A DNA stretch of 64,000 nt. It comes from Sutcliffiella sp. FSL R7-0096 (GTDB lineage Bacteria; Bacillota; Bacilli; Bacillales; Bacillaceae_I). The stretch lies in NCBI RefSeq assembly GCF_038595065.1, contig NZ_CP152003.1, positions 2,336,001-2,400,000 of the forward strand. Reading direction: 5' to 3'. The translations under genes were made by a program, and so were the position numbers. The notes beneath the pieces were generated by a model that saw nothing but the letters and a program-made list of their open reading frames with translations, was not told where the DNA came from and searched no databases. Positions 1 through 64,000 of the stretch are shown here, one piece after another; the first letter of the stretch is position 1, and each line of letters begins with the position of its first letter.

Positions 1-214
1 AGAACAATGGATGTGCATTCATATGTGCTATATAAGCATCTGTTTGCTCTACCGTCCCTGAGACTGTACCATTGATTCCTTCTTTTGCAATTAAAACACG
101 ACCTTTTATACCTAGGTCATTACAGAATTCTAGATGTTGCTGAGTGATCTCTTCAGGATTCTCAATATCCACATATTTATAATACAATAATACTCTATAG
201 TCTTGACTCATCAT
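1..214 (-). CDS. trhO: tRNA uridine(34) hydroxylase TrhO, N-terminal part (runs off window)
   Basis: The 71 residues visible start [14 protein letters not shown] and include [18 protein letters not shown], which matches the N-terminal ferredoxin-like domain of the UPF0176/TrhO family (YbfQ in B. subtilis). Family members carry a rhodanese domain further on, which lies outside the window. TrhO hydroxylates U34 of certain tRNAs using oxygen. Two adjacent ATG codons (214 and 211) could start it; a weak GGTG lies just upstream. Function is inferred from family only. Confidence 0.88.
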
Positions 215-392
215 TATCACCAATACCTTTATTAAATTTATCTATTTACATAGTTGACATAATTGTTTCTATATATAAGAAGTTACAACATATTACTATA
301 TCAAAAATATTAGGAATGTGACAAGTTTTTATTACTATAACGCAAAGTGGTTGTTTTAATTCCTATGTTATTGCTTAAAATGTATTGATTAA

Positions 393-491
393 ATTAAGAA
401 AGGTGTCATTAGGGATTATTTTCATCGGGATCCCATTGGGAATAAGCCGGAACATCTATTGGAAGTAGAGGATTTTGGTATTGGAGATTAA
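393..491 (+). pseudogene. C-terminal relic of a VOC/glyoxalase-type protein
   Basis: An open stretch of 32 codons ends in TAA and reads RDYFHRDPIGNKPEHLLEVE near its end, which resembles the DPxGNxxEhLE strand that closes VOC-superfamily domains and carries a metal-binding Glu. There is no start codon with a ribosome binding site and an in-frame TAA lies directly upstream (390-392), so only the tail of a gene remains. The hairpin at 497-526 would have been its terminator. The match is short, so the family call is tentative. Confidence 0.4.
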
Positions 492-496
492 AACAT

Positions 497-526
497 AAGA
501 AGAGTAGCATCTAAGCTGCTCTTCTT
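497..526. terminator. Rho-independent terminator hairpin
   Basis: Inverted repeat AAGAAGAGTAGC / GCTGCTCTTCTT with a 6-nt loop. It lies between the VOC relic (+) and the stop of the 542-1588 gene (-) and could serve either; neither side has a strong U-tract (TATATTT on +, TATGTTTT on -). Confidence 0.6.
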
Positions 527-541
527 ATATTTACATGGAGG

Positions 542-1588
542 TTATTTTATTGAACCTATATAGGACAGAGATTCTACATCTACAGAATCATAGGAACCAT
601 CGAGTATTTTTCTTATATCCTCAAGCATCGTCTGCAGATCAACATCTTCTCCTTTCTTACCGGAGAATGCTTCTGCAACAAAGAAGGGTTGGGTTAAGTA
701 TGCTTCTAATCTTTCCCCTCTTTTATACGTTTGTATCTCAGTATCAGGGAGTAGTTTCATTCCTCTTACTTGAACAAGTGAGCGTAATTCACGGTATCGT
801 CTTAGAAGCTTTTGCGAGCGTTGTTGTATGGATAAGTGGTGTTGATCTAGGTGGGCACCTTCTAATACGGATGAGGTGGATTGTAAGGGATTAATTGCCG
901 GATATTTATATCTTGCTGCAAGATCTGCATCAAATTGCCATATTGTTTCTAATGGTCCATAAGGAAGTTCTTCATCTACAACTTGCCCACTTAAATCTAG
1001 AAGGAATGTTGTAACTGTAGTCATCCCTACCATCTCTAACTTATTATGAAGGTCTTGGATGTTCCCATTTGCTACATGGCCACGATCTGCAGCAAAAACT
1101 ATTTCTATATTTGGTCCAAGTTCCATGATTTTTTGATAAGCTTCTTCTATTGAATTAACAGTATAATCGACATAGTCAAGGATATCGTCCACTTCGGGAT
1201 GTTCTCCCTTAGGTGTGAGCATGAGGGTATTGTATCCCTCTCGTTTAAGCCGATAATACAATTCTGCCAACACGACAAGTTGCCCCATACCTGGTCGTGC
1301 TACAAGCCCATTGGTGCCTCCTTTAGTCAATGGAGCCAACAAATCGATCGCTTTTATTTTCGTTTCAATCATGTCAACCTTCTCCCCTCTCAGTATCAAT
1401 TCATCCAAGCTACACTCTGCTAATTCTGTTAACGCAATAATGGTGCGAACCTCTGCTCTTCCAACTGGGATTTTCCCTGTGCACAGATTTGAAACCGTGG
1501 CGGGTCTTAAACCAACCGATTTGGCCGCACTTGTGAGGTTTGGTACCTTTCTACGCAATAAAGCAACATTCAATCTCACATTTTCCAT
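542..1588 (-). CDS. HTH regulator fused to a degenerate F1-ATPase beta-like domain
   Basis: This 348-residue protein has a Cro/XRE-type helix-turn-helix at about residues 15-62 (LTSAAKSVGLRPATVSNL). From residue 73 it follows the catalytic part of ATP synthase beta: IKAIDLLAPLTKGG aligns with IKVVDLLAPYxKGG, YPAINPLQSTSSV (229-241) with YPAVDPLASTSRA, LLRRYRELRSLVQVRGM with LQRYKELQDIIAILGM, and LTQPFFVAEAFSGKKG with LSQNFHVAEQFTGQPG. The P-loop GGAGVGKT has become ARPGMGQL (97-104), so the catalytic Lys and Thr are missing; the DELSEED segment and part of the central catalytic core are also lost. It starts at ATG 1588 after AGGAGGTG. Inference: a DNA-binding regulator that uses a non-hydrolysing AtpD-like fold for sensing or oligomerising. 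No target is known. Confidence 0.85.
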   Translation of the reverse strand: MENVRLNVALLRRKVPNLTSAAKSVGLRPATVSNLCTGKIPVGRAEVRTIIALTELAECSLDELILRGEKVDMIETKIKAIDLLAPLTKGGTNGLVARPGMGQLVVLAELYYRLKREGYNTLMLTPKGEHPEVDDILDYVDYTVNSIEEAYQKIMELGPNIEIVFAADRGHVANGNIQDLHNKLEMVGMTTVTTFLLDLSGQVVDEELPYGPLETIWQFDADLAARYKYPAINPLQSTSSVLEGAHLDQHHLSIQQRSQKLLRRYRELRSLVQVRGMKLLPDTEIQTYKRGERLEAYLTQPFFVAEAFSGKKGEDVDLQTMLEDIRKILDGSYDSVDVESLSYIGSIK

Positions 1589-1694
1589 TATTTACACCTC
1601 CTGTTACTTTATAGAGTAAATGATTTTATCTTATAAGGCAATATTCATTTACGTTTAAAGGTAATTATTTTTACTCTTGTTAAAAACCACTTGG

Positions 1695-1767
1695 ATTGTA
1701 ACTTATCGGAGGCAGATTGTAACTTTTTCCGAAGTTATTGTAACTTTCTTACCGGTTATTGTAACAA
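1695..1767. repeat. Four ATTGTAACTT motifs at exact 21-bp spacing
   Basis: ATTGTAACTT starts at 1695, 1716 and 1737, and ATTGTAACAA at 1758, each 21 bp after the previous one, which is two helical turns. The intervening 11 bp are less conserved but usually hold CGG or CCG. The array lies upstream of the HTH-AtpD-like gene and downstream of the tcyP terminator. It could be a row of operator half-sites on one face of the helix or a decayed repeat; the sequence does not decide. Confidence 0.6.
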
Positions 1768-1787
1768 TAAGGAAAAACAACAAAAAA

Positions 1788-1808
1788 AGAGCAGCACCCA
1801 GCTGCTCT
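1788..1808 (-). terminator. tcyP terminator, distal hairpin copy with U-tract
   Basis: Stem AGAGCAGC / GCTGCTCT followed on the minus strand by seven T residues. A second copy of the same hairpin without a U-tract lies at 2028-2050, and repeat copy A sits between them. Confidence 0.75.
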
Positions 1809-2027
1809 CAGACTGTTGACCAATCCAATTTATTTTTAAAAATGCATATAATTGTTGATTTGCGTTTCAGACGCTTCGCTTTCCGCGGGCGGTCCGGGAG
1901 CCTCCTCGGGCTACGCCCTGCGGGGTCTCCCATGTCCCTTCCTCCCGCAGGAGTCTGCGCGTCTTCCACTACGATCAACATGGTTACTGCATACCTTGAA
2001 GATTAGAATAAATTTATCTACACACTG
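1809..2027. mobile_element. Terminator-associated repeat, copy A
   Basis: This 219-bp element begins CAGACTGTTGACCAAT and ends TCTACACACTG. Its ends form imperfect terminal inverted repeats. The GC-rich core (CTTTCCGCGGGCGGTCC ... CCCGCAGGAGTC) is shared with copies B, C, D and F. It is flanked by two copies of the tcyP terminator hairpin (1788-1808 and 2028-2050), which have diverged by a 2-bp insertion, so the insertion is not recent. It encodes no convincing protein. Confidence 0.8.
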
Positions 2028-2050
2028 AGAGCACAGCACCCAGCTGCTCT
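2028..2050 (-). terminator. tcyP terminator, proximal hairpin copy without U-tract
   Basis: Stem AGAGCA(CA)GC / GCTGCTCT just downstream of the tcyP stop codon. It lacks the U-tract, which was displaced beyond repeat copy A. Confidence 0.65.
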
Positions 2051-2070
2051 TTCCTCCTCAAAAAGCCTTA

Positions 2071-3465
2071 TCAAACATCCAACTCCATATCCGTTGATTC
2101 TTTACTGTTATAAACGGAAGTATCCAGATCATTCGTCACCTTACTTGTCAGGACACCAGCGGTCATACTACCACTTACATTCACTGCTGTACGACCCATA
2201 TCAATAAGTGGTTCAACAGATATCAACAAACCAGCAAGTGCAATTGGTAAGTCCATTGCTGATAACACGAGTATAGCTGCGAATGTTGCACCGCCTCCTA
2301 CACCTGCAACCCCAAAGGAACTGATAGCTACTATGACAATCAACATGAACAAGAAGGATGGATCTAGAGGGTTAATACCCACGGTTGGAGCAATCATGAC
2401 TGCCAGCATGGCCGGATAAACACCGGCACAACCGTTTTGACCGATGGATAATCCAAATGAGCCGGCAAAATTGGCAATTCCATCTGAGACACCGAATTCC
2501 TTCGTTTGCGTCTTGATGTTTAATGGTAACGCTCCTGCACTTGTTCTAGATGTGAAGGCAAACGATAGAACCGGAATCGCTTTACGGACATATGTCAAAG
2601 GATTCAAGCCTGCAATTGCTAAAAGAATCAAATGGATACCGAAAACAATTGCCAATGCCACATAAGAGGCAGCTACAAATTGCCCTAGTTTCGCAATGGC
2701 TCCATAATCACTCGTTGCGGTCACCCTTGTCATTAATGCTAAAACCCCATACGGAGTTAATCGAAGAATCAGTGTAACGACTCTCATTATGATGGTATAG
2801 AATGTATCTACTATTTTAGCGAAGGATTCCGCCTGCTCCGGGTTCTTACGTCTGACCCCCAAATAGGCAATCCCGATAAATGCGGCAAAGATGACTACTG
2901 CTATTGTAGAAGTGGAACGTGCACCGGTGAAATCAAGAAACACATTTGATGGAATGAAGTCTAGCATCTGTTGTGGGAATGTTTTGGATGCAAGGTCCCC
3001 TGCTCGCTGCTCCATCTGTTCCCCTCTGGCTGTTTCCGCTTCTCCCTGCTCAATCTGAATTGCTTCCAAATCGAAGACAAGCGTGGTACCGATACCAACT
3101 GCCGCTGCTACAGCTGTCGTACCGATCAAGATACCAATGATCAATCCGCTGATTTTTCCGATGTTGCTCTTTAAAGTAAGTCTTGTGAAAGCGGCAATGA
3201 TACTGATGAAAACTAAAGGCATGACAATCATTTGAAGAAATTTCACATACCCTGAACCCACAATGTTGAACCAGTCGATAGAACCGGTCAACACTTCTGA
3301 ACCCGATCCATAAACAAACTGGAGTCCAAGTCCAAAAACAATCCCAATCCCTAATGCGGAGAAAACACGCTTAGAAAAAGAGACGCCTTTCTTTTGCATC
3401 GTATAAAGCCCAAAGCACAGTAAAAGTAATAAAATAATATTAAGTACAATAAACAAAGTATCCAT
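2071..3465 (-). CDS. tcyP: L-cystine:cation symporter TcyP
   Basis: This dicarboxylate/amino acid:cation symporter (DAACS) family membrane protein follows B. subtilis TcyP closely along its length, for example GSGYVKxLQMIVMPL, LRLTPYGVLALM, FAFTSRTSAGALPLNI and VSIGQNGCAGVYPAML-type blocks. It should import cystine with cations. The chosen start is ATG 3465, which follows GGGGGAGAGAGT; a longer reading frame begins 7 codons earlier but would contain this ribosome binding site. It is transcribed alone and ends in a terminator that has been split by repeat copy A. Confidence 0.92.
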   Translation of the reverse strand: MDTLFIVLNIILLLLLCFGLYTMQKKGVSFSKRVFSALGIGIVFGLGLQFVYGSGSEVLTGSIDWFNIVGSGYVKFLQMIVMPLVFISIIAAFTRLTLKSNIGKISGLIIGILIGTTAVAAAVGIGTTLVFDLEAIQIEQGEAETARGEQMEQRAGDLASKTFPQQMLDFIPSNVFLDFTGARSTSTIAVVIFAAFIGIAYLGVRRKNPEQAESFAKIVDTFYTIIMRVVTLILRLTPYGVLALMTRVTATSDYGAIAKLGQFVAASYVALAIVFGIHLILLAIAGLNPLTYVRKAIPVLSFAFTSRTSAGALPLNIKTQTKEFGVSDGIANFAGSFGLSIGQNGCAGVYPAMLAVMIAPTVGINPLDPSFLFMLIVIVAISSFGVAGVGGGATFAAILVLSAMDLPIALAGLLISVEPLIDMGRTAVNVSGSMTAGVLTSKVTNDLDTSVYNSKESTDMELDV

Positions 3466-3608
3466 ACTCTCTCCCCCTTCTTCCATAATTAAATACTTTA
3501 ATCCACTAAAACATCCCTGTCAAGTAGGAATTGGATAATGAAGAATATCTTTCCATGGGAAAATTATTCTTTGATACATTTTATGGGGCTAATTTTCATA
3601 CATGCCCT

Positions 3609-3647
3609 AAAAAAAAAAAAGAGGCTGTCCTTTTTATGGGACAACCC
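3609..3647 (-). terminator. Terminator of the DUF1292 gene
   Basis: On the minus strand GGTTGTCCC / GGACAGCC forms a stem with an AT-rich loop and is followed by twelve T residues. Confidence 0.85.
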
Positions 3648-3655
3648 TTCATGTA

Positions 3656-3925
3656 TTACTGTTCCTCCTCCACCATTCCTTCGAATGCGGCGGATACTTT
3701 ATCAAATTCTTCGTCTGTTTCAATTTCAGAGAGTTCTCCATCTTCCTCTACTTTAAGGAAGAAAATATCGACATCTCCTGTTGTTTCTTTCTCGATTTCC
3801 TCTACAAAACCGACTGCAACATAGATAGACCCTTCCACTTCCATCGTACCAAGTACTTCAAGTTCCTGTTCCTGGTCATTTTCATCTGTCACAATAAAGA
3901 TATCTCCTACTTCTACCTTGTCCAT
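3656..3925 (-). CDS. DUF1292 family protein (YrzB-like)
   Basis: An 89-residue acidic cytoplasmic protein beginning MDKVEVGDIFIVTDENDQEQ. The pattern of short beta strands (EVLGTMEVEGSIYVAVGFVEE) followed by an acidic tail with FLKVEEDGE matches DUF1292, whose members occur across Bacillales and have no settled function. ATG 3925 follows GGAAGGGAG. It is a single-gene unit with its own terminator at 3609-3647. Confidence 0.85.
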   Translation of the reverse strand: MDKVEVGDIFIVTDENDQEQELEVLGTMEVEGSIYVAVGFVEEIEKETTGDVDIFFLKVEEDGELSEIETDEEFDKVSAAFEGMVEEEQ

Positions 3926-4052
3926 AATGCTATCTCCCTTCCATAATTGATTGCCTTAGTAAGTCATTCCCTATCTACCCTAATATATACTTCATATGGG
4001 ACGTACTAATCTTACCATATTGTGCTAATCTATTAATAGGGGAAGAAAATAA

Positions 4053-4087
4053 AAACGAGCCTCCAACACTAAGATGGAAGCTCGTTT
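4053..4087. terminator. Terminator of the 4.1-4.3 kb ncRNA
   Basis: Stem AAACGAGCCTCCA / TGGAAGCTCGTTT with A-tract on one side and T-tract on the other, so it can work in both directions. Confidence 0.8.
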
Positions 4088-4297
4088 TTTAGTGTGTTTT
4101 TAAAGGAACAAGCCACAACTGCCGTAACTTAGTATAAGAAAGTTTTAAACCACCACTCCTGAAAGTGGGTGTTCGCAAAAACATTCCTGTCGTCCTCTAT
4201 CCATGGAGGCATGACATTCCTGCTTTTATATAAAACTCCCTAGCTAAGTATAAAGGTTAAAACTTTGTTATGGTTACGTACATCGTAGCTTGTTTCC
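4053..4297 (-). ncRNA. Probable structured ncRNA, possibly 6S RNA
   Basis: No protein is encoded, yet all parts of a small RNA gene are present on the minus strand: a sigma-A promoter (4300-4328), a start near 4297 at GGGAAACAAGC, and an intrinsic terminator at 4053-4087. Nested complementary blocks close a rod: 4288-4297 with 4105-4113 (GGAAACAAGC with GCTTGTTCC), 4244-4249 with 4127-4132 (ACTTAG / CTAAGT) and 4231-4236 with 4142-4147 (GTTTTA / TAAAAC). Inside are a hairpin on the 3' side (4151-4171) and an apical hairpin (4194-4209). The rod without terminator is about 193 nt. Length and shape resemble 6S RNA, but I do not recognise the sequence, so that assignment is a guess. Confidence 0.55.
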
Positions 4298-4299
4298 CT

Positions 4300-4328
4300 A
4301 TAGTACAGGAGAACGAGAAAAAATGCAA
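4300..4328 (-). promoter_or_regulatory. Sigma-A promoter for the ncRNA
   Basis: On the minus strand TTGCAT (4328-4323), a 17-bp spacer and TACTAT (4305-4300) with TG directly before the -10. The expected start falls at the GGGAAAC that forms the closing stem. Confidence 0.6.
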
Positions 4329-4338
4329 ATGGTTTTAG

Positions 4339-4629
4339 TTAAAGCACAGTCTTGTAATGTTCGCCGCAATATGCAAGCACAGCCTGCTCTTCCTCTTCTT
4401 CCATTTCAAAATCCAACGCTTTATTGCTATTCTCTTCGTAGAACTGGTATTGTGCAATTCTGGACCCTGACTCATCCACAGCGTAAATCACCTTTAAATA
4501 GACTCCTTGCTCGGTATATAATTCATCTTCTTCATCAATATTTAGTTCCAGGAAAAATTCGTATCTATCTCCCTCAATGATTCCTGTAGGGTCTTTTAGC
4601 TTTTCCGCTTCATGTCCTTTAATGTTCAT
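4339..4629 (-). CDS. Small acidic protein, DUF6509-like
   Basis: A 96-residue soluble protein starting MNIKGHEAEKLKDPTGIIEG, followed by RYEFFLELNIDEEDELYTEQ and a very acidic stretch (DFEMEEEEEQAVLAY). The KDPxGIIxGxRYEF opening is what I recall of the DUF6509 family of Bacillaceae; no function is known for it. ATG 4629 follows AAAGGAAG. Its 3' end abuts the promoter of the ncRNA. The family name is from memory and tentative. Confidence 0.7.
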   Translation of the reverse strand: MNIKGHEAEKLKDPTGIIEGDRYEFFLELNIDEEDELYTEQGVYLKVIYAVDESGSRIAQYQFYEENSNKALDFEMEEEEEQAVLAYCGEHYKTVL

Positions 4630-4646
4630 GTTTTATGTCTTCCTTT

Positions 4647-5873
4647 CTATCTCTTGAAATTCTTATTGGGAAACTCTTTTTTACGTGCTTTTTCTTTTCG
4701 CGCTTTGAGAATGTTTTTTTGGCGCTCTTCCTCATAATCGTCACGATCTGGAATACTGACACCCTTAAATACTATCTTTTCTATAGGCGTGCCTATCCCT
4801 TTTTCTATCATATGAAGAAAATCCACATCTCTTGGAGCATAAAGTGTATAAGCTTCTCCAGTTCCTGACGCACGTCCAGTACGCCCGGTACGATGGATAT
4901 AAGTTTCTAAATCCTGGGGGATATCATAATTATAAACATGTGTAACGCCTTCTACATCAAGGCCACGGGCAGCCACATCTGTGGCGACCAGGTATTGTAG
5001 CTTGGCTTCTCTGAACCATTTCATCGCTCTGTTTCGTTTGGATTGAGGAATGTCACCGTGCAATGCTTCACATTCCACTCCTTGTTGTTTGAGGACTTCC
5101 GTTAGTTTTTGTACCCTCGCCTTCGTCCGGCAGAAGATAATAGCTAGATAAGGATTTTGCTCTTTGATCAAGTGGATCATTGTACCCTCTTTACGGCGGT
5201 CAGTCGTTTCAACAGCATAATGGTTTATTGTATCTACTGTCACTTGCTTTTCTTTTATTTCAATATATTTTGGTTCCTTCATATATTTCTTCGCGAGTGC
5301 GTGTATTTGATCCGGTATGGTGGCGGAGAACAGCATTGTCTGACGGGAAGAAAACGTTTCTGCTGTAATGGTGTCAATATCGGGAAGAAATCCCATCAAT
5401 AGCATCTGATCGGCTTCATCAATAACAAGCATGGAGATGGTGGAAAGATCTATGGTTCCTCTTCTCACATGATCCAATAATCGACCTGGTGTTGCCACGA
5501 CGATATGTTGTGCACCTTTCAGCTTTTTTAGTTGTGATTCTACATCTTGACCACCGTAAACGGCGAGAACATTCAGGTCATCTATGTTTTCCTTCAGTTT
5601 TTTTATTTCTTTTGTAATTTGATGGGCCAGCTCCCGTGTCGGTGTCAGGATCAATGCCTGTGTGTCGGGATTATTCACATCCACTTTTTCTAATACGGGC
5701 AATACAAAAGCTAGTGTCTTCCCTGTTCCTGTTTGTGCCTGGGCGATTACATCATGGCCTTGAAGCACTGAAGGGATGGTTTTTTCTTGGATCGGGGTTG
5801 GAGTATGTATTCCTAGGGATTTTAATGTATGATTTATCCCTTTACGCACTCCTAATTGTATAAAATCAGTCAC
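4647..5873 (-). CDS. DEAD-box RNA helicase
   Basis: All superfamily 2 motifs are present: the Q motif (GIHTPTPIQ), AQTGTGKT (I), PTRELA (Ia), TPGRLLDH (Ib), DEAD (II), SATI (III), FCRTKARV (IV), VATDVAARGLDV (V) and HRTGRTGR (VI). The basic tail KARKEKARKKEFPNKNFKR would aid RNA binding. Such enzymes unwind short RNA duplexes during ribosome assembly or mRNA turnover. I place the start at GTG 5873 (MTDFIQLGVRKG); the open frame extends upstream to TTG 5918, which lacks a ribosome binding site. It resembles CshA-type more than YfmL-type helicases but I do not assign a symbol. Confidence 0.9.
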   Translation of the reverse strand: MTDFIQLGVRKGINHTLKSLGIHTPTPIQEKTIPSVLQGHDVIAQAQTGTGKTLAFVLPVLEKVDVNNPDTQALILTPTRELAHQITKEIKKLKENIDDLNVLAVYGGQDVESQLKKLKGAQHIVVATPGRLLDHVRRGTIDLSTISMLVIDEADQMLLMGFLPDIDTITAETFSSRQTMLFSATIPDQIHALAKKYMKEPKYIEIKEKQVTVDTINHYAVETTDRRKEGTMIHLIKEQNPYLAIIFCRTKARVQKLTEVLKQQGVECEALHGDIPQSKRNRAMKWFREAKLQYLVATDVAARGLDVEGVTHVYNYDIPQDLETYIHRTGRTGRASGTGEAYTLYAPRDVDFLHMIEKGIGTPIEKIVFKGVSIPDRDDYEEERQKNILKARKEKARKKEFPNKNFKR

Positions 5874-5951
5874 TCTTATCACGTCTCTTTTCTGGTTTAA
5901 AGCTTGAAATAGCTCCAATTACTATACCATATTTTTAAAGCAAGCATACAT

Positions 5952-5982
5952 AAAAACCGATCCACTAACAAGATCGGTTTTT
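5952..5982. terminator. Terminator downstream of desR
   Basis: AAAAACCGATC / GATCGGTTTTT with a 9-nt loop, T-tracts on both strands. It lies 17 bp past the desR stop. Confidence 0.85.
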
Positions 5983-5998
5983 ACCATTCTATCCAATT

Positions 5999-6598
5999 TC
6001 ATTTAAACCAACCCTTTTCCTTGGATTGGGTGATCGCTTCAATTCGGTTCTTTACTTCTAGTTTATCTAGTATGGTAGAGATGTAATTTCTAACTGTTCC
6101 GGATTTGATGCTCAGTTCATTGGCAATTTCTTGTGTATTCTTCCCATCAGCAACCAGTTCGAGTACCGCTTTCTCTCTCTCTGTAAGAGGATTTTCTTCA
6201 CCGTAAAAATCATCCATCAGTTCAGGGGCATATATTCGCCTTCCCGACATGATGCTTCGTATCGAGTTAGCCAGTTCTTCACTTGGGCTGTCTTTCAATA
6301 AGTAACCAGTAACTCCCGCTTTTAATGCTCTTTGAAAATACCCTGTTCTAGCAAATGTAGTCAATATGATTATTTTACAACCCAGACCTTTTAGCTCTTC
6401 TGCTGCTTCCAACCCGGTTTTTTCAGGCATTTCTATATCCATGATACAAACGTCCGGCTTTAACTTATGAAAAAGTTCCACTGCTTCGTCTCCATTGCCT
6501 GCCATTCCGACAACTTCCATGTCATCTTCCAAATCCAGTAACGAACCTAAGGCACCTAACATCATCCGTTGGTCTTCTGCTATTACTATACGTATCAT
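5999..6598 (-). CDS. desR: Response regulator DesR
   Basis: A 199-residue NarL/FixJ-type regulator: receiver domain with phospho-acceptor Asp54 (CIMDIEMPEKTG), then a LuxR-type helix-turn-helix (LTEREKAVLELVADGKNTQE...SIKSGTVRNYIS). It matches B. subtilis DesR nearly throughout, including the C-terminal EAITQSKEKGWFK. In B. subtilis phosphorylated DesR activates the fatty acid desaturase gene des at low temperature. Its ATG overlaps the desK stop (ATGA, 6595-6598), so the two are translated together. No des gene is adjacent here. Confidence 0.93.
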   Translation of the reverse strand: MIRIVIAEDQRMMLGALGSLLDLEDDMEVVGMAGNGDEAVELFHKLKPDVCIMDIEMPEKTGLEAAEELKGLGCKIIILTTFARTGYFQRALKAGVTGYLLKDSPSEELANSIRSIMSGRRIYAPELMDDFYGEENPLTEREKAVLELVADGKNTQEIANELSIKSGTVRNYISTILDKLEVKNRIEAITQSKEKGWFK

Positions 6599-7731
6599 AC
6601 ATGCTCCTCCTGTTCCCTCTGATTGACCATTTTGGGCACCTTTATGATAATAGTTGTTCCCTTGTCACCCTCAATTTCCATCAAGCCATTTACGAATTCC
6701 AACCGTTCCTTCATTCCAAGAAGGCCGCTTCCTTTGACGATGTCGTTTTCCTCCATCATGCCGATTCCATCATCCTTAATGATAACCCTAATCTCATCAC
6801 CAAGCTGTTCCAGTGAAATGTGACAGATGGATGCCTTACTATGTTTAACGACATTGGTGACGGCCTCTTTCAGGCACATGCTCAATATGTTTTCCAGAAA
6901 TAAGGAGTTATTCTTTAATGGCAGATCATGCTCCAATTTAAGCTCTATTTCTGCAGCATCAAGTATCTGCCTTATTCTAATGAATTCCTCTTTCAACCGG
7001 ATACCTCTCATCTGCGAAACCATCTGTCTCACTTCATTCAAAGCGGTCCTTGCTGTCTGTTGTACATCTTTTAGCTCTGACTTAGCTTGTTCAGGATTTT
7101 TGTTTAAAACCTTCCTTGCAAGATCGCTCTTCAGGCCAATTAATGAAAGTTTCTGACCAAGCGTATCGTGTAAATCTCTAGCAATCCGTTGTCTTTCCTC
7201 TTGAATGATCAGTTCCGAAATTCTTTTATTTGCCACATCTAGCTGTTCTTCCAGCTGGTCTTGCTTTCGCTTGTTATATAAATTGAACGGAAGTAATATT
7301 ACTGCGATCCATATGATGACAACAAAAGGAATTTGCTGTAAAAACAATTCATCCCTCATAACAACATTTATATTGATTGCAACTGTGGTAGCTATTAAAT
7401 GGATGATATATAAAACGATGAATGCTATTTTATTTTTAATCTTTCCATTGTAATAGGCAATGTAGAATGCGAAATAAATAAAATGAAACAAGATCGTCAT
7501 AGTGATGGAGATCGCAATTAACAGGCAAGTCCATAAATAAACTGGCCACTTATTAGAGATGAAAGCAAATCTGTATGCAACAAAAAATAAAATCGTTAAA
7601 ATAAAACCGATTATGACCTCCGTTGTAGAGGATGATTGAAATATAAAATAGAAAGGGAGAATACTAAAAACACTCCAGATATACGGAGAGATCCCTGACC
7701 CTTTTTGGAAAATAGAAAACCTTTTTCTCAT
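6595..7731 (-). CDS. desK: Membrane-thickness sensor kinase DesK
   Basis: The N-terminal half has about five membrane segments (residues 15-150), then a HisKA_3 dimerisation domain with EERQRIARDLHDTLGQKLSL, placing the phospho-His at 188 as in B. subtilis DesK, and a HATPase_c domain with LKEAVTNVVKHSKA (N box) and KDDGIGM / GSGLLGMKERL (G boxes). It should sense cold-induced membrane thickening and phosphorylate DesR. The gene upstream in the minus direction is not a desaturase, so its target lies elsewhere. Confidence 0.9.
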   Translation of the reverse strand: MRKRFSIFQKGSGISPYIWSVFSILPFYFIFQSSSTTEVIIGFILTILFFVAYRFAFISNKWPVYLWTCLLIAISITMTILFHFIYFAFYIAYYNGKIKNKIAFIVLYIIHLIATTVAININVVMRDELFLQQIPFVVIIWIAVILLPFNLYNKRKQDQLEEQLDVANKRISELIIQEERQRIARDLHDTLGQKLSLIGLKSDLARKVLNKNPEQAKSELKDVQQTARTALNEVRQMVSQMRGIRLKEEFIRIRQILDAAEIELKLEHDLPLKNNSLFLENILSMCLKEAVTNVVKHSKASICHISLEQLGDEIRVIIKDDGIGMMEENDIVKGSGLLGMKERLEFVNGLMEIEGDKGTTIIIKVPKMVNQREQEEHV

Positions 7732-8137
7732 ATTGGACCCTCATTTTTCTAGGCTCTTTTCTCAAAGATTGTTGCTATTCTCTAGTAAAAAGTCGGTAAT
7801 TGGACTTTTTATTGATTAGAAACTTTAAAAAACGCAGTAATTAATTTAGTATTGCAGGGAAAAGAGCCCGACAATGACGAATTATAACGGTGATTTTATT
7901 AAAACGTAAAAGTAACAAAGTTTACGAAAAGAGCCTTCTTCTTTGTTGTACAACTATTTTAACACACTTAAAAGGAAAGTTATGTAAGTTTTTAATGTTT
8001 TCATTATCCAAGTTATTTTACTTCATTTTCAAGCGGGAGACACAGTCATATGTGTCATGCCACAATGATGACAAATGTCATGGGAAACAAAAACGGGAAT
8101 TCATCATGGAAGATAAAAACCCGTATCGTATCATTAT
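7732..8137. other. Gene-free stretch upstream of desK
   Basis: AT-rich, no convincing gene. It holds the inverted repeat GACACA-N6-TGTGTC (8039-8056) followed by two further TGTCATG words, which look like a small operator cluster, and a poor terminator candidate ACGGG / CCCGT with T-tract on the minus strand near 8090-8127 that could end the M50-like gene. Confidence 0.4.
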
Positions 8138-8671
8138 TTAGTTTGGTGGATTCTTATCAAATCGTTTATTCATCAATATATTTAATGCTGCCATCCCATC
8201 ACTTGGACAGCCGTTCAAATGGTTGATCGGAAACAAGGAGAAGAAGATAAAATAGAATGAGAAATAGGTAAATTGGTAGAAAAAAATGCTCGGCTGGAGA
8301 ACTCCATTTAGAATAAGTGTGTTCAAGATAAAAATGGACAAGATGTTAAAAATGGATCCTCCCAGGTAGACGAGTATTTTTTCTGGCTTTGTGGCTTTTT
8401 TACCTAGTGAAATATATTCACACCATCCATCATAGAAATATAACTTCCTGATACGGATGGAACCTATATTGAATAGAACGTTTCCAGTACCGATATGGAC
8501 AATGACCTTGCCGCCAAAAATCTTTGCAAAGAAGTAATGACCCATTTCATGGATAATGGTCACCATAGGCAGCACCAGAAAAAAAGAAAAGAAAAATTTC
8601 CATAAATCATTGAAGCCGAACAATAGAAGCACGTCCTTTAACGAAGTAATAGAACTAAATAGTCCTACCAT
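8138..8671 (-). CDS. M50-like intramembrane zinc protease
   Basis: A 177-residue integral membrane protein with four or more hydrophobic segments. Segment one holds IIHEMGHYFFAK (HExxH, residues 40-44), the zinc site of the site-2 protease/M50 fold, and the last segment is followed by NHLNGCPSDGMAAL, where the Asp corresponds to the NPxDG third ligand of M50 enzymes, although the Pro is shifted. No PDZ domain is present. The substrate is unknown. The start has only a weak ribosome binding site, so the true N terminus is uncertain. Confidence 0.7.
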   Translation of the reverse strand: MVGLFSSITSLKDVLLLFGFNDLWKFFFSFFLVLPMVTIIHEMGHYFFAKIFGGKVIVHIGTGNVLFNIGSIRIRKLYFYDGWCEYISLGKKATKPEKILVYLGGSIFNILSIFILNTLILNGVLQPSIFFYQFTYFSFYFIFFSLFPINHLNGCPSDGMAALNILMNKRFDKNPPN

Positions 8672-8753
8672 ACCCGTTTTTCAAAAATCAAACTAAAAAA
8701 TGAGAAAAAAGTTGAAACTAAGCCAATCTCCCCATTTCCCTCCAATAAAAAAA

Positions 8754-8773
8754 CCAGATCTATGAAGATCCGG
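8754..8773 (-). terminator. Distal hairpin copy with U-tract, TPR gene terminator
   Basis: CCAGATCT / AGATCCGG stem followed on the minus strand by T residues; duplicate of the hairpin at 9138-9161 across repeat copy B. Confidence 0.65.
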
Positions 8774-8774
8774 G

Positions 8775-9137
8775 CAGACTGTTGACAAACTATATACTAG
8801 TTAGGTTATCTGTTGGAAGAGTTGATTTTCGTTACAGGAGCTTCGCTTTCCGCGGGCAGTCCGGAAGCCTCCTCGGCTACGCCCTGCGGGGTCTCAAGAT
8901 TGTCGCTATCCCCCCGCAGGAGTCTTCGCCTATTGCTCCAATCAACAGCTGGAAACCATAAAAAAGATAAGTTTTTGGGTTTTTCAATGGCCTTAGCTAC
9001 GCCCTGCGGAGTATTCCATGTCCTTTCTTCCCCCAGGACAAGGAATACTTCGACAGCAATTTATTTTCGAGGAGTCTTCGCTCCTTCCACTGCAATCAAC
9101 TTAAGATTTTCATTATTTTAAGCTTTGTCTACACACT
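8775..9137. mobile_element. Terminator-associated repeat, copy B (enlarged dimer form)
   Basis: Ends CAGACTGTTGACAAAC and CTTTGTCTACACACT match the family. At about 363 bp it is longer than other copies because it contains one full core (8820-8945, GTTGAT ... ATCAAC) and a second partial core (about 8990-9102, again ending ATCAAC). The junction region is shared with copy E, so the dimer arrangement existed before both copies spread or exchanged sequence. Flanked by hairpins 8754-8773 and 9138-9161. Confidence 0.75.
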
Positions 9138-9161
9138 AACCGGATCTAAGTAGATCCGGTT
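9138..9161 (-). terminator. Proximal hairpin copy, TPR gene terminator
   Basis: AACCGGATCT / AGATCCGGTT stem 18 bp past the TPR gene stop; the U-tract lies beyond copy B. Confidence 0.65.
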
Positions 9162-9178
9162 TGGTGCCGAGGTTTTGG

Positions 9179-10150
9179 TCAATAGGCCATTTTGGATTTG
9201 ATATTTTGTAGACAGCTGTTGTAAAAGTCGCTTGCTAATTTGAATTGGTCATTTTGGTAATAATACTTCGCCAACATCTCGGTGTATTTATTTGCATACC
9301 TTTCGTTGCCTGCACTTTTGAAGTAAGGGAGCACTTCATTTAAGATGTAATCTTCTATCTTGTCGCTCTTATCCAAAAGATAAAGGTGGGTGGTAAAATG
9401 TAGGATGTATTCTTTCAGGTTGATTCTCTCAGCTAAAGAAAGGCCCTGCTCTGCCCACTCCTTAGAAATTTCTTTTTGGTTCAAGAAATAGTACTCTTCT
9501 ACTAGGCCAAGAATTGAAAATACACTTCTCTCTTCTTCCTTCTTTAATTTCAATGATTCTAAGTAATAAAATATAGCCTCTTCAGATTGTTGCAAATAGG
9601 ATTTAATTTCCCCAAGATTATTTAATGCCATCGATTCTAGATATCTATCTTGTATGCTTTCCCCAATATTCTTGGCAGACAGATAGTGTTTTTCTGCGAG
9701 TTCAAAACGCTTGGAATAGATGTAGTTAATCCCTAAAATCACATGGCATTCTGCTGACCTTTTATTATGATATAGACCTTGGTAAATAGCCAGGGCCTCT
9801 TCAGCATAATAGATGGATTCAAACGAATCGCTTGTTTTAAGCTTGGTCAATGCAATCTGGTAATACAATTCTGCTTTATCTTCTTCTGAAATGAATGGGA
9901 GCTTGTTGGATAAATTAAGGGCATGTTCAAGTGCAAGTGTGGATTGTAGAAAATTATCAGTCCTATAATAAAAGATTCCTAATGTTTTAAAATGAATATA
10001 TTCTATAGAGGGGTTCAAACTTGTAGATAATACATCAATCTGTTTGTATGTAGGCTCATAAAGCTTCTTATCATTAATCAACATGAAATATTTCAATTTA
10101 ACCACAAGATAAAACAATAAGATCTCTTCGGGTAGGTTCTCCTTATCCAT
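9179..10150 (-). CDS. Rap-like tetratricopeptide repeat protein, C-terminal part
   Basis: This 323-residue all-helical protein carries several TPR-like units, for example AELYYQIALTKLKTSDSFES, SAECHVILGINYIYSKRFEL and ESMALNNLGEIKSYLQQSEE. The layout (ENLPEEILLFYLVVKLKYFMLI, then TPRs) resembles Rap-type or other RRNPP signalling proteins that bind short peptides or response regulators. It is in the same reading frame as the 65-codon open frame at 10202-10399, separated by one TAA and 17 sense codons, so the original gene was most likely 9179-10399. The assigned ATG (10150) has no good ribosome binding site, which supports a broken gene. Confidence 0.6.
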   Translation of the reverse strand: MDKENLPEEILLFYLVVKLKYFMLINDKKLYEPTYKQIDVLSTSLNPSIEYIHFKTLGIFYYRTDNFLQSTLALEHALNLSNKLPFISEEDKAELYYQIALTKLKTSDSFESIYYAEEALAIYQGLYHNKRSAECHVILGINYIYSKRFELAEKHYLSAKNIGESIQDRYLESMALNNLGEIKSYLQQSEEAIFYYLESLKLKKEEERSVFSILGLVEEYYFLNQKEISKEWAEQGLSLAERINLKEYILHFTTHLYLLDKSDKIEDYILNEVLPYFKSAGNERYANKYTEMLAKYYYQNDQFKLASDFYNSCLQNIKSKMAY

Positions 10151-10201
10151 GCTGAATTGATCATTTAAATAGATATATTTCTCTTTTGCGCCTTTTTTAT
10201 C

Positions 10202-10399
10202 TTATTTTACCGTACAATCATAAATGGAGTACAGCACCTCTTCGAGTGGAGACGTGATACTTCTAGTGTAATCTACTCTTGACCTTTGGTACAATTCACC
10301 GGTTAAATCAGCAGTGCCGACGATTCTATTATCTTTACTAGAATTCAGAGAAGATTTGTCCAGTGATAGACTCATCGTATGATTGTTTATATTACTCAT
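10202..10399 (-). pseudogene. N-terminal piece of the Rap-like TPR gene, ended by a stop codon
   Basis: A 65-codon frame with a strong start (AAGGGAG before ATG 10399) that ends SPLEEVLYSIYDCTVK-TAA. Reading through the TAA gives DKKGAKEKYIYLNDQFSM and continues in frame into the TPR protein. The simplest reading is a nonsense mutation in a gene of about 406 codons. Readthrough or a genuine short product cannot be excluded. Confidence 0.6.
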
Positions 10400-10662
10400 C
10401 GCAAACTCCCTTTGTGTGAATTATAAGAATATTTTACCACCTTATTCAGCATATTTATACTACTTTCCATCAATTTCTATGTTTTTTCTTACATTTATAT
10501 AATAAATAGTGTAATAGATGTCCAACTTTAGTCCATAAGTTTCCATGGGCATTTATGAGATTTCCATGTCACAATTTCGCCGAAACTTTGCCATAAAGAT
10601 GTCATAAACAAATGCCATTACCCGGTTTTGCTTATTCCTTATAGGGAATATACTAGAAAGAG

Positions 10663-10703
10663 AGTTTGCTTCAAACTTAATATTGTGAAGTATTGAGCAA
10701 ACT
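10663..10703 (+). promoter_or_regulatory. Operator-like inverted repeat and promoter of the bd oxidase operon
   Basis: AGTTTGCTTCAA (10663) and TTGAGCAAACT (10693) form long arms about 18 bp apart. Inside lies TTGTGAAGTATTGAGCAAA (10683-10701), whose left half matches the redox regulator Rex site TTGTGAA while the right half is poor. TATAAT follows at 10708-10713. A second small repeat TATTCC / GGAATA is at 10633-10650. Rex control is an inference based on B. subtilis cyd regulation. Confidence 0.4.
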
Positions 10704-10770
10704 GTTGTATAATGTGAGAGGGCATAAATTAACGAACTATGTTGAATGTGTTTAAAAGGAGTGAGTATGG

Positions 10771-12102
10771 ATGTTGGAATACGATCCGGTCTTATATAGT
10801 CGAATATTAACCGGTATTACATTGGCTGTTCATGTCATTTTCGCGACTATCGGTGTAGGGGTCCCCCTCATGATCTTATTAGCGGAATGGATGGGAATAA
10901 AGCGTAACGATGAACATTATCGCCTGCTTGCAAGACGCTGGGCCCGGGGGTTTGTGATAACCGTAGCAATCGGAGTTGTGACAGGAACCGCTATTGGTCT
11001 CCAATTGAGTTTGCTCTGGCCTAACTTCATGCAAATGGCTGGCCATGTCATAAGCTTACCTTTGTTTATGGAGACGTTTGCCTTCTTCTTTGAAGCTATC
11101 TTTCTAGGAATTTATCTTTACACATGGGATCGTTTTAAAAAGAAAATCTATCATTTATTTATTTTGATACCAGTAGCACTTGGAGCCACTGCTTCCGGAT
11201 TTTTCATCACAACGGTTAATGGTTTCATGAATGCCCCTAGAGGATTTGATTTAGAAAATGGTGTATTGACAAACATTCGGCCATTAGAAGCGATGTTCAA
11301 TCCAGCAACCCCAACAAAGGTTGCACATGTGTTATCATCCGCCTATTTGACGACCGCCTTCCTACTTGCTGCAATTGCAGCATTTGCACTACTTAGAGGA
11401 AAAGATCATGTTTATCATAAAAAAGCATTGCACTTAACCATGACAGCAGCGGCGGTATTCGCTATCTCCACAGCACTGATTGGAGACTTTTCAGGTAAGT
11501 ATCTAGCAAAATATCAACCAGAAAAACTAGCTGCGGCAGAGTGGCATTTTGAAACTTCAACCGAAGCACCCCTAATATTAGGGGGGGTCCTGCAAGATGA
11601 TAATAGTGTAAAATATGCTTTGGAAATTCCATATGCATTAAGTATATTAGCTCATGGCTCTCCCGATGCCGAGGTAATTGGTTTGGAAGAGTTCCCTGAA
11701 GAAGAACTTCCCCCCCTGATTGTGCATTATTTCTTTGACTTGATGGTGGGAATAGGAATGTTTCTAGCATTTGTTTCTATTCTGTATGCCTTATTTGCTA
11801 GGGTTAGGAAATGGAATGAGTGGAATAGGCCTTTGTTATGGGCCATTGTAGCTGGCGGACCATTGTCCCTCTTGGCTATTGAAATGGGATGGTTCTTCGC
11901 TGAACTAGGCAGGCAGCCATGGCTTCTTGTCGGTTATATGACAGTGGAGGAAGGCGCAACAACTTCTGAACATGTAGACCTGATGATTGTATTGTTTGTC
12001 CTTCTTTACATCGTCTTATGTACCACATGTGCGACCGTCCTAAGGAAAATGTTCAAAAATAACCCCGTGGAGAAAGAGCTCCGCGACAGGGGCATGGAGT
12101 AA
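10771..12102 (+). CDS. ythA: bd-type quinol oxidase subunit I (YthA/CydA-like)
   Basis: A 443-residue membrane protein with about nine segments. His21 (AVHVIFATIG) and His186 (KVAHVLSS) occupy heme ligand positions of CydA; ETFAFFFEAIFLGIYLYTWDRF (101-122) carries the conserved acidic residues of the heme pocket, and GRQPWLLVGYM is the family signature near the third heme site. The Q loop is the short Firmicute type. Together with ythB it reduces O2 to water with menaquinol. ATG 10771 follows AAAAGGAGTGAG. Similarity is closer to YthA than to the main CydA of B. subtilis. Confidence 0.9.
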   Translation: MLEYDPVLYSRILTGITLAVHVIFATIGVGVPLMILLAEWMGIKRNDEHYRLLARRWARGFVITVAIGVVTGTAIGLQLSLLWPNFMQMAGHVISLPLFMETFAFFFEAIFLGIYLYTWDRFKKKIYHLFILIPVALGATASGFFITTVNGFMNAPRGFDLENGVLTNIRPLEAMFNPATPTKVAHVLSSAYLTTAFLLAAIAAFALLRGKDHVYHKKALHLTMTAAAVFAISTALIGDFSGKYLAKYQPEKLAAAEWHFETSTEAPLILGGVLQDDNSVKYALEIPYALSILAHGSPDAEVIGLEEFPEEELPPLIVHYFFDLMVGIGMFLAFVSILYALFARVRKWNEWNRPLLWAIVAGGPLSLLAIEMGWFFAELGRQPWLLVGYMTVEEGATTSEHVDLMIVLFVLLYIVLCTTCATVLRKMFKNNPVEKELRDRGME

Positions 12103-12114
12103 GGAGGATGACGG

Positions 12115-13128
12115 ATGAGCTATGAAGTGATTGGAATTACAGTATTGTGGACATTTCTTTATGGATACCTGATTGTTGCCTCCATCGATTTTGGAGCAGG
12201 CTTCTTCAGCTATTATTCTACAATCACGAAGAAGGATCACTTGATCAATAAAGTGATTGTCCGTTACCTCTCCCCTGTCTGGGAGGTAACAAATGTTTTT
12301 CTTGTATTCTTTTTTATTGGAATAGTAGGATTCTTCCCTTCTACCGCCTATTATTACGGAACGACCTTATTGGTTCCAGGTAGTATAGCCATTGTATTAC
12401 TGGCCATTCGCGGATCTTATTACGCATTCCATCACTATGGGGAAAAAGGGAACATCTTTTATCAGGCTTTATATGGTGCAACTGGATTATTGATTCCTGC
12501 TTCCCTATCTGTTGTACTGACAATCTCTGAGGGAGGTTTTATCTACAAGTACGAAGATACAGTGTGGCTTGATTATGCAGCATTGTTCACCAGTTTCTAT
12601 TCTTGGGCCGTCGTCATATTGGCAATAGTAAGTGTTCTTTACATCTCTGCTTATTTCCTTGCATACTACGCCAAAACAGCCCGAGATGAAAAAGCATTTG
12701 AGGTATTGAGGAAATATGCATTAAACTGGAGCCTTCCGACCATATTGGCCAGTGTTCTCGTATTCTTCGCTTTAAGCGATCATAATCCAGTACATTTTGA
12801 TAAAATGTTGGAGCTTTCATGGATGTTCAGTCTTTCTTTCCTCTTTTTCCTTGGAGCAGTTTATCTAATGTGGAAAAAGATACATCTTGGTGTGGCATTC
12901 ATTTTGGTCATGCTGCAGTTCGCAACGGCATTCTTCGGTTACGGGGCATCCCATATGCCGTACCTTCTATATCCGTACTTGACCATTTTTGATGGATTCA
13001 CTAATGAAGCGATGGCAATAGCTTTAATTACCGCTTTCATTGCCGGGCTTTGCTTACTGATTCCTTCATTATATCTATTGATGCGTTTGTTCTTATTTGA
13101 TAACAAATACGTCCAGGGAAAAAAATAA
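12115..13128 (+). CDS. ythB: bd-type quinol oxidase subunit II (YthB-like)
   Basis: A 337-residue protein with about eight or nine membrane segments. SPVWEVTNVFLVFFFIG matches the SPTWEVTNVF block of YthB, and YGASHMPYLLYPYLTIFDGFT matches its YGxAHLPYMIYPxxT block. It lacks bound heme in known enzymes and stabilises subunit I. It starts 12 bp after ythA with an excellent AAGGAGG and is followed 13 bp later by the small cydS-like gene, so all three form one operon. Confidence 0.9.
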   Translation: MSYEVIGITVLWTFLYGYLIVASIDFGAGFFSYYSTITKKDHLINKVIVRYLSPVWEVTNVFLVFFFIGIVGFFPSTAYYYGTTLLVPGSIAIVLLAIRGSYYAFHHYGEKGNIFYQALYGATGLLIPASLSVVLTISEGGFIYKYEDTVWLDYAALFTSFYSWAVVILAIVSVLYISAYFLAYYAKTARDEKAFEVLRKYALNWSLPTILASVLVFFALSDHNPVHFDKMLELSWMFSLSFLFFLGAVYLMWKKIHLGVAFILVMLQFATAFFGYGASHMPYLLYPYLTIFDGFTNEAMAIALITAFIAGLCLLIPSLYLLMRLFLFDNKYVQGKK

Positions 13129-13141
13129 GGAGGTTCATTAC

Positions 13142-13243
13142 ATGGAAAACTTCTTGATTATGTATGCTTCTCCATTAATTGTCGTTACAGGTATTTTCCT
13201 TTTGTTCTTATGGGGAGCTAAGGGGAAGGAAAAATATAAATAA
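13142..13243 (+). CDS. cydS: CydS-like 33-residue small subunit of the bd oxidase
   Basis: The peptide MENFLIMYASPLIVVTGIFL and a short basic tail GAKGKEKYK form one transmembrane helix. Its opening MxxFLIMYA matches the 33-residue CydS subunit known from the Geobacillus bd oxidase, which covers a heme site in subunit I. AAGGAGG lies at a good distance before ATG 13142. It is the last gene of the oxidase operon and ends before a strong terminator. Easily missed because of its length. Confidence 0.82.
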   Translation: MENFLIMYASPLIVVTGIFLLFLWGAKGKEKYK

Positions 13244-13255
13244 ATAAAGAAACAA

Positions 13256-13291
13256 AACAGCCCTGCCGGTTATATGGCAGGGCTGTTTTTG
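13256..13291. terminator. Bidirectional terminator between cydS and tctA
   Basis: AACAGCCCTGCC / GGCAGGGCTGTT stem followed by TTTT on the plus strand and TTTG on the minus strand; serves both convergent operons. Confidence 0.9.
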
Positions 13292-13320
13292 CTTAAAATG
13301 AAATGTAAAAGACGCTACGT

Positions 13321-14829
13321 CTATACGTCCAAATTCTTATCCTCAGAAACCAGTGTCGGTTTCTTTTTAAGTAACGGAATGATTAGAGACAACAAAGCCA
13401 CACCTATCAATGTAGCGGAGATAGGACTTTTTACAAAGACCAACCAGTCACCATTTGAGATGGTAAGGGATTGACGCATGGCCTGTTCCATCATGCCTCC
13501 AAGAATGAATGCGAGAATAAACGGGGCTGCAGGAAAGGAGAAGATCCTCATCAAAAATCCGGCTACTCCAAATAATAGCAATATATATAAATCAAAAGTA
13601 TTGAAGCTTATCGCATAGACCCCGATAAGACTGAACATGATGACCAAGGAGATCAACAATGGCCTTGGAACCTTAAGCACCTTGGCTATATATGGGATAA
13701 GCGGGAGATTCAATACCAATAAAAACACATTTCCTATATACATACTCGCGATAATCCCCCAGAACACTTCAGGGTTATCTTGCACCAGTAATGGGCCTGG
13801 CTGTACACCTAAAACAAGGAAGGCACCAAGAAGGACAGCAGTTGTACCCGATCCAGGAATACCTAAACTAAGTAGGGGAACAAATGCCCCGCCAGTCGCC
13901 GCATTGTTTGCTGCTTCGGGTGCAGCAAGACCTTTTATAGAACCCTTCCCAAACTCTTCTGGCTTTTTCGCAATTCGCTTTTCTGTCACATAAGCAATAA
14001 AAGATGCGATGGTCGCACCTGCCCCAGGTAGAACACCAAGCAAAAATCCTAAAAACGATTGTCTCGTAACTGGTCCCTTCATTTCTTTGACATCTTCTCT
14101 GGATAGCTTCAGGCTTCCGATATTTCCACTCATTCCCCCTGTGCTGTCCTTACGGTTGAAGATCAATATACAAACTTCTGCCAGAGCGAATAGTCCAAGG
14201 GCGATCACAAGAAAGTCAATTCCTTCAAGGAGATTGACGTTCCCGAAAGTGAAGCGCTGTGTTCCTGTTTGGGCATCTATTCCGATCGTTACGGCCATGA
14301 AACCTAATACTGCAGAAATCATTGCTTTTATTGTGGACCCATCAGACAAACTTGAAATGGCTGTCAGTCCCATCAGCATCAAAGCAAAATACTCTACCGG
14401 CCCGAAAACGACAGCGACAGAAGCTAATAATGGGGTAAAAAGCATCAACAGAATAACACTAATGGTACCCCCGGTGAAGGAAGCGATGGCAGCAATGGCC
14501 AATGCTTTTCCTGCCTTCCCCTGCTGTGCCATAGGGTATCCATCAAACGCGGTGGCGACTGTACCCGATATTCCAGGTGCATTCAATAGAATGGAGGATG
14601 AAGAACCTCCAAATACTGCCCCATAATATACCCCAGCCATCATGACCAATGCCAACGCCGGGTCCATGCTGTATGTGACGGGAATCATGATGGCAATCGC
14701 ACTGATTGGTCCCAGACCCGGCATCATCCCAATAAAAGTCCCGATAAACACCCCTAAAAATACAAATAAAATACCCTCGATACTAAATGCGACCTGAAAC
14801 CCGGAAAAAAGACCTTCCATGGAACCCAT
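13321..14829 (-). CDS. tctA: Tricarboxylate transporter large permease TctA
   Basis: About 502 residues and a dozen membrane segments. The family signature GTFIGMMPGLGPISAIAIMIP is at the N terminus and repeats in inverted form at FLLGVLPGAGATIASFIAY, which is typical of TctA (two PGLG/PGAG repeats form the transport core). Start ATG 14829 follows TAGGAGGTGAAAGAG; a GTG three codons earlier is too close to this site. It is the last gene of tctCBA, directly after tctB. Confidence 0.93.
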   Translation of the reverse strand: MGSMEGLFSGFQVAFSIEGILFVFLGVFIGTFIGMMPGLGPISAIAIMIPVTYSMDPALALVMMAGVYYGAVFGGSSSSILLNAPGISGTVATAFDGYPMAQQGKAGKALAIAAIASFTGGTISVILLMLFTPLLASVAVVFGPVEYFALMLMGLTAISSLSDGSTIKAMISAVLGFMAVTIGIDAQTGTQRFTFGNVNLLEGIDFLVIALGLFALAEVCILIFNRKDSTGGMSGNIGSLKLSREDVKEMKGPVTRQSFLGFLLGVLPGAGATIASFIAYVTEKRIAKKPEEFGKGSIKGLAAPEAANNAATGGAFVPLLSLGIPGSGTTAVLLGAFLVLGVQPGPLLVQDNPEVFWGIIASMYIGNVFLLVLNLPLIPYIAKVLKVPRPLLISLVIMFSLIGVYAISFNTFDLYILLLFGVAGFLMRIFSFPAAPFILAFILGGMMEQAMRQSLTISNGDWLVFVKSPISATLIGVALLSLIIPLLKKKPTLVSEDKNLDV

Positions 14830-14841
14830 CTCTTTCACCTC

Positions 14842-15303
14842 CTAAAATGGTAACACTCCTGGTGGTAAATGAATAAGGAGCAAGTAATTGAACAGAAAAT
14901 ATAAGAGCAACGAAAAAATGATTGCCACTAGTGCACTTACTTTATATTTTTTGTATCCAAGAAACGAGGAACATGTAAAAACAAACGTTGCTGTCATTAT
15001 GACAAAACCTACTATCTCAAGTAAAAATATATAGATTAAGATAAAACCTGCAACCCCCAGCAGAATATAAAGTTCCTTCTTAGGTATCGTTCTTTTTTGT
15101 TTTTCTTGTTCTGTTTCTTCTTTTTTCTGCACGAAAAGTAGAATGGACAATAATAATAGTAGATATCCCAATCCCTTTGGTACGACATCTGCATCGACTA
15201 ACGCATATGGGTAACTGGGGATCTGGTAGCTTAAAAACAGGTATACTCCTGCAAAGAAGGCTAAGGCCAATCCAAGTTTGCGATTTACCGGTTTTAGTAT
15301 CAT
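14842..15303 (-). CDS. tctB: Tricarboxylate transporter small permease TctB
   Basis: About 153 residues with four membrane segments (for example LGLALAFFAGVYLFLSYQI and LYILLGVAGFILIYIFLL), the expected size and topology of TctB. ATG 15303 follows GGGGAG. It lies between tctC and tctA and its stop overlaps the ribosome binding region of tctA, implying coupled translation. Sequence conservation in this family is low; the call rests on size, topology and position. Confidence 0.88.
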   Translation of the reverse strand: MILKPVNRKLGLALAFFAGVYLFLSYQIPSYPYALVDADVVPKGLGYLLLLLSILLFVQKKEETEQEKQKRTIPKKELYILLGVAGFILIYIFLLEIVGFVIMTATFVFTCSSFLGYKKYKVSALVAIIFSLLLYFLFNYLLLIHLPPGVLPF

Positions 15304-15324
15304 GTAACTCCCCACCAATCCATA

Positions 15325-15357
15325 GGGGCCGCTCCCTCGTTATGGAGGGTAGCGGTC
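15325..15357 (-). promoter_or_regulatory. Strong intercistronic hairpin between tctC and tctB
   Basis: GACCGCTACCCTC / GAGGGAGCGGCC forms a GC-rich stem with no U-tract. Its place after the binding-protein gene suggests an mRNA-stabilising or partial attenuation hairpin that keeps tctC message above tctBA; this is inference. Confidence 0.55.
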
Positions 15358-15370
15358 CACCTATTAATCT

Positions 15371-16384
15371 TTAATTTCCGAGCCCCAATTCTTCCAATAA
15401 GGTTTGCATTTCTTCATTCTCTTTTTTAAGGAATTCTTGATATTCCTCCCCTGTCATGAAAAGCTCATTCCAGCCGTATTTCTTTCTGATTTCATCCCAA
15501 GCACCTGATTCATTTAATTTTGAGAACTTATCTACATAGTAGGCAACGGCTGCTTCATCCATGTTGGATGGGCCGAAAAATCCTCTCCAGTTCACGAAGG
15601 TTTCATCTATTCCCTGTTCTTTGGCAGTTGGAAAATCTGATAGGACCTCCCCCTCTAAACGCTCTTCTGCTGTTATGCCTAATACCTTGATTTTCCCTGC
15701 TTTCACCTGCTCCACCGTTTCTGCGGTGCCGGCGGAATAGACATCCACACTTCCGTTAAGTAATGCCGTCAATGTTCCCCCCTCTTGTTCGGATACATAC
15801 TTGACCTTGGTGATATCCACTCCAGCTGCTTTAGCTATTTTGACAAATTGGATATGATCCATGCTTCCGGGAGAAGATACACCGATAACCGTGATGCTTG
15901 CTGGATCTTTTTTCATATCTTCAAATAACTCATTTAAATTGTTCCATTTAGCGTCAGCCCGTACTGCAAAAGCACCGTAGTCCGCGATAACATTGGCAAG
16001 CGGAGTGAAATCTTCATACGTATTTTCTGATTGTCCGTTAAGGGGGACCAATAATAATGGTGGAGAAGAAACGAACAGATGGTGTGGATCCGCCTCTTTC
16101 TTCGCGATGTAAGACCAAGCAACAGCACCGCCTCCACCGGGCTTATTGACAACTGGCATTCTCTTATCAATCAATTCCTCCTGCTCAAATGTCTGAGCTA
16201 CCATCCGAGCGGTTGTGTCCCATCCTCCTCCTGCCCCGGCTGGTGCTACCATTTCTATTGGTTTCTGAGGAGACCAGGTACCATCCGCACTTGTTCCCCC
16301 TGTTGAGCTGGAGCAAGCTGCTGTCACGGATAATAACAATGTTAACCCCACTGCACTTGCTTTATTTTTCCATTTTATTTTCAT
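15371..16384 (-). CDS. tctC: Tricarboxylate-binding lipoprotein TctC
   Basis: The N terminus MKIKWKNKASAVGLTLLLSV ends in a lipobox VTAAC, so the mature protein is lipid-anchored outside the membrane. WSPQKPIEMVAPAGAGGGWDTTARMV is the TctC/BugT opening with its ligand-binding loop, and GGGAVAWSYIAKK follows. It captures citrate or a related acid for TctAB. ATG 16384 comes after AAAGGGGAG. It is the first gene of the transporter operon, whose promoter carries a cre site and candidate regulator repeats. Confidence 0.93.
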   Translation of the reverse strand: MKIKWKNKASAVGLTLLLSVTAACSSSTGGTSADGTWSPQKPIEMVAPAGAGGGWDTTARMVAQTFEQEELIDKRMPVVNKPGGGGAVAWSYIAKKEADPHHLFVSSPPLLLVPLNGQSENTYEDFTPLANVIADYGAFAVRADAKWNNLNELFEDMKKDPASITVIGVSSPGSMDHIQFVKIAKAAGVDITKVKYVSEQEGGTLTALLNGSVDVYSAGTAETVEQVKAGKIKVLGITAEERLEGEVLSDFPTAKEQGIDETFVNWRGFFGPSNMDEAAVAYYVDKFSKLNESGAWDEIRKKYGWNELFMTGEEYQEFLKKENEEMQTLLEELGLGN

Positions 16385-16418
16385 CTACAAACTCCCCTTT
16401 GCTATTGTCTTGTATGTG

Positions 16419-16446
16419 ATTGTAAAGAATATTCTTATAAATGTAA
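16419..16446 (-). promoter_or_regulatory. Candidate sigma-A promoter of tctCBA
   Basis: On the minus strand TTACAT (16446-16441), 16-bp spacer, TACAAT (16424-16419). The -35 lies inside the cre site, as expected for direct CcpA repression. Confidence 0.45.
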
Positions 16447-16456
16447 CCGTTTACAA
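16441..16456. promoter_or_regulatory. CcpA cre site in the tctC promoter
   Basis: ATGTAACCGTTTACAA is a near-perfect palindrome that fits the catabolite responsive element WTGNNARCGNWWWCAW with one mismatch. It implies repression of citrate uptake when better carbon is present. Confidence 0.65.
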
Positions 16457-16484
16457 AATAAGCGGTATAAAAGATATATTGGTT

Positions 16485-16502
16485 ATTTTGTTCATTTTGT
16501 TC
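16485..16502. promoter_or_regulatory. Direct repeat upstream of the tctC promoter
   Basis: ATTTTGTTC occurs twice head to tail (16485-16493 and 16494-16502), about 40 bp upstream of the -35. This is a suitable place for activator binding by the CitT-like regulator encoded at 17208-17897. The link is inferred from position only. Confidence 0.4.
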
Positions 16503-16527
16503 ACGGGAGGTTTTGACAAATGTCCAT

Positions 16528-16573
16528 AAAAAAGAGGTTGCCCTTAGGGAATTCCCTTTAGGACAACCTCTTT
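16528..16573 (-). terminator. Terminator downstream of the NUDIX gene
   Basis: AAAGAGGTTGTCC / GGGCAACCTCTTT with further pairing inside the loop (AAAGGGAATTCCCTAA), then T residues on the minus strand. It separates the regulatory operon from tctCBA. Confidence 0.8.
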
Positions 16574-16585
16574 ATTTAGCATCTT

Positions 16586-17203
16586 TTACCCTCTACCCGA
16601 CCTCAATGACTCCAATGTTTCCTTGTAAAAAGAATCGCTGTGTGGAACAAACATACTTTTATCCACATTCATAGTAATCTTACTTCTCTCGCCCTGGGCA
16701 TTTTCCTTTATCCCTTCCATTGGGACATACGTCTTTTTTCCAAACCATAGTTGGTAAAAGTCCTCTAAAGGAACCATGAAAATCCCACTAACCTCTTCTG
16801 CTTGCAGAGTAAAGGACTCTAATGGTATGTACCCCCTTAGCAGATAAACATGGGCATGCTCTCTATCGATAAAACCTTCCAATTCTTTTTCATAAGGGAT
16901 GACACCCAGGTAAGACAGTTCATCCATACCAACTTTTATACCTATTTCCTCTTCTACCTCCCTGATCCCATCTTCCACGTTTTCATGAGATAACAGATGT
17001 CCGGCTGCTGTGATATCCAATAAGCCTGGATAATCCTTTTTTTCCTTGCTTCTCAGTTGAAAATAAAGATATTCTTTACCGTGTATCTCAGCCTTTATCC
17101 AGCAGTGAAAAGTCTCGTGCCAATGTCCCTTAATATGTACTTCATCTCTTGATGCAGTGCCCAGATATTTTCTTTCCTTATTGAAAATCTTTAATTGTTC
17201 CAT
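16586..17203 (-). CDS. NUDIX hydrolase
   Basis: A 205-residue protein with the Nudix box GHLLSHENVEDGIREVEEEIG (glutamates in REVxEExG bind Mg2+). The N-terminal WHETFHCWI and the substrate-side layout resemble isopentenyl-diphosphate isomerase/YfcD-type NUDIX proteins. It hydrolyses an unidentified nucleoside diphosphate derivative or similar compound. It starts 4 bp after the regulator gene, so it belongs to the kinase-regulator-NUDIX operon, but a link to citrate metabolism is unproven. Confidence 0.85.
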   Translation of the reverse strand: MEQLKIFNKERKYLGTASRDEVHIKGHWHETFHCWIKAEIHGKEYLYFQLRSKEKKDYPGLLDITAAGHLLSHENVEDGIREVEEEIGIKVGMDELSYLGVIPYEKELEGFIDREHAHVYLLRGYIPLESFTLQAEEVSGIFMVPLEDFYQLWFGKKTYVPMEGIKENAQGERSKITMNVDKSMFVPHSDSFYKETLESLRSGRG

Positions 17204-17207
17204 TGTC

Positions 17208-17897
17208 TCATTGTCCTATCCGATAGTATTTTCTTTCAGGTCTCCCTACCATGCCGTATTCTAACTCAGCTTTTGCTTTATTCAGAGAAATCAAGTACTC
17301 AAGATATCGCCTTGCTGTTGTTCGGGATGCCCCCATCAGTTCTCCCATTTGTTCGGCTGTCCATCCATCATGGTAATCGCTATCTAGGAGCCCTTTCACT
17401 TTTTCCAAAGTTAATTGGTCAATTCCCTTAGGTAGAGAATCCTTCTGTTTTTCTCTTTCCATCGACCCGTTTCTATGAAAAAACTGATCTATAACTGTTT
17501 GATCATAGGATTCCTTCTCTTTTATGAAAGCTTTTCTCTCAAGATATGTTTTTATGGCGTGTTGAAACCTTTCAAACGTTACCGGTTTGATTAAGTAATC
17601 GACCACTCCATATTTCAGAGCCACTTCTACCACCGCTTTTTCGGTTGCTGCAGTTATCATGATGATGTCCACCTCGGGGAATCTCTTGCGGATGAGCGGT
17701 AGCAGAGAAACTCCACTTTCATCAGGCATGAAATTATCCAAGAGGATAAGATCGGTTTCCCCTTTTGCAAGTTGATCCATCGTTTGCGAAGCATTTAGAG
17801 CTTTATTAACCACCCTTACTCCTTCGATCTTTTGTAAAAATTGTTCATGAATGCTCGCAACCCGAAAATCATCTTCTGCTATTGCCACGTTTATCAT
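17208..17897 (-). CDS. CitT/DctR-type response regulator
   Basis: A 230-residue regulator: receiver domain with phospho-Asp in LILLDNFMPDESG and Lys in DYLIKPVTFERF, then a linker and a C-terminal helix-turn-helix (WTAEQMGELMGASRTTARRYLEYL). This is the CitT/DcuR/MalR architecture that controls uptake of di- and tricarboxylates. Start ATG 17897 follows GGGGGTGAATGA and sits just past the kinase stop. It is the natural activator of the adjacent tctCBA operon. Confidence 0.9.
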   Translation of the reverse strand: MINVAIAEDDFRVASIHEQFLQKIEGVRVVNKALNASQTMDQLAKGETDLILLDNFMPDESGVSLLPLIRKRFPEVDIIMITAATEKAVVEVALKYGVVDYLIKPVTFERFQHAIKTYLERKAFIKEKESYDQTVIDQFFHRNGSMEREKQKDSLPKGIDQLTLEKVKGLLDSDYHDGWTAEQMGELMGASRTTARRYLEYLISLNKAKAELEYGMVGRPERKYYRIGQ

Positions 17898-17898
17898 T

Positions 17899-19509
17899 TC
17901 ATTCACCCCCATAGGTATTGTTTTTAGGGAGGTATACGGTGAACACCGTTGTATTGTCCGAGGTTCTTTGAACTTCTACCGTTCCACCCAGCTGCTCTAC
18001 CTCCTTCTTCACAATAGCAAGGCCGAATCCCCTTGGCTGATCAGCTTGTTTGGTACTATATCCTTTCCCGAAGATCAAATCTATTGTTCCTTCTGGAAAA
18101 CCTGGTCCATTATCACTTATCTCCAAAATTAAGTCGTTTCCATAATCAATAGCGAAAAAGGATACAATACCATCCTCTTTTTCCTCCACGGCCTCCAAAG
18201 CATTATCTAGCAAGTTACCAACAATGGCCACTAAACTAGAAAACTCAATTCTAGAAGGTATTACTTGGACTGAACTTTCTTCATCAAGTTGGAGAAATTT
18301 CTTTTTTTCTGATGCGACAGCAAGCTTCCCAAGTAGGATGACCTGAAGTTTCTCGTCCTTTATCCTGTCAAATAAGATATCATTTCGTGCCTGATTAACC
18401 ATATACTCTTTTTGGATCCAATCCAAGGCATCCTGAAACCTTCCTAACTCTAGCATCCCTGATATGACGTAAAGCTTATTTGTAAATTCATGGGTCTGAG
18501 CTCGTAATTCTTCCGAATATTTCTTTACCTCTACCAAGGTGTGAAGCAACTTTTTCATATCTGTTTTATCACGAAAGCTTGATACTACACCAACCACAAT
18601 TTCATTTTCCATAATAGGAATCCTGTTTACGATTACGTCTTTATCAAGTAAGTAGATTTCTTTGTTCTCCTGTGGATGCCCTGTTCGGGCAACCTCCATG
18701 ATATCAGAATCAGGTACGATGTCGGTTATTTGTTTATGTAGCAGTTCTTCTTCCCGCAGCTCTAAAATATCAAGTGCTGAAGGGTTGACCATGGTAACGT
18801 ACCCATTAGAGTCAACGGCAATAATTCCTTCCTTGACGGATTCTAGGATGGCATTTCTTTCCCTGTATAAGGTAGCGATTTCATGGGGTTCCAGACCGAG
18901 TATATCTTTTCGTATGTTTCTAGCAAGCAAATACCCTCCAACCACTCCGATATTAATTGCCAGCAGAGCAATCAACGATATTTCCGCCAACTTTTCTTCC
19001 ATTCGGCTTTTTAAATTCTCCATGAGAAAACCGACCGATACAACTCCGATGACCGTTCCTTCATCTGAAATAATAGGAGCTTTCCCTCTGATGGATAACC
19101 CTAGTGAACCTGTCGCTTCCGAGATATAAGCTTTCCCTTCTTCCAAGGCCCTTATATTATCTCCCCCCACCATCTTTTGTCCGATTTTATCAATATCAGG
19201 ATGGGTATAACGAAGGCCTTGAGTATTCCCGATCACCACAAATTGAGCGTCTATCTCCTGCTGAATTTTTAATGTCAGCGGCTGGAGCGCTTCACTCGGA
19301 TTGTCCGATTCCATTGCTTCTTGTACCTCTGGCATGAAGGATATTGTTTTAGCTATTTGGAGAGCTCGGTTGCCGGTATTCGTTTTAAGCTCATTCATCT
19401 CTAAGTAAAAGAACACGCCGCATATTAAAACAATTATGCCAATGAGTAGCGTCACAATGAGGATGATTAGCTTCGTTTGCAGACGTATTGGTTTTATATT
19501 TATTCTCAT
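17899..19509 (-). CDS. CitS/DcuS-type sensor histidine kinase
   Basis: 536 residues: membrane segment at about 12-34, an extracellular PAS-like (PDC) sensor with NTQGLRYTHPDIDKIGQKM, the ligand loop seen in citrate/dicarboxylate sensors, a second membrane segment at about 175-195, a cytoplasmic PAS domain (ESVKEGIIAVDSNGYVTMVN), a SpoOB-like dimerisation helix with phospho-His in LRAQTHEFTNKLYVISGM, and HATPase_c (NLLDNALEAVE, DNGPGFP, GFGLAIVK). It should sense external citrate-like acids and drive the regulator downstream. GGGGGAGAGCTAG precedes ATG 19509. Confidence 0.92.
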   Translation of the reverse strand: MRINIKPIRLQTKLIILIVTLLIGIIVLICGVFFYLEMNELKTNTGNRALQIAKTISFMPEVQEAMESDNPSEALQPLTLKIQQEIDAQFVVIGNTQGLRYTHPDIDKIGQKMVGGDNIRALEEGKAYISEATGSLGLSIRGKAPIISDEGTVIGVVSVGFLMENLKSRMEEKLAEISLIALLAINIGVVGGYLLARNIRKDILGLEPHEIATLYRERNAILESVKEGIIAVDSNGYVTMVNPSALDILELREEELLHKQITDIVPDSDIMEVARTGHPQENKEIYLLDKDVIVNRIPIMENEIVVGVVSSFRDKTDMKKLLHTLVEVKKYSEELRAQTHEFTNKLYVISGMLELGRFQDALDWIQKEYMVNQARNDILFDRIKDEKLQVILLGKLAVASEKKKFLQLDEESSVQVIPSRIEFSSLVAIVGNLLDNALEAVEEKEDGIVSFFAIDYGNDLILEISDNGPGFPEGTIDLIFGKGYSTKQADQPRGFGLAIVKKEVEQLGGTVEVQRTSDNTTVFTVYLPKNNTYGGE

Positions 19510-19733
19510 CTAGCTCTCCCCCTGATTTCTTATTATTTTATAATAATTGGTTTTATTATTCTATGTATTTCGATAATTAGGGCGTGGGAAATAATCTATC
19601 GTCAAAAACTTCTGAAGTTTTTATAGGATAACGATTAATTTACATGCTTCTTTTTGTTTATTTTTCTGCAATAATAACTTTTGCAAATTGATAAAATTTT
19701 TTTAAAATTATTTCCCATCTCCCTGTTTTTCTC

Positions 19734-19766
19734 AAAAAAAAAGCGACCCGTTTATTGAGTCGCTTT
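19734..19766 (-). terminator. Terminator of the YeeE/YedE gene
   Basis: AAAGCGAC / GTCGCTTT stem, minus-strand U-tract of nine residues. Confidence 0.8.
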
Positions 19767-19772
19767 GAATAA

Positions 19773-21035
19773 CTAACATACTGAATCTGTTGGCTTGGGG
19801 TTCTTTAACCCGAATAATGGTCTGATAAACAAAGCCACTAGTGTACCGAGCATGGCCATGACCATCCATACCCAACCATGTAAGCTAAAGGAGGCTATGC
19901 CGCCAAAGTAGGCGCCAATATTACAACCGAAAGCAAGCCGTGCCCCATACCCCATCAGTAGTCCCCCTATAATGGAGGCACCGGCTATGCCGGGCTTTAT
20001 TTTCTTAGGCTTAAAGGTACCCTGTGCAGAAGCTGCAATGAATGCCCCGAGTATAATACCAAAGTTCATCACACTTGTAGAGTCCGCAAGAACGGTCTGT
20101 GTCAATGCCGCTCCATTTTCTCCGGCAAAATACCCCCAGCTTGTAACATCCACCCCTACTGCCATCAAAGCTTTCCCTCCCCAAAGCGCAAATGCGGAAG
20201 TGATGCCCCAAGGGTTCCCACGAATCGCCAGCGTAAGGGCGTTAAGTAGTGCCAATATAATGGCGGCCGCAAATAGTGGCCAAGAACCTCGAACTACTTT
20301 CTTCCAACCTGTCGTGGTTGCTAAAGGCTTCATATGTGGCGGCTTCTTTTTCTTTGCAATCTGAACCGTGATCCAATAGATTCCTGCAAAGAGAAGCATT
20401 TGAACAACCCAGCCGCCAAAGAACCCTAGTCCTGTAGACTCTGCAAGGGAAATTGGCGGAAGTGCCGGGGTATCTTCCATCCAGAATGTAAAATGATATG
20501 CACCAATAACAGAACCTACTATAAAAGAAACCAATGTCAAAATCATGGAGGAGGATCCCCCACCGACTGAATATAATGTTCCTGATGCACAGCCGCTTCC
20601 AAGTTGCATGCCGATCCCGAATATAAATGCACCTACTAGTACGCTTATTCCTACAGGTGATACATATCCTGCCGGCGTATTACCTGTAAAGCTGAATCCT
20701 GAATTTAGAATGATGGCAAACAAGGTAGTTGCCACTGCTAGCATCAGCATATGCGCTTGCAAGCCTTGAACATTGCCGACGGACATTAATCGTCTGAATG
20801 CGGAAGTGAAGCCAAATCTTGCATGTAGCAGTGTCATTCCAAGTGCCACACCGATTATATAGAGTGCCCCCTGTATCCAGTCTGTTGATGCGACTATAGC
20901 AACCAGTAAAAGAAACCCGGCTGCCAATCCAAGGGTTAAAAATGGTTTTTGCATGGGGTTTAAATTTGTCACGATGGTTGTCTTCGGTTTTTCCCGATTA
21001 ACGGTATGTTCCGTAGTTGTAGTTGTATATGCCAT
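19773..21035 (-). CDS. YeeE/YedE family sulfur-compound permease
   Basis: A 420-residue membrane protein with roughly ten segments in two related halves. Each half carries the Cys-containing signature of the family: GSGCASGTLYSVGGG in the first and GARLAFGCNIGAYFGGIA in the second. In TsuA-type members these cysteines relay thiosulfate or related sulfur across the membrane. There is no tusA or rhodanese gene beside it, so the substrate is not fixed. It is transcribed alone, divergent from the SatD pair. Confidence 0.85.
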   Translation of the reverse strand: MAYTTTTTEHTVNREKPKTTIVTNLNPMQKPFLTLGLAAGFLLLVAIVASTDWIQGALYIIGVALGMTLLHARFGFTSAFRRLMSVGNVQGLQAHMLMLAVATTLFAIILNSGFSFTGNTPAGYVSPVGISVLVGAFIFGIGMQLGSGCASGTLYSVGGGSSSMILTLVSFIVGSVIGAYHFTFWMEDTPALPPISLAESTGLGFFGGWVVQMLLFAGIYWITVQIAKKKKPPHMKPLATTTGWKKVVRGSWPLFAAAIILALLNALTLAIRGNPWGITSAFALWGGKALMAVGVDVTSWGYFAGENGAALTQTVLADSTSVMNFGIILGAFIAASAQGTFKPKKIKPGIAGASIIGGLLMGYGARLAFGCNIGAYFGGIASFSLHGWVWMVMAMLGTLVALFIRPLFGLKNPKPTDSVC

Positions 21036-21147
21036 ACTATAATCACACCTTATCCTATTGTTTTTATCGGAATTTATATTAGTTGTTATAATAACTTTTT
21101 TCCTTATAGTTGTAAACCATCAAGCTTTTATTCTATTTTTCTTTAAA

Positions 21148-21225
21148 AATTTGACTATTTCATCTACTTTTCTATAATTCGATTAATCTATCGAATTCCT
21201 TCCATGTTGATTAAATAGTCGAATT
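21148..21225. promoter_or_regulatory. Nested inverted repeats between yeeE-like and satD-like genes
   Basis: AATTCGAT-N6-ATCGAATT (21176-21197) sits inside a wider pair AATTTGACTATTT (21148) and AAATAGTCGAATT (21213). The right arm overlaps the promoter TTGATT-N17-TACAAT of the SatD gene. Likely operator; since the SatD-like protein has a C-terminal helix-turn-helix-like segment, autoregulation is a reasonable guess. Confidence 0.45.
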
Positions 21226-21235
21226 GAAATACAAT
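21207..21235 (+). promoter_or_regulatory. Sigma-A promoter of the SatD-DUF3307 operon
   Basis: TTGATT (21207), 17-bp spacer, TACAAT (21230), 46 bp before the start codon. Confidence 0.55.
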
Positions 21236-21281
21236 AAATTGAAGATACTATCAAGTAAGGTTGTTCGAAAGGATTGAGTAG

Positions 21282-22025
21282 ATGAAAAAGCCGGTATCCA
21301 TATTAATCATGGATGTTACAAATTCTTCAAAGAACTGGAACGAAATCACAGGTTACCTAGAGGAAGTGGAAGGAATCACGCAAAAGTGGACAAGAGGATT
21401 GCCTAGTGCCAAAGTGAAGCATCGTCTGGGTGACGAAATGGTAGGGATATTCGACCACTTCTCTACGGCATACACTATTGCTTTTTACATCAGTCAACTT
21501 TGGAAGTACAGAGGACAACCGCCCTATTTCGGTATTACCTTTGGCACAGTGGAGGAAGACATACAGCATATTGATCTTGATAAATGGAATCATCCTTTAA
21601 TGGGTCTTGCTCGCAGTGCAAATGATAAAATTAAACATTCTGCTCAGAGGACCTCCATCCTCTTTTTACCTGAGGATGAAATAATGGCCAAGCCCTCCTT
21701 GGACATGGCAAACCTGTTGTTGGCCTATCAGCATAAATTAATGAGTGAACAAACCGAGCTACAGCATTTGATAATGAAGCTTTTTGCGATATTGGATGAG
21801 CAAAAAGCAATAGCGAAATTAGTAAATAAGTCGCCTTCTACTATCTCTAGCCACTATAAGAAAGGCAATTGTGAGATAATATTGAAAACCCTAAAAACCA
21901 TCCAGGAAACGCTAGACCAGCTCGAAGCAACTATATTACGGAACAACCCGCATAATATCACAAAAGAATTGACGAAAACGATAAAAAACCAGCTTCAACA
22001 GAATATGAACATTATTATCCCTTGA
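21282..22025 (+). CDS. SatD-like regulatory protein
   Basis: A 247-residue soluble protein beginning MKKPVSILIMDVTNSSKNWN, with KHRLGDEMVGIFDHFSTAYT in the middle: the layout of the SatD family, whose N-terminal region resembles a nucleotidyl-cyclase-like fold. Near the C terminus LDEQKAIAKLVNKSPSTISSHYK looks like a helix-turn-helix. It is followed 24 bp later by a DUF3307 membrane protein, a pairing often seen for SatD. Biochemical function is unknown; the family name comes from the streptococcal sat operon. Confidence 0.7.
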   Translation: MKKPVSILIMDVTNSSKNWNEITGYLEEVEGITQKWTRGLPSAKVKHRLGDEMVGIFDHFSTAYTIAFYISQLWKYRGQPPYFGITFGTVEEDIQHIDLDKWNHPLMGLARSANDKIKHSAQRTSILFLPEDEIMAKPSLDMANLLLAYQHKLMSEQTELQHLIMKLFAILDEQKAIAKLVNKSPSTISSHYKKGNCEIILKTLKTIQETLDQLEATILRNNPHNITKELTKTIKNQLQQNMNIIIP

Positions 22026-22049
22026 ACTGGAAAGTTAGGAGCGGTTTAA

Positions 22050-22916
22050 ATGATTCTCTTGTGCCTTATCTTAGCCCATTTGGTTGCTGATTTTTATTTA
22101 CAGACAGAGAAAATGGTGAAGGAGAAACGAAAATATTTTAAAATTCACCTGGCCCATCATGCGGTTATATTCTTCCTCTCCCTTTGCATTCTGTTTTTCT
22201 TGCAAGGACAAAATTTCTTGAACGAAGTGGTCATCCCCTCGGTTCTACTGGTAATTTTTCATGGTATTATCGACTTTCTTAAAATTTCCTTGCAGGAAAA
22301 AAGTGCCAAATCAATCCAAAGAAACTCTTGGAATCTAGGACTGTTCATAGGTGATCAAGCCTTGCATATCTTAACTATTTTGGCAGTTTGCTATTTTACT
22401 TTACAGCTAGATTTACATACATGGACCAATGAGCTACTAATTATGCTGAAATTAGTTGATGGAATAAAGCCAGAGCCCGGGCTTATAAACACCCTGCTCT
22501 TTGTACTAATCATGTTTATCATTTGTACAACAGTAACTGGCCACTTTATCCGTATCATGCTAGGATCCCTTACCAAGCATATTTCACTATTTGAAGGTAA
22601 ATATACTTTACGCGATCTGGCCGTTAGCCCTAATAGCGAAAAGAACATGTCGGAAGAATATACCTATATGGTGATGAAACACCAGGATCTTTCCCGCGGT
22701 AAAGTCATCGGCTATTTGGAACGCTTGCTTGTGGTAGCGTTGATACTGATGGGGTCCTTTCATGCGGTTGGCTTCATCGTTGCCGCTAAATCTCTTACCC
22801 GGTTCAAACAGATGGATGACCGGGACTGGGCCGAGTACTTTCTGCTCGGAACCCTGACCTCCTTTCTTTTGGCGATCATTTATGGGGTCATTTTGAAGAT
22901 TGTGTTGTTAGGGTAG
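22050..22916 (+). CDS. DUF3307 membrane protein
   Basis: 288 residues with about seven hydrophobic segments. The opening MILLCLILAHLVADFYLQTE and the later HLAHHAVIFF, GIIDFLKISLQ and FIGDQALHILTI carry the histidines and acidic residues typical of DUF3307. The second half has ERLLVVALILMGSFHAVGFIVAAKSLTRF, also a family block. It is co-transcribed with the SatD-like gene (TAGGAGCGG before the start). Role unknown. Confidence 0.8.
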   Translation: MILLCLILAHLVADFYLQTEKMVKEKRKYFKIHLAHHAVIFFLSLCILFFLQGQNFLNEVVIPSVLLVIFHGIIDFLKISLQEKSAKSIQRNSWNLGLFIGDQALHILTILAVCYFTLQLDLHTWTNELLIMLKLVDGIKPEPGLINTLLFVLIMFIICTTVTGHFIRIMLGSLTKHISLFEGKYTLRDLAVSPNSEKNMSEEYTYMVMKHQDLSRGKVIGYLERLLVVALILMGSFHAVGFIVAAKSLTRFKQMDDRDWAEYFLLGTLTSFLLAIIYGVILKIVLLG

Positions 22917-23161
22917 GGAAGTTATAAAACATTATGAGGACGTCTATACTAGCGATTTCGCGTGACAGAGTTCTACATCATCCTCTGTTCCCATACTTCA
23001 ACTATCTAGTAGCTGCCCCTCAGCAAAATGAGCACCTCTTTTTTTAATACTTATCTCATCGTTGAAGTTAATAGAGTCTTACAAAAAATGCTAGAAAGCA
23101 AGGTGAACACCCTGTCCGATTCTATCAACTTTCATATGATAGAGATAAAGGGGGTGACAAT

Positions 23162-23302
23162 ATGTTACGTTATTACCGATATGTCACAAGATTAGGGGAA
23201 AACCTGATCCAAGAGAGCGAAGAATGCTTAGAAAGAAAAGCGAAATTGGCTAAGAAAGTCATCAAGCGAGTAGTCCGCCGCTTGGATGATCTGAATGATT
23301 GA
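23162..23302 (+). CDS. Small basic/acidic helical protein, 46 residues
   Basis: MLRYYRYVTRLGENLIQESE continues into ECLERKAKLAKKVIKRVVRRLDDLND. GGGGGTGA stands at ideal distance before the ATG and the charged, amphipathic helical composition suggests a real product. It ends before the terminator at 23352-23386. I do not recognise a family. Confidence 0.55.
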   Translation: MLRYYRYVTRLGENLIQESEECLERKAKLAKKVIKRVVRRLDDLND

Positions 23303-23351
23303 TCCACCGTGAAATGTCACTCCAGGGGAGTCTCCTTCAGGGCTAAATTGA

Positions 23352-23386
23352 AAAACAGCACCTAACATATAAAGGTGCTGTTTTTT
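23352..23386. terminator. Bidirectional terminator
   Basis: AAAACAGCACCT / AGGTGCTGTTTT, followed by T residues on plus and Ts on minus; serves the small gene and the cupin gene, which are convergent. Confidence 0.85.
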
Positions 23387-23387
23387 G

Positions 23388-24188
23388 CTACATATTTTTA
23401 CTTTGTTGAAGAAGCTTGGATTCTCCCGTTCGCTCCCACTCTTCTACAGTTTCATACGCTTGCTGAGGAGAATATTCTTTTCCGACAAGTACGCTCATCA
23501 TGATGAACTTTTGAAGAATATGAACCGCATTTATTCCTCTTTTCACATCGTCTAAACCTTCTTTTACTAATAATTCTGTGTACTGAAGCCATTCATCCGG
23601 TGTTTTTCCATCTATTACGGTACCCCCATCCCCATCACTATGTTCCTCAGCGGCCTCCGCATCCGCTTTGGTTGGATGGACCGTACCAAACGGATGATTT
23701 GGAGGTGCATAGATCGAGTATAGTTTTAGCGGGGTATCTCCGGTATTGGTAAGATTGTGCCAAGTCCCGGCTGGAATCACTATAGCAAAGTCATCCGCTA
23801 CCATTTTCTCAAAAGTGAAATTATCCTTACTCTTACCCATTTGAACCATTCCCTGCCCTTGTTCCAAGCGCAGGAATTGATCAACATCAGGATGCATTTC
23901 TAACCCGATATCTTCTCCGGGATTCAAGCTCATTAATGTAATCTGAAACTGTGACCCCGTCCATAATGCGGTCCGGAAGTTATTATTTTGCAAAGTAAGT
24001 TCGTTTATATCTTCTGCAAATGGGTTTGGCCCATAGTCCTTTAATTCAATTGCTCTATGACTGTTTGAAAAATAATATGGATTATAAGTGTTTGCATAAG
24101 GCAAGTTACTATTTCTTAAATAGTTATTTATAGGGGGATTCTGCGTATATGCATATGGATATGGATACATTTGTGGACGATAATACAT
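23388..24188 (-). CDS. Cupin-domain protein with Tyr/Pro/Asn-rich N terminus
   Basis: Residues 1-45 are low-complexity (MYYRPQMYPYPYAYTQNPPI), similar in style to spore coat proteins. A single cupin follows: GEDIGLEMHPDVDQFLRLEQGQG provides the HxH-type/Glu metal ligands and PAGTWHNLTNTG the second cupin motif with its His. A helical C-terminal region of about 80 residues closes it. ATG 24188 follows AAAGGAG; an in-frame ATG 8 codons upstream is ignored. Role is not known; a coat or stress function is a guess from composition. Confidence 0.75.
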   Translation of the reverse strand: MYYRPQMYPYPYAYTQNPPINNYLRNSNLPYANTYNPYYFSNSHRAIELKDYGPNPFAEDINELTLQNNNFRTALWTGSQFQITLMSLNPGEDIGLEMHPDVDQFLRLEQGQGMVQMGKSKDNFTFEKMVADDFAIVIPAGTWHNLTNTGDTPLKLYSIYAPPNHPFGTVHPTKADAEAAEEHSDGDGGTVIDGKTPDEWLQYTELLVKEGLDDVKRGINAVHILQKFIMMSVLVGKEYSPQQAYETVEEWERTGESKLLQQSKNM

Positions 24189-24294
24189 ATTTTCAACTCC
24201 TTTGAATTTCATTAAATTATCCTATGCCGATTATTTGGGAATGCACGTTGTAAGGGTTGTTTAAATTTTGGGTCAAGAAAAAAATGCGTAAAAA

Positions 24295-24321
24295 AGCCTA
24301 TTTCTCCGTAAGAAATAGGCT
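24295..24321 (-). terminator. Distal hairpin copy with U-tract, dioxygenase gene terminator
   Basis: AGCCTATTTCT / AGAAATAGGCT with 5-nt loop and minus-strand U-tract. Identical over 28 bp to the copy at 24532-24558. Confidence 0.85.
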
Positions 24322-24322
24322 G

Positions 24323-24531
24323 CAGTGTGTAGACAAAGCTTAAAATAATGAAATACTCTAGTTGATCGCAGTGGAAGGAGCGAAGACTCCTGCGGGAGGA
24401 AAGGACATGGAAGACCCCGCAGGGCGTAGCCCGAGGAGGCTTCCGGACTGCCCGCGGAAAGCGAAGCTCCTGGAACGAAGATCAACTCTTCCAACAGATA
24501 ACTAATTAGTTTATAGTTTGTCAACAGTCTG
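24323..24531. mobile_element. Terminator-associated repeat, copy C
   Basis: A 209-bp element running CAGTGTGTAGACAAAG ... TTTGTCAACAGTCTG, inverted relative to the gene it follows when compared with copies A, B and D. The flanking terminator hairpins are identical, so this is one of the youngest insertions. The core folds by GATCGCAG... style outer arms and CCTGCGGG / CCCGCAGG as in copy F. Confidence 0.85.
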
Positions 24532-24558
24532 AGCCTATTTCTCCGTAAGAAATAGGCT
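24532..24558 (-). terminator. Proximal hairpin copy, dioxygenase gene terminator
   Basis: Exact duplicate of the hairpin at 24295-24321, 10 bp past the gene stop, without U-tract. Confidence 0.8.
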
Positions 24559-24567
24559 GTAAAATAG

Positions 24568-25548
24568 TTATTCTTTTTTAAATTCTTTTGTACTTCTTAC
24601 AGTATCAATCGGTCTGACAAGCTTCTCGATTTGTTCGCGCTTTGGTTCGAGGAACGGAGGTAAAGAAAGCTTCTCCCCTAACGTTTCATAAGGCTCATCT
24701 CCCATGAATCCGGGACCGTCCGTTGCAAACTCGAATAAAATCTGCGGTGCAACCCTTGCATATAACGACTCAAAGAAATAGCGATCTACATGTCCGGATG
24801 TATTAAAACCGAACCCCTTCAATCTCGCATCCCACTCATCTATAACAGAGCGGTCTTTCACCCGGAATGCAGCATGATGTACAGTACCAAATCCTTGCTG
24901 GGCTTGAGGGAGTGTATCATTATGTTCCACAACCAGTCGTGCCCCGTTGCCCCCTTCTCCTACCTCAAATAAATGAGTATCACCGTCTTGAGCAATTGCT
25001 TTGAAAAGTAAAACCTTCTCTAATACTTCCTTAAAGAAATCAAAATTGGCAACACGAATGTGGAGAGGCCCTAATCCAGTGATTGCATATTCTAAAGGTA
25101 TCGGCCCCTTTTGCCATGGTGTGCCCGGCTCCACCCCATTGTTGTTTTCATCTGAAACCAGTTGGTACTGCTGTTCGTCAAAGTCAACGAAAGAAAGGGT
25201 TTTTGTCCCAAATTGATCTTTGACACCATCGTGCTTTACATTTAGTCGGTCGAAACGATCCACCCAATATGCTAAAGCATTATCTGATGGAACTCTGAAG
25301 CCGGTTCTGAAAATCTCATTTGTTCCATGGCTTCCTTTTGGAATACCAGGGAAATCAAAAAATGTCATGTCCGTTCCGGGGCTCCCCGTATCATCCGCAA
25401 AAAACAGATGATATGTTTGGATGTCGTCCTGATTTACTGTCTTCTTAACAAGTCTCATCCCTAAAACATAGGTGAAAAATTCATAGTTTTTTTCCGCGCT
25501 GCTGGTTATCGCTGTTACGTGATGGATCCCTTTTAAACCGTTTATCAT
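24568..25548 (-). CDS. Ring-cleaving dioxygenase of the VOC superfamily (MhqO-like)
   Basis: 326 residues with two VOC modules. LKGIHHVTAITSSAEKNYEF gives the first metal-binding His, FGTVHHAAFRV the second, and FFESLYARVAP the Glu ligand of the extradiol-dioxygenase fold. The family (MhqA/MhqO of B. subtilis) protects against quinones and catechols. The palindrome at 25588-25607 is very like the MhqR operator, which supports this role. GGGGAGAACCATAT precedes ATG 25548. Confidence 0.88.
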   Translation of the reverse strand: MINGLKGIHHVTAITSSAEKNYEFFTYVLGMRLVKKTVNQDDIQTYHLFFADDTGSPGTDMTFFDFPGIPKGSHGTNEIFRTGFRVPSDNALAYWVDRFDRLNVKHDGVKDQFGTKTLSFVDFDEQQYQLVSDENNNGVEPGTPWQKGPIPLEYAITGLGPLHIRVANFDFFKEVLEKVLLFKAIAQDGDTHLFEVGEGGNGARLVVEHNDTLPQAQQGFGTVHHAAFRVKDRSVIDEWDARLKGFGFNTSGHVDRYFFESLYARVAPQILFEFATDGPGFMGDEPYETLGEKLSLPPFLEPKREQIEKLVRPIDTVRSTKEFKKE

Positions 25549-25587
25549 ATATGGTTCTCCCCTTTTTATAAAATAAGGTCATGTTAA

Positions 25588-25607
25588 TTATCTTGAATTC
25601 GAGATAA
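25588..25607. promoter_or_regulatory. MhqR-type operator of the dioxygenase gene
   Basis: TTATCTTGAATTCGAGATAA is a 20-bp palindrome with a single mismatched pair. It fits the consensus tATCTcgaAtTCgAGATaa that I recall for the MarR-type quinone sensor MhqR. It lies 40 bp upstream of the start codon, over the promoter region. Confidence 0.7.
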
Positions 25608-25711
25608 TTATACCTTGATGTGTTTTGGATGTCAAATTGGTGGGGAGTAAATTATAGGATAAATGGTGTACCTTATCTTCTTAGTGTTACGGGCGAAAAA
25701 AGAGTACAATC

Positions 25712-25742
25712 GGGCGAACGCTAAAATACCAAAGGTTCGCCC
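25712..25742. terminator. Hairpin downstream of the RDD gene
   Basis: GGGCGAAC / GTTCGCCC with a 14-nt loop about 150 bp past the RDD stop; no direct U-tract (a run of six Ts follows 10 bp later on the minus strand), so termination strength is doubtful. The rest of 25608-25893 holds nothing I can name. Confidence 0.4.
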
Positions 25743-25893
25743 AACTGAGACAGTCCTCCAGCTCCAACTCAATGGCAAACTTCGAAAATGATTCCATACC
25801 CTGTCAGCAACTACTCTTCCTCAGGGTATCAAACCAAATGAGCCGTCTCTCCCTTTCTCACTCAAAGCAATTCTCTATATTCCCTTTACCGCA

Positions 25894-26697
25894 CTACAAC
25901 TCATACTCCCACTCTTCCTTCATCTGCAAATAAAGTACGAGCAGCATATCTTCCAACTCATTATAATGTTTACTCGAAGGGTCAAGGTCAATCTTTGGAA
26001 ATAAGATGTCTGCCATTTTACGAGTTAAAACGATGCGGTCATCTGTGTTTAATGAGTAAAAACGTTCTGCGTATGTCTTCAAAAGTTTCCATTCTTTTGC
26101 TCCTAGGGCTCTCAAAGCCCCTTCTTCCACTAGGCCGCCCTTCGAGCCAAGCCCCTTTTCAGCAATTAGTTTGTCTAGCTTCGATTGCCTTTTTTTCTTT
26201 TTCCCTCTTCTTTCATGAACAACAATGGTTCCAGCCACCAGGTCTCCAAGGCGTTTGTGCTTGGAATGGAAAAAGATCATCAACATCCCGACTAGGTAAT
26301 TGACAGGCAGCATATCTATGATTCGCAGGAAATTTCGTATCAAGCTGGATAGCAATGTAATGCTATGCCCATTATCTTGGATAACGCGGATGCCGAGCGC
26401 TTTTTTTCCAAGTGTACGTCCGCCTGTAAAGTATTCTAGTAGGAAGTAGTAGCTCCAATTCAGGACAAACATGAGAATGAGGACTCCTGCAAACAGGTAG
26501 GACGGAATATCCGACTCAAAATAATCGAAAAAGCTGGCATTCAGTCCGAATATCAGCGCGATCACAATGAGAATATTGATGGATATCAATATGAGTGAAT
26601 CGATAATAAAGGCGGCTGCCCTACTGCCTAGGCCTGCTGCATGGAATTGCAGGGATACATATTCAGGAGTTTTGATATCCACTTGTTCTGTGTTCAA
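25894..26697 (-). CDS. RDD family membrane protein
   Basis: 267 residues. The RDD signature is present at GSRAAAFIIDSLILISI (Arg and Asp) with later GGRTLGKKALGIRVI and KRLGDLVAGTIVV, all in the first 165 residues with about four membrane segments. A cytoplasmic C-terminal extension of about 100 residues (GALRALGAKEWKLLKTYAERF) is typical of RDD proteins found beside SpoIIM/DUF58/MoxR genes. TTG 26697 follows AAGAGGGAATC. It is divergent from the SpoIIM-like gene. Confidence 0.88.
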   Translation of the reverse strand: MNTEQVDIKTPEYVSLQFHAAGLGSRAAAFIIDSLILISINILIVIALIFGLNASFFDYFESDIPSYLFAGVLILMFVLNWSYYFLLEYFTGGRTLGKKALGIRVIQDNGHSITLLSSLIRNFLRIIDMLPVNYLVGMLMIFFHSKHKRLGDLVAGTIVVHERRGKKKKRQSKLDKLIAEKGLGSKGGLVEEGALRALGAKEWKLLKTYAERFYSLNTDDRIVLTRKMADILFPKIDLDPSSKHYNELEDMLLVLYLQMKEEWEYEL

Positions 26698-26805
26698 GAT
26701 GATTCCCTCTTTCTATGGATAAATTTAACTAAGAAGTGTTTCTATTTTTCTATAATATTACTATAATGAAGTTGATTGATGAAATCAGACACGAGGTGTA
26801 ATGGG

Positions 26806-27768
26806 ATGAATGTCAAACAATTTATAAAACAACATCGTGATCAATGGAAAGAGCTTGAACAGCTTGCTACTGACTTACATAAAAGAAAGAATATAACTGG
26901 TGAGAATCTGGAAAAGTTCCACCGTCTCTACCAAAAGGCTGCGCAGAATCTTTCATATAGTCAGACCTACTTTCCGGAAGAAGAAGTGACAACGTATCTA
27001 AATGGTCTCGTATCCAAATCTCATAATCTACTCTATAAAGATCAGATTACGAGCTGGAAGCAGGCGGGTGATTTTTTTGGACATAAGTTCATTGGACTTC
27101 TCTATGAACAATGGAAGTATGTGGTGGTAGCCATGCTTCTATTTACTATTGGAGGGTTAGGTGCATTTTTTGCTGTGTTGCAAGACCCACTTTATGTATA
27201 TTCCATCCTCTCACCTGATATGGCCCAAAGCATCGATCCAGAAAAGCTTGGTGCGAGTGATGGGATGCAGGATGCGCCTGTGATGTCTGCCAGCATATTG
27301 ACTAATAACATTCAGGTGGCAATTCTAGCGTTTGCAGGTGGGGTCACATTTGGCCTGCTGACAGTCTATGTATTAATTTACAATGGCATCATTGTCGGAG
27401 CCATAGCGGGGTTATTTTGGCATCATAGTATGACGTATGAGTTCTGGGCGTACATCGTTCCCCACGGAATGATTGAATTGACAGCAATTTTTATAGCTGG
27501 AGGTGCGGGACTACTTATGGGTTATAAGCTGTTTGTACCTGGAGAATATTCAAGAGGCTACCAGCTGAAAGTGAATGCCAAGCGTTCCGTCCAATTGCTG
27601 CTTGGGACCATACCGTTGTTCATTATAGCAGGGATAATTGAAGGTTTCATTACCCCTGCTGCTATTCCATTGGAAGCCAAGTATTTTGTTGCAGGTATGA
27701 CAGTCATCGGGTTGATTCTTTACGTTGCAATAGGTAAATTCAGATTGCAAAAAGCCCAGTTACAATAG
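26806..27768 (+). CDS. SpoIIM-domain (stage II sporulation protein M-like) membrane protein
   Basis: 320 residues: a helical cytoplasmic region of about 100 residues, then around five membrane segments with NNIQVAILAFAGGVTFGLLTVYVLIYNGIIVGAIAG and FWAYIVPHGMIELTAIFIAGGAG, the core of SpoIIM-domain proteins. The start ATG 26806 follows GAGGTGTAATGGG; an in-frame ATG 10 codons upstream lacks a ribosome binding site. Its 3' end overlaps the end of the convergent DUF58 gene by 9 bp. Confidence 0.88.
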   Translation: MNVKQFIKQHRDQWKELEQLATDLHKRKNITGENLEKFHRLYQKAAQNLSYSQTYFPEEEVTTYLNGLVSKSHNLLYKDQITSWKQAGDFFGHKFIGLLYEQWKYVVVAMLLFTIGGLGAFFAVLQDPLYVYSILSPDMAQSIDPEKLGASDGMQDAPVMSASILTNNIQVAILAFAGGVTFGLLTVYVLIYNGIIVGAIAGLFWHHSMTYEFWAYIVPHGMIELTAIFIAGGAGLLMGYKLFVPGEYSRGYQLKVNAKRSVQLLLGTIPLFIIAGIIEGFITPAAIPLEAKYFVAGMTVIGLILYVAIGKFRLQKAQLQ

Positions 27769-29121
27769 CCCTTTATTGATTGTGTCAATATAATGGGAAA
27801 CAGCGGCTGTTGCAAGCCTTTCTTCACGGGCCTCCATCATTAGGAGGCCTTGTTTTTCCCACTTCGATTTCTCGCGTTTCTTTATAAGAAGCTGCTGTTG
27901 GGCGATACCTTTTATCATGGTTTCTTCAAGGTTATTGGCAGCGGACTTTGCTCTTGTAACTAAAGTTTCGTCTTCGATGCCGATCATAAAGAAAAGGTGC
28001 CTTTGTCTGACTCTTTTTAAGTAGATAAGGGCGCTCTCTTCATGTAGAAATGTTTTAACATCACTGAACAAAAGAATGAGGCTCCGCTTCTTCTGTACAA
28101 GCTGTAGATATTGAAAAACCTCCGCATAATTGGATTCTGCTGCGTCGATTTGCACGTTGTAGATCGACTGTAATATGGTTTGCAAGTGTTGCATTCCTTT
28201 GGCGGGTGGGATATAGGCTTTCACTTTTTTAGAAAAAGCAAGTACAGCGACATAGTCCCCTTTTTGCAGTGCGGCTGCCGCTACTGTAAGAACTGCTTCA
28301 AGCGATTTCTCTAAGCGATTTCCTTTTTTCAGCTCTGCCCCCATCATTCTTCCGCAATCCACAAGTATCGTAATATACTTTCCATGTTCTGGTTCATACT
28401 CATTCGTCATGATTTCCTGTAACTTTGCAGTTTGGCGCCAGTTAATCTTTCGTGGGTCATCACCGACCACATAGGATCGGATTTTTGCGAATTCTCCGAC
28501 TCCACTTTTTTGTTTGCGGATAGTAACCCCTTCATGAACCAGAAATTTTTGTGCGTTCTCTAAGTATTGCTTGGTTTCCGTCAAGTCAGGAATCACCTTA
28601 ACGGAACAGCGTTGCTCCACCGCCATTTGCTTTTGCCACAAACCGATTCGGCTTTTATAGCGTAAAAAGAGTTTCTCCACCTCATAGTCTCCTCTTACCG
28701 GGGCATTAGTTTGGTAGGTGAATGACTTCCTGGACCCTTTCTCGACCACACCACTTATTGGAAAAGGTCTTTCAAATGACTGTGGGATCCCATCTTTCCA
28801 CTCACAATCCATGTCCTGTTCGGATGGATTATCCACCACAATTTGGACAGGATAGGTAATGCCGCGCTCCATCTCTGAAGGTAGAATCCTTGTAACTTTC
28901 AATTCATCTTTATTAGGAGAGAATAGAAGGTCCACCAAGGTGAAAAGAACAAAAAATCCATTTAGCAAAAAGATGACAGGCCATGAAATTGCTACAAAAA
29001 AGCTTGCAATGATGAACCCTAATGATAGTAAAGCATATAACTGTATAAGTTTTTTTGTCGGCAGAACACCCTTATCTCGGAACAGGAACCGCCCCCACAA
29101 GTTCTTCAATGATTTGCTCAA
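27760..29121 (-). CDS. DUF58 protein with von Willebrand A-like fold
   Basis: 453 residues with two N-terminal membrane segments (YALLSLGFIIASFFVAISW and VIFLLNGFFVLFTLVDLLF). The DUF58 signature is in GEFAKIRSYVVGDDPRKINWRQTAKLQEIMTNEYE followed by a vWA-like ITILVDCGRMM. DUF58 proteins work with MoxR AAA+ ATPases. It begins at TTG 29121 after TTGGAGGGATCGACTG, a site lying inside the upstream moxR gene, giving a 50-bp overlap. Confidence 0.88.
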   Translation of the reverse strand: MSKSLKNLWGRFLFRDKGVLPTKKLIQLYALLSLGFIIASFFVAISWPVIFLLNGFFVLFTLVDLLFSPNKDELKVTRILPSEMERGITYPVQIVVDNPSEQDMDCEWKDGIPQSFERPFPISGVVEKGSRKSFTYQTNAPVRGDYEVEKLFLRYKSRIGLWQKQMAVEQRCSVKVIPDLTETKQYLENAQKFLVHEGVTIRKQKSGVGEFAKIRSYVVGDDPRKINWRQTAKLQEIMTNEYEPEHGKYITILVDCGRMMGAELKKGNRLEKSLEAVLTVAAAALQKGDYVAVLAFSKKVKAYIPPAKGMQHLQTILQSIYNVQIDAAESNYAEVFQYLQLVQKKRSLILLFSDVKTFLHEESALIYLKRVRQRHLFFMIGIEDETLVTRAKSAANNLEETMIKGIAQQQLLIKKREKSKWEKQGLLMMEAREERLATAAVSHYIDTINKGLL

Positions 29122-30001
29122 CAGTCGATCCCTCCAATTCCATATGAGGAGATAATTGTATGCGGTGTCGTAAGGCTGGTTTTGTGACCATTTTTATATC
29201 ATCAGGCGTTACATAGTTCCGATTGCTCAAGTATGCCCAAGCCTGCGCAGCTCTTCCAATGGAGATTCCTGCACGGGTACTTGCCCCAAAGCGGATGGAG
29301 TCCGACTCTCGTGTCTTTCTGACGATTTGCATAATATAATCCAAGATATTGTCACTAAGTGTGACCTGCTGTATCTCTTCTCTAATCGCAAGGAAAGATT
29401 CAATATCCAATACGGGTTGGACGTCAGAGTGGGTAAACTTTTTGCCGATCACCTGTTTTAGGACCTCTGTCTCTTCTTCAAGACCAGGAAAATCAATATT
29501 CAACTTGAATAGGAATCGGTCCTGCTGTGCTTCAGGCAACGGGTAAGTTCCCTCATATTCAATCGGATTCTGAGTGGCAACGACAAAAAAAACATCTGGC
29601 AATGGATAAGTTTCCCCTTGTATGGTTACTTGCTTTTCCTCCATTGCCTCAAGTAATGCCGCCTGGGTTTTTGCCGGTGTACGATTTATTTCATCTGCAA
29701 GCATGATGTTAGTAAAGATTGGGCCTTTTAATGTTTCAAAATTCCCCTCTTTCATATTATAGATAGAGCTTCCTGTGATATCACTTGGCAAGAGGTCCGG
29801 AGTAAACTGGATTCTATTGAATGTACCTCCCAATAACGTGGCCAGGGTACGAACCATCTGTGTTTTCCCCGTACCGGGCACCCCTTCCAAAAGTACGTGC
29901 CCTCCTGTTAATACGGAAGCTAGTAGAAGTCTTACATTCAACTGTTGTCCAAGTATTCTTTCCTCATATTTTTCAAGAAGAGATGCTAATTCCGGCTTCA
30001 T
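29072..30001 (-). CDS. MoxR family AAA+ ATPase
   Basis: 309 residues with Walker A GVPGTGKT (40-47), Walker B IMLADEINRTPAKTQ, sensor 1 VVATQNP and a sensor 2 region RFGASTRAGISIGRAAQAWA. It lacks any membrane segment. MoxR ATPases remodel or insert cofactors into partner proteins, typically with vWA/DUF58 proteins such as the next gene. Its start overlaps the DUF4350 stop by 4 bp (ATGA). It is the fourth gene in a five-gene operon. Confidence 0.92.
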   Translation of the reverse strand: MKPELASLLEKYEERILGQQLNVRLLLASVLTGGHVLLEGVPGTGKTQMVRTLATLLGGTFNRIQFTPDLLPSDITGSSIYNMKEGNFETLKGPIFTNIMLADEINRTPAKTQAALLEAMEEKQVTIQGETYPLPDVFFVVATQNPIEYEGTYPLPEAQQDRFLFKLNIDFPGLEEETEVLKQVIGKKFTHSDVQPVLDIESFLAIREEIQQVTLSDNILDYIMQIVRKTRESDSIRFGASTRAGISIGRAAQAWAYLSNRNYVTPDDIKMVTKPALRHRIQLSPHMELEGSTVEQIIEELVGAVPVPR

Positions 30002-31134
30002 CCCTCTTCCACCTCATTTCGTAATGTGTCCAGTTGTTTGGACCAAAGTAAATATTCCTGTTTCGATATCTTTTCTTTTCCTAACATCGTTGTTAATTGA
30101 TGCAAAAACAAATCTATTTCCTCATTATCTTTCGACTTCCATTTCCTATATAGAATTCCGTCACAATCTTTCCAATCTTTATTGAAAGGAACTCCCCACT
30201 TATCTTGCATCGAGTATTTTACATAGTTCGCCTGTGTTAGGAGGGAATGGTGATAAGCATTACCCTTAAGGTGCCATGCTGCCAATGCACGAATGCTCTC
30301 ATCACTGAACCGGACAGTTTCTTCTCTAGGATGTAGGATCGGACCAAATCTTTTTCCTAGCATCCAAAGCAAAAAGCAAGCCATTAACAAGCTTTGAAAA
30401 AGTAGAAGCAAAAACCAATCCTGGTAGACATCAAGGGAGGTTGACCCGATCTCCCCGTGATTGAATTCATCAAAAAGAATATTGGTATAATCCACTCCTT
30501 CTTCTTGTAAAAGGCCGAGTATTAAAGGTAGATGGTCCTTTGCCAAAATTTCTCCATTCATAAGCCAGTTAGGTGCCAAGGAGACAATAAGAGACCCGTC
30601 CCCGTATGTCCGCTTTACAGCAATAGCACCGTGTAAATCAGAAAGAAGAACCTCATCATCCTCTGACACATCCATTCTGACGGTAGAATAAGTATCTGCA
30701 ACGTGTCTTTTTTCATGAGAATCAAATACAGTTGTTTCAGGGAGCAATAATTGTACAAATGTGGTTTGTAAATCAAAAAAGCCCCTTGGATTAGTCTTCA
30801 TTAATAGGATGGTATTTCCTTTTTCCATAAAACTGATATATGCTTCCATCGCTTCAGTGTCGGGTATGAAATATGGTTCAACCATCAGTAACAATTGACG
30901 ACCTTGGGTTTCTGGAAGTAGTGTGGATGGCTGTTCCCATCTGTCCACGTCGAAGGTTTCATGATCCAAGTAGGTATAGAACGCCTTTATTCCACTAGGA
31001 GAGGGTGACTTGGAATCAAAAGGTGCGAATTCCTTTGGTTGTTTGGATAAAATAAAGTAGCTACAGATCAGGAATAATAAGAGTAATAGACCAAGCCATA
31101 GCCAACTTTTCTTCTTAGCTGCAGAACTTTTCAA
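29998..31134 (-). CDS. DUF4350 membrane protein
   Basis: 378 residues: one N-terminal membrane segment (SWLWLGLLLLLFLICSYFIL), an extracellular GATase/ThuA-like domain with APFDSKSPSPSGIKAFYTYLD and later YTNILFDEFNHGE, then a second membrane segment (FLLLLFQSLLMACFLLWML) followed by GPILHPREETVRFSDESIRALAAWH, the hallmark of DUF4350. TTG 31134 follows GGAGGGAGG. It lies between DUF4129 and MoxR genes, the usual order. Confidence 0.85.
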   Translation of the reverse strand: MKSSAAKKKSWLWLGLLLLLFLICSYFILSKQPKEFAPFDSKSPSPSGIKAFYTYLDHETFDVDRWEQPSTLLPETQGRQLLLMVEPYFIPDTEAMEAYISFMEKGNTILLMKTNPRGFFDLQTTFVQLLLPETTVFDSHEKRHVADTYSTVRMDVSEDDEVLLSDLHGAIAVKRTYGDGSLIVSLAPNWLMNGEILAKDHLPLILGLLQEEGVDYTNILFDEFNHGEIGSTSLDVYQDWFLLLLFQSLLMACFLLWMLGKRFGPILHPREETVRFSDESIRALAAWHLKGNAYHHSLLTQANYVKYSMQDKWGVPFNKDWKDCDGILYRKWKSKDNEEIDLFLHQLTTMLGKEKISKQEYLLWSKQLDTLRNEVEEG

Positions 31135-31152
31135 GTGCCTCCCTCCTTCCGA

Positions 31153-31788
31153 CTAGCTTTCATCATCTGTATGATTCATCCATTTCATTGTAAGATCCCG
31201 ATAGGCTTGATATTCTTCCATATGGACCTTTTGTTTGCCATATGTTGCCCGATCAAATAATAGGGCAAAGTTATAAAAAAGATCCGCTTGTTCTCTATGA
31301 CCCTTTTTCAATTCCTCATAATACTCCCAGTTCGTTTTCCAAATTTTCGCTTCCAACCATTCTTTTTCATGGAAATATAAGAGCATCCCTAAGAACAAAT
31401 GGCGTGTTGCCAGGGAATAGTCTTCCATGCCTTCATATTTATTTGCCTCATCGACATGTTGGTGATAAGACCATTCCAATTCATTGCTAGAGCGAAACGG
31501 CTGTTTGGCTTTAAAGATCCGGTTCTTTCTGTATCTGCTTATGTACAAGGCCAGGACGACTACCATTCCAATAAGGACAAGCCCTAACAATAGAATCAAA
31601 ATGTTTCCGGCTGTCCCGCTTGTATCGTCCATGGATGGAAAAAGCCTGGAGAGTAAGTCTGCCAGCCATGCCTTCATTTCATCCCACCATTTTTGCAATG
31701 AATTTCTAGTATCAGTATAATAGATCCGATACTCATCCCCGTTTAATATTTCTTCCAGCTTCTCCATTGCTTCTTCTTCCTTCAGCAA
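31153..31788 (-). CDS. DUF4129 membrane protein
   Basis: 211 residues: an N-terminal amphipathic region, one membrane segment (ILILLLGLVLIGMVVVLALYI), then the DUF4129 block YEGMEDYSLATRHLFLGMLLYFHEKEWLEAKIWKTNWEY, which resembles the region found after transglutaminase domains in other bacteria. No transglutaminase is present. The start at TTG 31788 follows AGGTGATGAAC; an ATG 7 codons later is possible. Confidence 0.8.
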   Translation of the reverse strand: MLKEEEAMEKLEEILNGDEYRIYYTDTRNSLQKWWDEMKAWLADLLSRLFPSMDDTSGTAGNILILLLGLVLIGMVVVLALYISRYRKNRIFKAKQPFRSSNELEWSYHQHVDEANKYEGMEDYSLATRHLFLGMLLYFHEKEWLEAKIWKTNWEYYEELKKGHREQADLFYNFALLFDRATYGKQKVHMEEYQAYRDLTMKWMNHTDDES

Positions 31789-31822
31789 TGTTCATCACCT
31801 GCCCTATAAAACGTCGTCGATC

Positions 31823-32731
31823 TTAACTAATGTGATAGTCATCAATTAAATCTCTTAAGTCATCCGCATCATGACGAACCTTTAAGTCTAGGTACATAAC
31901 AGCATATCCGACAGCCATAATGAGCGTCGTCACTAAAGTGGTAAAATTGACGATTAATCCAAGGAGTACGCTGTCTCCCAAGATAGCTTGAAAAGATAGC
32001 TGTAAAGCTATTCCGATGGAAAAAGTAATAAAAATGAAAATCATATATAATCCAATCAATTTGAAGGTCCTGCCTTTTGAGAGTCTCCAACTACGGGTCA
32101 AACCAGGAGAGTTTCTGTCCAGGACAACCGAACCAAAATAAAAGCTCCATCTTGTAAGTAGTAAAGCTCCAATCAAGAACAAACCTATCCCGATAATTAT
32201 GGTAAGGATGGTTCCGATAATAAAATCCATAACGATAAATATCATGGAAGAAAAAATACCGGTAAATAATAGCCCAATAAAGATGCCCAGTGCAATCAGC
32301 ACATAAATAATGGTAGACCCGATCATTGGAAAGAATCGGCTAATAGCCTGCTTGATTAGGGAGGCGATCGTAAAGTCACGATTTTCTTTTAAATGATTTA
32401 CTCCTATTAAAATTGCAGCTTGAGCAATCGGGTATGTAAATAGAACGATCAGTGATAAAGTGGCAAAACCAAGATCTGCTGCTAGATTGGTAGAGGATGT
32501 TTCAGTAATTTCAAAATTGCTCATCATATTTTCATACCAAGTTCCACCGGTCGCCTCTTGTCGCAAGAAGTCTTTACCGGACGCTAAATCAATAATGGCT
32601 TGTAATAGATAGATGGGACCAACAAGCATCAATAAAATAATAAAGAAGTCCTTAAACTTATATTTACTTATTTGAAATGTCTGATCTAGGATCTCTCCAA
32701 ATCCTTTTGGTTTATTCAATTGATTATTCAA
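31823..32731 (-). CDS. Six-segment membrane protein heading the MoxR operon
   Basis: 302 residues, mostly hydrophobic, with about six membrane segments. It starts KPKGFGEILDQTFQISKYKFKDFF and ends in a charged tail LKVRHDADDLRDLIDDYHIS. The general layout and LTRWSFYFGSVVLDRNSPGL-TRSWRLSKG pattern match the glycerophosphoryl-diester-phosphodiesterase membrane-domain-like proteins that precede DUF4129/DUF4350/MoxR/DUF58 genes in Bacillaceae. TTG 32731 follows GAGGAGGAAACG. Function unknown. Confidence 0.7.
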   Translation of the reverse strand: MNNQLNKPKGFGEILDQTFQISKYKFKDFFIILLMLVGPIYLLQAIIDLASGKDFLRQEATGGTWYENMMSNFEITETSSTNLAADLGFATLSLIVLFTYPIAQAAILIGVNHLKENRDFTIASLIKQAISRFFPMIGSTIIYVLIALGIFIGLLFTGIFSSMIFIVMDFIIGTILTIIIGIGLFLIGALLLTRWSFYFGSVVLDRNSPGLTRSWRLSKGRTFKLIGLYMIFIFITFSIGIALQLSFQAILGDSVLLGLIVNFTTLVTTLIMAVGYAVMYLDLKVRHDADDLRDLIDDYHIS

Positions 32732-32906
32732 AACGTTTCCTCCTCTTACTACCTATTCCATATGTTGTCATATCGATTATTTTACCATTAATCTATCAAA
32801 TTTCGAGTTTTATTTATGCTCTTTTATAAACCTTCATAAAGTCGGAGATGAACAATTAGTCCTAAGCTGGATACATTTTCCGATAAAATTTATCTATTTA
32901 ACATAC

Positions 32907-32950
32907 AAAAAAAGCCGTTCTCTCACCTTAGTTGGTGTGAAAGAACGGCT
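32907..32950 (-). terminator. Terminator of the GIY-YIG gene
   Basis: AGCCGTTCT / AGAACGGCT with inner TCACACC / GGTGTGA pairing, minus-strand U-tract of seven. Confidence 0.9.
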
Positions 32951-32963
32951 CATTTTGCTTATA

Positions 32964-33338
32964 TTATTTATAAAAAATCTTCTCAACATTGTATTTTGCT
33001 CGCAATGTATTGGCTATATATGTTTCGTAAATTTCTCTTTCCATTGGATCTTCAACGATGCATACATCGATCCGATATACTTCATCTCGATGATCTTTTA
33101 TCGGGGAAACATTGTCTTCAAAATGCTTCTTAATTCGTTGACGAAGCTTCCTTGCTTTACCCACGAAGAGCAAGTCATCATTTATGTTAAAGAACATAAA
33201 AATTCCGCCTTGGTCTCTTGGTATTTTATGAAAATCAATAAACCCATTAATAGGTGTTATGATCGGTTCATCTTTTATTCGAATTTGCTGGCGCTCTGTA
33301 ATGGAAACGCTCGGATTTGGTATAGATATGTTAATCAA
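32964..33338 (-). CDS. Stand-alone GIY-YIG domain protein
   Basis: 124 residues. The nuclease motif is present in altered form as GGIFMFFNINDDLLFVGKARKLRQRIKKH, where GIY is GIF and YIG is FVG, followed by MEREIYETYIANTLRAKYN, which supplies the usual catalytic Glu. The arrangement is closest to the N-terminal domain of UvrC, without the rest of that protein. Loss of the first Tyr makes catalytic activity uncertain. TTG 33338 follows GAGGACGTGAC. Confidence 0.78.
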   Translation of the reverse strand: MINISIPNPSVSITERQQIRIKDEPIITPINGFIDFHKIPRDQGGIFMFFNINDDLLFVGKARKLRQRIKKHFEDNVSPIKDHRDEVYRIDVCIVEDPMEREIYETYIANTLRAKYNVEKIFYK

Positions 33339-33410
33339 TATATGTCACGTCCTCTTTTTCAGTAGAGCTAAATGTTAACACAATCAGCTAGTAATAGCTA
33401 TAGTATCTTT

Positions 33411-34535
33411 TTACGATTGATCCCCGATTGCCCCATTGATATCGTAGTTGCGGATGTCAAGCTCCATTGGTTCCCCCATTGCAAGTCTTGCAAGCTCTGC
33501 ACCTAAAAAAGGACCGCTAGTTAAACCGGATGCTCCCAGGCCATTTGCTATTAATACATTTTCATGCGTTGGGACCCTGCCGATAATAGGTAGAAATCCT
33601 GGTGTGAAGGGACGGAAACCCACTCTAGTTTCCAGCACAGTCCCATCGGATAGTCCAGGAGCTACCTCCAAGCACTTCCCTAAAATTTCATTCATACCTC
33701 CAGCAGTCACCCTGGTGTCAAAACCAGCTTCATCTTCATGCGTTGCACCCATAACTATCCGCCCATTGTCAAAAGTCAAGATATATTGGTTGTTCGGTGG
33801 CATTACCACCGGCCAATTCTGAGTATCCTTATTAGAGATTTTCAAGTGGATGATTTGAGCTTTTTGCGGAACGACATCAAAGTGGATTCCAATAGGTTGA
33901 AGGGTTTCTTTAGACCAAGCACCCCCGGTCAGGATTACCTGATCGGCTTGTATCTTGTTCTTTCCTACCTCCACCCCTGTTACCAAATCGCCGTACTTCA
34001 CAAGCCTCGCATCGCCAGAAATGTAGGTTGCACCATGTTTTTTTGATGCGTTTATTAGCGCATTGCGTAAAGCTCTTCCATTTACTTTAGCTCCTCCGCT
34101 TACCAGTACGGATCCATATTCCTCTGATAATACTGGGAAAAGCTCTTTTGTTTGAGCGGGGCTCAGCACTGTAACCTCGCCAATTTCCGGTGCTTCTTCT
34201 CTTCTTTTTATGGCCCTTTCCGCCATTTTCAAAAGCTTTTCCGGATCTTTATGTAAACTCATCGCCCCAACACGGTTATACCCGGTTTCAGTTTCACCGT
34301 CCAGTTGTAACTGTTCTATAAGGGAGGTATAGTATTTCGCTCCTTTTTTAACAAGCGTGTACCAAGCTTTGTTACGTCGCTGGGAAATCCACGGGCAGAT
34401 GATTCCTGCTGCAGCATCTGTTGCTTGTCCTTTATCAAAGCGGTCCACGACGGTCACATTCACGCCATTTTTGGATAGATGGTAGGCGGTAGAGGCTCCA
34501 AGTATGCCCGCCCCGATTATAATAACACTTTTCAT
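33411..34535 (-). CDS. FAD-dependent oxidoreductase of the DAO/DadA family
   Basis: 374 residues: MKSVIIIGAGILGASTAYHLS is a classic GxGxxG Rossmann motif with VVDRF at the end of strand two (Asp/Glu position), and the C-terminal FRPFTPGFLPIIGRVPTHENVLIANGLGASGLTSGP is the DAO family FAD signature. It probably oxidises a D-amino acid, glycine or sarcosine-like amine. Start ATG 34535 follows AAAGGGGCATAAAG; a 21-codon upstream extension is ignored. It may share a transcript with the YrvL-like and GIY-YIG genes. Confidence 0.87.
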   Translation of the reverse strand: MKSVIIIGAGILGASTAYHLSKNGVNVTVVDRFDKGQATDAAAGIICPWISQRRNKAWYTLVKKGAKYYTSLIEQLQLDGETETGYNRVGAMSLHKDPEKLLKMAERAIKRREEAPEIGEVTVLSPAQTKELFPVLSEEYGSVLVSGGAKVNGRALRNALINASKKHGATYISGDARLVKYGDLVTGVEVGKNKIQADQVILTGGAWSKETLQPIGIHFDVVPQKAQIIHLKISNKDTQNWPVVMPPNNQYILTFDNGRIVMGATHEDEAGFDTRVTAGGMNEILGKCLEVAPGLSDGTVLETRVGFRPFTPGFLPIIGRVPTHENVLIANGLGASGLTSGPFLGAELARLAMGEPMELDIRNYDINGAIGDQS

Positions 34536-34636
34536 CTTTATGCCCCTTTTCTTTATGATATCTTTGATAAGTGTACAGGATTTGGTCTTTGTTCTCAATT
34601 CACTAAGTTTCTACAGTCAAAAAATCAATGTGGTTG

Positions 34637-35068
34637 TCATCTTTTTTTGTGAAAAATACTATCAAGAAGACAAAGGAGTAATGCAGCAACTAGTTCCGTA
34701 TGAAGAGGAACGGCTATGGTAGGAATTATTTCATCTGTTAAATACAAAGGAAACCAGCTGAATAGATATTTGGTAGCTGCTGTTGTTGTAAGAATGGCCC
34801 AAGGCTTTTTAAGAAGAATGATTAGTCGGAGTATAACGAAGAATGTTGCTACTTCAAATAGTAAAGTGAGAGGAATCAATAACATCACATAATAAATTAA
34901 AGCGCTTTTTGATTCATAATCAACACTGAAGAGCTGGAAAAGTCCTGCGAATCCAAAAACAAATCCTCCGCCAATAACGAATATAGCAAGAATAACTAGA
35001 AACGTCATAGAAATGGCCAGAATGATCTTATCGGTAACGTTCAAATTCGGATCGTTATCGTGTCCCAT
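34637..35068 (-). CDS. YrvL-like membrane protein
   Basis: 143 residues with four membrane segments. GFVFGFAGLFQLFSVDYESKSAL and LFSWFPLYLTDEIIPTIAVPLHTELVAALLL follow the pattern of the regulatory YrvL family (FFGLAGFFELLGV ... TVDEFM ... TEIVIALLLA). The family is annotated as regulatory but the mechanism is uncertain. ATG 35068 follows AAAGGGGTTG. Confidence 0.75.
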   Translation of the reverse strand: MGHDNDPNLNVTDKIILAISMTFLVILAIFVIGGGFVFGFAGLFQLFSVDYESKSALIYYVMLLIPLTLLFEVATFFVILRLIILLKKPWAILTTTAATKYLFSWFPLYLTDEIIPTIAVPLHTELVAALLLCLLDSIFHKKR

Positions 35069-35137
35069 ATTGACAACCCCTTTATTAATCCTATTAATAG
35101 GAGTTATTCAGGACTTGGAGAATTCATTCCATAAAAA

Positions 35138-35164
35138 AGCGATAAGTCTAATTGACTTATCGCT
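35138..35164 (-). terminator. Distal hairpin copy with U-tract, speD terminator
   Basis: AGCGATAAGTC / GACTTATCGCT with 5-nt loop, minus-strand U-tract. A degraded duplicate starts at 35423. Confidence 0.8.
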
Positions 35165-35165
35165 A

Positions 35166-35421
35166 CAGTGTGTTAGACAATCCCTAATAAACTTTAGGTT
35201 TGCATTTACTTGTTGATCTTCGTTCCAGGCGCTACGCTTACCTGTTGGGTCTCAAGATTGTCGCTATCCCCCTGCTGGAGTCTTCGCCTATTGCTCCAAT
35301 CAACAGCTAGAAATTGTAATAAATAAGTTATTCGGTTTTTCAGTGGCCTTTACTACGCCCTGGGCACCTTCCACTACGATCAACTTGAAAACGTTATGAA
35401 ATTTGCTATGTCTACATATTG
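35166..35421. mobile_element. Terminator-associated repeat, copy E (decayed dimer form)
   Basis: Both ends resemble the CAGTGTGTAGACAAAG type (CAGTGTGTTAGACAA on the left, TATGTCTACATATTG on the right). The interior carries the same core-junction-core arrangement as copy B but with large losses in the GC-rich parts. It is the oldest-looking copy. The right hairpin (35423 on) no longer folds well. Confidence 0.65.
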
Positions 35422-35422
35422 A

Positions 35423-35455
35423 AGCGATAAGTCTTACTGACTTACTGTTACTTCA
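35423..35455 (-). terminator. Proximal, degraded hairpin copy after speD
   Basis: AGCGATAAGTC is intact but the other arm has become GACTTACTGTTACTT, so the stem is broken. Confidence 0.5.
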
Positions 35456-35461
35456 ATGTTT

Positions 35462-36283
35462 TTAATCTTTTTCAGAATGACCGAAATTGATATTCTTACC
35501 GTAGAATATTTCATCCATTTCATTTGTGAGCTTGTTTGTAATTTCATACCGTTCATCATCTGACAGCGTATCTTTGGAATACCCAAATAGGTAATTGTTC
35601 AAATCAAACTCTTTTAAACGGCATTTTGTATGGAATATATTCTCCTGATAGATATTGACATCAATCATATCGTACAAGCTTTTCACATCGTTTGGTATGT
35701 AGTTTTGTATGGAGTTGATGTCATGATCGATAAACAGCTTGTTACCATTTATATCTCTTGTAAATCCGCGTACACGATAGTCCATGGTCATAATATCCGT
35801 TTCAAAGGAATGTATCAGATAGTTTAATGCTTTTAATGGAGATATCTCCCCACATGTTGATACATCAATATCTGCGCGAAACGTACTTATACCTTCTACC
35901 GGATGGTATTCCGGATAGGTATGGACGGTAATATGGCTTTTGTCAAGCTGGCATACCACTGAATCCGGCAATGGTCCAGGTGATTCTTCATAGGACTCGT
36001 TCGGGACTTCTACCACAGGTCCTTCAGAAACGAGAACAGTAACACTAGCACCTTGTGGAACATAGTCCTGTTTTGCCACATTCAATACATGGGCGCCAAT
36101 GAGGTCCGCAACATTTTTCAATATTTTTGTCAAACGATCAGCATTGTATTGTTCATCAATGTAATCTATATAGGATTCCCGTTCCTGCTTTGTTTTTGTA
36201 TAACAAATATCATACATGTTGAAACTCAGGGACTTGGTTAAATTATTAAACTCATGTAGTGTGATCCTTTTTTCTGAAGACAA
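35462..36283 (-). CDS. speD: S-adenosylmethionine decarboxylase proenzyme, long (E. coli) type
   Basis: 273 residues with [15 protein letters not shown]; self-cleavage is expected between Lys115 and Ser116, converting the Ser into the pyruvoyl cofactor. [25 protein letters not shown] is the second conserved block. It makes decarboxylated AdoMet for spermidine. Length and motifs are those of the E. coli SpeD class, not the 126-residue SpeH of B. subtilis. TTG 36283 follows GGGGGAATCATGAT. No spermidine synthase gene is adjacent. Confidence 0.92.
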
Positions 36284-36349
36284 ATCATGATTCCCCCTTC
36301 AATTTTTTCTATTATCTATAGTACCCTTTCTCTTATAGAAAAAAACAAA

Positions 36350-37261
36350 TCAACATTTCAGGAAGTTCCTGATCACTTCTTTCTGCTCATGATAAACCGC
36401 TTGACCAAGTTGTATCAGTTCTTCCATATATGTTATATCGTCAAACGGTATTTCCTCTCCCAACTCTTTATTAAGCCGGATGTAATTGTCCCCCAAAAGG
36501 TGCCTGCATTGATAGGACACAGATTCAGATGATAATTGTAAAGCAAGATCTAAAAGTTTGGGAGTGACCTTCATTGATGGAAAGTGAAAAGGCAGCCATT
36601 GTTTCACACCCCAATATTTATTTTTCTGAATGGTAAAATCAATTTTTTGAAGCCCTGTTCCAATAGACAGTATCTCTATGTCTTCTAGTTTCATTTTGAA
36701 ATATTCCAACCCTTCGGTTATACATACCATTGATGGATTGTTCGCCCACAAACCCCCGTCTATGGAAAGATAGTCGTTCCCAATATTGTTTGGAGGGAAA
36801 TATACAGGAGCAGAACATGAGGAAAGGACAGCATCCCATAAATGAATGGAAAGATCCTTCGCAGCCTTGTTTCCAAAGTTGGAGCGGTGAACAAATGGCC
36901 GGCCATGTGTTAAGTCCACAGCAGGAATTAACAAGGGATTTGTAATGTCCGCCATCCTACGGTTACCAAACGCCTGCATGATAAATCGACGAAGATGCCG
37001 ATCGCTGTAGATACTTTTAAACAGTCCCACCTTTGCTTGACGGGTGAATATCTTTTTTCCATATACTTTATATCCAGTTAATACATCTTCCATCGGTTTT
37101 TTTATTGATATGGATGATGCGATGATGGAACCTGTACTTGTTCCTGCTACAAGGTCCACTAATTCTGAAATCGGTTGGTTGTATTCTTTTTCGATTTCAA
37201 GGAGAATGGAAACTGCCAAAACACCCCTGATACCTCCCCCATCAAGACATAACATTTTCAT
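36350..37261 (-). CDS. Patatin-like phospholipase
   Basis: 303 residues with CLDGGGIRGVLAVSIL (oxyanion loop), LVAGTSTGSIIA (nucleophile Ser in GxSxG) and LSIDGGLWANNPSM (catalytic Asp in DGG), the complete Ser-Asp dyad of patatin lipases. It is cytosolic with no signal peptide. It resembles stand-alone CapV-like patatins, but no cyclic-nucleotide synthase is nearby, so I do not call it a defence effector. It may be co-transcribed with speD 66 bp downstream. Start ATG 37261 is preferred over 37267 because of GGGAG spacing. Confidence 0.87.
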   Translation of the reverse strand: MKMLCLDGGGIRGVLAVSILLEIEKEYNQPISELVDLVAGTSTGSIIASSISIKKPMEDVLTGYKVYGKKIFTRQAKVGLFKSIYSDRHLRRFIMQAFGNRRMADITNPLLIPAVDLTHGRPFVHRSNFGNKAAKDLSIHLWDAVLSSCSAPVYFPPNNIGNDYLSIDGGLWANNPSMVCITEGLEYFKMKLEDIEILSIGTGLQKIDFTIQKNKYWGVKQWLPFHFPSMKVTPKLLDLALQLSSESVSYQCRHLLGDNYIRLNKELGEEIPFDDITYMEELIQLGQAVYHEQKEVIRNFLKC

Positions 37262-37310
37262 GTACATTACTCCCGCACTCGTTTTCTAATTAGGCTTTCC
37301 ATCTACAAAT

Positions 37311-37355
37311 AAAAAACTCCTAAGAAAAGGGTATACATGACCTTTTCTTAAGAGT
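37311..37355 (-). terminator. Terminator of the ArsA-type operon
   Basis: ACTCTTAAGAAAAGG / CCTTTTCTTAGGAGT with minus-strand U-tract; the ATPase stop codon lies inside the stem. Confidence 0.85.
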
Positions 37356-38301
37356 TGAGGATAGTTTGAGAAGATTTCAGAGTATTGGCGTACTTCTTTA
37401 AATGTTCTGCTGTAGAAATATCATGTTCGAACAAAGGGATTGTAATAATTTCTTGTTTTTGAAATATAGTATGGATTTGTTTTAAATAGGGACGTTCATT
37501 TTTTCTTCTGTTTTCCATAAAAACGCCATCTGCGTGATCCGGAATTACTTTATTTACAAATACGGTTGATACCTCTATGTCATGTTTATATAACATGCCA
37601 ATAGCTTTTTCCGTTTCAAGGATAGGTAGTCGCTCTGCGTTCAGTACGAATCCATAGGCTGTTTTACTTTGGTCTAGAAGAATATCTCTTACTTTTACGA
37701 ATTTCTGTTTTCTTACTTGCAGTTTATCGAAGATCGGATCATCAATCGGCTCCCCATCATTTAACAGCTGGGTATAGTTTTGCTGGACTTTCTTTCTCTT
37801 ATCTAAAAGACCACTGATCCAAACGTTCATCAGTTCAGGCAATGTAAGCAGCCTGATTGTATGTCCAGTTGGAGCGGTGTCAAAAATGATGTGATCATAT
37901 GCTTCGTATTCTTCCAATACTATGGAAGTTATTTTATCAAAGAGAGCGGATTCATCAGCTCCTGGTGACGCGCTGGCAAGGTCGATTTGCCGGTGCACCT
38001 CTTCCACCATTGTCGCCTTTACCAATCCTTTTAAATTTGTTTTCACTTCTTCTATATATCTCTTTGATTCGGTCTGTGGATTGATCTCCAGTAGATGCAG
38101 GAATGTACTGACCGCTAATGGTGTATCTTTTGGCTTAACGTGAAATATGTCCCCTATATTATGGGCAGGATCTGTTGATACCAAGAGGACTTTTCTATTG
38201 TGTTCAGATAATAATTCTGCGATTGCCGAAGCTGTAGTGGATTTCCCTACTCCTCCTTTACCGCCGATAAATATGATCTTATGGTTTATTAGCTTACTCA
38301 T
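37348..38301 (-). CDS. ArsA/Get3-family ATPase
   Basis: 317 residues of the SIMIBI class: deviant Walker A GGKGGVGKSTTASA, switch I STDPAHNIGD, switch II IIFDTAPTGHTIRLLTLPE. It is a single ArsA-like half, like Get3/TRC40, lacking the duplicated domain of plasmid ArsA. The C-terminal two thirds include NKVIPDHADGVFMENRRKNE. It follows a small Cys-Cys-tailed protein 11 bp upstream, a conserved pair. No arsenical pump gene is adjacent, so a role in handling a membrane or metal client is more likely than arsenite export. Confidence 0.88.
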   Translation of the reverse strand: MSKLINHKIIFIGGKGGVGKSTTASAIAELLSEHNRKVLLVSTDPAHNIGDIFHVKPKDTPLAVSTFLHLLEINPQTESKRYIEEVKTNLKGLVKATMVEEVHRQIDLASASPGADESALFDKITSIVLEEYEAYDHIIFDTAPTGHTIRLLTLPELMNVWISGLLDKRKKVQQNYTQLLNDGEPIDDPIFDKLQVRKQKFVKVRDILLDQSKTAYGFVLNAERLPILETEKAIGMLYKHDIEVSTVFVNKVIPDHADGVFMENRRKNERPYLKQIHTIFQKQEIITIPLFEHDISTAEHLKKYANTLKSSQTILNS

Positions 38302-38312
38302 ACCAATTCCTC

Positions 38313-38576
38313 CTAACAGCAGCGTATTCCATTAAGCGGAGATTTCTCCATTCCCATTCGAAGATGCCAGTCATGGAACCGTTCAATGACAAATGGATAT
38401 AGCTCCAGGGTGTAGTAGAAAGCGGGATTTTGGAGTCCCAGCATTTCAGAAAAGCAAAGTAGGGTGAATAAGTCCTCTTCATCCCTCAACTCCCTTGCAA
38501 TTTCGGTTCTATGGGGCTGTTGTAGGATTTCATCATAGATATCAATGACCTTCTTGAATTTTTCCAGGATGTCCAT
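38313..38576 (-). CDS. cory-CC-star-like small protein with C-terminal Cys-Cys
   Basis: 87 residues, helical, ending GMEKSPLNGIRCC directly before the stop. This matches the small family named for its Cys-Cys-stop tail, which is regularly encoded beside ArsA-type ATPases. The terminal cysteines suggest metal or thiol chemistry, or recognition by the ATPase. ATG 38576 follows GAAAGGAGCCC. Family name recalled from annotation practice; biochemical role unknown. Confidence 0.75.
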   Translation of the reverse strand: MDILEKFKKVIDIYDEILQQPHRTEIARELRDEEDLFTLLCFSEMLGLQNPAFYYTLELYPFVIERFHDWHLRMGMEKSPLNGIRCC

Positions 38577-38800
38577 ATTGGGCTCCTTTCTGCTTTTCCT
38601 GTTATGAACTGCTCTTTAAAAGATTGTTGCTTACATTCCCGAAAATAAGCAGGTAGTCATTTTAGTACAAAAATGAAAAGAGCACGACCGTAAGGAATAT
38701 AATGGTTGAATCAAAAATACGAAAAAAATAACAATGTTTATGAAGATAGCCTTCATGAAAGAAAAGAGGATGCCGCAAGTTGCTTCATCCCCTTGGCATA

Positions 38801-40543
38801 TTACATGGAAGGGTCTATCGGAGGTTCTTTATCATTCTTAAAGAATACTCTAAATGCCTCTAAGATGATCCAAAATGCGAACACGAAGATAATCCCACCT
38901 AGGATGAATAGAAGCATGTTCGCGTCTGTTTCCCCTAATCCTGACCACTGGAAAACCACTTGCACAAACATGGCATAAAGGGTCATGGAAAAGATGAAAA
39001 CCATCGGCACAAATGTATAGAAGAAGTTCCTTCCTTGTTTCTTCAGCCATACCGATATTAAAAGGAGACTGACTCCCGCCAATAGCTGATTACTTGTACC
39101 AAATAATGGCCAAAGCAAGTATCCACCTGAACCGAACCCATTCGGACCTTTAGGTATTAAAACCAACGCAGCACTCGATACCACCGCTACAGAGGTTGCA
39201 ACGTGCATTTTAGTCAACGGTTTAAAATTATACTCGCTTCCAATCTCCGTGATGATATAACGCATCAACCTTAAGGAAGTATCTAAGCTAGTCGCTGCAA
39301 AACTGACGACAATTACAGTAACGATCGTTCTGGCAATGTCAGCCGGTATCGCGATACCTGTAGCAAGCTGGGCCGCCCCGTTTATGAAGTTGGACATCCC
39401 CCCCAAGCTTGCTGCACCGAAGTCGGAGTAAGCAGCCCTGAAATCACCAGCATTTGCAAACAATGTCGCAACAGCGATAATGGAAATCAAGGCAAGAACA
39501 CCTTCCCCTACAGAACCCAAATATCCGACAAAGCGAGCATCCGTCTCTTTATCCAACTGTTTCGAGGTTGTACCCGAGGCAACAAGACCATGGAACCCTG
39601 AGATGGCTCCACAAGCAATGGTGATAAATAGCAATGGGAACCAGGAGACGTCACTTACCTCATTTGTCATCGGGGCAGTAAGTTCCGGACGCAGAACGAG
39701 TAACCCTGCATAAAGCATCAATAATCCTACAACCAATTGATGGGAATTGATATAGTCACGTGGTTGCAGAAGCTTCCAAACAGGCAATGTGGATGCAAAA
39801 TAGCAATATATCAGCAATACCACTATCCAGACAAAAAACGACATCGATACTCCATCCAACCCGAAGATGACGGTGTTATCCGCTCCTCCGAAATATCGGA
39901 CCAAGTCGATTTGCAATAACGGTACCTTACTTGTTAAAACAGCCGTTCCATACATGACAGCAAGCGCAATCAAGGATGGTAGGAGCATTTTCGCTTTTCT
40001 TTTATAAACGGCATAGCCGATCCAAATTGCAATTGGAATTTCGATGAAGATTGGCAGTACCGCTGCCGGGAACTGTATGAAAAGGTTGGAAATAACCCAT
40101 GCAAACACGGCATTGACCATGAGAACTAATATTAAAATGATAAATAAAAATAGCATCTTAGCACGTTTCCCGATCAAGCGGTCAGTCAACGTACCGATAG
40201 ATTGTCCTTTGTTTCTGACTGAAAGCACCAAGGTTCCGAAATCATGAACTCCAGCCGCAAAAACGGTACCAAGTATGACCCATAGAAATGCTGGCCCCCA
40301 TCCCCAATAAAGTGCGATTGCAGGACCTAAAATAGGCGATGCACCCGCAACAGAGGAGAAATGATGCCCCCAAAGGACTACCTTTTTCGTTGGTACAAAA
40401 TCCACCCCATCATTGTATTTATGGGCAGGTGTTACATAATCTGGATCCAGGCGGTAAATCTTTTCTGCGATGAATTTGGAATAATAACGATAGCCCAAAG
40501 CAAAAACGATAAATCCGACAATTGCCAACCATACAGAATTCAC
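38801..40543 (-). CDS. cstA: Peptide/pyruvate transporter CstA
   Basis: 580 residues with about sixteen membrane segments. Signature blocks include KKVVLWGHHFSSVAGASPILGPAIALYWGW, GVHDFGTLVLSVRNKGQSIG, ISGFHGLVASGTTSKQL and LLWPLFGTSNQLLAGVSLLL. This is the shorter Gram-positive form of CstA. A cre site at 40596-40609 fits its known induction on carbon exhaustion. GTG 40543 follows GAGGGAGGAATTAGG. A weak hairpin (GGATG / CATCC near 38769-38795) is the only terminator candidate. Confidence 0.93.
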   Translation of the reverse strand: MNSVWLAIVGFIVFALGYRYYSKFIAEKIYRLDPDYVTPAHKYNDGVDFVPTKKVVLWGHHFSSVAGASPILGPAIALYWGWGPAFLWVILGTVFAAGVHDFGTLVLSVRNKGQSIGTLTDRLIGKRAKMLFLFIILILVLMVNAVFAWVISNLFIQFPAAVLPIFIEIPIAIWIGYAVYKRKAKMLLPSLIALAVMYGTAVLTSKVPLLQIDLVRYFGGADNTVIFGLDGVSMSFFVWIVVLLIYCYFASTLPVWKLLQPRDYINSHQLVVGLLMLYAGLLVLRPELTAPMTNEVSDVSWFPLLFITIACGAISGFHGLVASGTTSKQLDKETDARFVGYLGSVGEGVLALISIIAVATLFANAGDFRAAYSDFGAASLGGMSNFINGAAQLATGIAIPADIARTIVTVIVVSFAATSLDTSLRLMRYIITEIGSEYNFKPLTKMHVATSVAVVSSAALVLIPKGPNGFGSGGYLLWPLFGTSNQLLAGVSLLLISVWLKKQGRNFFYTFVPMVFIFSMTLYAMFVQVVFQWSGLGETDANMLLFILGGIIFVFAFWIILEAFRVFFKNDKEPPIDPSM

Positions 40544-40595
40544 CCTAATTCCTCCCTCTTTCTTTATATGTATACATGAAAAGATTACTAATCTG

Positions 40596-40609
40596 TGAAA
40601 GCGTTGTCA
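40596..40609. promoter_or_regulatory. CcpA cre site upstream of cstA
   Basis: TGAAAGCGTTGTCA fits the core cre pattern TGNAARCGNTNNCA, 53 bp before the cstA start. Confidence 0.6.
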
Positions 40610-40811
40610 ATATAGAATTCAGAAAATTCATACTAAATACACTCTAGTTTTAGTAGTAGGTAGTAAAATAGGTAAAAAGTAGCGAGTGACAGATTTTCTC
40701 TAATGGAGTCGTATGCACTATTTTATATTGAATATTCCGACAAATGGACTTATAATGTGGAAGATTCATGTAAATCTATATGAATACATAACCAATCAAG
40801 GGGAATTTTTG

Positions 40812-41045
40812 TTGAAGAAACTGTCATTGTTGTTTGCTATGTGGCTCATTTTTAACCTTTTTGCATCCTACGATGTTATTGCAGAAGAAGCAGATGATTT
40901 TAAACCGACCATTGTTGCATTGGGAGATTCCATCCCATTTGGTACAAGTCTTCGTGACCGAAACCAAGCATTTCCTAATCCAATTCTAGAGGGAAAAACA
41001 ACTGTTATTAACAAAAGTGCAACAGGACAAACTTCTTCTCAATAA
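40812..41045 (+). pseudogene. Truncated SGNH/GDSL hydrolase
   Basis: Starting at TTG 40812 (after GGGGAAT) the frame encodes a signal peptide (KKLSLLFAMWLIFNLFA...VIAEEA) and SGNH block I, IVALGDSIPFGTS, then INKSATGQTSSQ and a stop at residue 77. Secreted SGNH esterases need about 200 further residues with blocks II, III (GxND) and V (DxxH), none of which are found in 41046-41230. It is the 5' remnant of a deleted gene. Confidence 0.7.
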
Positions 41046-41198
41046 CCGCTTCTGCGACTCTTTAGGATGAATAACCGGTTTGGTTGAGATTTTTATTTGG
41101 TTGGTATCTTAGAGAACCAAGGTTCTATCGTTCACAGGTTTCTTTCTAGATTTCAATAACGTTCGACACCATCCCTCAAGACTAGCTTCCAAATAAAC

Positions 41199-41230
41199 GA
41201 AAAACCTTGGCAGACATCCACCAAGGTTTT
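41199..41230 (-). terminator. Terminator of the McrB-like gene
   Basis: AAAACCTTGG / CCAAGGTTTT, minus-strand U-tract. The stretch 41046-41198 before it shows no feature. Confidence 0.85.
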
Positions 41231-41233
41231 ATA

Positions 41234-42706
41234 TCATTCAGAAATGAGTTCAAGCAAATATGTCAGTGTATTTTCATATCTAGAAATGTTTATTAGTTGA
41301 TTTCTATAATATAATCTTCCATCTATTACCCACTCACCGGTTTTTAACCAATTTATCCTTCGATAACTTGGTGCATAAGGAAAATGGGGAAACAAATAGT
41401 CTGAAGTAATTTGTCCCAAAGCCACAATCTGGTCTTCTTTTCGTCTGATAAACACATAATCTCCCTTTTTTATCTCATGACAAAATTGGAACAAAGCAGA
41501 GCTTTTAAGATACGGGACATGTGAAGTTTTATAGAGTTGTCGGTGTCGCTTCCATACTTCCTGTTTAGTTTTATATTGTCGGATGTCACCCAATTTCCCA
41601 TGATGCAGTGTAAGTATTTTTTCATCCAGGAAAACCAAGGGATTAACTGATTTAGAGATTGTGTACACCCAATATTGTGCACTTTCTTCGCCGTCACAGC
41701 GCACATCAATGGAGTCTTTATACTTTTCGGTGGTATAAATAAACCGCAAAAAACAACTTATCTCATAATAAATGGGGAGATTTGTTATTCTCCCGACAAT
41801 GGTTAAATACTTCTCTATAAGATAACTCTGTTTGATCAATTTCTGATAATGAAAAATTCGGGATCCTATAGAATACTTTTTTTTAATACTTTTTGCTTCA
41901 TTGAATAAGTTTTCAATCGCGAATAGTTCCTGATTAGTATATTTGACATAGTAATTCGGTAAAAGGTAATGAAGCAACTCCCCCATTGATTTTTGACCGA
42001 ATCCTGGAAGCCTATTGTCGGGACTCGAGTAAAATGCATTTAACCTTTTTTCCATACTACATTCCCCAAATAAAAGGTCTACGAAGCATTGACGGTATCG
42101 CTCCATAGATGCTTTTTGTCTTCCAAAAGCCTGTTCTTTAAGAAGTGGCATTTGAAAAGCAGGCAATTGTTCACTAATTGCTTTGAAATGCTCCCAGTTC
42201 ATGGTTGCAAGGTTTTCCTCTTTAGCAAAGGTTTTGAAAAATTGATACCTGTATTTCTGTTTTTCTACATCCGTTATCCATTCTTCTGCAACTGATTTGA
42301 ATCGAAATAAGTGATTATCGAGATGTTCGTATTTGGCCATACCCTCGAGAGCACCTGGTACTTTCCATAAAGAATCCAACAACTGCTCTTCTTCTTGGTT
42401 GAGTAACAGGATTTTAATCTCTTCCATTTTGAAGATATCCAGATTCTTCAGGCCCCATATTCTTCGTATGTGTTTATAAGCAAGGGAGTGATGATCTTCC
42501 ATTATCTCCAGCGTGATGGTTATCCTTTCAATAATCGTTATCTTCACTATTTTACAAATGCAAGAAATATGAGTGGAGTCACTATAAAATACTTTATCCC
42601 CTACTTTTACATTTTGGACTAGGAACTGTTCAAACATATCTAATTGCGTGGTTATCGTTTTTGATTGTGTATGGACGTTTTCACCACGAATAATCCAAGT
42701 AGACAT
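41234..42706 (-). CDS. EVE-like and McrB-N-terminal-like protein without AAA motor
   Basis: 490 residues, cytosolic. The N terminus (STWIIRGEN ... FLVQNVKVGDKVFYSDSTHI) looks like an EVE/PUA-type fold. The C-terminal 110 residues (FCHEIKKGDYVFIRRKEDQI, then ALGQITSDYLFPH and YRRINWLKTGEWVIDGR) follow the domain found at the N terminus of many McrB-type restriction proteins, where it reads modified DNA. The middle part (GFGQKSMGELLHYLLPNYYVKYTNQE) also resembles that class. No Walker motifs, no nuclease motif and no mcrC neighbour are present. Start ATG 42706 fits GGAGG spacing better than GTG 42715. Function unproven. Confidence 0.6.
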   Translation of the reverse strand: MSTWIIRGENVHTQSKTITTQLDMFEQFLVQNVKVGDKVFYSDSTHISCICKIVKITIIERITITLEIMEDHHSLAYKHIRRIWGLKNLDIFKMEEIKILLLNQEEEQLLDSLWKVPGALEGMAKYEHLDNHLFRFKSVAEEWITDVEKQKYRYQFFKTFAKEENLATMNWEHFKAISEQLPAFQMPLLKEQAFGRQKASMERYRQCFVDLLFGECSMEKRLNAFYSSPDNRLPGFGQKSMGELLHYLLPNYYVKYTNQELFAIENLFNEAKSIKKKYSIGSRIFHYQKLIKQSYLIEKYLTIVGRITNLPIYYEISCFLRFIYTTEKYKDSIDVRCDGEESAQYWVYTISKSVNPLVFLDEKILTLHHGKLGDIRQYKTKQEVWKRHRQLYKTSHVPYLKSSALFQFCHEIKKGDYVFIRRKEDQIVALGQITSDYLFPHFPYAPSYRRINWLKTGEWVIDGRLYYRNQLINISRYENTLTYLLELISE

Positions 42707-42780
42707 GCTGAACACTCCTCCCCCAATTATTATCCTTTTTTATACTGTATTGCTGATTTCCTAAAACATTCAAAAAAAAA

Positions 42781-42800
42781 GAGGTGCTCCAGTAGCACCT
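42781..42800 (-). terminator. Distal hairpin copy with U-tract, helicase gene terminator
   Basis: AGGTGCT / AGCACCT with loop CCAGT and a nine-residue minus-strand U-tract; exact duplicate at 43018-43038. Confidence 0.85.
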
Positions 42801-42801
42801 G

Positions 42802-43016
42802 CTAGACTGTTGACAAACTCTAATCATCTTTATTTTTGCATTTTCTTGTTGTTCTTCGTTACAGGCGCTTCGCTTTCCAGCGGGCGGTCCGTAAGCCTCC
42901 TCACTCCGTTGCGGGGTCTTACCTGTCCCTTCCTCCCGCGGGAGTCTTCGCGCCTTCCACTACGACCAACATGGGTATTGCATATTTCTTTGAGATTATA
43001 CTTTGTTTACACACTG
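42802..43016. mobile_element. Terminator-associated repeat, copy D
   Basis: A 215-bp element from AGACTGTTGACAAACT to CTTTGTTTACACACTG, same orientation to its gene as copy A. The core is slightly shortened (CCTCACTCCGTTGCGGGG in place of the CTACGCCCTGCGGGG block), keeping the inner stem partly by compensating changes. Flanked by identical 20-bp hairpins. Confidence 0.8.
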
Positions 43017-43017
43017 A

Positions 43018-43038
43018 GAGGTGCTCCAGTAGCACCTC
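43018..43038 (-). terminator. Proximal hairpin copy, helicase gene terminator
   Basis: GAGGTGCT / AGCACCTC, 16 bp past the helicase stop, without a U-tract. Confidence 0.8.
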
Positions 43039-43054
43039 CTTACATAATAAGCTT

Positions 43055-45643
43055 CTAAAATGTTCGTTTTATACTAAAATTCTTATGCTTTTTCCGTAGT
43101 TTCGAAAAGTGACAAGCATCACAAACTGCATATTTAAAATCGGAATCCAGTCTCTTTCCGCATTTCTTGCATTGTTTGGTCAGCGTTTTCACATCTGTTT
43201 GGAGTCGTTCATGCACTTCATCACTGAAAGATTCTCTTACTCTTTCCCAATAAGAGGCTTCCGTCCTTCTGTCCAATCTATATAAGAAGAGTAAATGAAG
43301 CCCGATGGATTTATATGATAGCTCGACATTTTCCAGGCTATCTTTATTCATGAACGGTTCGGGCAATACATCCCTTGTTACGATAGCTTCCATTGTTTGC
43401 TTCCATTGGTTAACGAGTGTTTGTTCTTTTGTAGAAAACGGTAGATGTAAAAAACCATACAGATCATTTACTGTCAACCTAGCTTCAATAATGGTATCCT
43501 CGATCGTTTCATACAGAATCTGTTCTTCATTTAGAGAGGCCTTCTCTGTACCTGCAGGACTTTCAAACTTTTCCCACAGGTCAAAGAATACACCTAGTTT
43601 GTTGGAATACTTCTGAAACCGCTCCAATATAGAACTAGTTGGTGCAATCGCAAAGGTGTGTACCTGACGATCTTTGCCGGCTAACAGCTTTTCCATTGCT
43701 TTTATGTCTCCCGTAAATGCCACCTTTCCGACATCATACATACCTTTACGGCCGGCTCGACCAGCAATTTGCTTCACTTCCTGTGAAGTCAAACGTCTTC
43801 TTCGTGTGCCATCGAACTTTTCATTTTGTAAAAAAACCACTCTTCTAATTGGTAAATTCAAGCCCATTCCAATTGCATCTGTAGCAACAATCACGGTTGT
43901 TTCCCCATCGAGAAAGCGTTGCATTTGCTTCTTTCTTGTTTCAGGAGGCATACTTCCATAAATCATGCTCACTTGATGGCCGTTGTTTTGAAGCACGGAT
44001 GCCGTCTCTAGGACCCTTTTGCGGGAGAAGCATACAAGGGCATCGCCTCTTTTTGTATCCGATAGGGTAAACGGTCGATTCTCCACTTGGAGCGGTGTGT
44101 CCCTTGTATATTCGTTTATCTCTATAGCAGTATCGCCAAGTAGCTGCAGGACCATTTCCTTCATACTGAAGCTACCGACAATGTGCACTTCATCCGCGTT
44201 AGCTTTTGTAATGGCTTTATACCAAGAAAAGCCCCTGTCCTTATCTGCAATCATTTGAGCCTCATCAATCACAATCACTTCATAGAATTCTTTTTCATAA
44301 AACATTTCAACTGTACTAGAGAAATGGGAGGCCCCTGGTGACAGCTTCTCTTCTTCCCCTGTTTTAAGGGAGCATGGAACCCCATCGGAATTTAATGTAT
44401 CGTAAACCTCCAAGGCCAATAGCCTCAATGGAGCAAGATAGAGACCGCTTTTTGCTTCTTTCATTCTCTGTAGGGCCTGAAAAGTCTTTCCCGTGTTTGT
44501 TTCGCCTATATGTATAACGTATCGGGTGCTCCTACCATTGGATGGAATATACTCCCTTCCGAAGATATCTTCTAGCATCCTTTCCTCTTCTTCTTGCTTT
44601 CTTTGAATTTCTGCCAGAATCTCTTCTTCTTTACGTTTACGGTCATTGATATCCCTTATTAAATATTGCACATGAACTTCGAGGTTGAAAGGTTGTTCTG
44701 CAAGTTCAAGCAAATCTGTGACAAATTCCTCTTGTAGTTGTTCCATATAGTCATTGACCAATAAGTAGAAAGAGTTTGCAATTAATTTTCTAAGCTTAGA
44801 TACCGTAAATTCTTCCGTTGTGACGGTTGCATACTCAGATAACATCTCGTTTGGAAGGTCTTTCATTATGAGCCCAGGGAGAAACCCGAACAGGTAATCC
44901 GTAATCCTTTTTTCATAGAAAAAATAATACGTTTCATACTCCAAGTACTCCTCATAATAATCAAAGCTTTGATGGACAGCACCTGTCAGCTCGCTAAAGA
45001 AATCCTTCATCGTAGGATAGTCAGATGCATTCATTGGTCCAGCCTCTTTTAACACATCTTCCCTTCTATAGGAATCTGTTTCCTCAAACTTTGGGTTATT
45101 CTGTAAGTCCTCTTTCACCTTCTTGGCAACAAAGTGTCTGACATATAAGAAGTAGTTGGATTGATTTTCTTCCACTATCTTATGAGCAGCCTGATCAACC
45201 GTATCTGTAACAGCATCCATTCGTAATTGCAAGCGCTTTTCTTCCATCCTTTTCTGAAAATGCTCACGAGCCTGTATGTATTTCTGTTCCCAAACGGAAG
45301 GATCTGAATTAGATGAATTATGCAACCACTCCACTGCATCAAAAGGGTTATATTCCCTCATCTCGTTTTTAAATAGTTGGTTGATAATTTTCTTATCTAG
45401 CCCTTCTACTTCAAAGCCTCTCTCACTCAATATTTGTTTTTTCTCTTTTCGGGCAACATCATTTGTTACCTTATTAAGCCATACGTTGTACCAAATTTGT
45501 TCCACGTAATGCTTCCGATCCTCCATATATTCTACAAAGGTCGGCAAATCTTCTTTCGTTTCAAAATATTGCTGTATGTCTTCCTCAATTTTAAATTTTG
45601 TTCGATCCAAGGAAGTGGAGTGAATAATAGTCAATTTGTCCAT
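43055..45643 (-). CDS. SUV3-like RNA helicase with C-terminal zinc ribbon
   Basis: 862 residues. The first 360 have no recognised domain and are helical and charged. Then come Walker A HIGETNTGKT (380-387), VIDEAQM (motif II, DEAQ), GSFSM (III), VCFSRKRV (IV), VATDAIGMGLNLPIRRVVF (V) and QIAGRAGRKG (VI), the set of SUV3/Ski2-related helicases of mitochondria and some bacteria. The tail has CKKCGKRL and CDACH, a four-Cys zinc ribbon. It likely remodels RNA, perhaps in decay. AAAGGAGACTTCCAC precedes ATG 45643. Confidence 0.85.
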   Translation of the reverse strand: MDKLTIIHSTSLDRTKFKIEEDIQQYFETKEDLPTFVEYMEDRKHYVEQIWYNVWLNKVTNDVARKEKKQILSERGFEVEGLDKKIINQLFKNEMREYNPFDAVEWLHNSSNSDPSVWEQKYIQAREHFQKRMEEKRLQLRMDAVTDTVDQAAHKIVEENQSNYFLYVRHFVAKKVKEDLQNNPKFEETDSYRREDVLKEAGPMNASDYPTMKDFFSELTGAVHQSFDYYEEYLEYETYYFFYEKRITDYLFGFLPGLIMKDLPNEMLSEYATVTTEEFTVSKLRKLIANSFYLLVNDYMEQLQEEFVTDLLELAEQPFNLEVHVQYLIRDINDRKRKEEEILAEIQRKQEEEERMLEDIFGREYIPSNGRSTRYVIHIGETNTGKTFQALQRMKEAKSGLYLAPLRLLALEVYDTLNSDGVPCSLKTGEEEKLSPGASHFSSTVEMFYEKEFYEVIVIDEAQMIADKDRGFSWYKAITKANADEVHIVGSFSMKEMVLQLLGDTAIEINEYTRDTPLQVENRPFTLSDTKRGDALVCFSRKRVLETASVLQNNGHQVSMIYGSMPPETRKKQMQRFLDGETTVIVATDAIGMGLNLPIRRVVFLQNEKFDGTRRRRLTSQEVKQIAGRAGRKGMYDVGKVAFTGDIKAMEKLLAGKDRQVHTFAIAPTSSILERFQKYSNKLGVFFDLWEKFESPAGTEKASLNEEQILYETIEDTIIEARLTVNDLYGFLHLPFSTKEQTLVNQWKQTMEAIVTRDVLPEPFMNKDSLENVELSYKSIGLHLLFLYRLDRRTEASYWERVRESFSDEVHERLQTDVKTLTKQCKKCGKRLDSDFKYAVCDACHFSKLRKKHKNFSIKRTF

Positions 45644-45692
45644 GTGGAAGTCTCCTTTATAAATGTGTGTTTAGAGACTTTAGATGTTAGTT

Positions 45693-46466
45693 TTAATCTG
45701 AGTCTAAAAGCTCTAGTATTTGCTTCGCTGGTATAGCAAGTCCCTTATTCTCCTTTGATGTAGCATATACCACCCCTACCACTACACCATTTTTCGTAAT
45801 GACAGGGCTCCCACTGTTTCCGGAATGCACTGGAACATCAATAATTAAAACATCCGAAAGTAGAGATGCACGTACCATTTCACCAGAAGTGCCTTCATTT
45901 ACAACGAAAGTATGTGCGAGGGGATTTCCAATGATATAAATAGGTTGATTTGCTTCAATCAGTTGATCGCTTAAAGGAAGTGAAGGGAGATTTTCTTTCT
46001 GTCCACTAACTTTTAACAAAGCGATATCATTATCAGTATCCTTTTTGAAAATCTCTGCTGAGTAAAATTCTCCATTTGAAAAGGAAACCTGTATTAGCTC
46101 CATTTTATCAATTACATGAAGATTTGTAACAATTATTCCATCAGGTTCGATGAGAAATCCAGTTCCTTTTCTACCGTTTCCGTTAATTGTTACTACAGCT
46201 TCCTTCCATGTTTGTATATCACTATCTTTTGATAATTCATTGGATTTTAACAAAAATTGTATAGATGGGACGTTTACGATACGGGGAAAGATGCCCCATA
46301 TATTCACTAATAGGGCCAATATGATAAAAAATGTAATATACTTTATTGTCTTTTGACGTTTCTGTTTTTTTCTTTTTTTAATTGCTAATTCTTCTTCGGT
46401 AATTTGAAAATCCTCCAATGAAGGCTCCTCAAAGTCCTTTAATTCACCGTCATCTATTTTTTTCAC
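45693..46466 (-). CDS. Membrane-anchored trypsin-like serine protease (S1C, HtrA-like without PDZ)
   Basis: 257 residues: acidic cytoplasmic segment, basic stop KKRKKQKRQK, one membrane helix (YITFFIILALLVNIWGIF), then a protease domain with His in VTNLHVID, Asp in DTDNDIALLK and Ser in VHSGNSGSPVI. No PDZ domain follows. The domain faces outward and probably acts in protein quality control. GTG 46466 after AGAGGTGAAATT is preferred over ATG 46511, whose extra residues would include this ribosome binding site. Confidence 0.87.
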   Translation of the reverse strand: MKKIDDGELKDFEEPSLEDFQITEEELAIKKRKKQKRQKTIKYITFFIILALLVNIWGIFPRIVNVPSIQFLLKSNELSKDSDIQTWKEAVVTINGNGRKGTGFLIEPDGIIVTNLHVIDKMELIQVSFSNGEFYSAEIFKKDTDNDIALLKVSGQKENLPSLPLSDQLIEANQPIYIIGNPLAHTFVVNEGTSGEMVRASLLSDVLIIDVPVHSGNSGSPVITKNGVVVGVVYATSKENKGLAIPAKQILELLDSD

Positions 46467-46583
46467 AATTTCACCTCTTATCTCAACTTGGTGTTTCATG
46501 CAACATATCATAAGAATATTCCCTTGTCACGGTTCGCATCTCATATTTTTAAAATAGAGTAAATTATAGGAAAAAATAGTTGT

Positions 46584-46612
46584 TGACAATTTATCATACC
46601 GAGCATATAATT
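46584..46612 (+). promoter_or_regulatory. Consensus sigma-A promoter of the YceI gene
   Basis: TTGACA (46584), 17-bp spacer, TATAAT (46607): perfect match to consensus. Confidence 0.85.
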
Positions 46613-46648
46613 TATCTTGAAGTTATAAATCTCGAATTAAAGATATTT
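46612..46648. promoter_or_regulatory. MhqR-like operator downstream of the YceI promoter
   Basis: ATCTCGAATTAAAGAT (46630-46645) shares both arms and the GAATT centre with the palindrome at 25588-25607, and a half-site TTATCTTGAA lies just upstream at 46614. Placed after the -10, it would block transcription when bound. Confidence 0.55.
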
Positions 46649-46677
46649 ATTAAAAGGGAATTTAGGAGGAATAATTT

Positions 46678-47208
46678 ATGGCTAAAACAGTATGGAATGT
46701 TGACAAATCTCACAGCACAGTGGACTTTTCGGTGAAACACATGATGTTCGCTACAGTTAAGGGTGGATTTCATGAATATGATGCAACAATCGTCGCAGAT
46801 CCAACAGATTTAACAACAGCGGATATCGAGTTTACTGTGGATGTAGCAAGTATTGATACACGTAGCAGTGATCGTGATGCTCACCTTCGCTCTGCAGACT
46901 TCTTCGACGTGGATAACCATCCGAAAATGACGTTTAAGGCGACAAACATTGAAAAAACGGACGAAGACGAATACAACGTTACGGGAGAACTTACCCTTCA
47001 CGGTACAAAAAAATCAGAGACCTTCTCTGTTGTTTTCGAAGGAACTGGCCAAGACCCATGGGGAAATGAAAAGGCCGGTTTTGCAGTAGAAGGCAAAATT
47101 AAGCGCAGCGACTATGGCTTAACATGGAATGCTCCACTTGAAGCTGGCGGCGTGCTGGTTGGAGATCAGATTAAAATTGCATTGCAACTTCAAGCTGCTA
47201 AGGGCTAA
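46678..47208 (+). CDS. YceI family lipocalin-like protein
   Basis: 176 residues without signal peptide: WNVDKSHSTVDFSVKHMMFATVKGGF is the YceI opening, with DAHLRSADFFDVDNHPKMTF and FAVEGKIKRSDYGLTWN following. The fold is a beta-barrel that binds isoprenoid quinone-like ligands in characterised members. Strong promoter, strong AGGAGG and an MhqR-like operator point to high, quinone- or electrophile-inducible expression. Confidence 0.92.
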   Translation: MAKTVWNVDKSHSTVDFSVKHMMFATVKGGFHEYDATIVADPTDLTTADIEFTVDVASIDTRSSDRDAHLRSADFFDVDNHPKMTFKATNIEKTDEDEYNVTGELTLHGTKKSETFSVVFEGTGQDPWGNEKAGFAVEGKIKRSDYGLTWNAPLEAGGVLVGDQIKIALQLQAAKG

Positions 47209-47226
47209 GGATAATCTAAAATACTA

Positions 47227-47260
47227 AAGGGAATTGCCACATAAGCAATTCCCTATTTTT
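47227..47260. terminator. Bidirectional terminator between YceI and DUF1871 genes
   Basis: AGGGAATTGC / GCAATTCCCT followed by TATTTTT on plus. Confidence 0.85.
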
Positions 47261-47538
47261 TATTTATTCACTTCTTCCCAAATTAAAACCTCAACTTGCA
47301 AGCATGTTATGGAGGAAAAATCAGTTGAAAAAGAATGATCCATATACTGTTTAATCCGTTCAGCAAATTCGTCTACCGTGTTAACTTGTTGTAGTGCATC
47401 TACCATTTTTTCTATCTCATGTTGGTACCTGTCTTCCCCAGCTCCCATTGCAAGTAGATACATCGGGTCCCATTCATTAACGATCTTGGTGACGATTTCT
47501 TTTTTTCTTTGCATGGATACACTGATATAACCCTCCAT
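47260..47538 (-). CDS. DUF1871 family protein
   Basis: About 92 residues. IVNEWDPMYLLAMGAGEDRYQHEIEKMV is the DUF1871 signature. The family is small, cytosolic and uncharacterised. I take ATG 47538 as the start, after CAGGTGTTATTA; the frame opens at GTG 47547. It lies 19 bp after pbpC and probably shares its transcript. Confidence 0.82.
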   Translation of the reverse strand: MEGYISVSMQRKKEIVTKIVNEWDPMYLLAMGAGEDRYQHEIEKMVDALQQVNTVDEFAERIKQYMDHSFSTDFSSITCLQVEVLIWEEVNK

Positions 47539-47557
47539 TAATAACACCTGCCCGTAT

Positions 47558-49531
47558 TTAGTTTGAAAGAGCTTCGTAGAATTTGTTAGTCAATTCTATC
47601 GTGTATCTGCTTCCGCCTCTGTCGATAACATCCTCAATCAGCATTGCGGTTAACAATGTCGGGTCTTTCTGATCATAAGAAACCCAAAGGCCATTCTCCA
47701 ACCTTTCTTCTTTCTTGATTTCAGCTGTACCAGTCTTCCCGGCAATTTCACGGCCAGGGAGGTTCGCCACACTAGATTTTCCTTCTGTTACAGTTTTTCT
47801 GAGATTGTCTTGAAGCAGTTTAGCATTTTCAGGGGACACGATATCCTTCCATTCTTCGGATGACTCTTCCTCAAGCAATAATGGCTTCATCATCGCTCCG
47901 TCATTGACCACTCCACCATAAATGCTAGCTAGGTGCACAATGTTCAACAAGATTTCCCCTTGTCCATACGCAGTATGTGCCAATAGGACCTCATTATCAA
48001 AGGAGCCGGTGTTCGAAATTTGAGAATCGGATGGAGATGGATATGCGAAAGGAAGTTCTTCCCCAATACCTAATTTCGTCAATCCCTCTTTAAAATCCTC
48101 TATTCCAATGTCTAAAGCGGCTTTAGCAAAGTAAATATTGTCTGAGTTGTTCAAACCACTAACTAGATCCACTTTCTTATCGTCTTCATATACCCTTGTC
48201 ACTTTACTTCCTCCGATATCCCATTGTTTGTCAGGGATATCATATTGGTGGTTAGGGTCAAGCTTGCCGCTTTCCAGACCGATAATGGCAGTTAGGAGTT
48301 TCATGGTGGAACCTGGGGAATAGGTGTATGGGAAACGATTTAGGTTTGAATCAATTCCCAATTTAGTAAACCTATCCTCTTTACTCTGTGTGGGACCCAT
48401 CGTGAAATAATTGGGATCATATGCCGGCGTACTAACTAAGCTGAGTACTTTCCCTGTTGTAGGATCAATGACAGTCGCAAGACCGGCATCATCCTTCATA
48501 GTCTCATAGAGTTTAGCCTGCATGTCGGCGTCGATAGTCAAAGTGATATCTTTTCCACGAACGGGTTCAGTTCTTGCTATTGTTTTTTTCGATCCGTCTT
48601 CTTTTATTTGGGTTACTTCCATGCCTTTTATGCCTCTAAGTTGTTGTTCATATATACCTTCAATACCCTTTACTCCAAGTCTATCACCAGGTATATATCC
48701 TTCATACTCTTCTAATTCTTCAGCATTGATTTCCCTGATATAACCTACCAAATGGCCTGTTGCCTCTGCATAGGGGTAGACTCGCTCAATTGATCTATTA
48801 TTCCCCACACCTTCAAATTCATTTACAATTTGCCAAATTAAAGATTGATCTTTCTCACGAAAATCTTTAATTACCATTGCATAGTGGGGTTGAGCCCAAC
48901 TTACAGTATATTCTTTAATTATATCTTCTTCTGACATATCAATCATTTGAGCTAGTTGTGTTAGATCCTTATCAGCATCGAATTTTTCAGGAGTAATATG
49001 AAGATTCATCACTTCCTCATTTGCAGCAAGCTTGTTCCCCTTACTGTCTAAAATTTCTCCACGAGTTGCATTGGTGTAATCTATAACAAACTCATCTGTC
49101 AAATCATATTCTGGAAAAATAAAACTGGGTTCCCACTGGATATACCAATGCTCGTTTTCTTCTTCATCCAACACCTTGTCCATAACAATGTTCACTTCGT
49201 AATCTATTTCTCTAGCAAATGTATCATAAGTGATCTTACCTGGAATGGTGACGGTCTCTTGTTCTTCCCATTCAACTTCCTGATCCAACAATTCAACTTG
49301 TAGATTTTCCATTTCAAAAAGCTCATAAACCTCTTTATGTTTTTCTTCAAAAAGTTGCTGTGGTACATTCTCTTTTGAAGCCGATTGGAGATATTCCTCA
49401 TACATACTTGAGAAATCTTGTTCCTCCCACGTGGTAATGTAGTCGTTTAATACATCATAAGGATTGACGGGTTCTTTTTGACACCCGGCTAGTATAAACA
49501 ACATGATTATCATCAATAATATCTTTTTCAT
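47558..49531 (-). CDS. pbpC: Penicillin-binding protein 3 (class B transpeptidase with MecA-N domain)
   Basis: 657 residues: lipoprotein signal MKKILLMIIMLFILAGC (lipid Cys17), an NTF2-like MecA N-terminal domain (NDYITTWEEQDFSSMYEEYL), a dimerisation domain with TRGEILDSKGNKLA, and the transpeptidase domain with SPGSTMK (SxxK nucleophile), SDN in NNSDNIYFA and GKTGTAE (KTG). This is the architecture of B. subtilis PbpC and PBP2a-like enzymes, which have low beta-lactam affinity. ATG 49531 follows GGGGGCTTCA; a 26-codon upstream extension is ignored. Confidence 0.92.
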   Translation of the reverse strand: MKKILLMIIMLFILAGCQKEPVNPYDVLNDYITTWEEQDFSSMYEEYLQSASKENVPQQLFEEKHKEVYELFEMENLQVELLDQEVEWEEQETVTIPGKITYDTFAREIDYEVNIVMDKVLDEEENEHWYIQWEPSFIFPEYDLTDEFVIDYTNATRGEILDSKGNKLAANEEVMNLHITPEKFDADKDLTQLAQMIDMSEEDIIKEYTVSWAQPHYAMVIKDFREKDQSLIWQIVNEFEGVGNNRSIERVYPYAEATGHLVGYIREINAEELEEYEGYIPGDRLGVKGIEGIYEQQLRGIKGMEVTQIKEDGSKKTIARTEPVRGKDITLTIDADMQAKLYETMKDDAGLATVIDPTTGKVLSLVSTPAYDPNYFTMGPTQSKEDRFTKLGIDSNLNRFPYTYSPGSTMKLLTAIIGLESGKLDPNHQYDIPDKQWDIGGSKVTRVYEDDKKVDLVSGLNNSDNIYFAKAALDIGIEDFKEGLTKLGIGEELPFAYPSPSDSQISNTGSFDNEVLLAHTAYGQGEILLNIVHLASIYGGVVNDGAMMKPLLLEEESSEEWKDIVSPENAKLLQDNLRKTVTEGKSSVANLPGREIAGKTGTAEIKKEERLENGLWVSYDQKDPTLLTAMLIEDVIDRGGSRYTIELTNKFYEALSN

Positions 49532-49694
49532 TGAAGCCCCCATCCTTTCTTTATCTCTTAATTTTAAGAATACATGAATTTCCAAATCGATTAAAGGAAA
49601 AAGATTCAATGATTTCTTGGAATACCTAGCTTGTAGCTAGGATTTATAATTTTTAGTGTCTAATAATAATTATTTCCAATGACTTCTTGGCACA

Positions 49695-50205
49695 TGAAGA
49701 CAATTATAACTTCAAAAATGGCTCAAGATGGTCTTCATCCACCTTATTATGACCATCTCAACTTCAATAATCGCTCCAGATGGTCTTCATCCACCTTATG
49801 AAGACAATTTCAACTTCAATAATCGCTCAAGATTGTCTTCATCCACCTTATGAAGACAATTTCAACTTCAAAAATGGCTCAAGATGGTCTTCATCCACCT
49901 TATGAAGACCATCTCAACTTCAATAATCGCTCCAGATGGTCTTCATCCACCTTATGAAGACCATCTCAACTTCAATAATCGCTCCAGATGGTCTTCATCC
50001 ACCTTATGAGGCCCATCTCAACTTCAATAATTGCTCAAGATGGTCTTCATCCACCTTATGAGGACAATCTCAACTTCAATAATCGCTTAAGATTGTCCTA
50101 ATCCACCTTATGAAGACCATCTCAACTTCAATAATCGCTCAAGATTGTCTTCATCCTCCTTATGATGACAATTTCAACTTCAAAAAAAGCTCGTGGTTGT
50201 CTTCA
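49695..50205. repeat. Tandem array of about ten 52-bp hairpin units
   Basis: CCACCTTATG-type words recur at 49739, 49791, 49843, 49895, 49947, 49999, 50051, 50103 and (as CCTCC) 50155, exactly 52 bp apart. Each unit holds arms GAAGACCATCT and AGATGGTCTTC around AACTTCAATAATCGCTC. Some units use ACAATCT / AGATTGT instead, with both arms changed together, while others are mixed. 52 is not a multiple of three and no frame stays open, so it is non-coding. It fills the space between pbpC and the LLM oxidoreductase gene. Confidence 0.85.
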
Positions 50206-50301
50206 TGTCGATTGATATATGGTAAGATCTCTCTCCTCCTCGGCATATTAAAATTAATCACTAAATTATAAACGAATGTCACCATCCACTTCTTCCCCAA
50301 A

Positions 50302-50333
50302 AACAAAAACCTCTACCCAAAAAAGGTAGAGGC
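50302..50333 (-). terminator. Terminator of the M20-LLM operon
   Basis: CCTCTACC / GGTAGAGG with A-rich loop, minus-strand TTTTTG. Confidence 0.85.
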
Positions 50334-50343
50334 TTCAATGTGA

Positions 50344-51348
50344 CTATTTTCCAAACCACGTATCTGCAAGTATCTGATACGATCTTAATCTAGCTTGTTG
50401 GTCATACACATGTGTATTCACAATTATTTCATCCGCTTGTGTTTCTTCCAAAATTGCTTCAAGCTTTTTCCTTACTGTTTCTGCATTACCTGTAACTGTA
50501 TATTTCAATTGTTGTGCAACCACATTTTTCTCATACTCACTCCAAAGAGAGTCCATATCTTCCACTGGTGGCTTCAACTGACCTGGGTTGCCACGAATCA
50601 AATTAAGGAACTGTTGCTGAATCGATGTCGCTAAGTATTCCGCTTCCTCATCACTATCAGCAGCAATTACGTTCACTCCAATCATGGCATATGGCTTTTC
50701 CATATGCTCAGATGGTTTAAAAGAACTACGATAGATTTGAAGTGCAGGCAGCGTATAGTCTGGGGAAAAATGACTGGCAAAAGCAAAAGGCAGCCCTTGG
50801 TCTGCAGAAAGCTTTGCACTAAAGCCGCTTGAACCAAGCAACCAAATAGGAACATCCAATCCTTCTCCAGGTACCGCTTTTACCTTAGTGGTTCCATCTG
50901 GGTGAAAATAGGAACGTAATTCCGCTAACTGGTTAGGAAAATCCTCTCCTCCTGTTCTGCGCTCTCGTCTAAGTGCGGCAGCAGTCAGTTGATCACTTCC
51001 TGGTGCACGGCCGAGCCCGAGGTCGATTCTCCCAGGATACAAGGATTCCAACGTCCCGAACTGTTCTGCAATGACAAGCGGAGCATGGTTTGGTAGCATA
51101 ATGCCACCGGAACCAACTCTTATTGATTTTGTTGCACCTGCTATATGTCCGATCACGACAGAAGTAGCAGAGCTTGCGATTCCTCGCATATTATGGTGCT
51201 CGGCAAGCCAATATCGGGTAAATCCTAGACTTTCCACATGTTTTGCAAGTTCCACACTATTTTTAAAAGATGTTTGAGCATTACTTCCTTCCACAATCGG
51301 GGCCAAATCCAAAACAGATAATGGTTTATGGCTATTACGAACAGTCAT
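50344..51348 (-). CDS. LLM-class (luciferase-like) flavin-dependent oxidoreductase
   Basis: 334 residues of the bacterial luciferase-like TIM barrel: [11 protein letters not shown] at the N terminus, [53 protein letters not shown] and [13 protein letters not shown] are all family signatures. It uses FMNH2 supplied by a reductase; the substrate is unknown. ATG 51348 follows AAAGGAGAATATATA; the 14 residues upstream in frame include that site. It is co-transcribed with the M20 peptidase 17 bp upstream. Confidence 0.9.
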
Positions 51349-51364
51349 TATATATTCTCCTTTC

Positions 51365-52534
51365 TTACTTTGGAGCTTTTTCGAACTCATCTTTTATTTT
51401 CACAAGAAGGTCTTGTTTGGTTAAAAGTTCATAAGCAGTTGTTGCCATGGATTTTGCACCAAGGATCATTGCTTCTTTTCCTTCCTCACTCAATGCTGCA
51501 TCCCGGAATTCAGTGGTATGGCAACTATATAACTCATTACAGATTTTTATATACGGATGAATGGACGGCACTACCAGACTTACATTTCCCATATCTAAGG
51601 AGCCAGATCCATCTCTATTTTCAACAATCTCTCCGGTGTCCACTCCAAGTGATATCAGCTGTTCTGTAAAGATATCTGAAAGTGTTTCATTGGTCACCAT
51701 GTTATCGTAGGATAGTTCATAGTTGGACACTTTCATTGTTGCACCGGTCATCATCGCAGCGCCTTCTGCTATAGATTTCACTTTTTCTACCAATTCATTC
51801 ACATAGCTGCGTGTTTTGGCGCGAACGTAGAATTGAGCGACAGCATAATCTGGCACTACATTTGCAGCTTTTCCGCCTTCAGGAATGATTCCATGAATAC
51901 GGGTATCGCTGGTAACATGTTGTCTCAGTGCATTGATTCCATTAAAAGTCTGAATAACTGCATCCAGTGCATTAATTCCTTTTTCCGGATTAGCGGCAGC
52001 ATGTGCCGGTTTCCCAAAGAATTCAAATTGTATCGCATCCATCGCAAGCGAGGACCCGCTCTTTACATAGGAATGCAATGGATGGACCATCATTGCTACA
52101 TCTAATTTATCAAAGACACCCTGGTCAGCCATTGTCACTTTACCGCCCTTGGTCTCTTCGGCAGGAGTACCATATACAATAACTTTGCCTCCAGTTTCCT
52201 GTAATACTTTACTTGTAGCAATCCCGGCTGCTATACCCATCGTACCAATTAAATTATGACCGCAAGCATGTCCTATCTCAGGTAGGGCATCATATTCACA
52301 CATAAATCCGATGGTTGGACCCGGTTTCCCACTGTCAAAAACAGCCTCAAAAGCAGTTGGCAACCCACATATCCCTAATTCTATATCAAATCCATGCTCT
52401 GAAAGTTTGTCTGAAAGAACTTTGGCCGATTTGAATTCCTCATGTCCAAGCTCAGGATTTTCACCTATATAATTACTGATCTCGTAAAAATCACTTTTAT
52501 ATGAATCAAGGAAATCTGTTATGATGTGCTTCAT
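51365..52534 (-). CDS. M20 family amidohydrolase/dipeptidase
   Basis: 389 residues. [20 protein letters not shown] opens the domain; [19 protein letters not shown] gives His and Asp ligands and [11 protein letters not shown] the catalytic Glu pair. The dimerisation lid starts at [23 protein letters not shown]. It resembles p-aminobenzoyl-glutamate hydrolase and PM20D2-like dipeptidases rather than classic aminoacylases. ATG 52534 after AAAGGGGAAAAACAA is chosen over the 17-codon longer frame. Confidence 0.88.
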
Positions 52535-52615
52535 TTGTTTTTCCCCTTTGGAAAATTTATTTAGTGAATGGAAATATAGTAACATGAAGTTTCTTCAAAT
52601 AATAATATTTTGCCT

Positions 52616-52651
52616 CAAAAAAGGGAGCTCCTATCCTATAGGTAACTCCCT
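52616..52651 (-). terminator. Terminator of the flavin oxidoreductase gene
   Basis: GAGGGAGTTACCTAT / ATAGGAGCTCCCTT with minus-strand U-tract. Confidence 0.85.
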
Positions 52652-52656
52652 CGGCA

Positions 52657-53880
52657 TTATACTCTTCTCATTTGAAAGACATCCAATCCATTTTTCCACA
52701 TTGTCTGTAATAACGCCACCTTAGGAGACAGTCCTGGGTTTGTTGCCTGGCCTTTCCCTATTCGCTCTAACTGGTTGCTATACCATGTCAATTCTAGCAT
52801 GGCGGTTTGGTCCACCAGTTTTATTCCTGTCTTTCTTGGTTTTAGTTTAATAGATTCGCGTTCACCTTGTAATAGCTCCTTAGGGAGATGTGGATAGACG
52901 GCCATGGGGCGAGCCAACCCTACCATGGCTGTTGCCCCTTCAAGTATTGCTTCCTCCATTCCACTTAACGTCCTGAATCCTCCGGTGACAACAAGCGGTG
53001 CTTTTGATACCTTCCTGGCTTTTGTTGCAAATTCAAGAAAGTACGCTTCCCTTCTTTTAGAGCTCTCTTTTATATTTAGCCCTGTCATTTGCGGACTTTC
53101 ATAGGAACCCCCTGATATTTCAATCAAGTCTATACCCAGTTGATCCAATGTTTTGATAACCTGTAGTGCTTCTTCCTCTGAAAAACCAGCCTTCATAAAG
53201 TCTGCAGAATTAAGCTTGACTCCTATCGGGAAAGAGTTTCCAACTTCTTTTCGAACTCCTTTAAAGATTTCCAACAGAAACCTCATCCGGTTTTCGAGTG
53301 CCCCCCCCCACTGGTCTGTTCTTTTATTATGTCGAGGTGATAAAAACTGACTGATGAGATAACCATGGGCACCATGAAGCTGAACACCCGTGAATCCTGC
53401 TTTCTTGGCAATTTTAGCCGTATTGGCAAATCGTTGGATTATGTCAATTATCTCTTTTTCTTGCAGCTCCCTCGCCACAGGGAAGTAGCGTTGAAGTTTT
53501 GGATCAAATTCCACTTTGGACGGGGCAACAGCTTCTTTTACGATTCCTTTAAATACCTGTTTGCCTGGGTGATTGATTTGCATCCAAAGGTGAGTTCCAT
53601 TCTTTGTTCCTGCATTAGCCCAACTCTTTAACAAATCTAGATCTTTTTCATTTTCCACTACGACGTTTCGAGGCTCACCAAGTGCTCGTTTGTCAACCAT
53701 GACATTACCTGTCACTACAATACCTGCTTCACTTTCTGCCCATGTTTTATATAGACGAACCAGTTTTTTTGTCGGTCTGTTGAGTTTATCGGACATTCCT
53801 TCGCTCATGGCTGCTTTAAAGAATCTGTTTTTTATTTCAACCCCATTTGGTAGCAACAATTTGTCCTGTAACTGAGCCAT
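52657..53880 (-). CDS. Old-yellow-enzyme family NADH:flavin oxidoreductase
   Basis: 407 residues, a TIM barrel of the OYE/2,4-dienoyl reductase type. Signatures are NRFFKAAMSEGM, WMQINHPGKQ, GFTGVQLHGAHGYLISQFLSPRHNKRTDQWGG and the FMN phosphate loop VVTGGFRT. The single-domain length excludes the FeS-FAD fusion forms. It reduces activated alkenes with NAD(P)H; physiological substrate unknown. GGGGAGGTAAAAGA precedes ATG 53880. Confidence 0.9.
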   Translation of the reverse strand: MAQLQDKLLLPNGVEIKNRFFKAAMSEGMSDKLNRPTKKLVRLYKTWAESEAGIVVTGNVMVDKRALGEPRNVVVENEKDLDLLKSWANAGTKNGTHLWMQINHPGKQVFKGIVKEAVAPSKVEFDPKLQRYFPVARELQEKEIIDIIQRFANTAKIAKKAGFTGVQLHGAHGYLISQFLSPRHNKRTDQWGGALENRMRFLLEIFKGVRKEVGNSFPIGVKLNSADFMKAGFSEEEALQVIKTLDQLGIDLIEISGGSYESPQMTGLNIKESSKRREAYFLEFATKARKVSKAPLVVTGGFRTLSGMEEAILEGATAMVGLARPMAVYPHLPKELLQGERESIKLKPRKTGIKLVDQTAMLELTWYSNQLERIGKGQATNPGLSPKVALLQTMWKNGLDVFQMRRV

Positions 53881-53918
53881 TCTTTTACCTCCCCTATGCT
53901 TGTACTTACATGAATAAG

Positions 53919-53949
53919 AAAAAAATGGTTGGAAGACACTCCAACCATT
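53919..53949 (-). terminator. Terminator of the yjcZ-like gene
   Basis: AATGGTTGG / CCAACCATT with minus-strand U-tract. Confidence 0.85.
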
Positions 53950-53965
53950 CGCTATATTTGTTAAG

Positions 53966-54058
53966 TTAGTATCTTAACGCTCCTGCACCTGCGATAATCA
54001 AAATAATGAAAAGCACCACAATCAGTGCAAATCCTCCACCATAACTGCCACCTGACAT
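53966..54058 (-). CDS. YjcZ family sporulation-type miniprotein
   Basis: A 30-residue peptide, MSGGSYGGGFALIVVLFIIL then IIAGAGALRY: glycine-rich head and a single hydrophobic helix, as in the YjcZ/YczN family of short proteins common in spore formers. GAAGGAGGGAATTGT stands before the ATG at 54058 and a terminator follows. Role unknown beyond association with sporulation. Confidence 0.85.
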   Translation of the reverse strand: MSGGSYGGGFALIVVLFIILIIAGAGALRY

Positions 54059-54144
54059 ACAATTCCCTCCTTCACGTAGACTACTATACAATCTATGCAT
54101 GAAACTCGTCCTACGTATAGGCTAAGGAATATTTATTCAGCGGA

Positions 54145-55371
54145 TTATGCCCAATTACCTTGGCGGAACAAAGGTATTCTTTCTCCATCTTGGGTAATCC
54201 CGTCAATATCCATGTCACTTGATCCAATCATGAAATCAACGTGGGTAATGCTCGAATTTGCCCCTGCTGCTTCAAGTTCTTCTTCTGACATCTGTTTGCC
54301 ACCTTCGAGAGCGAAAGAATAAGCATTTCCAATTGCCAAATGATGAGAAGCATTTTCATCAAATAACGTGTTATAGAAAATAAGATTTGTATTTGAAATA
54401 GGTGATTCATGTGGTACAAGTGCAACTTCTCCTAAATATTGTGAACCCTCATCTGTTTCAATCAACTTTTGTAATGTTTCATAACCTTCCTCTGCCTCAA
54501 AGGAAACAATTTTTCCATTTTCAAAAGTGATGGAAAAGTTATCAATCATGTTTCCACCATAGTTTAGTGGTTTGGAGCTTCTAACCGTACCTTTCACACC
54601 TGTCTTCAGAGGAGTGGTGAATACTTCTTCAGTTGGCATGTTGGCTATAAAGGCGACCCCATTTTCGTTAATGCTTTCAGGGCCAATCCAAACATGCTTT
54701 TCAGCTAACTCGATCGTTAAGTCTGTTCCTTCTGCTTTGTAATGTAGGGATTTAAACTTTTTGTTGTTAAGGAATTCCACTTTTTCACTAAGTTTTTCTT
54801 TGTGGTCCATCCACGCTTGGACAGGATCCTCAAGATTTGCTCTTGTTGCATGAAAAATAGCTTCCCATAATTTTTCTTCTTGTTCTTGTTCAGTCAAATT
54901 TGGGAAGACTTTAGCTGACCAACCTTTAGATGGAACTGCCACTATGGACCAACTTATTTTATCGGCCATAATCATTTTCCGATAGCCTTTGGTTGCTTCA
55001 CCTGCCGCCTTTTGTAAATTTGCAATTTTGGAAGCATCTACACCTTTTAACAAGTCTGGGTTTACGGACGTGATAGCAAGCATTGCAGCCCCTTCTTCGT
55101 ATGCTTTCTCAAGCATTTCCGCTCTCCAGCTAGGGAAATATTCAAATGATTCGTCCGGTGCTATATCATAACGGATTCTTGTCACTTGCTCATCGGCCCA
55201 TTCAATCTGAACTAGTTTTGCTCCTGCTTCATATGCTTTTTTGGCAACAAGTCTAACGAAAGGTGCTGTCGCAATGTCAGCGTTTACAATAAGTGTTTGA
55301 CCTTTTTGTACATTAACACCGACTTTAACGGCAAGTTCAGCGTATTTTTCCATGGTAGATAGATTACTCAT
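54145..55371 (-). CDS. ampS: M29 family aminopeptidase (AmpS)
   Basis: 408 residues. The C-terminal catalytic part holds EEVFTTPLKTGVKGTVRSSKPL, EVALVPHESPISNT, NASHHLAIGNAY and HVDFMIGSSDMDIDG, carrying the Glu, His and Asp ligands of the co-catalytic metal pair in aminopeptidase T/S. The N-terminal half shows the KGQTLIVNADIATAPFVR block. It removes N-terminal residues from peptides in the cytoplasm. AGGGGGTATAAATA precedes ATG 55371. Confidence 0.93.
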   Translation of the reverse strand: MSNLSTMEKYAELAVKVGVNVQKGQTLIVNADIATAPFVRLVAKKAYEAGAKLVQIEWADEQVTRIRYDIAPDESFEYFPSWRAEMLEKAYEEGAAMLAITSVNPDLLKGVDASKIANLQKAAGEATKGYRKMIMADKISWSIVAVPSKGWSAKVFPNLTEQEQEEKLWEAIFHATRANLEDPVQAWMDHKEKLSEKVEFLNNKKFKSLHYKAEGTDLTIELAEKHVWIGPESINENGVAFIANMPTEEVFTTPLKTGVKGTVRSSKPLNYGGNMIDNFSITFENGKIVSFEAEEGYETLQKLIETDEGSQYLGEVALVPHESPISNTNLIFYNTLFDENASHHLAIGNAYSFALEGGKQMSEEELEAAGANSSITHVDFMIGSSDMDIDGITQDGERIPLFRQGNWA

Positions 55372-55453
55372 TATTTATACCCCCTAAAAATTTTCCTGTG
55401 TTCCCAAAAAATATCATGTTCACTAGGATTTGTCTAGTTTTCTAATGTAAAGA

Positions 55454-55478
55454 GGCAGTAACCATAGTTGGTCCTGCC
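55454..55478 (-). terminator. Possible terminator of the glycoamylase-like gene
   Basis: GGCAG / CTGCC and ACC / GGT pairing, followed by CTCTTT on the minus strand; weak. Confidence 0.4.
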
Positions 55479-55523
55479 TGAAGGTTGCAATTACTGTTGA
55501 TCTCAGCAACATAAATTCTTCTT

Positions 55524-56801
55524 TTACTTATTCAAAACCGAATTAACTCTAGGTAGTTTTGAGCTGAATAGTGTGATGCCATGTTTGAATGCAGCTAGAC
55601 CATAGAGCATGCTGCTCCAGTCGATTAGGGTTACTTTTGTAGGATACCAGCGGTTTGGTTGCTCAAGATGCCACCAGGATATGCGGTGTAATCCGTATTT
55701 GTAAGCAGCTTTGAACTTTTCTTCATCCTCTTTATCCTCAGAGTTAGAGTACACATCATATGGGATGTGTAGGGAATATTGTGCATACAGGTCATAAATA
55801 CCAGCAGGATATACCGGTAGATAGCCCCCAATAATGTAAGACGAGGCAATATTGTGTGGGGCATCATTGATTCTGTCAGCATGATAACCTCCGAATAGCC
55901 CGTCATTCGGGCCAGCACCATACCCCCAAATATAAGATGGAACATCCTCAAGCTCTTTCCACTTCATTCTGTCGGCAAGACAAGCATTCTTGTAGTATTC
56001 CTGATAAGTTGTACTTTCTGCATACTCAGGAACTAGATAATAAGGAAACTGATGAACAAATGATGATAAAAACGCCCCGGGATGATCGTTTAGAACGGCT
56101 AGTCCACGAAACTCTTCTTGGGGAAGTTCCTTGATTTTATCTTCTTCAAAATTGTTCAACCAAAGTGCCTCGATGTTTTCATCCTGTGGTTTCCCCAATA
56201 AAGCAAGGTAAGAGACCATTACATATTCATTATAAGCCGGTAGCGGGGCAATCCCTTCCCCGTCCTTTGATATCATGTTAATGACACCCTTATCTTTATC
56301 TGCAACAACGATACTCCAATTGATAGAGTAAAGAAGTTTTTCTGCCATCTCCAGGATTTTTGGCTCTTTTTTAGCAAAATGATTTCCTGCAAATAGTGCA
56401 CCCGTCAGGAGAAGGGTCGTATCGATTGTAGAAAACTCCGAATCCAGGTTTTCTCCTATTTCCATATCTACAAAGTGGGCAAAGAAACCAGATTTTTCAT
56501 CTCTGGCAACCTGGCATCCCTCTATTTCCCCGGATACCCCTTGCAAGGTTATTAGAGCCTTAGTAGAGGCATTTTCATCCCAACCTTCTAAATCAGCAAT
56601 AGCGAGGCTGATCAGACCGACACCAGTGGCAGCAATGGAGCAGCGAAAATCAGGATTTTCTCCAAGGGTCATATATCCATCTGCATATAAACCGGTTCGT
56701 TGATTTCGCGAAGCTTCAAATAGTGCATAAGAATCAAAAAACTGACGATCAAAAAACTCTTTTACTTTAGTTGGTAGATATTTATATTCGTTGGTTGGCA
56801 T
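55524..56801 (-). CDS. Glycoamylase-like (PF10091-type) glycoside hydrolase
   Basis: 425 residues with no signal peptide. FFDSYALFEASRNQRTGLYADGY and CSIAATGVGLISLAIADLEGWDE resemble the start of glycoamylase-like/GH144-type (alpha/alpha)6 barrels, with acidic WGYGAGPNDGLFGGYHADRINDAPHNIASSYIIGG later. The family acts on glucans in other bacteria; the substrate here is unknown and an intracellular location suggests an imported oligosaccharide. ATG 56801 follows AAAGGGGCAAAAGAG; the 35-codon longer frame is ignored. It is divergent from an AraC-type regulator. Confidence 0.65.
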   Translation of the reverse strand: MPTNEYKYLPTKVKEFFDRQFFDSYALFEASRNQRTGLYADGYMTLGENPDFRCSIAATGVGLISLAIADLEGWDENASTKALITLQGVSGEIEGCQVARDEKSGFFAHFVDMEIGENLDSEFSTIDTTLLLTGALFAGNHFAKKEPKILEMAEKLLYSINWSIVVADKDKGVINMISKDGEGIAPLPAYNEYVMVSYLALLGKPQDENIEALWLNNFEEDKIKELPQEEFRGLAVLNDHPGAFLSSFVHQFPYYLVPEYAESTTYQEYYKNACLADRMKWKELEDVPSYIWGYGAGPNDGLFGGYHADRINDAPHNIASSYIIGGYLPVYPAGIYDLYAQYSLHIPYDVYSNSEDKEDEEKFKAAYKYGLHRISWWHLEQPNRWYPTKVTLIDWSSMLYGLAAFKHGITLFSSKLPRVNSVLNK

Positions 56802-56985
56802 CTCTTTTGCCCCTTTCATCCAGTTAATTGGAAGAACCTTGTATATTTCATGCATATGTATTAATTGTGCAATTAAATACCTTACTGAAAATGATATAAT
56901 TATCATACAAAATTTTTTGTTGTGTGAAAATAAACAAAACTTTATTAGTTGGATGATTCATCGATTTTAATAGAATGGAGAGAGT

Positions 56986-57744
56986 GTGATGCCCATTATT
57001 CATGGGGTTTTCCATGACATTTCCCCACATTGGGACGTAGAAAAAGCAAAAGGTTTAGACACGCTTGTTTATGTGACAGAAGGGAAAGTTCATTACCAGG
57101 TAGAAGATAGGCTTATGCAAATGACCAAAGGAGATCTTTTATTCATTCCTTCCATGTACATTAGGTCCTGGAAAAACGATAAAAACGAAGGACATCGTAA
57201 ATATACCGTCGTTTTTGAGAAAAGAGAGACAGCCTATCAAAATTTTATAGAAAATGAGATTGTTTTATTCAAACCACGTAAGTCAGCTTATTATGAACAA
57301 CGACTGACTTTTTTAAATGAGCAGTGGCTTAGTAAAAGAGTTTTTCACGAAGAATTGTCTCAGAATATTTTATTGGAACTTCTCATCATGATTGCTCAGG
57401 AGAAAGCAGAATGGCATACTTCCCCTGTAAAAGAATCTTCAGTCCGAGACATGCAAGAATATATTCTTCAGCATTATCGCAGGAACATTACAATAGAAGA
57501 ATTGGCAACTTTAATTGGGGTGACTCCGAATTATGTAACAGTTTTGTTTAAAGAAGTGATAGGAATCACACCGATCCAATACCTTCATCAGACTCGAATC
57601 AATAATGCTTGGAATTTAATTAGTACAACAAAAATGACGATTAAGGAAATCGCTGATCACTTAGGATATTGTGATCAATCGTATTTTAATAGGATGTTTA
57701 AAAAGTGGATGGGTATACCCCCTTCGCAAGTAAAGAAGACATAA
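56986..57744 (+). CDS. AraC family regulator with cupin sensor domain
   Basis: 252 residues: N-terminal cupin (GLDTLVYVTEGKVHYQVEDR ... KGDLLFIPSMYIRSW), then two helix-turn-helices (ITIEELATLIGVTPNYVTVLFKEVIGITPIQYLHQTRI and MTIKEIADHLGYCDQSYFNRMFKKWMGIPPSQVKK). Such proteins activate sugar-use genes on binding a ligand. It is divergent from the glycoamylase-like gene, 184 bp apart, which is its most likely target. Its stop lies 3 bp before the terminator hairpin at 57748. Confidence 0.88.
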   Translation: MMPIIHGVFHDISPHWDVEKAKGLDTLVYVTEGKVHYQVEDRLMQMTKGDLLFIPSMYIRSWKNDKNEGHRKYTVVFEKRETAYQNFIENEIVLFKPRKSAYYEQRLTFLNEQWLSKRVFHEELSQNILLELLIMIAQEKAEWHTSPVKESSVRDMQEYILQHYRRNITIEELATLIGVTPNYVTVLFKEVIGITPIQYLHQTRINNAWNLISTTKMTIKEIADHLGYCDQSYFNRMFKKWMGIPPSQVKKT

Positions 57745-57747
57745 GAA

Positions 57748-57774
57748 AAGCATAGAGATTAGGTCTCTATGCTT
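57748..57774. terminator. Left hairpin copy of the araC/dat bidirectional terminator
   Basis: AAGCATAGAGA / TCTCTATGCTT with loop TTAGG; identical 27-bp copy at 57986-58012. Confidence 0.85.
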
Positions 57775-57985
57775 CAGTGTGTAGACTAAGTCATTTGAAG
57801 TTATAGTTTCCCCGTTGATCGCAGTGAAAGGAGCGTAGACTCCTGCGGGAGGAAAGGACATGGAAGACCCCGCAGGGCGTAGCCCGAGGAGGCTTCCGGA
57901 CTGCCCGCGGAAAGCGAAGCTCCTGTAACGGAGATCAACTGTTATAGGTAATAACCAAACTAATCTATAGTTTGTCAACAGTCTG
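57775..57985. mobile_element. Terminator-associated repeat, copy F (best-preserved)
   Basis: A 211-bp element running CAGTGTGTAGACTAAG ... TTTGTCAACAGTCTG. Its fold can be read directly: outer arms GTTGATC (57814) / GATCAAC (57933), AGGAGC (57829) / GCTCCT (57919), inner hairpins CCTGCGGG (57842) / CCCGCAGG (57869) and CTTCCG (57893) / CGGAAAG (57908). It lies between convergent araC-type and dat genes with identical terminator hairpins on both sides. No protein is encoded. Confidence 0.87.
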
Positions 57986-58012
57986 AAGCATAGAGATTAG
58001 GTCTCTATGCTT
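57986..58012. terminator. Right hairpin copy of the araC/dat terminator
   Basis: Exact copy of 57748-57774, with TTTTT following on the plus strand. The last codons and stop of dat (58005 on) lie inside it. Confidence 0.85.
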
Positions 58013-58865
58013 TTTCTCTTGTCGATTTTGTTTCCGAATTGACTGCTTCACGAAATGCTGTTTGAAATTTTCTTGTATATGGACCAGGCTTTCCTTCAGA
58101 AAATGTGACGCCATCAATTTTTATGATAGGCATGACTTCACTGGTTGTTGATGTAAGGAATACTTCATCAGCCGCCATCAGTTCCTCTTTATGGAAGGAT
58201 TCTAGTTTATAGTCCCACCCGTTCGCATCCATGATTTCTAACAGCTTCGTTCTCGTAATCCCATTCAAAATCAAGTTATTGGCTGGATGGGTCTGGAGAA
58301 TCCCCTCTTTGACAATGAAGATATTAGAAGAAGAACCTTCCGTAACAATCCCGTCTCTAATAAGAATTGACTCAAATGCCCCCGCCTCGCTTGCTTTTTG
58401 CTTGACCATAATATTGTAGAGTAAGTTTAGGCTTTTTATATCGCATCGAAGCCATCTTAAGTCCTCGGCAGTTATGGTTTCCACTCCCTTTGATTGAGCG
58501 TCCTGTACATTTTTAAAGGGAAGGGGATATGCAACGAGTTGTGGAGTTAGTGTTTGATCATAATGGTGTGTCCTGTTAGAGACTCCTCTTGAAATCTGGA
58601 GGTAGAGTCCTCCATTTGTCATGTTATTACATTCTATAAGCTCAAGTAGTTTCGTACTTAACTGTGCAGGCTCCTTCTGCATCTTTATTCCAATTTCAGA
58701 AGCACTTCGATACAATCTTGTAATATGTTCTTTTAAGGTAAATGGAACTCCCTCGTAAATGTTGACAACCTCATATACCCCATCGCCAAACTGATACCCT
58801 CTGTCTTCAATATCCACTTTTGCTTCATTTCTTTCCACAATCTCATCATTCATCAATACTTTCAT
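58005..58865 (-). CDS. dat: D-amino acid aminotransferase
   Basis: 286 residues of PLP fold-type IV. RGYQFGDGVYEVVNIYEG is the Dat/IlvE opening, Lys144 in RCDIKSLNLL is the PLP lysine and VTEGSSSNIFIV the phosphate-side signature. It makes D-glutamate and D-alanine for peptidoglycan by transamination. GGAGGTACTGAAAA precedes ATG 58865. Its stop codon is inside the terminator hairpin that was duplicated when repeat copy F inserted. Confidence 0.93.
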   Translation of the reverse strand: MKVLMNDEIVERNEAKVDIEDRGYQFGDGVYEVVNIYEGVPFTLKEHITRLYRSASEIGIKMQKEPAQLSTKLLELIECNNMTNGGLYLQISRGVSNRTHHYDQTLTPQLVAYPLPFKNVQDAQSKGVETITAEDLRWLRCDIKSLNLLYNIMVKQKASEAGAFESILIRDGIVTEGSSSNIFIVKEGILQTHPANNLILNGITRTKLLEIMDANGWDYKLESFHKEELMAADEVFLTSTTSEVMPIIKIDGVTFSEGKPGPYTRKFQTAFREAVNSETKSTREKA

Positions 58866-58886
58866 TTTTCAGTACCTCCAGTTGCG

Positions 58887-59651
58887 TTATTTAATCAAAA
58901 TAAGTACTACAGGGCAATGGTCACTTCCCATAATATGAGAATGGATTTCAGCACCCTTCAACGAATCACGTAATTTATCGGAAACAATGAAATAATCAAT
59001 GCGCCAACCGATATTTCTCTCTCGAACCTTATTCATATATGACCACCAAGTGTATTTGTCTGTCAAATCAGGATGAAAGTGGCGGTATGTATCGGTAAAA
59101 CCTTCTCCTAGCAATCTGGTCATCTTACCTCTTTCTTCTTCAGTAAAGCCAGAATTGTTGCGGTTGGATTTAGGATTTTTTAAGTCGATATCAGTGTGTG
59201 CTACGTTCAAGTCGCCGCATAAAATGACGGATTTCTCCTGATCAAGCATTTTTATGTAAGCTAAGAAGCGGTCCTCCCAATCCAGTCTGAAAGGGAGTCT
59301 GGCCAAATCTCGCTGAGAGTTTGGAGTGTACACGTTCACTAAGAAAAAATCCTCATACTCAAGTGTGAGGATCCTTCCTTCTGGTTCACACTCTTCGACC
59401 TTTTCCTGATTCAATCCATAACACACTTGCAGTGGTTTAATTTTAGTGAAAACAGCTGTGCCTGAATATCCTTTTTTGATTGCATAGTTCCAATATTGAT
59501 AATACCCTGGGGTATCTAAGTCGATTTGTCCCTCTTGAAGTTTCGTTTCCTGAATGCAGAAAATATCCGCATCCATCTCATTAAAGTAATCCATGAATCC
59601 TTTTTTAACACAAGCTCTAATTCCATTCACATTCCAAGATACTAGTTTCAT
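58887..59651 (-). CDS. exoA: Exodeoxyribonuclease III / AP endonuclease
   Basis: 254 residues with MKLVSWNVNGIRACVKKGF, CIQETKLQEGQID (metal-binding Glu), NVYTPNSQRD, CGDLNVAHTDIDLKNP, GWRIDYFIVS and GSDHCPVVL (catalytic Asp-His): complete EEP-nuclease motif set of XthA/ExoA. It cuts abasic sites in base excision repair. It lies 21 bp upstream of dat in the minus direction and probably shares a transcript. Confidence 0.94.
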   Translation of the reverse strand: MKLVSWNVNGIRACVKKGFMDYFNEMDADIFCIQETKLQEGQIDLDTPGYYQYWNYAIKKGYSGTAVFTKIKPLQVCYGLNQEKVEECEPEGRILTLEYEDFFLVNVYTPNSQRDLARLPFRLDWEDRFLAYIKMLDQEKSVILCGDLNVAHTDIDLKNPKSNRNNSGFTEEERGKMTRLLGEGFTDTYRHFHPDLTDKYTWWSYMNKVRERNIGWRIDYFIVSDKLRDSLKGAEIHSHIMGSDHCPVVLILIK

Positions 59652-59748
59652 AGGTGCACGTAATTCCCTTCTAAACTATTACTATATTTAGCCCAGTATA
59701 TCAAAAAGAACCGCTATTCAAAAAGAAAAGCGATTCCAACCCTGGTAC

Positions 59749-60654
59749 CTACACTTGGAATAGATGAAATTTTAATCCATAAGGGTCACTTACCATCATA
59801 CTCTTCTCGCTAAACTCCTTCGTTATGGTGCAGTTATTTTCGATTAAGACTCCCTTTGCATCCTCAATGTTATCAACAGCAAATTCAAAAAATACGGAAT
59901 CAACATGACCCTTATTATGATTCTCAATATAAAAATTCATCCCGTTCATAGTAAATAGTGTTTCAGAATCTGTACTTTTCTCGGTTTTAAAACCTAGAAT
60001 CCGGTGATAAAATTGTATAGCTTTTTCATACTCCTTCACTTGAACAGCAATGTTATTTGTCAATTGATATGGTGATCGCTCATTGATTTTTTTACTTGGT
60101 TTATAATCTTCGTATCCTGATGGAAGCAAATCAAATAACGGCCATACGGAACAGAAATCATCTCCAGGTCCGAAAAAGGAGCTTGCATGACGGTATATAA
60201 CCCCATTGTCATCCTTTGAAAAAACCGTCACGCCTGGGTAAAACCCTTCATCCACAACAAACCCCATGTCTTCTTTGAACGTTGTTCCTTTTGTGGAGAC
60301 AACCGGGAAGATCCAGCTTCTTTCTGCTGCGAAATTTTCCTGAATTTCTGGTGCATCAGGTGTAGAAACGACAAAAGCTGCCTTCCTGCGAATATGATGG
60401 TAAACACTATTAAATCCGTCTGCCCACATCGTGCAATAGTTACAGCTTTTCCCCATATTGTGAACCACGAATAATTCATTTTTATCTTCAAACAACTCTT
60501 CCAAGGTTACCCTTCCATTATGAAAAGAAGAAAACACATAATTATCGACTTTCTCTTTTTCTATATTGCGTTTCATTTCTGCCAATTGCTTTTTCTTTTC
60601 AAGTATTTCCTTCTCGAGTTGTTGAATTTCTGTTAACATTTCCGTTTGGTTCAA
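59749..60654 (-). CDS. DUF899 thioredoxin-like domain fused to a VOC domain
   Basis: About 301 residues. A short coiled coil (LTEIQQLEKEILEKKKQLAEM) leads into a DUF899-type thioredoxin-like domain with MGKSCNYCTMWADGFNS (redox CxxC), GTTFKEDMGF and GDDFCSVWPLFDLLP. From about residue 200 a complete VOC domain follows (NIAVQVKEYEKAIQFYHRILGF ... MMVSDPYGLKFHLFQV), with its own metal-binding Glu and His pattern partly replaced. The fusion joins a thiol-redox and a glyoxalase-type module. TTG 60654 fits AAGGAG spacing; the frame opens at GTG 60663. Confidence 0.78.
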   Translation of the reverse strand: MNQTEMLTEIQQLEKEILEKKKQLAEMKRNIEKEKVDNYVFSSFHNGRVTLEELFEDKNELFVVHNMGKSCNYCTMWADGFNSVYHHIRRKAAFVVSTPDAPEIQENFAAERSWIFPVVSTKGTTFKEDMGFVVDEGFYPGVTVFSKDDNGVIYRHASSFFGPGDDFCSVWPLFDLLPSGYEDYKPSKKINERSPYQLTNNIAVQVKEYEKAIQFYHRILGFKTEKSTDSETLFTMNGMNFYIENHNKGHVDSVFFEFAVDNIEDAKGVLIENNCTITKEFSEKSMMVSDPYGLKFHLFQV

Positions 60655-60765
60655 TACGACCACTCCTTTTTATAATTGAAGAAATTTGTCAAAAACATAC
60701 ACTGTTATTTACCTTGTGAATCAATTAAGATGTTAATAACATTATGTATGGAGGGGAGGGATGGA

Positions 60766-61053
60766 ATGTATTTATTGAGAGTAGTTTTGATGTTTGCTAT
60801 TTTCCTATTGACTGTCCAGATTCATGTGGACCATTCCACTCCCAATAATATTCTAGCTATCTATGAGAAATCCTTTTATTTTGAGATGGAGAATGCCCCA
60901 TTGAATGAAAAACTTGATGACGATGGCATTTCGGGGACAGTGTCTTACCATAATCCTAATAGAAAAACCTTCATCTCCCTCATTCCAGAACAACCTTATA
61001 CCAAATTGAATTTCCACCTTGTGACTGTTTTTTACCAGGGGAGCTATATTTGA
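60766..61053 (+). CDS. Small secreted or membrane-anchored protein, 95 residues
   Basis: MYLLRVVLMFAIFLLTVQIH is a signal-anchor, followed by an extracellular segment of about 70 residues (EKSFYFEMENAPLNEKLDDD) with no Cys. GGAGGGGAGGGATGGA precedes ATG 60766; an upstream in-frame extension of 30 codons lacks a ribosome binding site. I do not recognise a family. The small gene at 61111 probably follows on the same transcript. Confidence 0.6.
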   Translation: MYLLRVVLMFAIFLLTVQIHVDHSTPNNILAIYEKSFYFEMENAPLNEKLDDDGISGTVSYHNPNRKTFISLIPEQPYTKLNFHLVTVFYQGSYI

Positions 61054-61110
61054 TGTGATGATGATCTGCCTCATTCTGATCCACCAAAATAATGAAGGAG
61101 GAATGTGATC

Positions 61111-61227
61111 ATGTTATGGGTTCGCATCATAGCCATCAGCTTTTTTTCGTTCACATCAATAAGTCTCTTGTTATTTCAGGGAATTGAGTTTGTGAAAGCA
61201 TTCAGTGATTTCTTTCATCATAGATAA
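61111..61227 (+). CDS. Small single-helix membrane protein, 38 residues
   Basis: MLWVRIIAISFFSFTSISLL then LFQGIEFVKAFSDFFHHR: one hydrophobic helix with a short His-rich end. AAGGAGGAATGTGATC precedes the ATG and a strong terminator follows 12 bp after the stop, both supporting a real gene. No family recognised. Confidence 0.6.
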   Translation: MLWVRIIAISFFSFTSISLLLFQGIEFVKAFSDFFHHR

Positions 61228-61238
61228 ATGGTAAGTAA

Positions 61239-61268
61239 AGGCCAGGTTCCATTGGGACCTGGCCTTTT
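61239..61268 (+). terminator. Terminator of the small-gene pair
   Basis: AGGCCAGGTTCC / GGACCTGGCCTT with ATTG loop and TTTT. Confidence 0.85.
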
Positions 61269-61375
61269 GTATAAATTAAAATTAAATTTTCAAAAAACAC
61301 AAAATATTTAAGGTGGTCCTTCATATAATAATACAACTACTACTTACCCCCATTTCATGTAAAGGAGAGATGTAT

Positions 61376-61714
61376 ATGAGAGAAGCTCCTAATTACGGAG
61401 AATTTTACCCAAAGTCATTGATTCCAATCAATAAGGATGATCTTGTGATTTTTCTAGAAAAAGTGACGGATTTAGAGTGTTGTGATAATTATAGCCATTG
61501 GTTGATTGCCCTCGAAGGTAGAGCAATGGGGTCGGGAGAAGATTATTACCATTGGCAAGTAGTGGTGTTCCCGGCAGAAATAGGTGGGGGTTTTGATTAT
61601 AAGCATCCCCTATATGTTTCTACCTTCTTCTTATCCATTGATGAAGCCATTGACTACACCGCTGAAGTGGAACGGATTGCCAGTGACGGGCAGCTTTATA
61701 CCATCGCTGGATAA
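61376..61714 (+). CDS. Uncharacterised small soluble protein, 112 residues
   Basis: MREAPNYGEFYPKSLIPINK, then a regular mixed fold with DLECCDNYSHWLIALEGRAMG, DYYHWQVVVFPAEIGGG and SIDEAIDYTAEVERIA. AAGGAGAG stands before ATG 61376; the frame extends 21 codons upstream without support. It is cytosolic with an adjacent Cys pair (CC). I do not recognise the family. Confidence 0.65.
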   Translation: MREAPNYGEFYPKSLIPINKDDLVIFLEKVTDLECCDNYSHWLIALEGRAMGSGEDYYHWQVVVFPAEIGGGFDYKHPLYVSTFFLSIDEAIDYTAEVERIASDGQLYTIAG

Positions 61715-61832
61715 GGAAGAAAAGTATAAAAAAGAAAAACACCATGTTTTTCTTTTTGTAAATGTTTGTGAAAGAATATACATAAAAACCTTCGTCCCCT
61801 CCTTCTGTACTCCTTTCTTTACCAATTCCCAC

Positions 61833-61864
61833 AAAAAAGCCCACCGCTAATGCGGTAGACTTTT
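61833..61864 (-). terminator. Terminator of the fix operon
   Basis: AGTCTACCGC / GCGGTGGGCTT with ATTA loop and minus-strand U-tract. Confidence 0.85.
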
Positions 61865-62159
61865 AAGCTAAACGGAACACTATTCCATGACCGCCTTTAG
61901 GATATTCCCATTTAATATTCTGATGAGGACAACCTATTCGGCAGCTTCCACACTCATGACATCCCTCATAACCTACATGCATTCTAATATTCTCCCATTT
62001 GTAAATTTCCGCAGGGCAAAAAATAGTACAAATTTTATCGGGACATTTAGTCAAACATATGTCTTCATCCATCACGGTCAAGTGAGATTTGGTATCGGCG
62101 TTGAAACGAACAAGATATTGTTTTTCTTCGATAGACTGACCCTTTTTCTGTTCACTCAT
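61863..62159 (-). CDS. fixX: Ferredoxin-like protein FixX
   Basis: 98 residues. CPDKICTIFCPAEIYKW and YEGCHECGSCRIGCPHQNIKWEYP provide the cysteines of the FixX/ETF-QO-type [4Fe-4S] ferredoxin; one cluster is expected. It passes electrons from FixC. Its ATG overlaps the fixC stop by one base (TAATG), so translation is coupled. Start 62159 is chosen; the frame runs on upstream into fixC without meaning. Confidence 0.92.
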   Translation of the reverse strand: MSEQKKGQSIEEKQYLVRFNADTKSHLTVMDEDICLTKCPDKICTIFCPAEIYKWENIRMHVGYEGCHECGSCRIGCPHQNIKWEYPKGGHGIVFRLA

Positions 62160-63454
62160 TATTTCATCACCTTCCATGCCCTGTATGCGTCTCGGGCTAG
62201 TTTGAGTTTTTCTTTTGGTGAGCCAAGATCCTTCCATATCTTTTTCTGCTTCTCCCATTTCGATTTACCATCAACTGTAAACATCTGGCTGGCTGCACGG
62301 TTGACCATCGGGATGTACTGGTCGAAGTACTGTGGAAACTTATTAAAGTGATGGGTGGAATCCTTGTATTTTTTCATATCCTGACCAACAAAGCTCTTCA
62401 TGAGGTTGACCCTATATTGATCCAGCGTTCGTTCGGAAAAATCTCCGACTGACATGGCTTCAAGAATAGTGGCGGCCGCTAACCTTCCGGAGGTCATGGC
62501 AAGGTTCGATCCTTCACGGTGGATGGCATTCACGAGCTGTGCCGCGTCCCCTACCACTAATACCCCATCAGCCACGATACGTCCCATTGATTTCAATCCA
62601 CCTTCAGGAATCAGATGGGCCAAGTATTCAACAGGTTCCCCGCCAGCAAGATACGGTCGGACCATTGGATGTGTCTTCACATACTCCAACAGTTCATATG
62701 GTCTTATTTTATGCTCGATTAATCCAGATAGAAGTGTTCCGACCCCGATACTTAAAGTGTCTTTATTGGTATACAGAAATCCTGTACCAAGAATACCTCT
62801 CGTGGCATCTCCCAAAAGCTCAATGGTACAACCTTGGTTCTTTTCCAGATTAAAGCGGTCTTCAATTACCTTACTGTCTAGTTTAATGATTTCCATTGTG
62901 GCAAGGGCCACTTCATCAGGCCGGTATTCCTTGTGGAAACCAAGCGATTTACCGAGTAAGGAATTCACTCCATCTGCAAGGACCACTACATCCGCATAGA
63001 CCTCACCGTCAGGCCTATCCGTCCTTACCCCCACCACTTTTCCGTTTTCAACGATACACTCTAGTACCACCGTTTCATTAACAAGTAATGCTCCCTGCTC
63101 CACCGCTTTACCTGCAAACCATTGATCAAACTTTGCCCTTAGGACGGTAAAATTATTATATGGTTCCTGTGCCCACTCTAGGCCTTTGTAACCGAATGTA
63201 ACGGCTGATTCCTTGTCCATCATCATAAAACGTTGCTCGACAATTGGCCTTTCAAGCGGGGCTTCTTTATGAAATTCTGGAATAATATCCTCCATCATCT
63301 TTCTGTATAAAACTCCGCCCATTACATTTTTAGACCCAGGGTATTCCCCTCTTTCCAACAAAAGAACATTCGCACCGCCCTTAGCGAGTTCATATGCACA
63401 AGAGATACCCGCTGGCCCTGCCCCAACCACGATACAATCAAACTTTTCCGGCAT
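62159..63454 (-). CDS. fixC: FAD-dependent electron-transfer oxidoreductase FixC
   Basis: 431 residues. CIVVGAGPAGISCAYELAKGGANVLLLERG is the FAD-binding Rossmann motif; VLADGVNSLLGKSLG and GVLVVGDAAQLVNAIHREGSNLAMTSGRLAA are the second and third family blocks. The protein resembles ETF:quinone oxidoreductase and should receive electrons from FixAB and pass them to FixX and menaquinone. GGAGGTCGAGGTTTAAT precedes ATG 63454, two bases after fixB. Confidence 0.93.
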   Translation of the reverse strand: MPEKFDCIVVGAGPAGISCAYELAKGGANVLLLERGEYPGSKNVMGGVLYRKMMEDIIPEFHKEAPLERPIVEQRFMMMDKESAVTFGYKGLEWAQEPYNNFTVLRAKFDQWFAGKAVEQGALLVNETVVLECIVENGKVVGVRTDRPDGEVYADVVVLADGVNSLLGKSLGFHKEYRPDEVALATMEIIKLDSKVIEDRFNLEKNQGCTIELLGDATRGILGTGFLYTNKDTLSIGVGTLLSGLIEHKIRPYELLEYVKTHPMVRPYLAGGEPVEYLAHLIPEGGLKSMGRIVADGVLVVGDAAQLVNAIHREGSNLAMTSGRLAAATILEAMSVGDFSERTLDQYRVNLMKSFVGQDMKKYKDSTHHFNKFPQYFDQYIPMVNRAASQMFTVDGKSKWEKQKKIWKDLGSPKEKLKLARDAYRAWKVMK

Positions 63455-63455
63455 A

Positions 63456-64000
63456 TTAAACCTCGACCTCCTCTCCGTGTAAAGCTTTATGAAATTCCTT
63501 TACTAGCAAAGGTACGATTTCGAAAGCATCACCGACGATCCCATAATGACAAGAATTGAAAATGGCCGCATCAGGATCTTTATTAATGGCGATAATTATT
63601 CCTGAATTCTTCATTCCCACAATATGCTGGATGGCACCGGAGATACCTATGGCAAAATAAATCTTTGGTGTTACCGTTACTCCTGTCTGTCCGACCTGAT
63701 GATGGTGCCCGATCCAGCCCGCTTCTACTACATCACGGCTCGCACCAACCACTCCTCCAAGCGTTCTTGCAAGTTGATGGACAAGTTCAAATCCTTGTTC
63801 ACTTCCAAGACCTTTTCCTCCTGCCACGACAATATCCGCTTCATCTATTCTTATTTTCTTGGTGGTTTCCCTTACAATCTTTAAAACTTTTGTCCGCATA
63901 TCTTCTTCTTTTATATCAATTTGCTCTGGAACTAACTTACCGTTGCGACCCTTCTCAGGTTGCAGAGCTTTCATCACTTTCGGACGGACAGTCGCCATTT
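63456..64000 (-). CDS. fixB: Electron transfer flavoprotein alpha subunit FixB, C-terminal part
   Basis: About 181 residues are visible; the N-terminal part lies beyond the window. MATVRPKVMKAL continues into the ETF alpha C-terminal FAD domain: VVAGGKGLGSEQGFELVHQLA, VGASRDVVEAGWIGHHHQVGQTGVTVTPKIYFAIGISGAIQH and MKNSGIIIAINKDPDAAIFNSCHYGIVGD. With FixA (expected upstream) it forms the flavoprotein dimer. The gene order fixB-fixC-fixX identifies the FixABCX system. Confidence 0.92.
   Translation of the reverse strand, partial: MATVRPKVMKALQPEKGRNGKLVPEQIDIKEEDMRTKVLKIVRETTKKIRIDEADIVVAGGKGLGSEQGFELVHQLARTLGGVVGASRDVVEAGWIGHHHQVGQTGVTVTPKIYFAIGISGAIQHIVGMKNSGIIIAINKDPDAAIFNSCHYGIVGDAFEIVPLLVKEFHKALHGEEVEV

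What the first reader, a model, noticed from the sequence alone, without database searches (positions are those of the whole stretch)
24295..24558. Repeat inserts between terminator stem and U-tract and duplicates the hairpin
Copy C (24323-24531) is flanked by two identical 27-28 bp terminator hairpins; only the gene-distal one keeps the U-tract. The same arrangement occurs at all six copies (1.8, 8.8, 24.3, 35.2, 42.8 and 57.8 kb), each time with that locus's own hairpin. This implies targeting of terminators with a target duplication of 20-28 bp, far longer than most transposons make, or a mechanism acting on the transcript end. Imperfect terminal repeats CAGTGTGTAGACAAAG / CAGACTGTTGACAAAC support a mobile unit; no transposase is in the window.
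Basis: seen in the sequence. Interest (0 to 1): 0.87.

Follow-up and report, generated by a model that had tools for sequence, protein, structure and literature searches.

The report
Mobile repeat that duplicates terminator hairpins
A small jumping DNA repeat lands in the hairpin that ends a gene's transcript and copies that whole hairpin on landing, so the length of DNA it duplicates appears to be set by the shape of the target instead of being fixed as in most transposons.

Summary
A 209-bp repeat (24323-24531) lies between two 28-bp copies of a terminator hairpin. Of 59 copies with both ends, 49 have a clear target duplication of 15-34 bp; 47 of those 49 fold as one hairpin. At copy C's site, 10 same-genus relatives match on both flanks and, by eye, carry one hairpin and no element; one of them also holds a filled allele, in the opposite orientation, with a 32-bp hairpin duplicated.

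The missing enzyme exists in relatives. IS1182-family DDE insertion sequences have the same ends. In 62 of 73 with candidate ends on both sides, an entire hairpin of 19-42 bp is duplicated; all 62 fold as one hairpin. The element's GC-rich core is found in 31 of 32 long versions of these ISs and 0 of 30 short ones. So the element is a non-autonomous IS1182 derivative; no intact helper was found in this genome.

Best mechanism: the transposase recognises the hairpin as extruded DNA and joins the element to both 5' feet of the stem. A 2017 paper drew this as a hypothetical pathway; I found no earlier example in the papers I could search. New variant of a known kind.

The parts
24295..24322 (.). 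Copy C: left (gene-distal) duplicate of the terminator hairpin; T-tract on the minus strand lies to its left
24323..24531 (+). Copy C: 209-bp non-autonomous IS1182-type element; ends CAGTGTGTAGACAAAG / GTTTGTCAACAGTCTG
24361..24486 (+). GC-rich core of the element (element positions 39-164), also found inside long autonomous IS1182 elements
24532..24559 (.). Copy C: right (gene-proximal) duplicate of the hairpin, without its T-tract
24568..25548 (-). Open frame whose terminator was the target
1788..1808 (.). 1.8-kb copy: left hairpin
1809..2027 (-). 1.8-kb copy of the element (219 bp)
2028..2050 (.). 1.8-kb copy: right hairpin
8753..8774 (.). 8.8-kb copy: left hairpin
8775..9138 (-). 8.8-kb copy, 364 bp, longer than the usual 210 bp
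9139..9160 (.). 8.8-kb copy: right hairpin
35138..35164 (.). 35.2-kb copy: left hairpin
35166..35421 (-). 35.2-kb degenerate copy; its CAG end at 35166 has an extra base, so it is not among the 59. It contains a stretch like the end of another IS1182 subfamily
35422..35453 (.). 35.2-kb copy: degenerate right hairpin
42780..42802 (.). 42.8-kb copy: left hairpin
42803..43016 (-). 42.8-kb copy of the element (214 bp)
43017..43039 (.). 42.8-kb copy: right hairpin
57748..57774 (.). 57.8-kb copy: left hairpin, 27 bp, exact duplicate
57775..57985 (+). 57.8-kb copy of the element (211 bp)
57986..58012 (.). 57.8-kb copy: right hairpin, 27 bp, exact duplicate

Best explanation
The repeat is a non-autonomous, MITE-like derivative of an IS1182-family DDE insertion sequence: the ends and GC-rich core are kept and there is no transposase gene. 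An IS1182 transposase, not found intact in this genome, moved it in trans. The inferred mechanism: the target hairpin is extruded from the DNA (a cruciform at an intrinsic terminator); the transposase joins the two 3' ends of the element to the two 5' feet of the stem, one per strand, mostly 1-4 nt outside the outermost G:C pair; repair copies the single-stranded hairpin on both sides. The whole hairpin is therefore duplicated, whatever its length, and the element ends up between two stem-loops, of which only the outer one keeps the U-tract. Shown: ends, family, target, duplication, empty sites. Inferred: that the recognised form is a cruciform, and the strand chemistry.
For: 59 copies with both ends in this genome: 49 with a duplication, 47 of 49 folding as one hairpin with its closing pair within 3 nt of the duplication's edges. 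Full-length ISs with the same kind of ends in the genus: 6 of 6 with both ends read stand between two copies of a hairpin, one of them (L049) imperfectly. Of 80 loci kept from 463 relatives, 73 gave candidates for both ends and 62 of these have a duplication of 19-42 bp, 60 without a mismatch; 62 of 62 fold as one hairpin (58 within 1 nt of the edge), against 101 of 12400 random stretches of the same lengths and loci under the 1-nt criterion. The length varies widely (mean 25.3, sd 4.1), but the edge lies 1-4 nt outside the outermost G:C pair in 57 of 62; it starts with A in 50 and ends with T in 55 of 62. Transposase: NF033551 IS1182, E 6e-142 to 7e-144, with PF13751 and DUF772, 4 of 4. Core in 31 of 32 long ISs and 0 of 30 short ones. 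One-hairpin empty sites in 10 of 10 relatives matched on both flanks, and an empty plus a filled allele in G003. Tandem hairpin-element-hairpin-element-hairpin arrays at four loci of G003, as expected if each insertion leaves another target.
Against: No intact helper found in this genome, so the pairing of element and helper rests on relatives. Stems pair beyond the duplication by at least one base pair in 49 of 62 ISs, and in the folded empty site the duplication's length correlates only moderately with the span of the outermost enclosing pair (r 0.44 for ISs, 0.48 for elements), so the cut is near the foot of the stem and not always exactly at it. Of 73 ISs, 11 lack a readable duplication; most look truncated, rearranged or recombined or had a misplaced end call, but that is my reading. 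10 of 59 element copies have no clear duplication by score.
Confidence: 0.85

Rival explanations
1. The transposase recognises the palindrome as ordinary duplex DNA, or as a single-stranded hairpin at the replication fork, and cuts symmetrically about the dyad; no cruciform is needed.
For: The duplication is centred on a dyad. Many stems continue beyond its edges, and the lengths cluster around 25 bp.
Against: The distance between the two joints varies from 19 to 42 bp while the offset from the G:C stem stays 1-4 nt in 57 of 62, which is hard for a dimer on linear duplex. Element strand shows no clear bias by chromosome half (16+/19- and 14+/10- of 59, assuming the origin at coordinate 1), against a fork-bound single strand.
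Confidence: 0.2
2. A mechanism acting on the transcript end, through RNA or through RNA polymerase paused at the terminator.
For: 41 of 42 copies lie at the 3' ends of open frames, and U-tract-like runs flank 57 of 62 IS targets and 37 of 41 element targets.
Against: The related ISs encode a DDE transposase. Copies with one frame end nearby stand 18 to 11 in the two orientations, and one terminator carries the element in opposite orientations in two species. The duplication is symmetric about the hairpin.
Confidence: 0.04
3. Random insertion, with only harmless insertions at terminators surviving selection.
For: Sites between genes are the least harmful.
Against: Selection does not explain why the duplication's edges follow the hairpin's (58 of 62 within 1 nt against 101 of 12400), nor why so few copies lack a hairpin (51 of 59 have one by score on both sides).
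Confidence: 0.02
4. The flanking hairpins belong to the element and were carried in, or were made by recombination, rather than copied from the target.
For: Hairpins flank nearly every copy.
Against: Each locus has its own hairpin, and at copy C's site relatives carry the matching hairpin once, without the element.
Confidence: 0.01

Closest known systems
IS1272 / TnSha1 of staphylococci (IS1182 family); PMC4923244 and PMC5678879
   Same: Same transposase family by those papers; targets hairpins with little primary sequence preference and in both orientations, with 5 of 7 TnSha1 sites confirmed as terminators (passages and first part of each discussion read).
   Different: IS1272 removes part or all of the stem-loop and makes no duplication; here the whole stem-loop is duplicated. 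Pathway b of Fig. 13 in PMC5678879 (legend read) draws this outcome as a possibility.
IS1182 family in general (NF033551)
   Same: The enzyme of the autonomous relatives passes the family cut-off. Both papers cite Siguier et al. 2015 for palindromic targets of some members; that review was not seen.
   Different: I saw no published set of insertions showing whole-hairpin duplication, or this MITE, in the searches listed.
MITEs and repeats of Bacilli such as bcr1 (recalled, not tested)
   Same: Short, many copies, non-coding, with terminal repeats.
   Different: Those are recalled to have short fixed target duplications; here 15-34 bp set by the hairpin.
Group IIC introns (recalled)
   Same: Recalled to insert at terminator hairpins, after the stem.
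   Different: Recalled to make no target duplication; here there is a duplication and the relatives carry a DDE transposase.

Membership tests
IS1182 family (autonomous relatives) | Transposase of model NF033551 / PF13751 | tested here: met
   4 of 4 proteins above the NCBIfam cut-off (474-480 bits against 270); 4 of 4 with PF13751 and DUF772
IS1182 family (autonomous relatives) | Conserved DDE-type residues | tested here: inconclusive
   D150, D277 and E404 are among the columns invariant in 32 of 32 aligned transposases; that these are the triad is my assignment
IS1182-derived MITE | Ends shared with an autonomous IS | tested here: met
   14 of 16 positions at each end against L053; right-end 15-mer TTTGTCAACAGTCTG identical in L106 and L107
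IS1182-derived MITE | Same target and same kind of duplication as the autonomous IS | tested here: met
IS1182-derived MITE | Internal sequence derived from the autonomous IS | tested here: met
   core in 31 of 32 long ISs; the direction of transfer is not proven
IS1182-derived MITE | Helper transposase in the same genome | tested here: not met
   PF13751: 0 matches; protein search: one match, 36% identity over 55 residues
IS1272-type stem-loop replacement | Target stem-loop removed, no duplication | tested here: not met
   49 of 59 copies and 62 of 73 ISs show duplication
Group IIC intron | Intron RNA fold and no target duplication | tested here: not met
   duplication present; Rfam gathering search of the window found only 6S RNA

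The most novel reading that the evidence does not exclude
A branch of IS1182 transposases reads DNA shape: it cuts the two strands at the 5' feet of an extruded hairpin, so the target duplication has no set length and equals the hairpin. Because each insertion doubles its own target, one terminator can grow into a tandem array. Within one family, cutting at the 5' feet, the 3' feet (IS1272) or the loop would give duplication of the stem-loop, its deletion, or duplication of the loop.
Probability: 0.65. Interest if true: 0.8.

Novelty: new variant of a known kind. Interest (0 to 1): 0.72.

Why it matters
Most DDE transposases are thought to make a fixed stagger (general knowledge). Here 111 insertions (49 elements, 62 ISs) give duplications of 15-42 bp that follow the target's hairpin, which argues that the enzyme measures a DNA structure. 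It supplies natural examples for a pathway drawn only as a possibility in PMC5678879, and names candidates for assay: 12 copies of one length (1738 bp) in Bacillus sp. OV166, 12 of 12 with mismatch-free duplications, which suggests recent activity. It could become a readout of where hairpins extrude in living cells. It also suggests how a repeat reaches dozens of gene ends with little damage: a complete terminator is left as a rule, moved about 240 bp downstream.

Tried and rejected
Long element in G003 (ends 1985 bp apart) as the autonomous form: rejected, the insert is an IS110-type transposase gene inside one copy.

A transposase between matching ends in the own genome: none seen. Taking the nearest right end for each left end, all 60 pairs within 6 kb are 115-826 bp apart.

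Other replicons: no match to the element in the phage collection; 13 plasmid records match part of it, none over 80%. Five IMG/VR contigs hold the 16-base end exactly; apart from a motif scan they were not examined.

Fixed-length duplication: rejected. Exact coincidence of the duplication with the outermost base pair of the folded empty site: not supported as first formulated (equal in 1 of 62 ISs and 2 of 49 elements; r 0.44 and 0.48), because A- and T-tracts and longer flanks pair further out; the offset from the outermost G:C pair is what varies little.

Loop-targeting by a second IS1182 subfamily (ends GAGGCCACTGAAAAA): 8-9 bp duplications at five G014 copies and L055, suggestive only.

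Structure prediction: busy four times. Sequence search for solved relatives: two matches, both weak and unrelated (E 0.18 and 0.27).

Literature: ten searches, of which four found no paper. Of the papers listed I opened three. PMC5678879 and PMC4923244 bear on it (passages, and part 1 of 2 of each discussion). PMC3196728 (passages) does not. The other listed papers were seen as listings only. The FEMS review looked up is not held.

Full report
What is there. Copy C is a 209-bp element (24323-24531) between two identical 28-bp hairpins. The hairpin is the terminator of the minus-strand frame 24568-25548, and its T-tract survives only beyond the left, gene-distal copy. The five other window copies have the same arrangement, with small differences between the paired hairpins and a degenerate right hairpin at 35.2 kb.

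Census. The window lies in a 4.9-Mb single-contig genome. A DNA search returned 40 copies, with only 40 of 253 candidates scored. Pattern searches with up to two mismatches gave 70 left and 73 right ends; the reversed patterns gave 1 and 3. Pairing each left end with its nearest right end within 6 kb gave 60 pairs; one pair, 826 bp apart, was dropped before the counts, leaving 59. The 35.2-kb window copy is not among them, as one end has an extra base. A duplication scored at least 12 in 49 of 59. A hairpin abutted the right junction in 54, the left in 56 and both in 51 of 59; at 5000 random window positions the rate is 15.4%. By eye the rest are mostly diverged hairpins. Of the 49 duplications, 30 are exact, and 47 fold as one hairpin closing within 3 nt of both edges (43 within 1 nt). 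Of 23 unpaired ends, 22 were fetched and 15 abut a hairpin. In a same-genus genome (G003), 10 of 10 copies chosen from its lists of ends have hairpins on both sides by eye.

Terminators. For the 42 of 59 copies with 900 bp of flank on both sides, 41 have an open frame of at least 80 codons ending towards the element within 160 bp: 18 on the left only, 11 on the right only, 12 on both. Random window positions give 713 of 2000. The split shows no strong orientation rule.

Empty sites. Only copy C's site was tested. All 15 same-genus relatives match the query somewhere. In 10 of them (G001, G002, G003, G004, G007, G008, G009, G012, G013, G014) both flanks match next to each other; by eye all 10 have one hairpin and no element there, apart from one allele of G003. 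In the other five only the side of the terminated gene matches at that place; four of these (G005, G006, G010, G015) show one hairpin and no element by eye, and G011 (80% complete) shows no clear hairpin. In the nearest, G013, the two flank matches overlap by 29 bp, the single hairpin. G003 holds two versions of the region: one contig has the single hairpin, the other has an element in the opposite orientation to the window's, with a 32-bp hairpin on both sides. I read this as two independent hits of one terminator. G003 is listed with 4% contamination, so the two versions may come from two strains; the comparison of empty and filled is not affected.

The enzyme. PF13751 finds nothing in the own genome but hits 7 of 16 genomes of the genus. 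Several of these loci have matching ends: L053 in G001 (1513 bp, 448-aa frame), L049 in G003 (decayed frame), and four copies of a second type in G010 (frame in two pieces). All six with both ends read stand between two copies of a hairpin, L049 imperfectly. The four proteins tested belong to the IS1182 family. The own genome gave only a short remnant, 36% identical over 55 residues.

The wider family. A scan of genome contigs with the L053 transposase found 463 relatives; the best 80 loci were kept, from genera that I know as Bacillales (names; taxonomy not looked up). 7 of 80 lack one end or its flank in the fetched DNA. Of the other 73, 62 have a duplication of at least 15 bp (19-42 bp), 60 of them without mismatch, and all 62 fold as one hairpin closing within 3 nt of the edges (58 within 1 nt). 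Stretches of the same lengths drawn from the same loci meet the 1-nt criterion in 101 of 12400. The 62 are not all independent species: 12 copies are from Bacillus sp. OV166, and Bacillus massiliglaciei and Cytobacillus oceanisediminis also contribute several; the hairpins differ from copy to copy. Of the 11 without a duplication, L108 is cut by a contig end, L147 has hairpins on both sides but no recognisable left end, L169 and L173 have different hairpins on the two sides (as after recombination between copies), and L170 runs into what looks like rRNA sequence; in the others one end was misplaced or missing (my reading).

The cutting rule. The duplication varies from 19 to 42 bp (mean 25.3, sd 4.1), yet its edge lies 1-4 nt outside the outermost G:C pair of the stem in 57 of 62 ISs and 38 of 41 window-type elements (those of the 49 with at most one mismatch). 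It begins with A in 50 of 62 and 36 of 41, and ends with T in 55 of 62 and 37 of 41. Stems often pair further in the A/T tracts beyond the edge, and the span of the outermost pair in the folded empty site is a poor predictor. I read this as cleavage near the foot of the stably extruded part of the hairpin, on both strands. In a cruciform the two feet are close together whatever the arm length; on linear duplex they are 19-42 bp apart. That is the main argument for a structural target, and it is an inference.

Origin of the element. Its GC-rich core scores well above shuffled cores in 31 of the 62 ISs: 31 of 32 that are at least 1680 bp long and 0 of 30 shorter ones. Where BLAST gave its place (20 of 73 ISs), it lies between the left end and the transposase gene, antisense to it, in 19, and near the right end in one (L145). 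The element is thus ends plus core without the gene. That it arose by loss of the gene from such an IS is the simplest reading; the core also occurs without intact ends in other genomes.

Consequences. Each insertion leaves the target whole on both sides, so the same place can be hit again. In G003, three loci fetched because two left ends lay close together (L041, L042, L043) and one fetched for its long end-to-end distance (L044) read hairpin-element-hairpin-element-hairpin; L045, also fetched for its length, is one element with an internal insertion or duplication by its BLAST pieces. Host transcripts presumably run on through the element to the distal, complete terminator (not tested).

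Relation to known work. IS1272 and TnSha1, placed in the same family, hit hairpins, several of them terminators, but remove stem-loop sequence and make no duplication (PMC4923244 and PMC5678879, passages and part 1 of each discussion). Fig. 13 of PMC5678879 (legend) sets out three possible outcomes; pathway b, attack at the 5' feet, would duplicate the stem-loop. What is described here behaves like pathway b. Both papers cite a 2015 review for palindromic targets of some IS1182 members, which I could not read, and ISfinder notes may hold more. My statement that I found no set of examples in print rests on the ten searches listed and covers only that library.

Verdict. A real, genome-wide and mechanistically informative feature: a new variant within a known family.

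Noticed in passing
L040:1013-2997 (G003): An IS110-type transposase gene (PF02371, PF01548) is inserted inside one copy of the repeat, in a frame that looks broken.
   Followed up: partly
L051, L056, L059, L063, L067 (G014); L052 (G013); L055 (G006): A second IS1182 subfamily (ends GAGGCCACTGAAAAA) inserts in small dyads of the repeat's own core or in a terminator; 8-9 bp duplications were read at the five G014 copies and L055, which may be duplication of a loop.
   Followed up: partly
L258-L267 (G001, G002, G004, G008, G009, G012, G014): The GC-rich core (bounded by GTTGAT...ATCAAC) occurs at 87-91% identity without intact ends, at least two of ten (L258, L265) with what look like decayed right ends beside a hairpin; the core is better kept than the ends, which suggests separate spread or selection.
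   Followed up: partly
L098 (Peribacillus sp. R9-11 plasmid pA): A core copy lies beside a gene annotated as IS1182 family transposase, with an IS-end-like palindrome and a hairpin beyond it.
   Followed up: partly
window:24323-24531: The whole element folds as one long imperfect RNA hairpin (-71.1 kcal/mol, z -3.95, 0 of 200 shuffles); no Rfam family matched it.
   Followed up: no
L156, L101, L125 left ends: The left end of these autonomous ISs is itself a hairpin followed by a T-run, so the IS carries a terminator-like structure pointing at its own transposase gene.
   Followed up: no
L083 (G000:C1:1215359-1215526): The only trace of an IS1182 transposase that the protein search found in the own genome is a short remnant next to a core copy.
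   Followed up: partly
window:4106-4294: 6S RNA gene (RF00013, 87.7 bits, minus strand).
   Followed up: no
A1 columns C326, C352, C355, C361: Four invariant cysteines between the supposed second D and the E of the transposase suggest a zinc-binding insertion.
   Followed up: no
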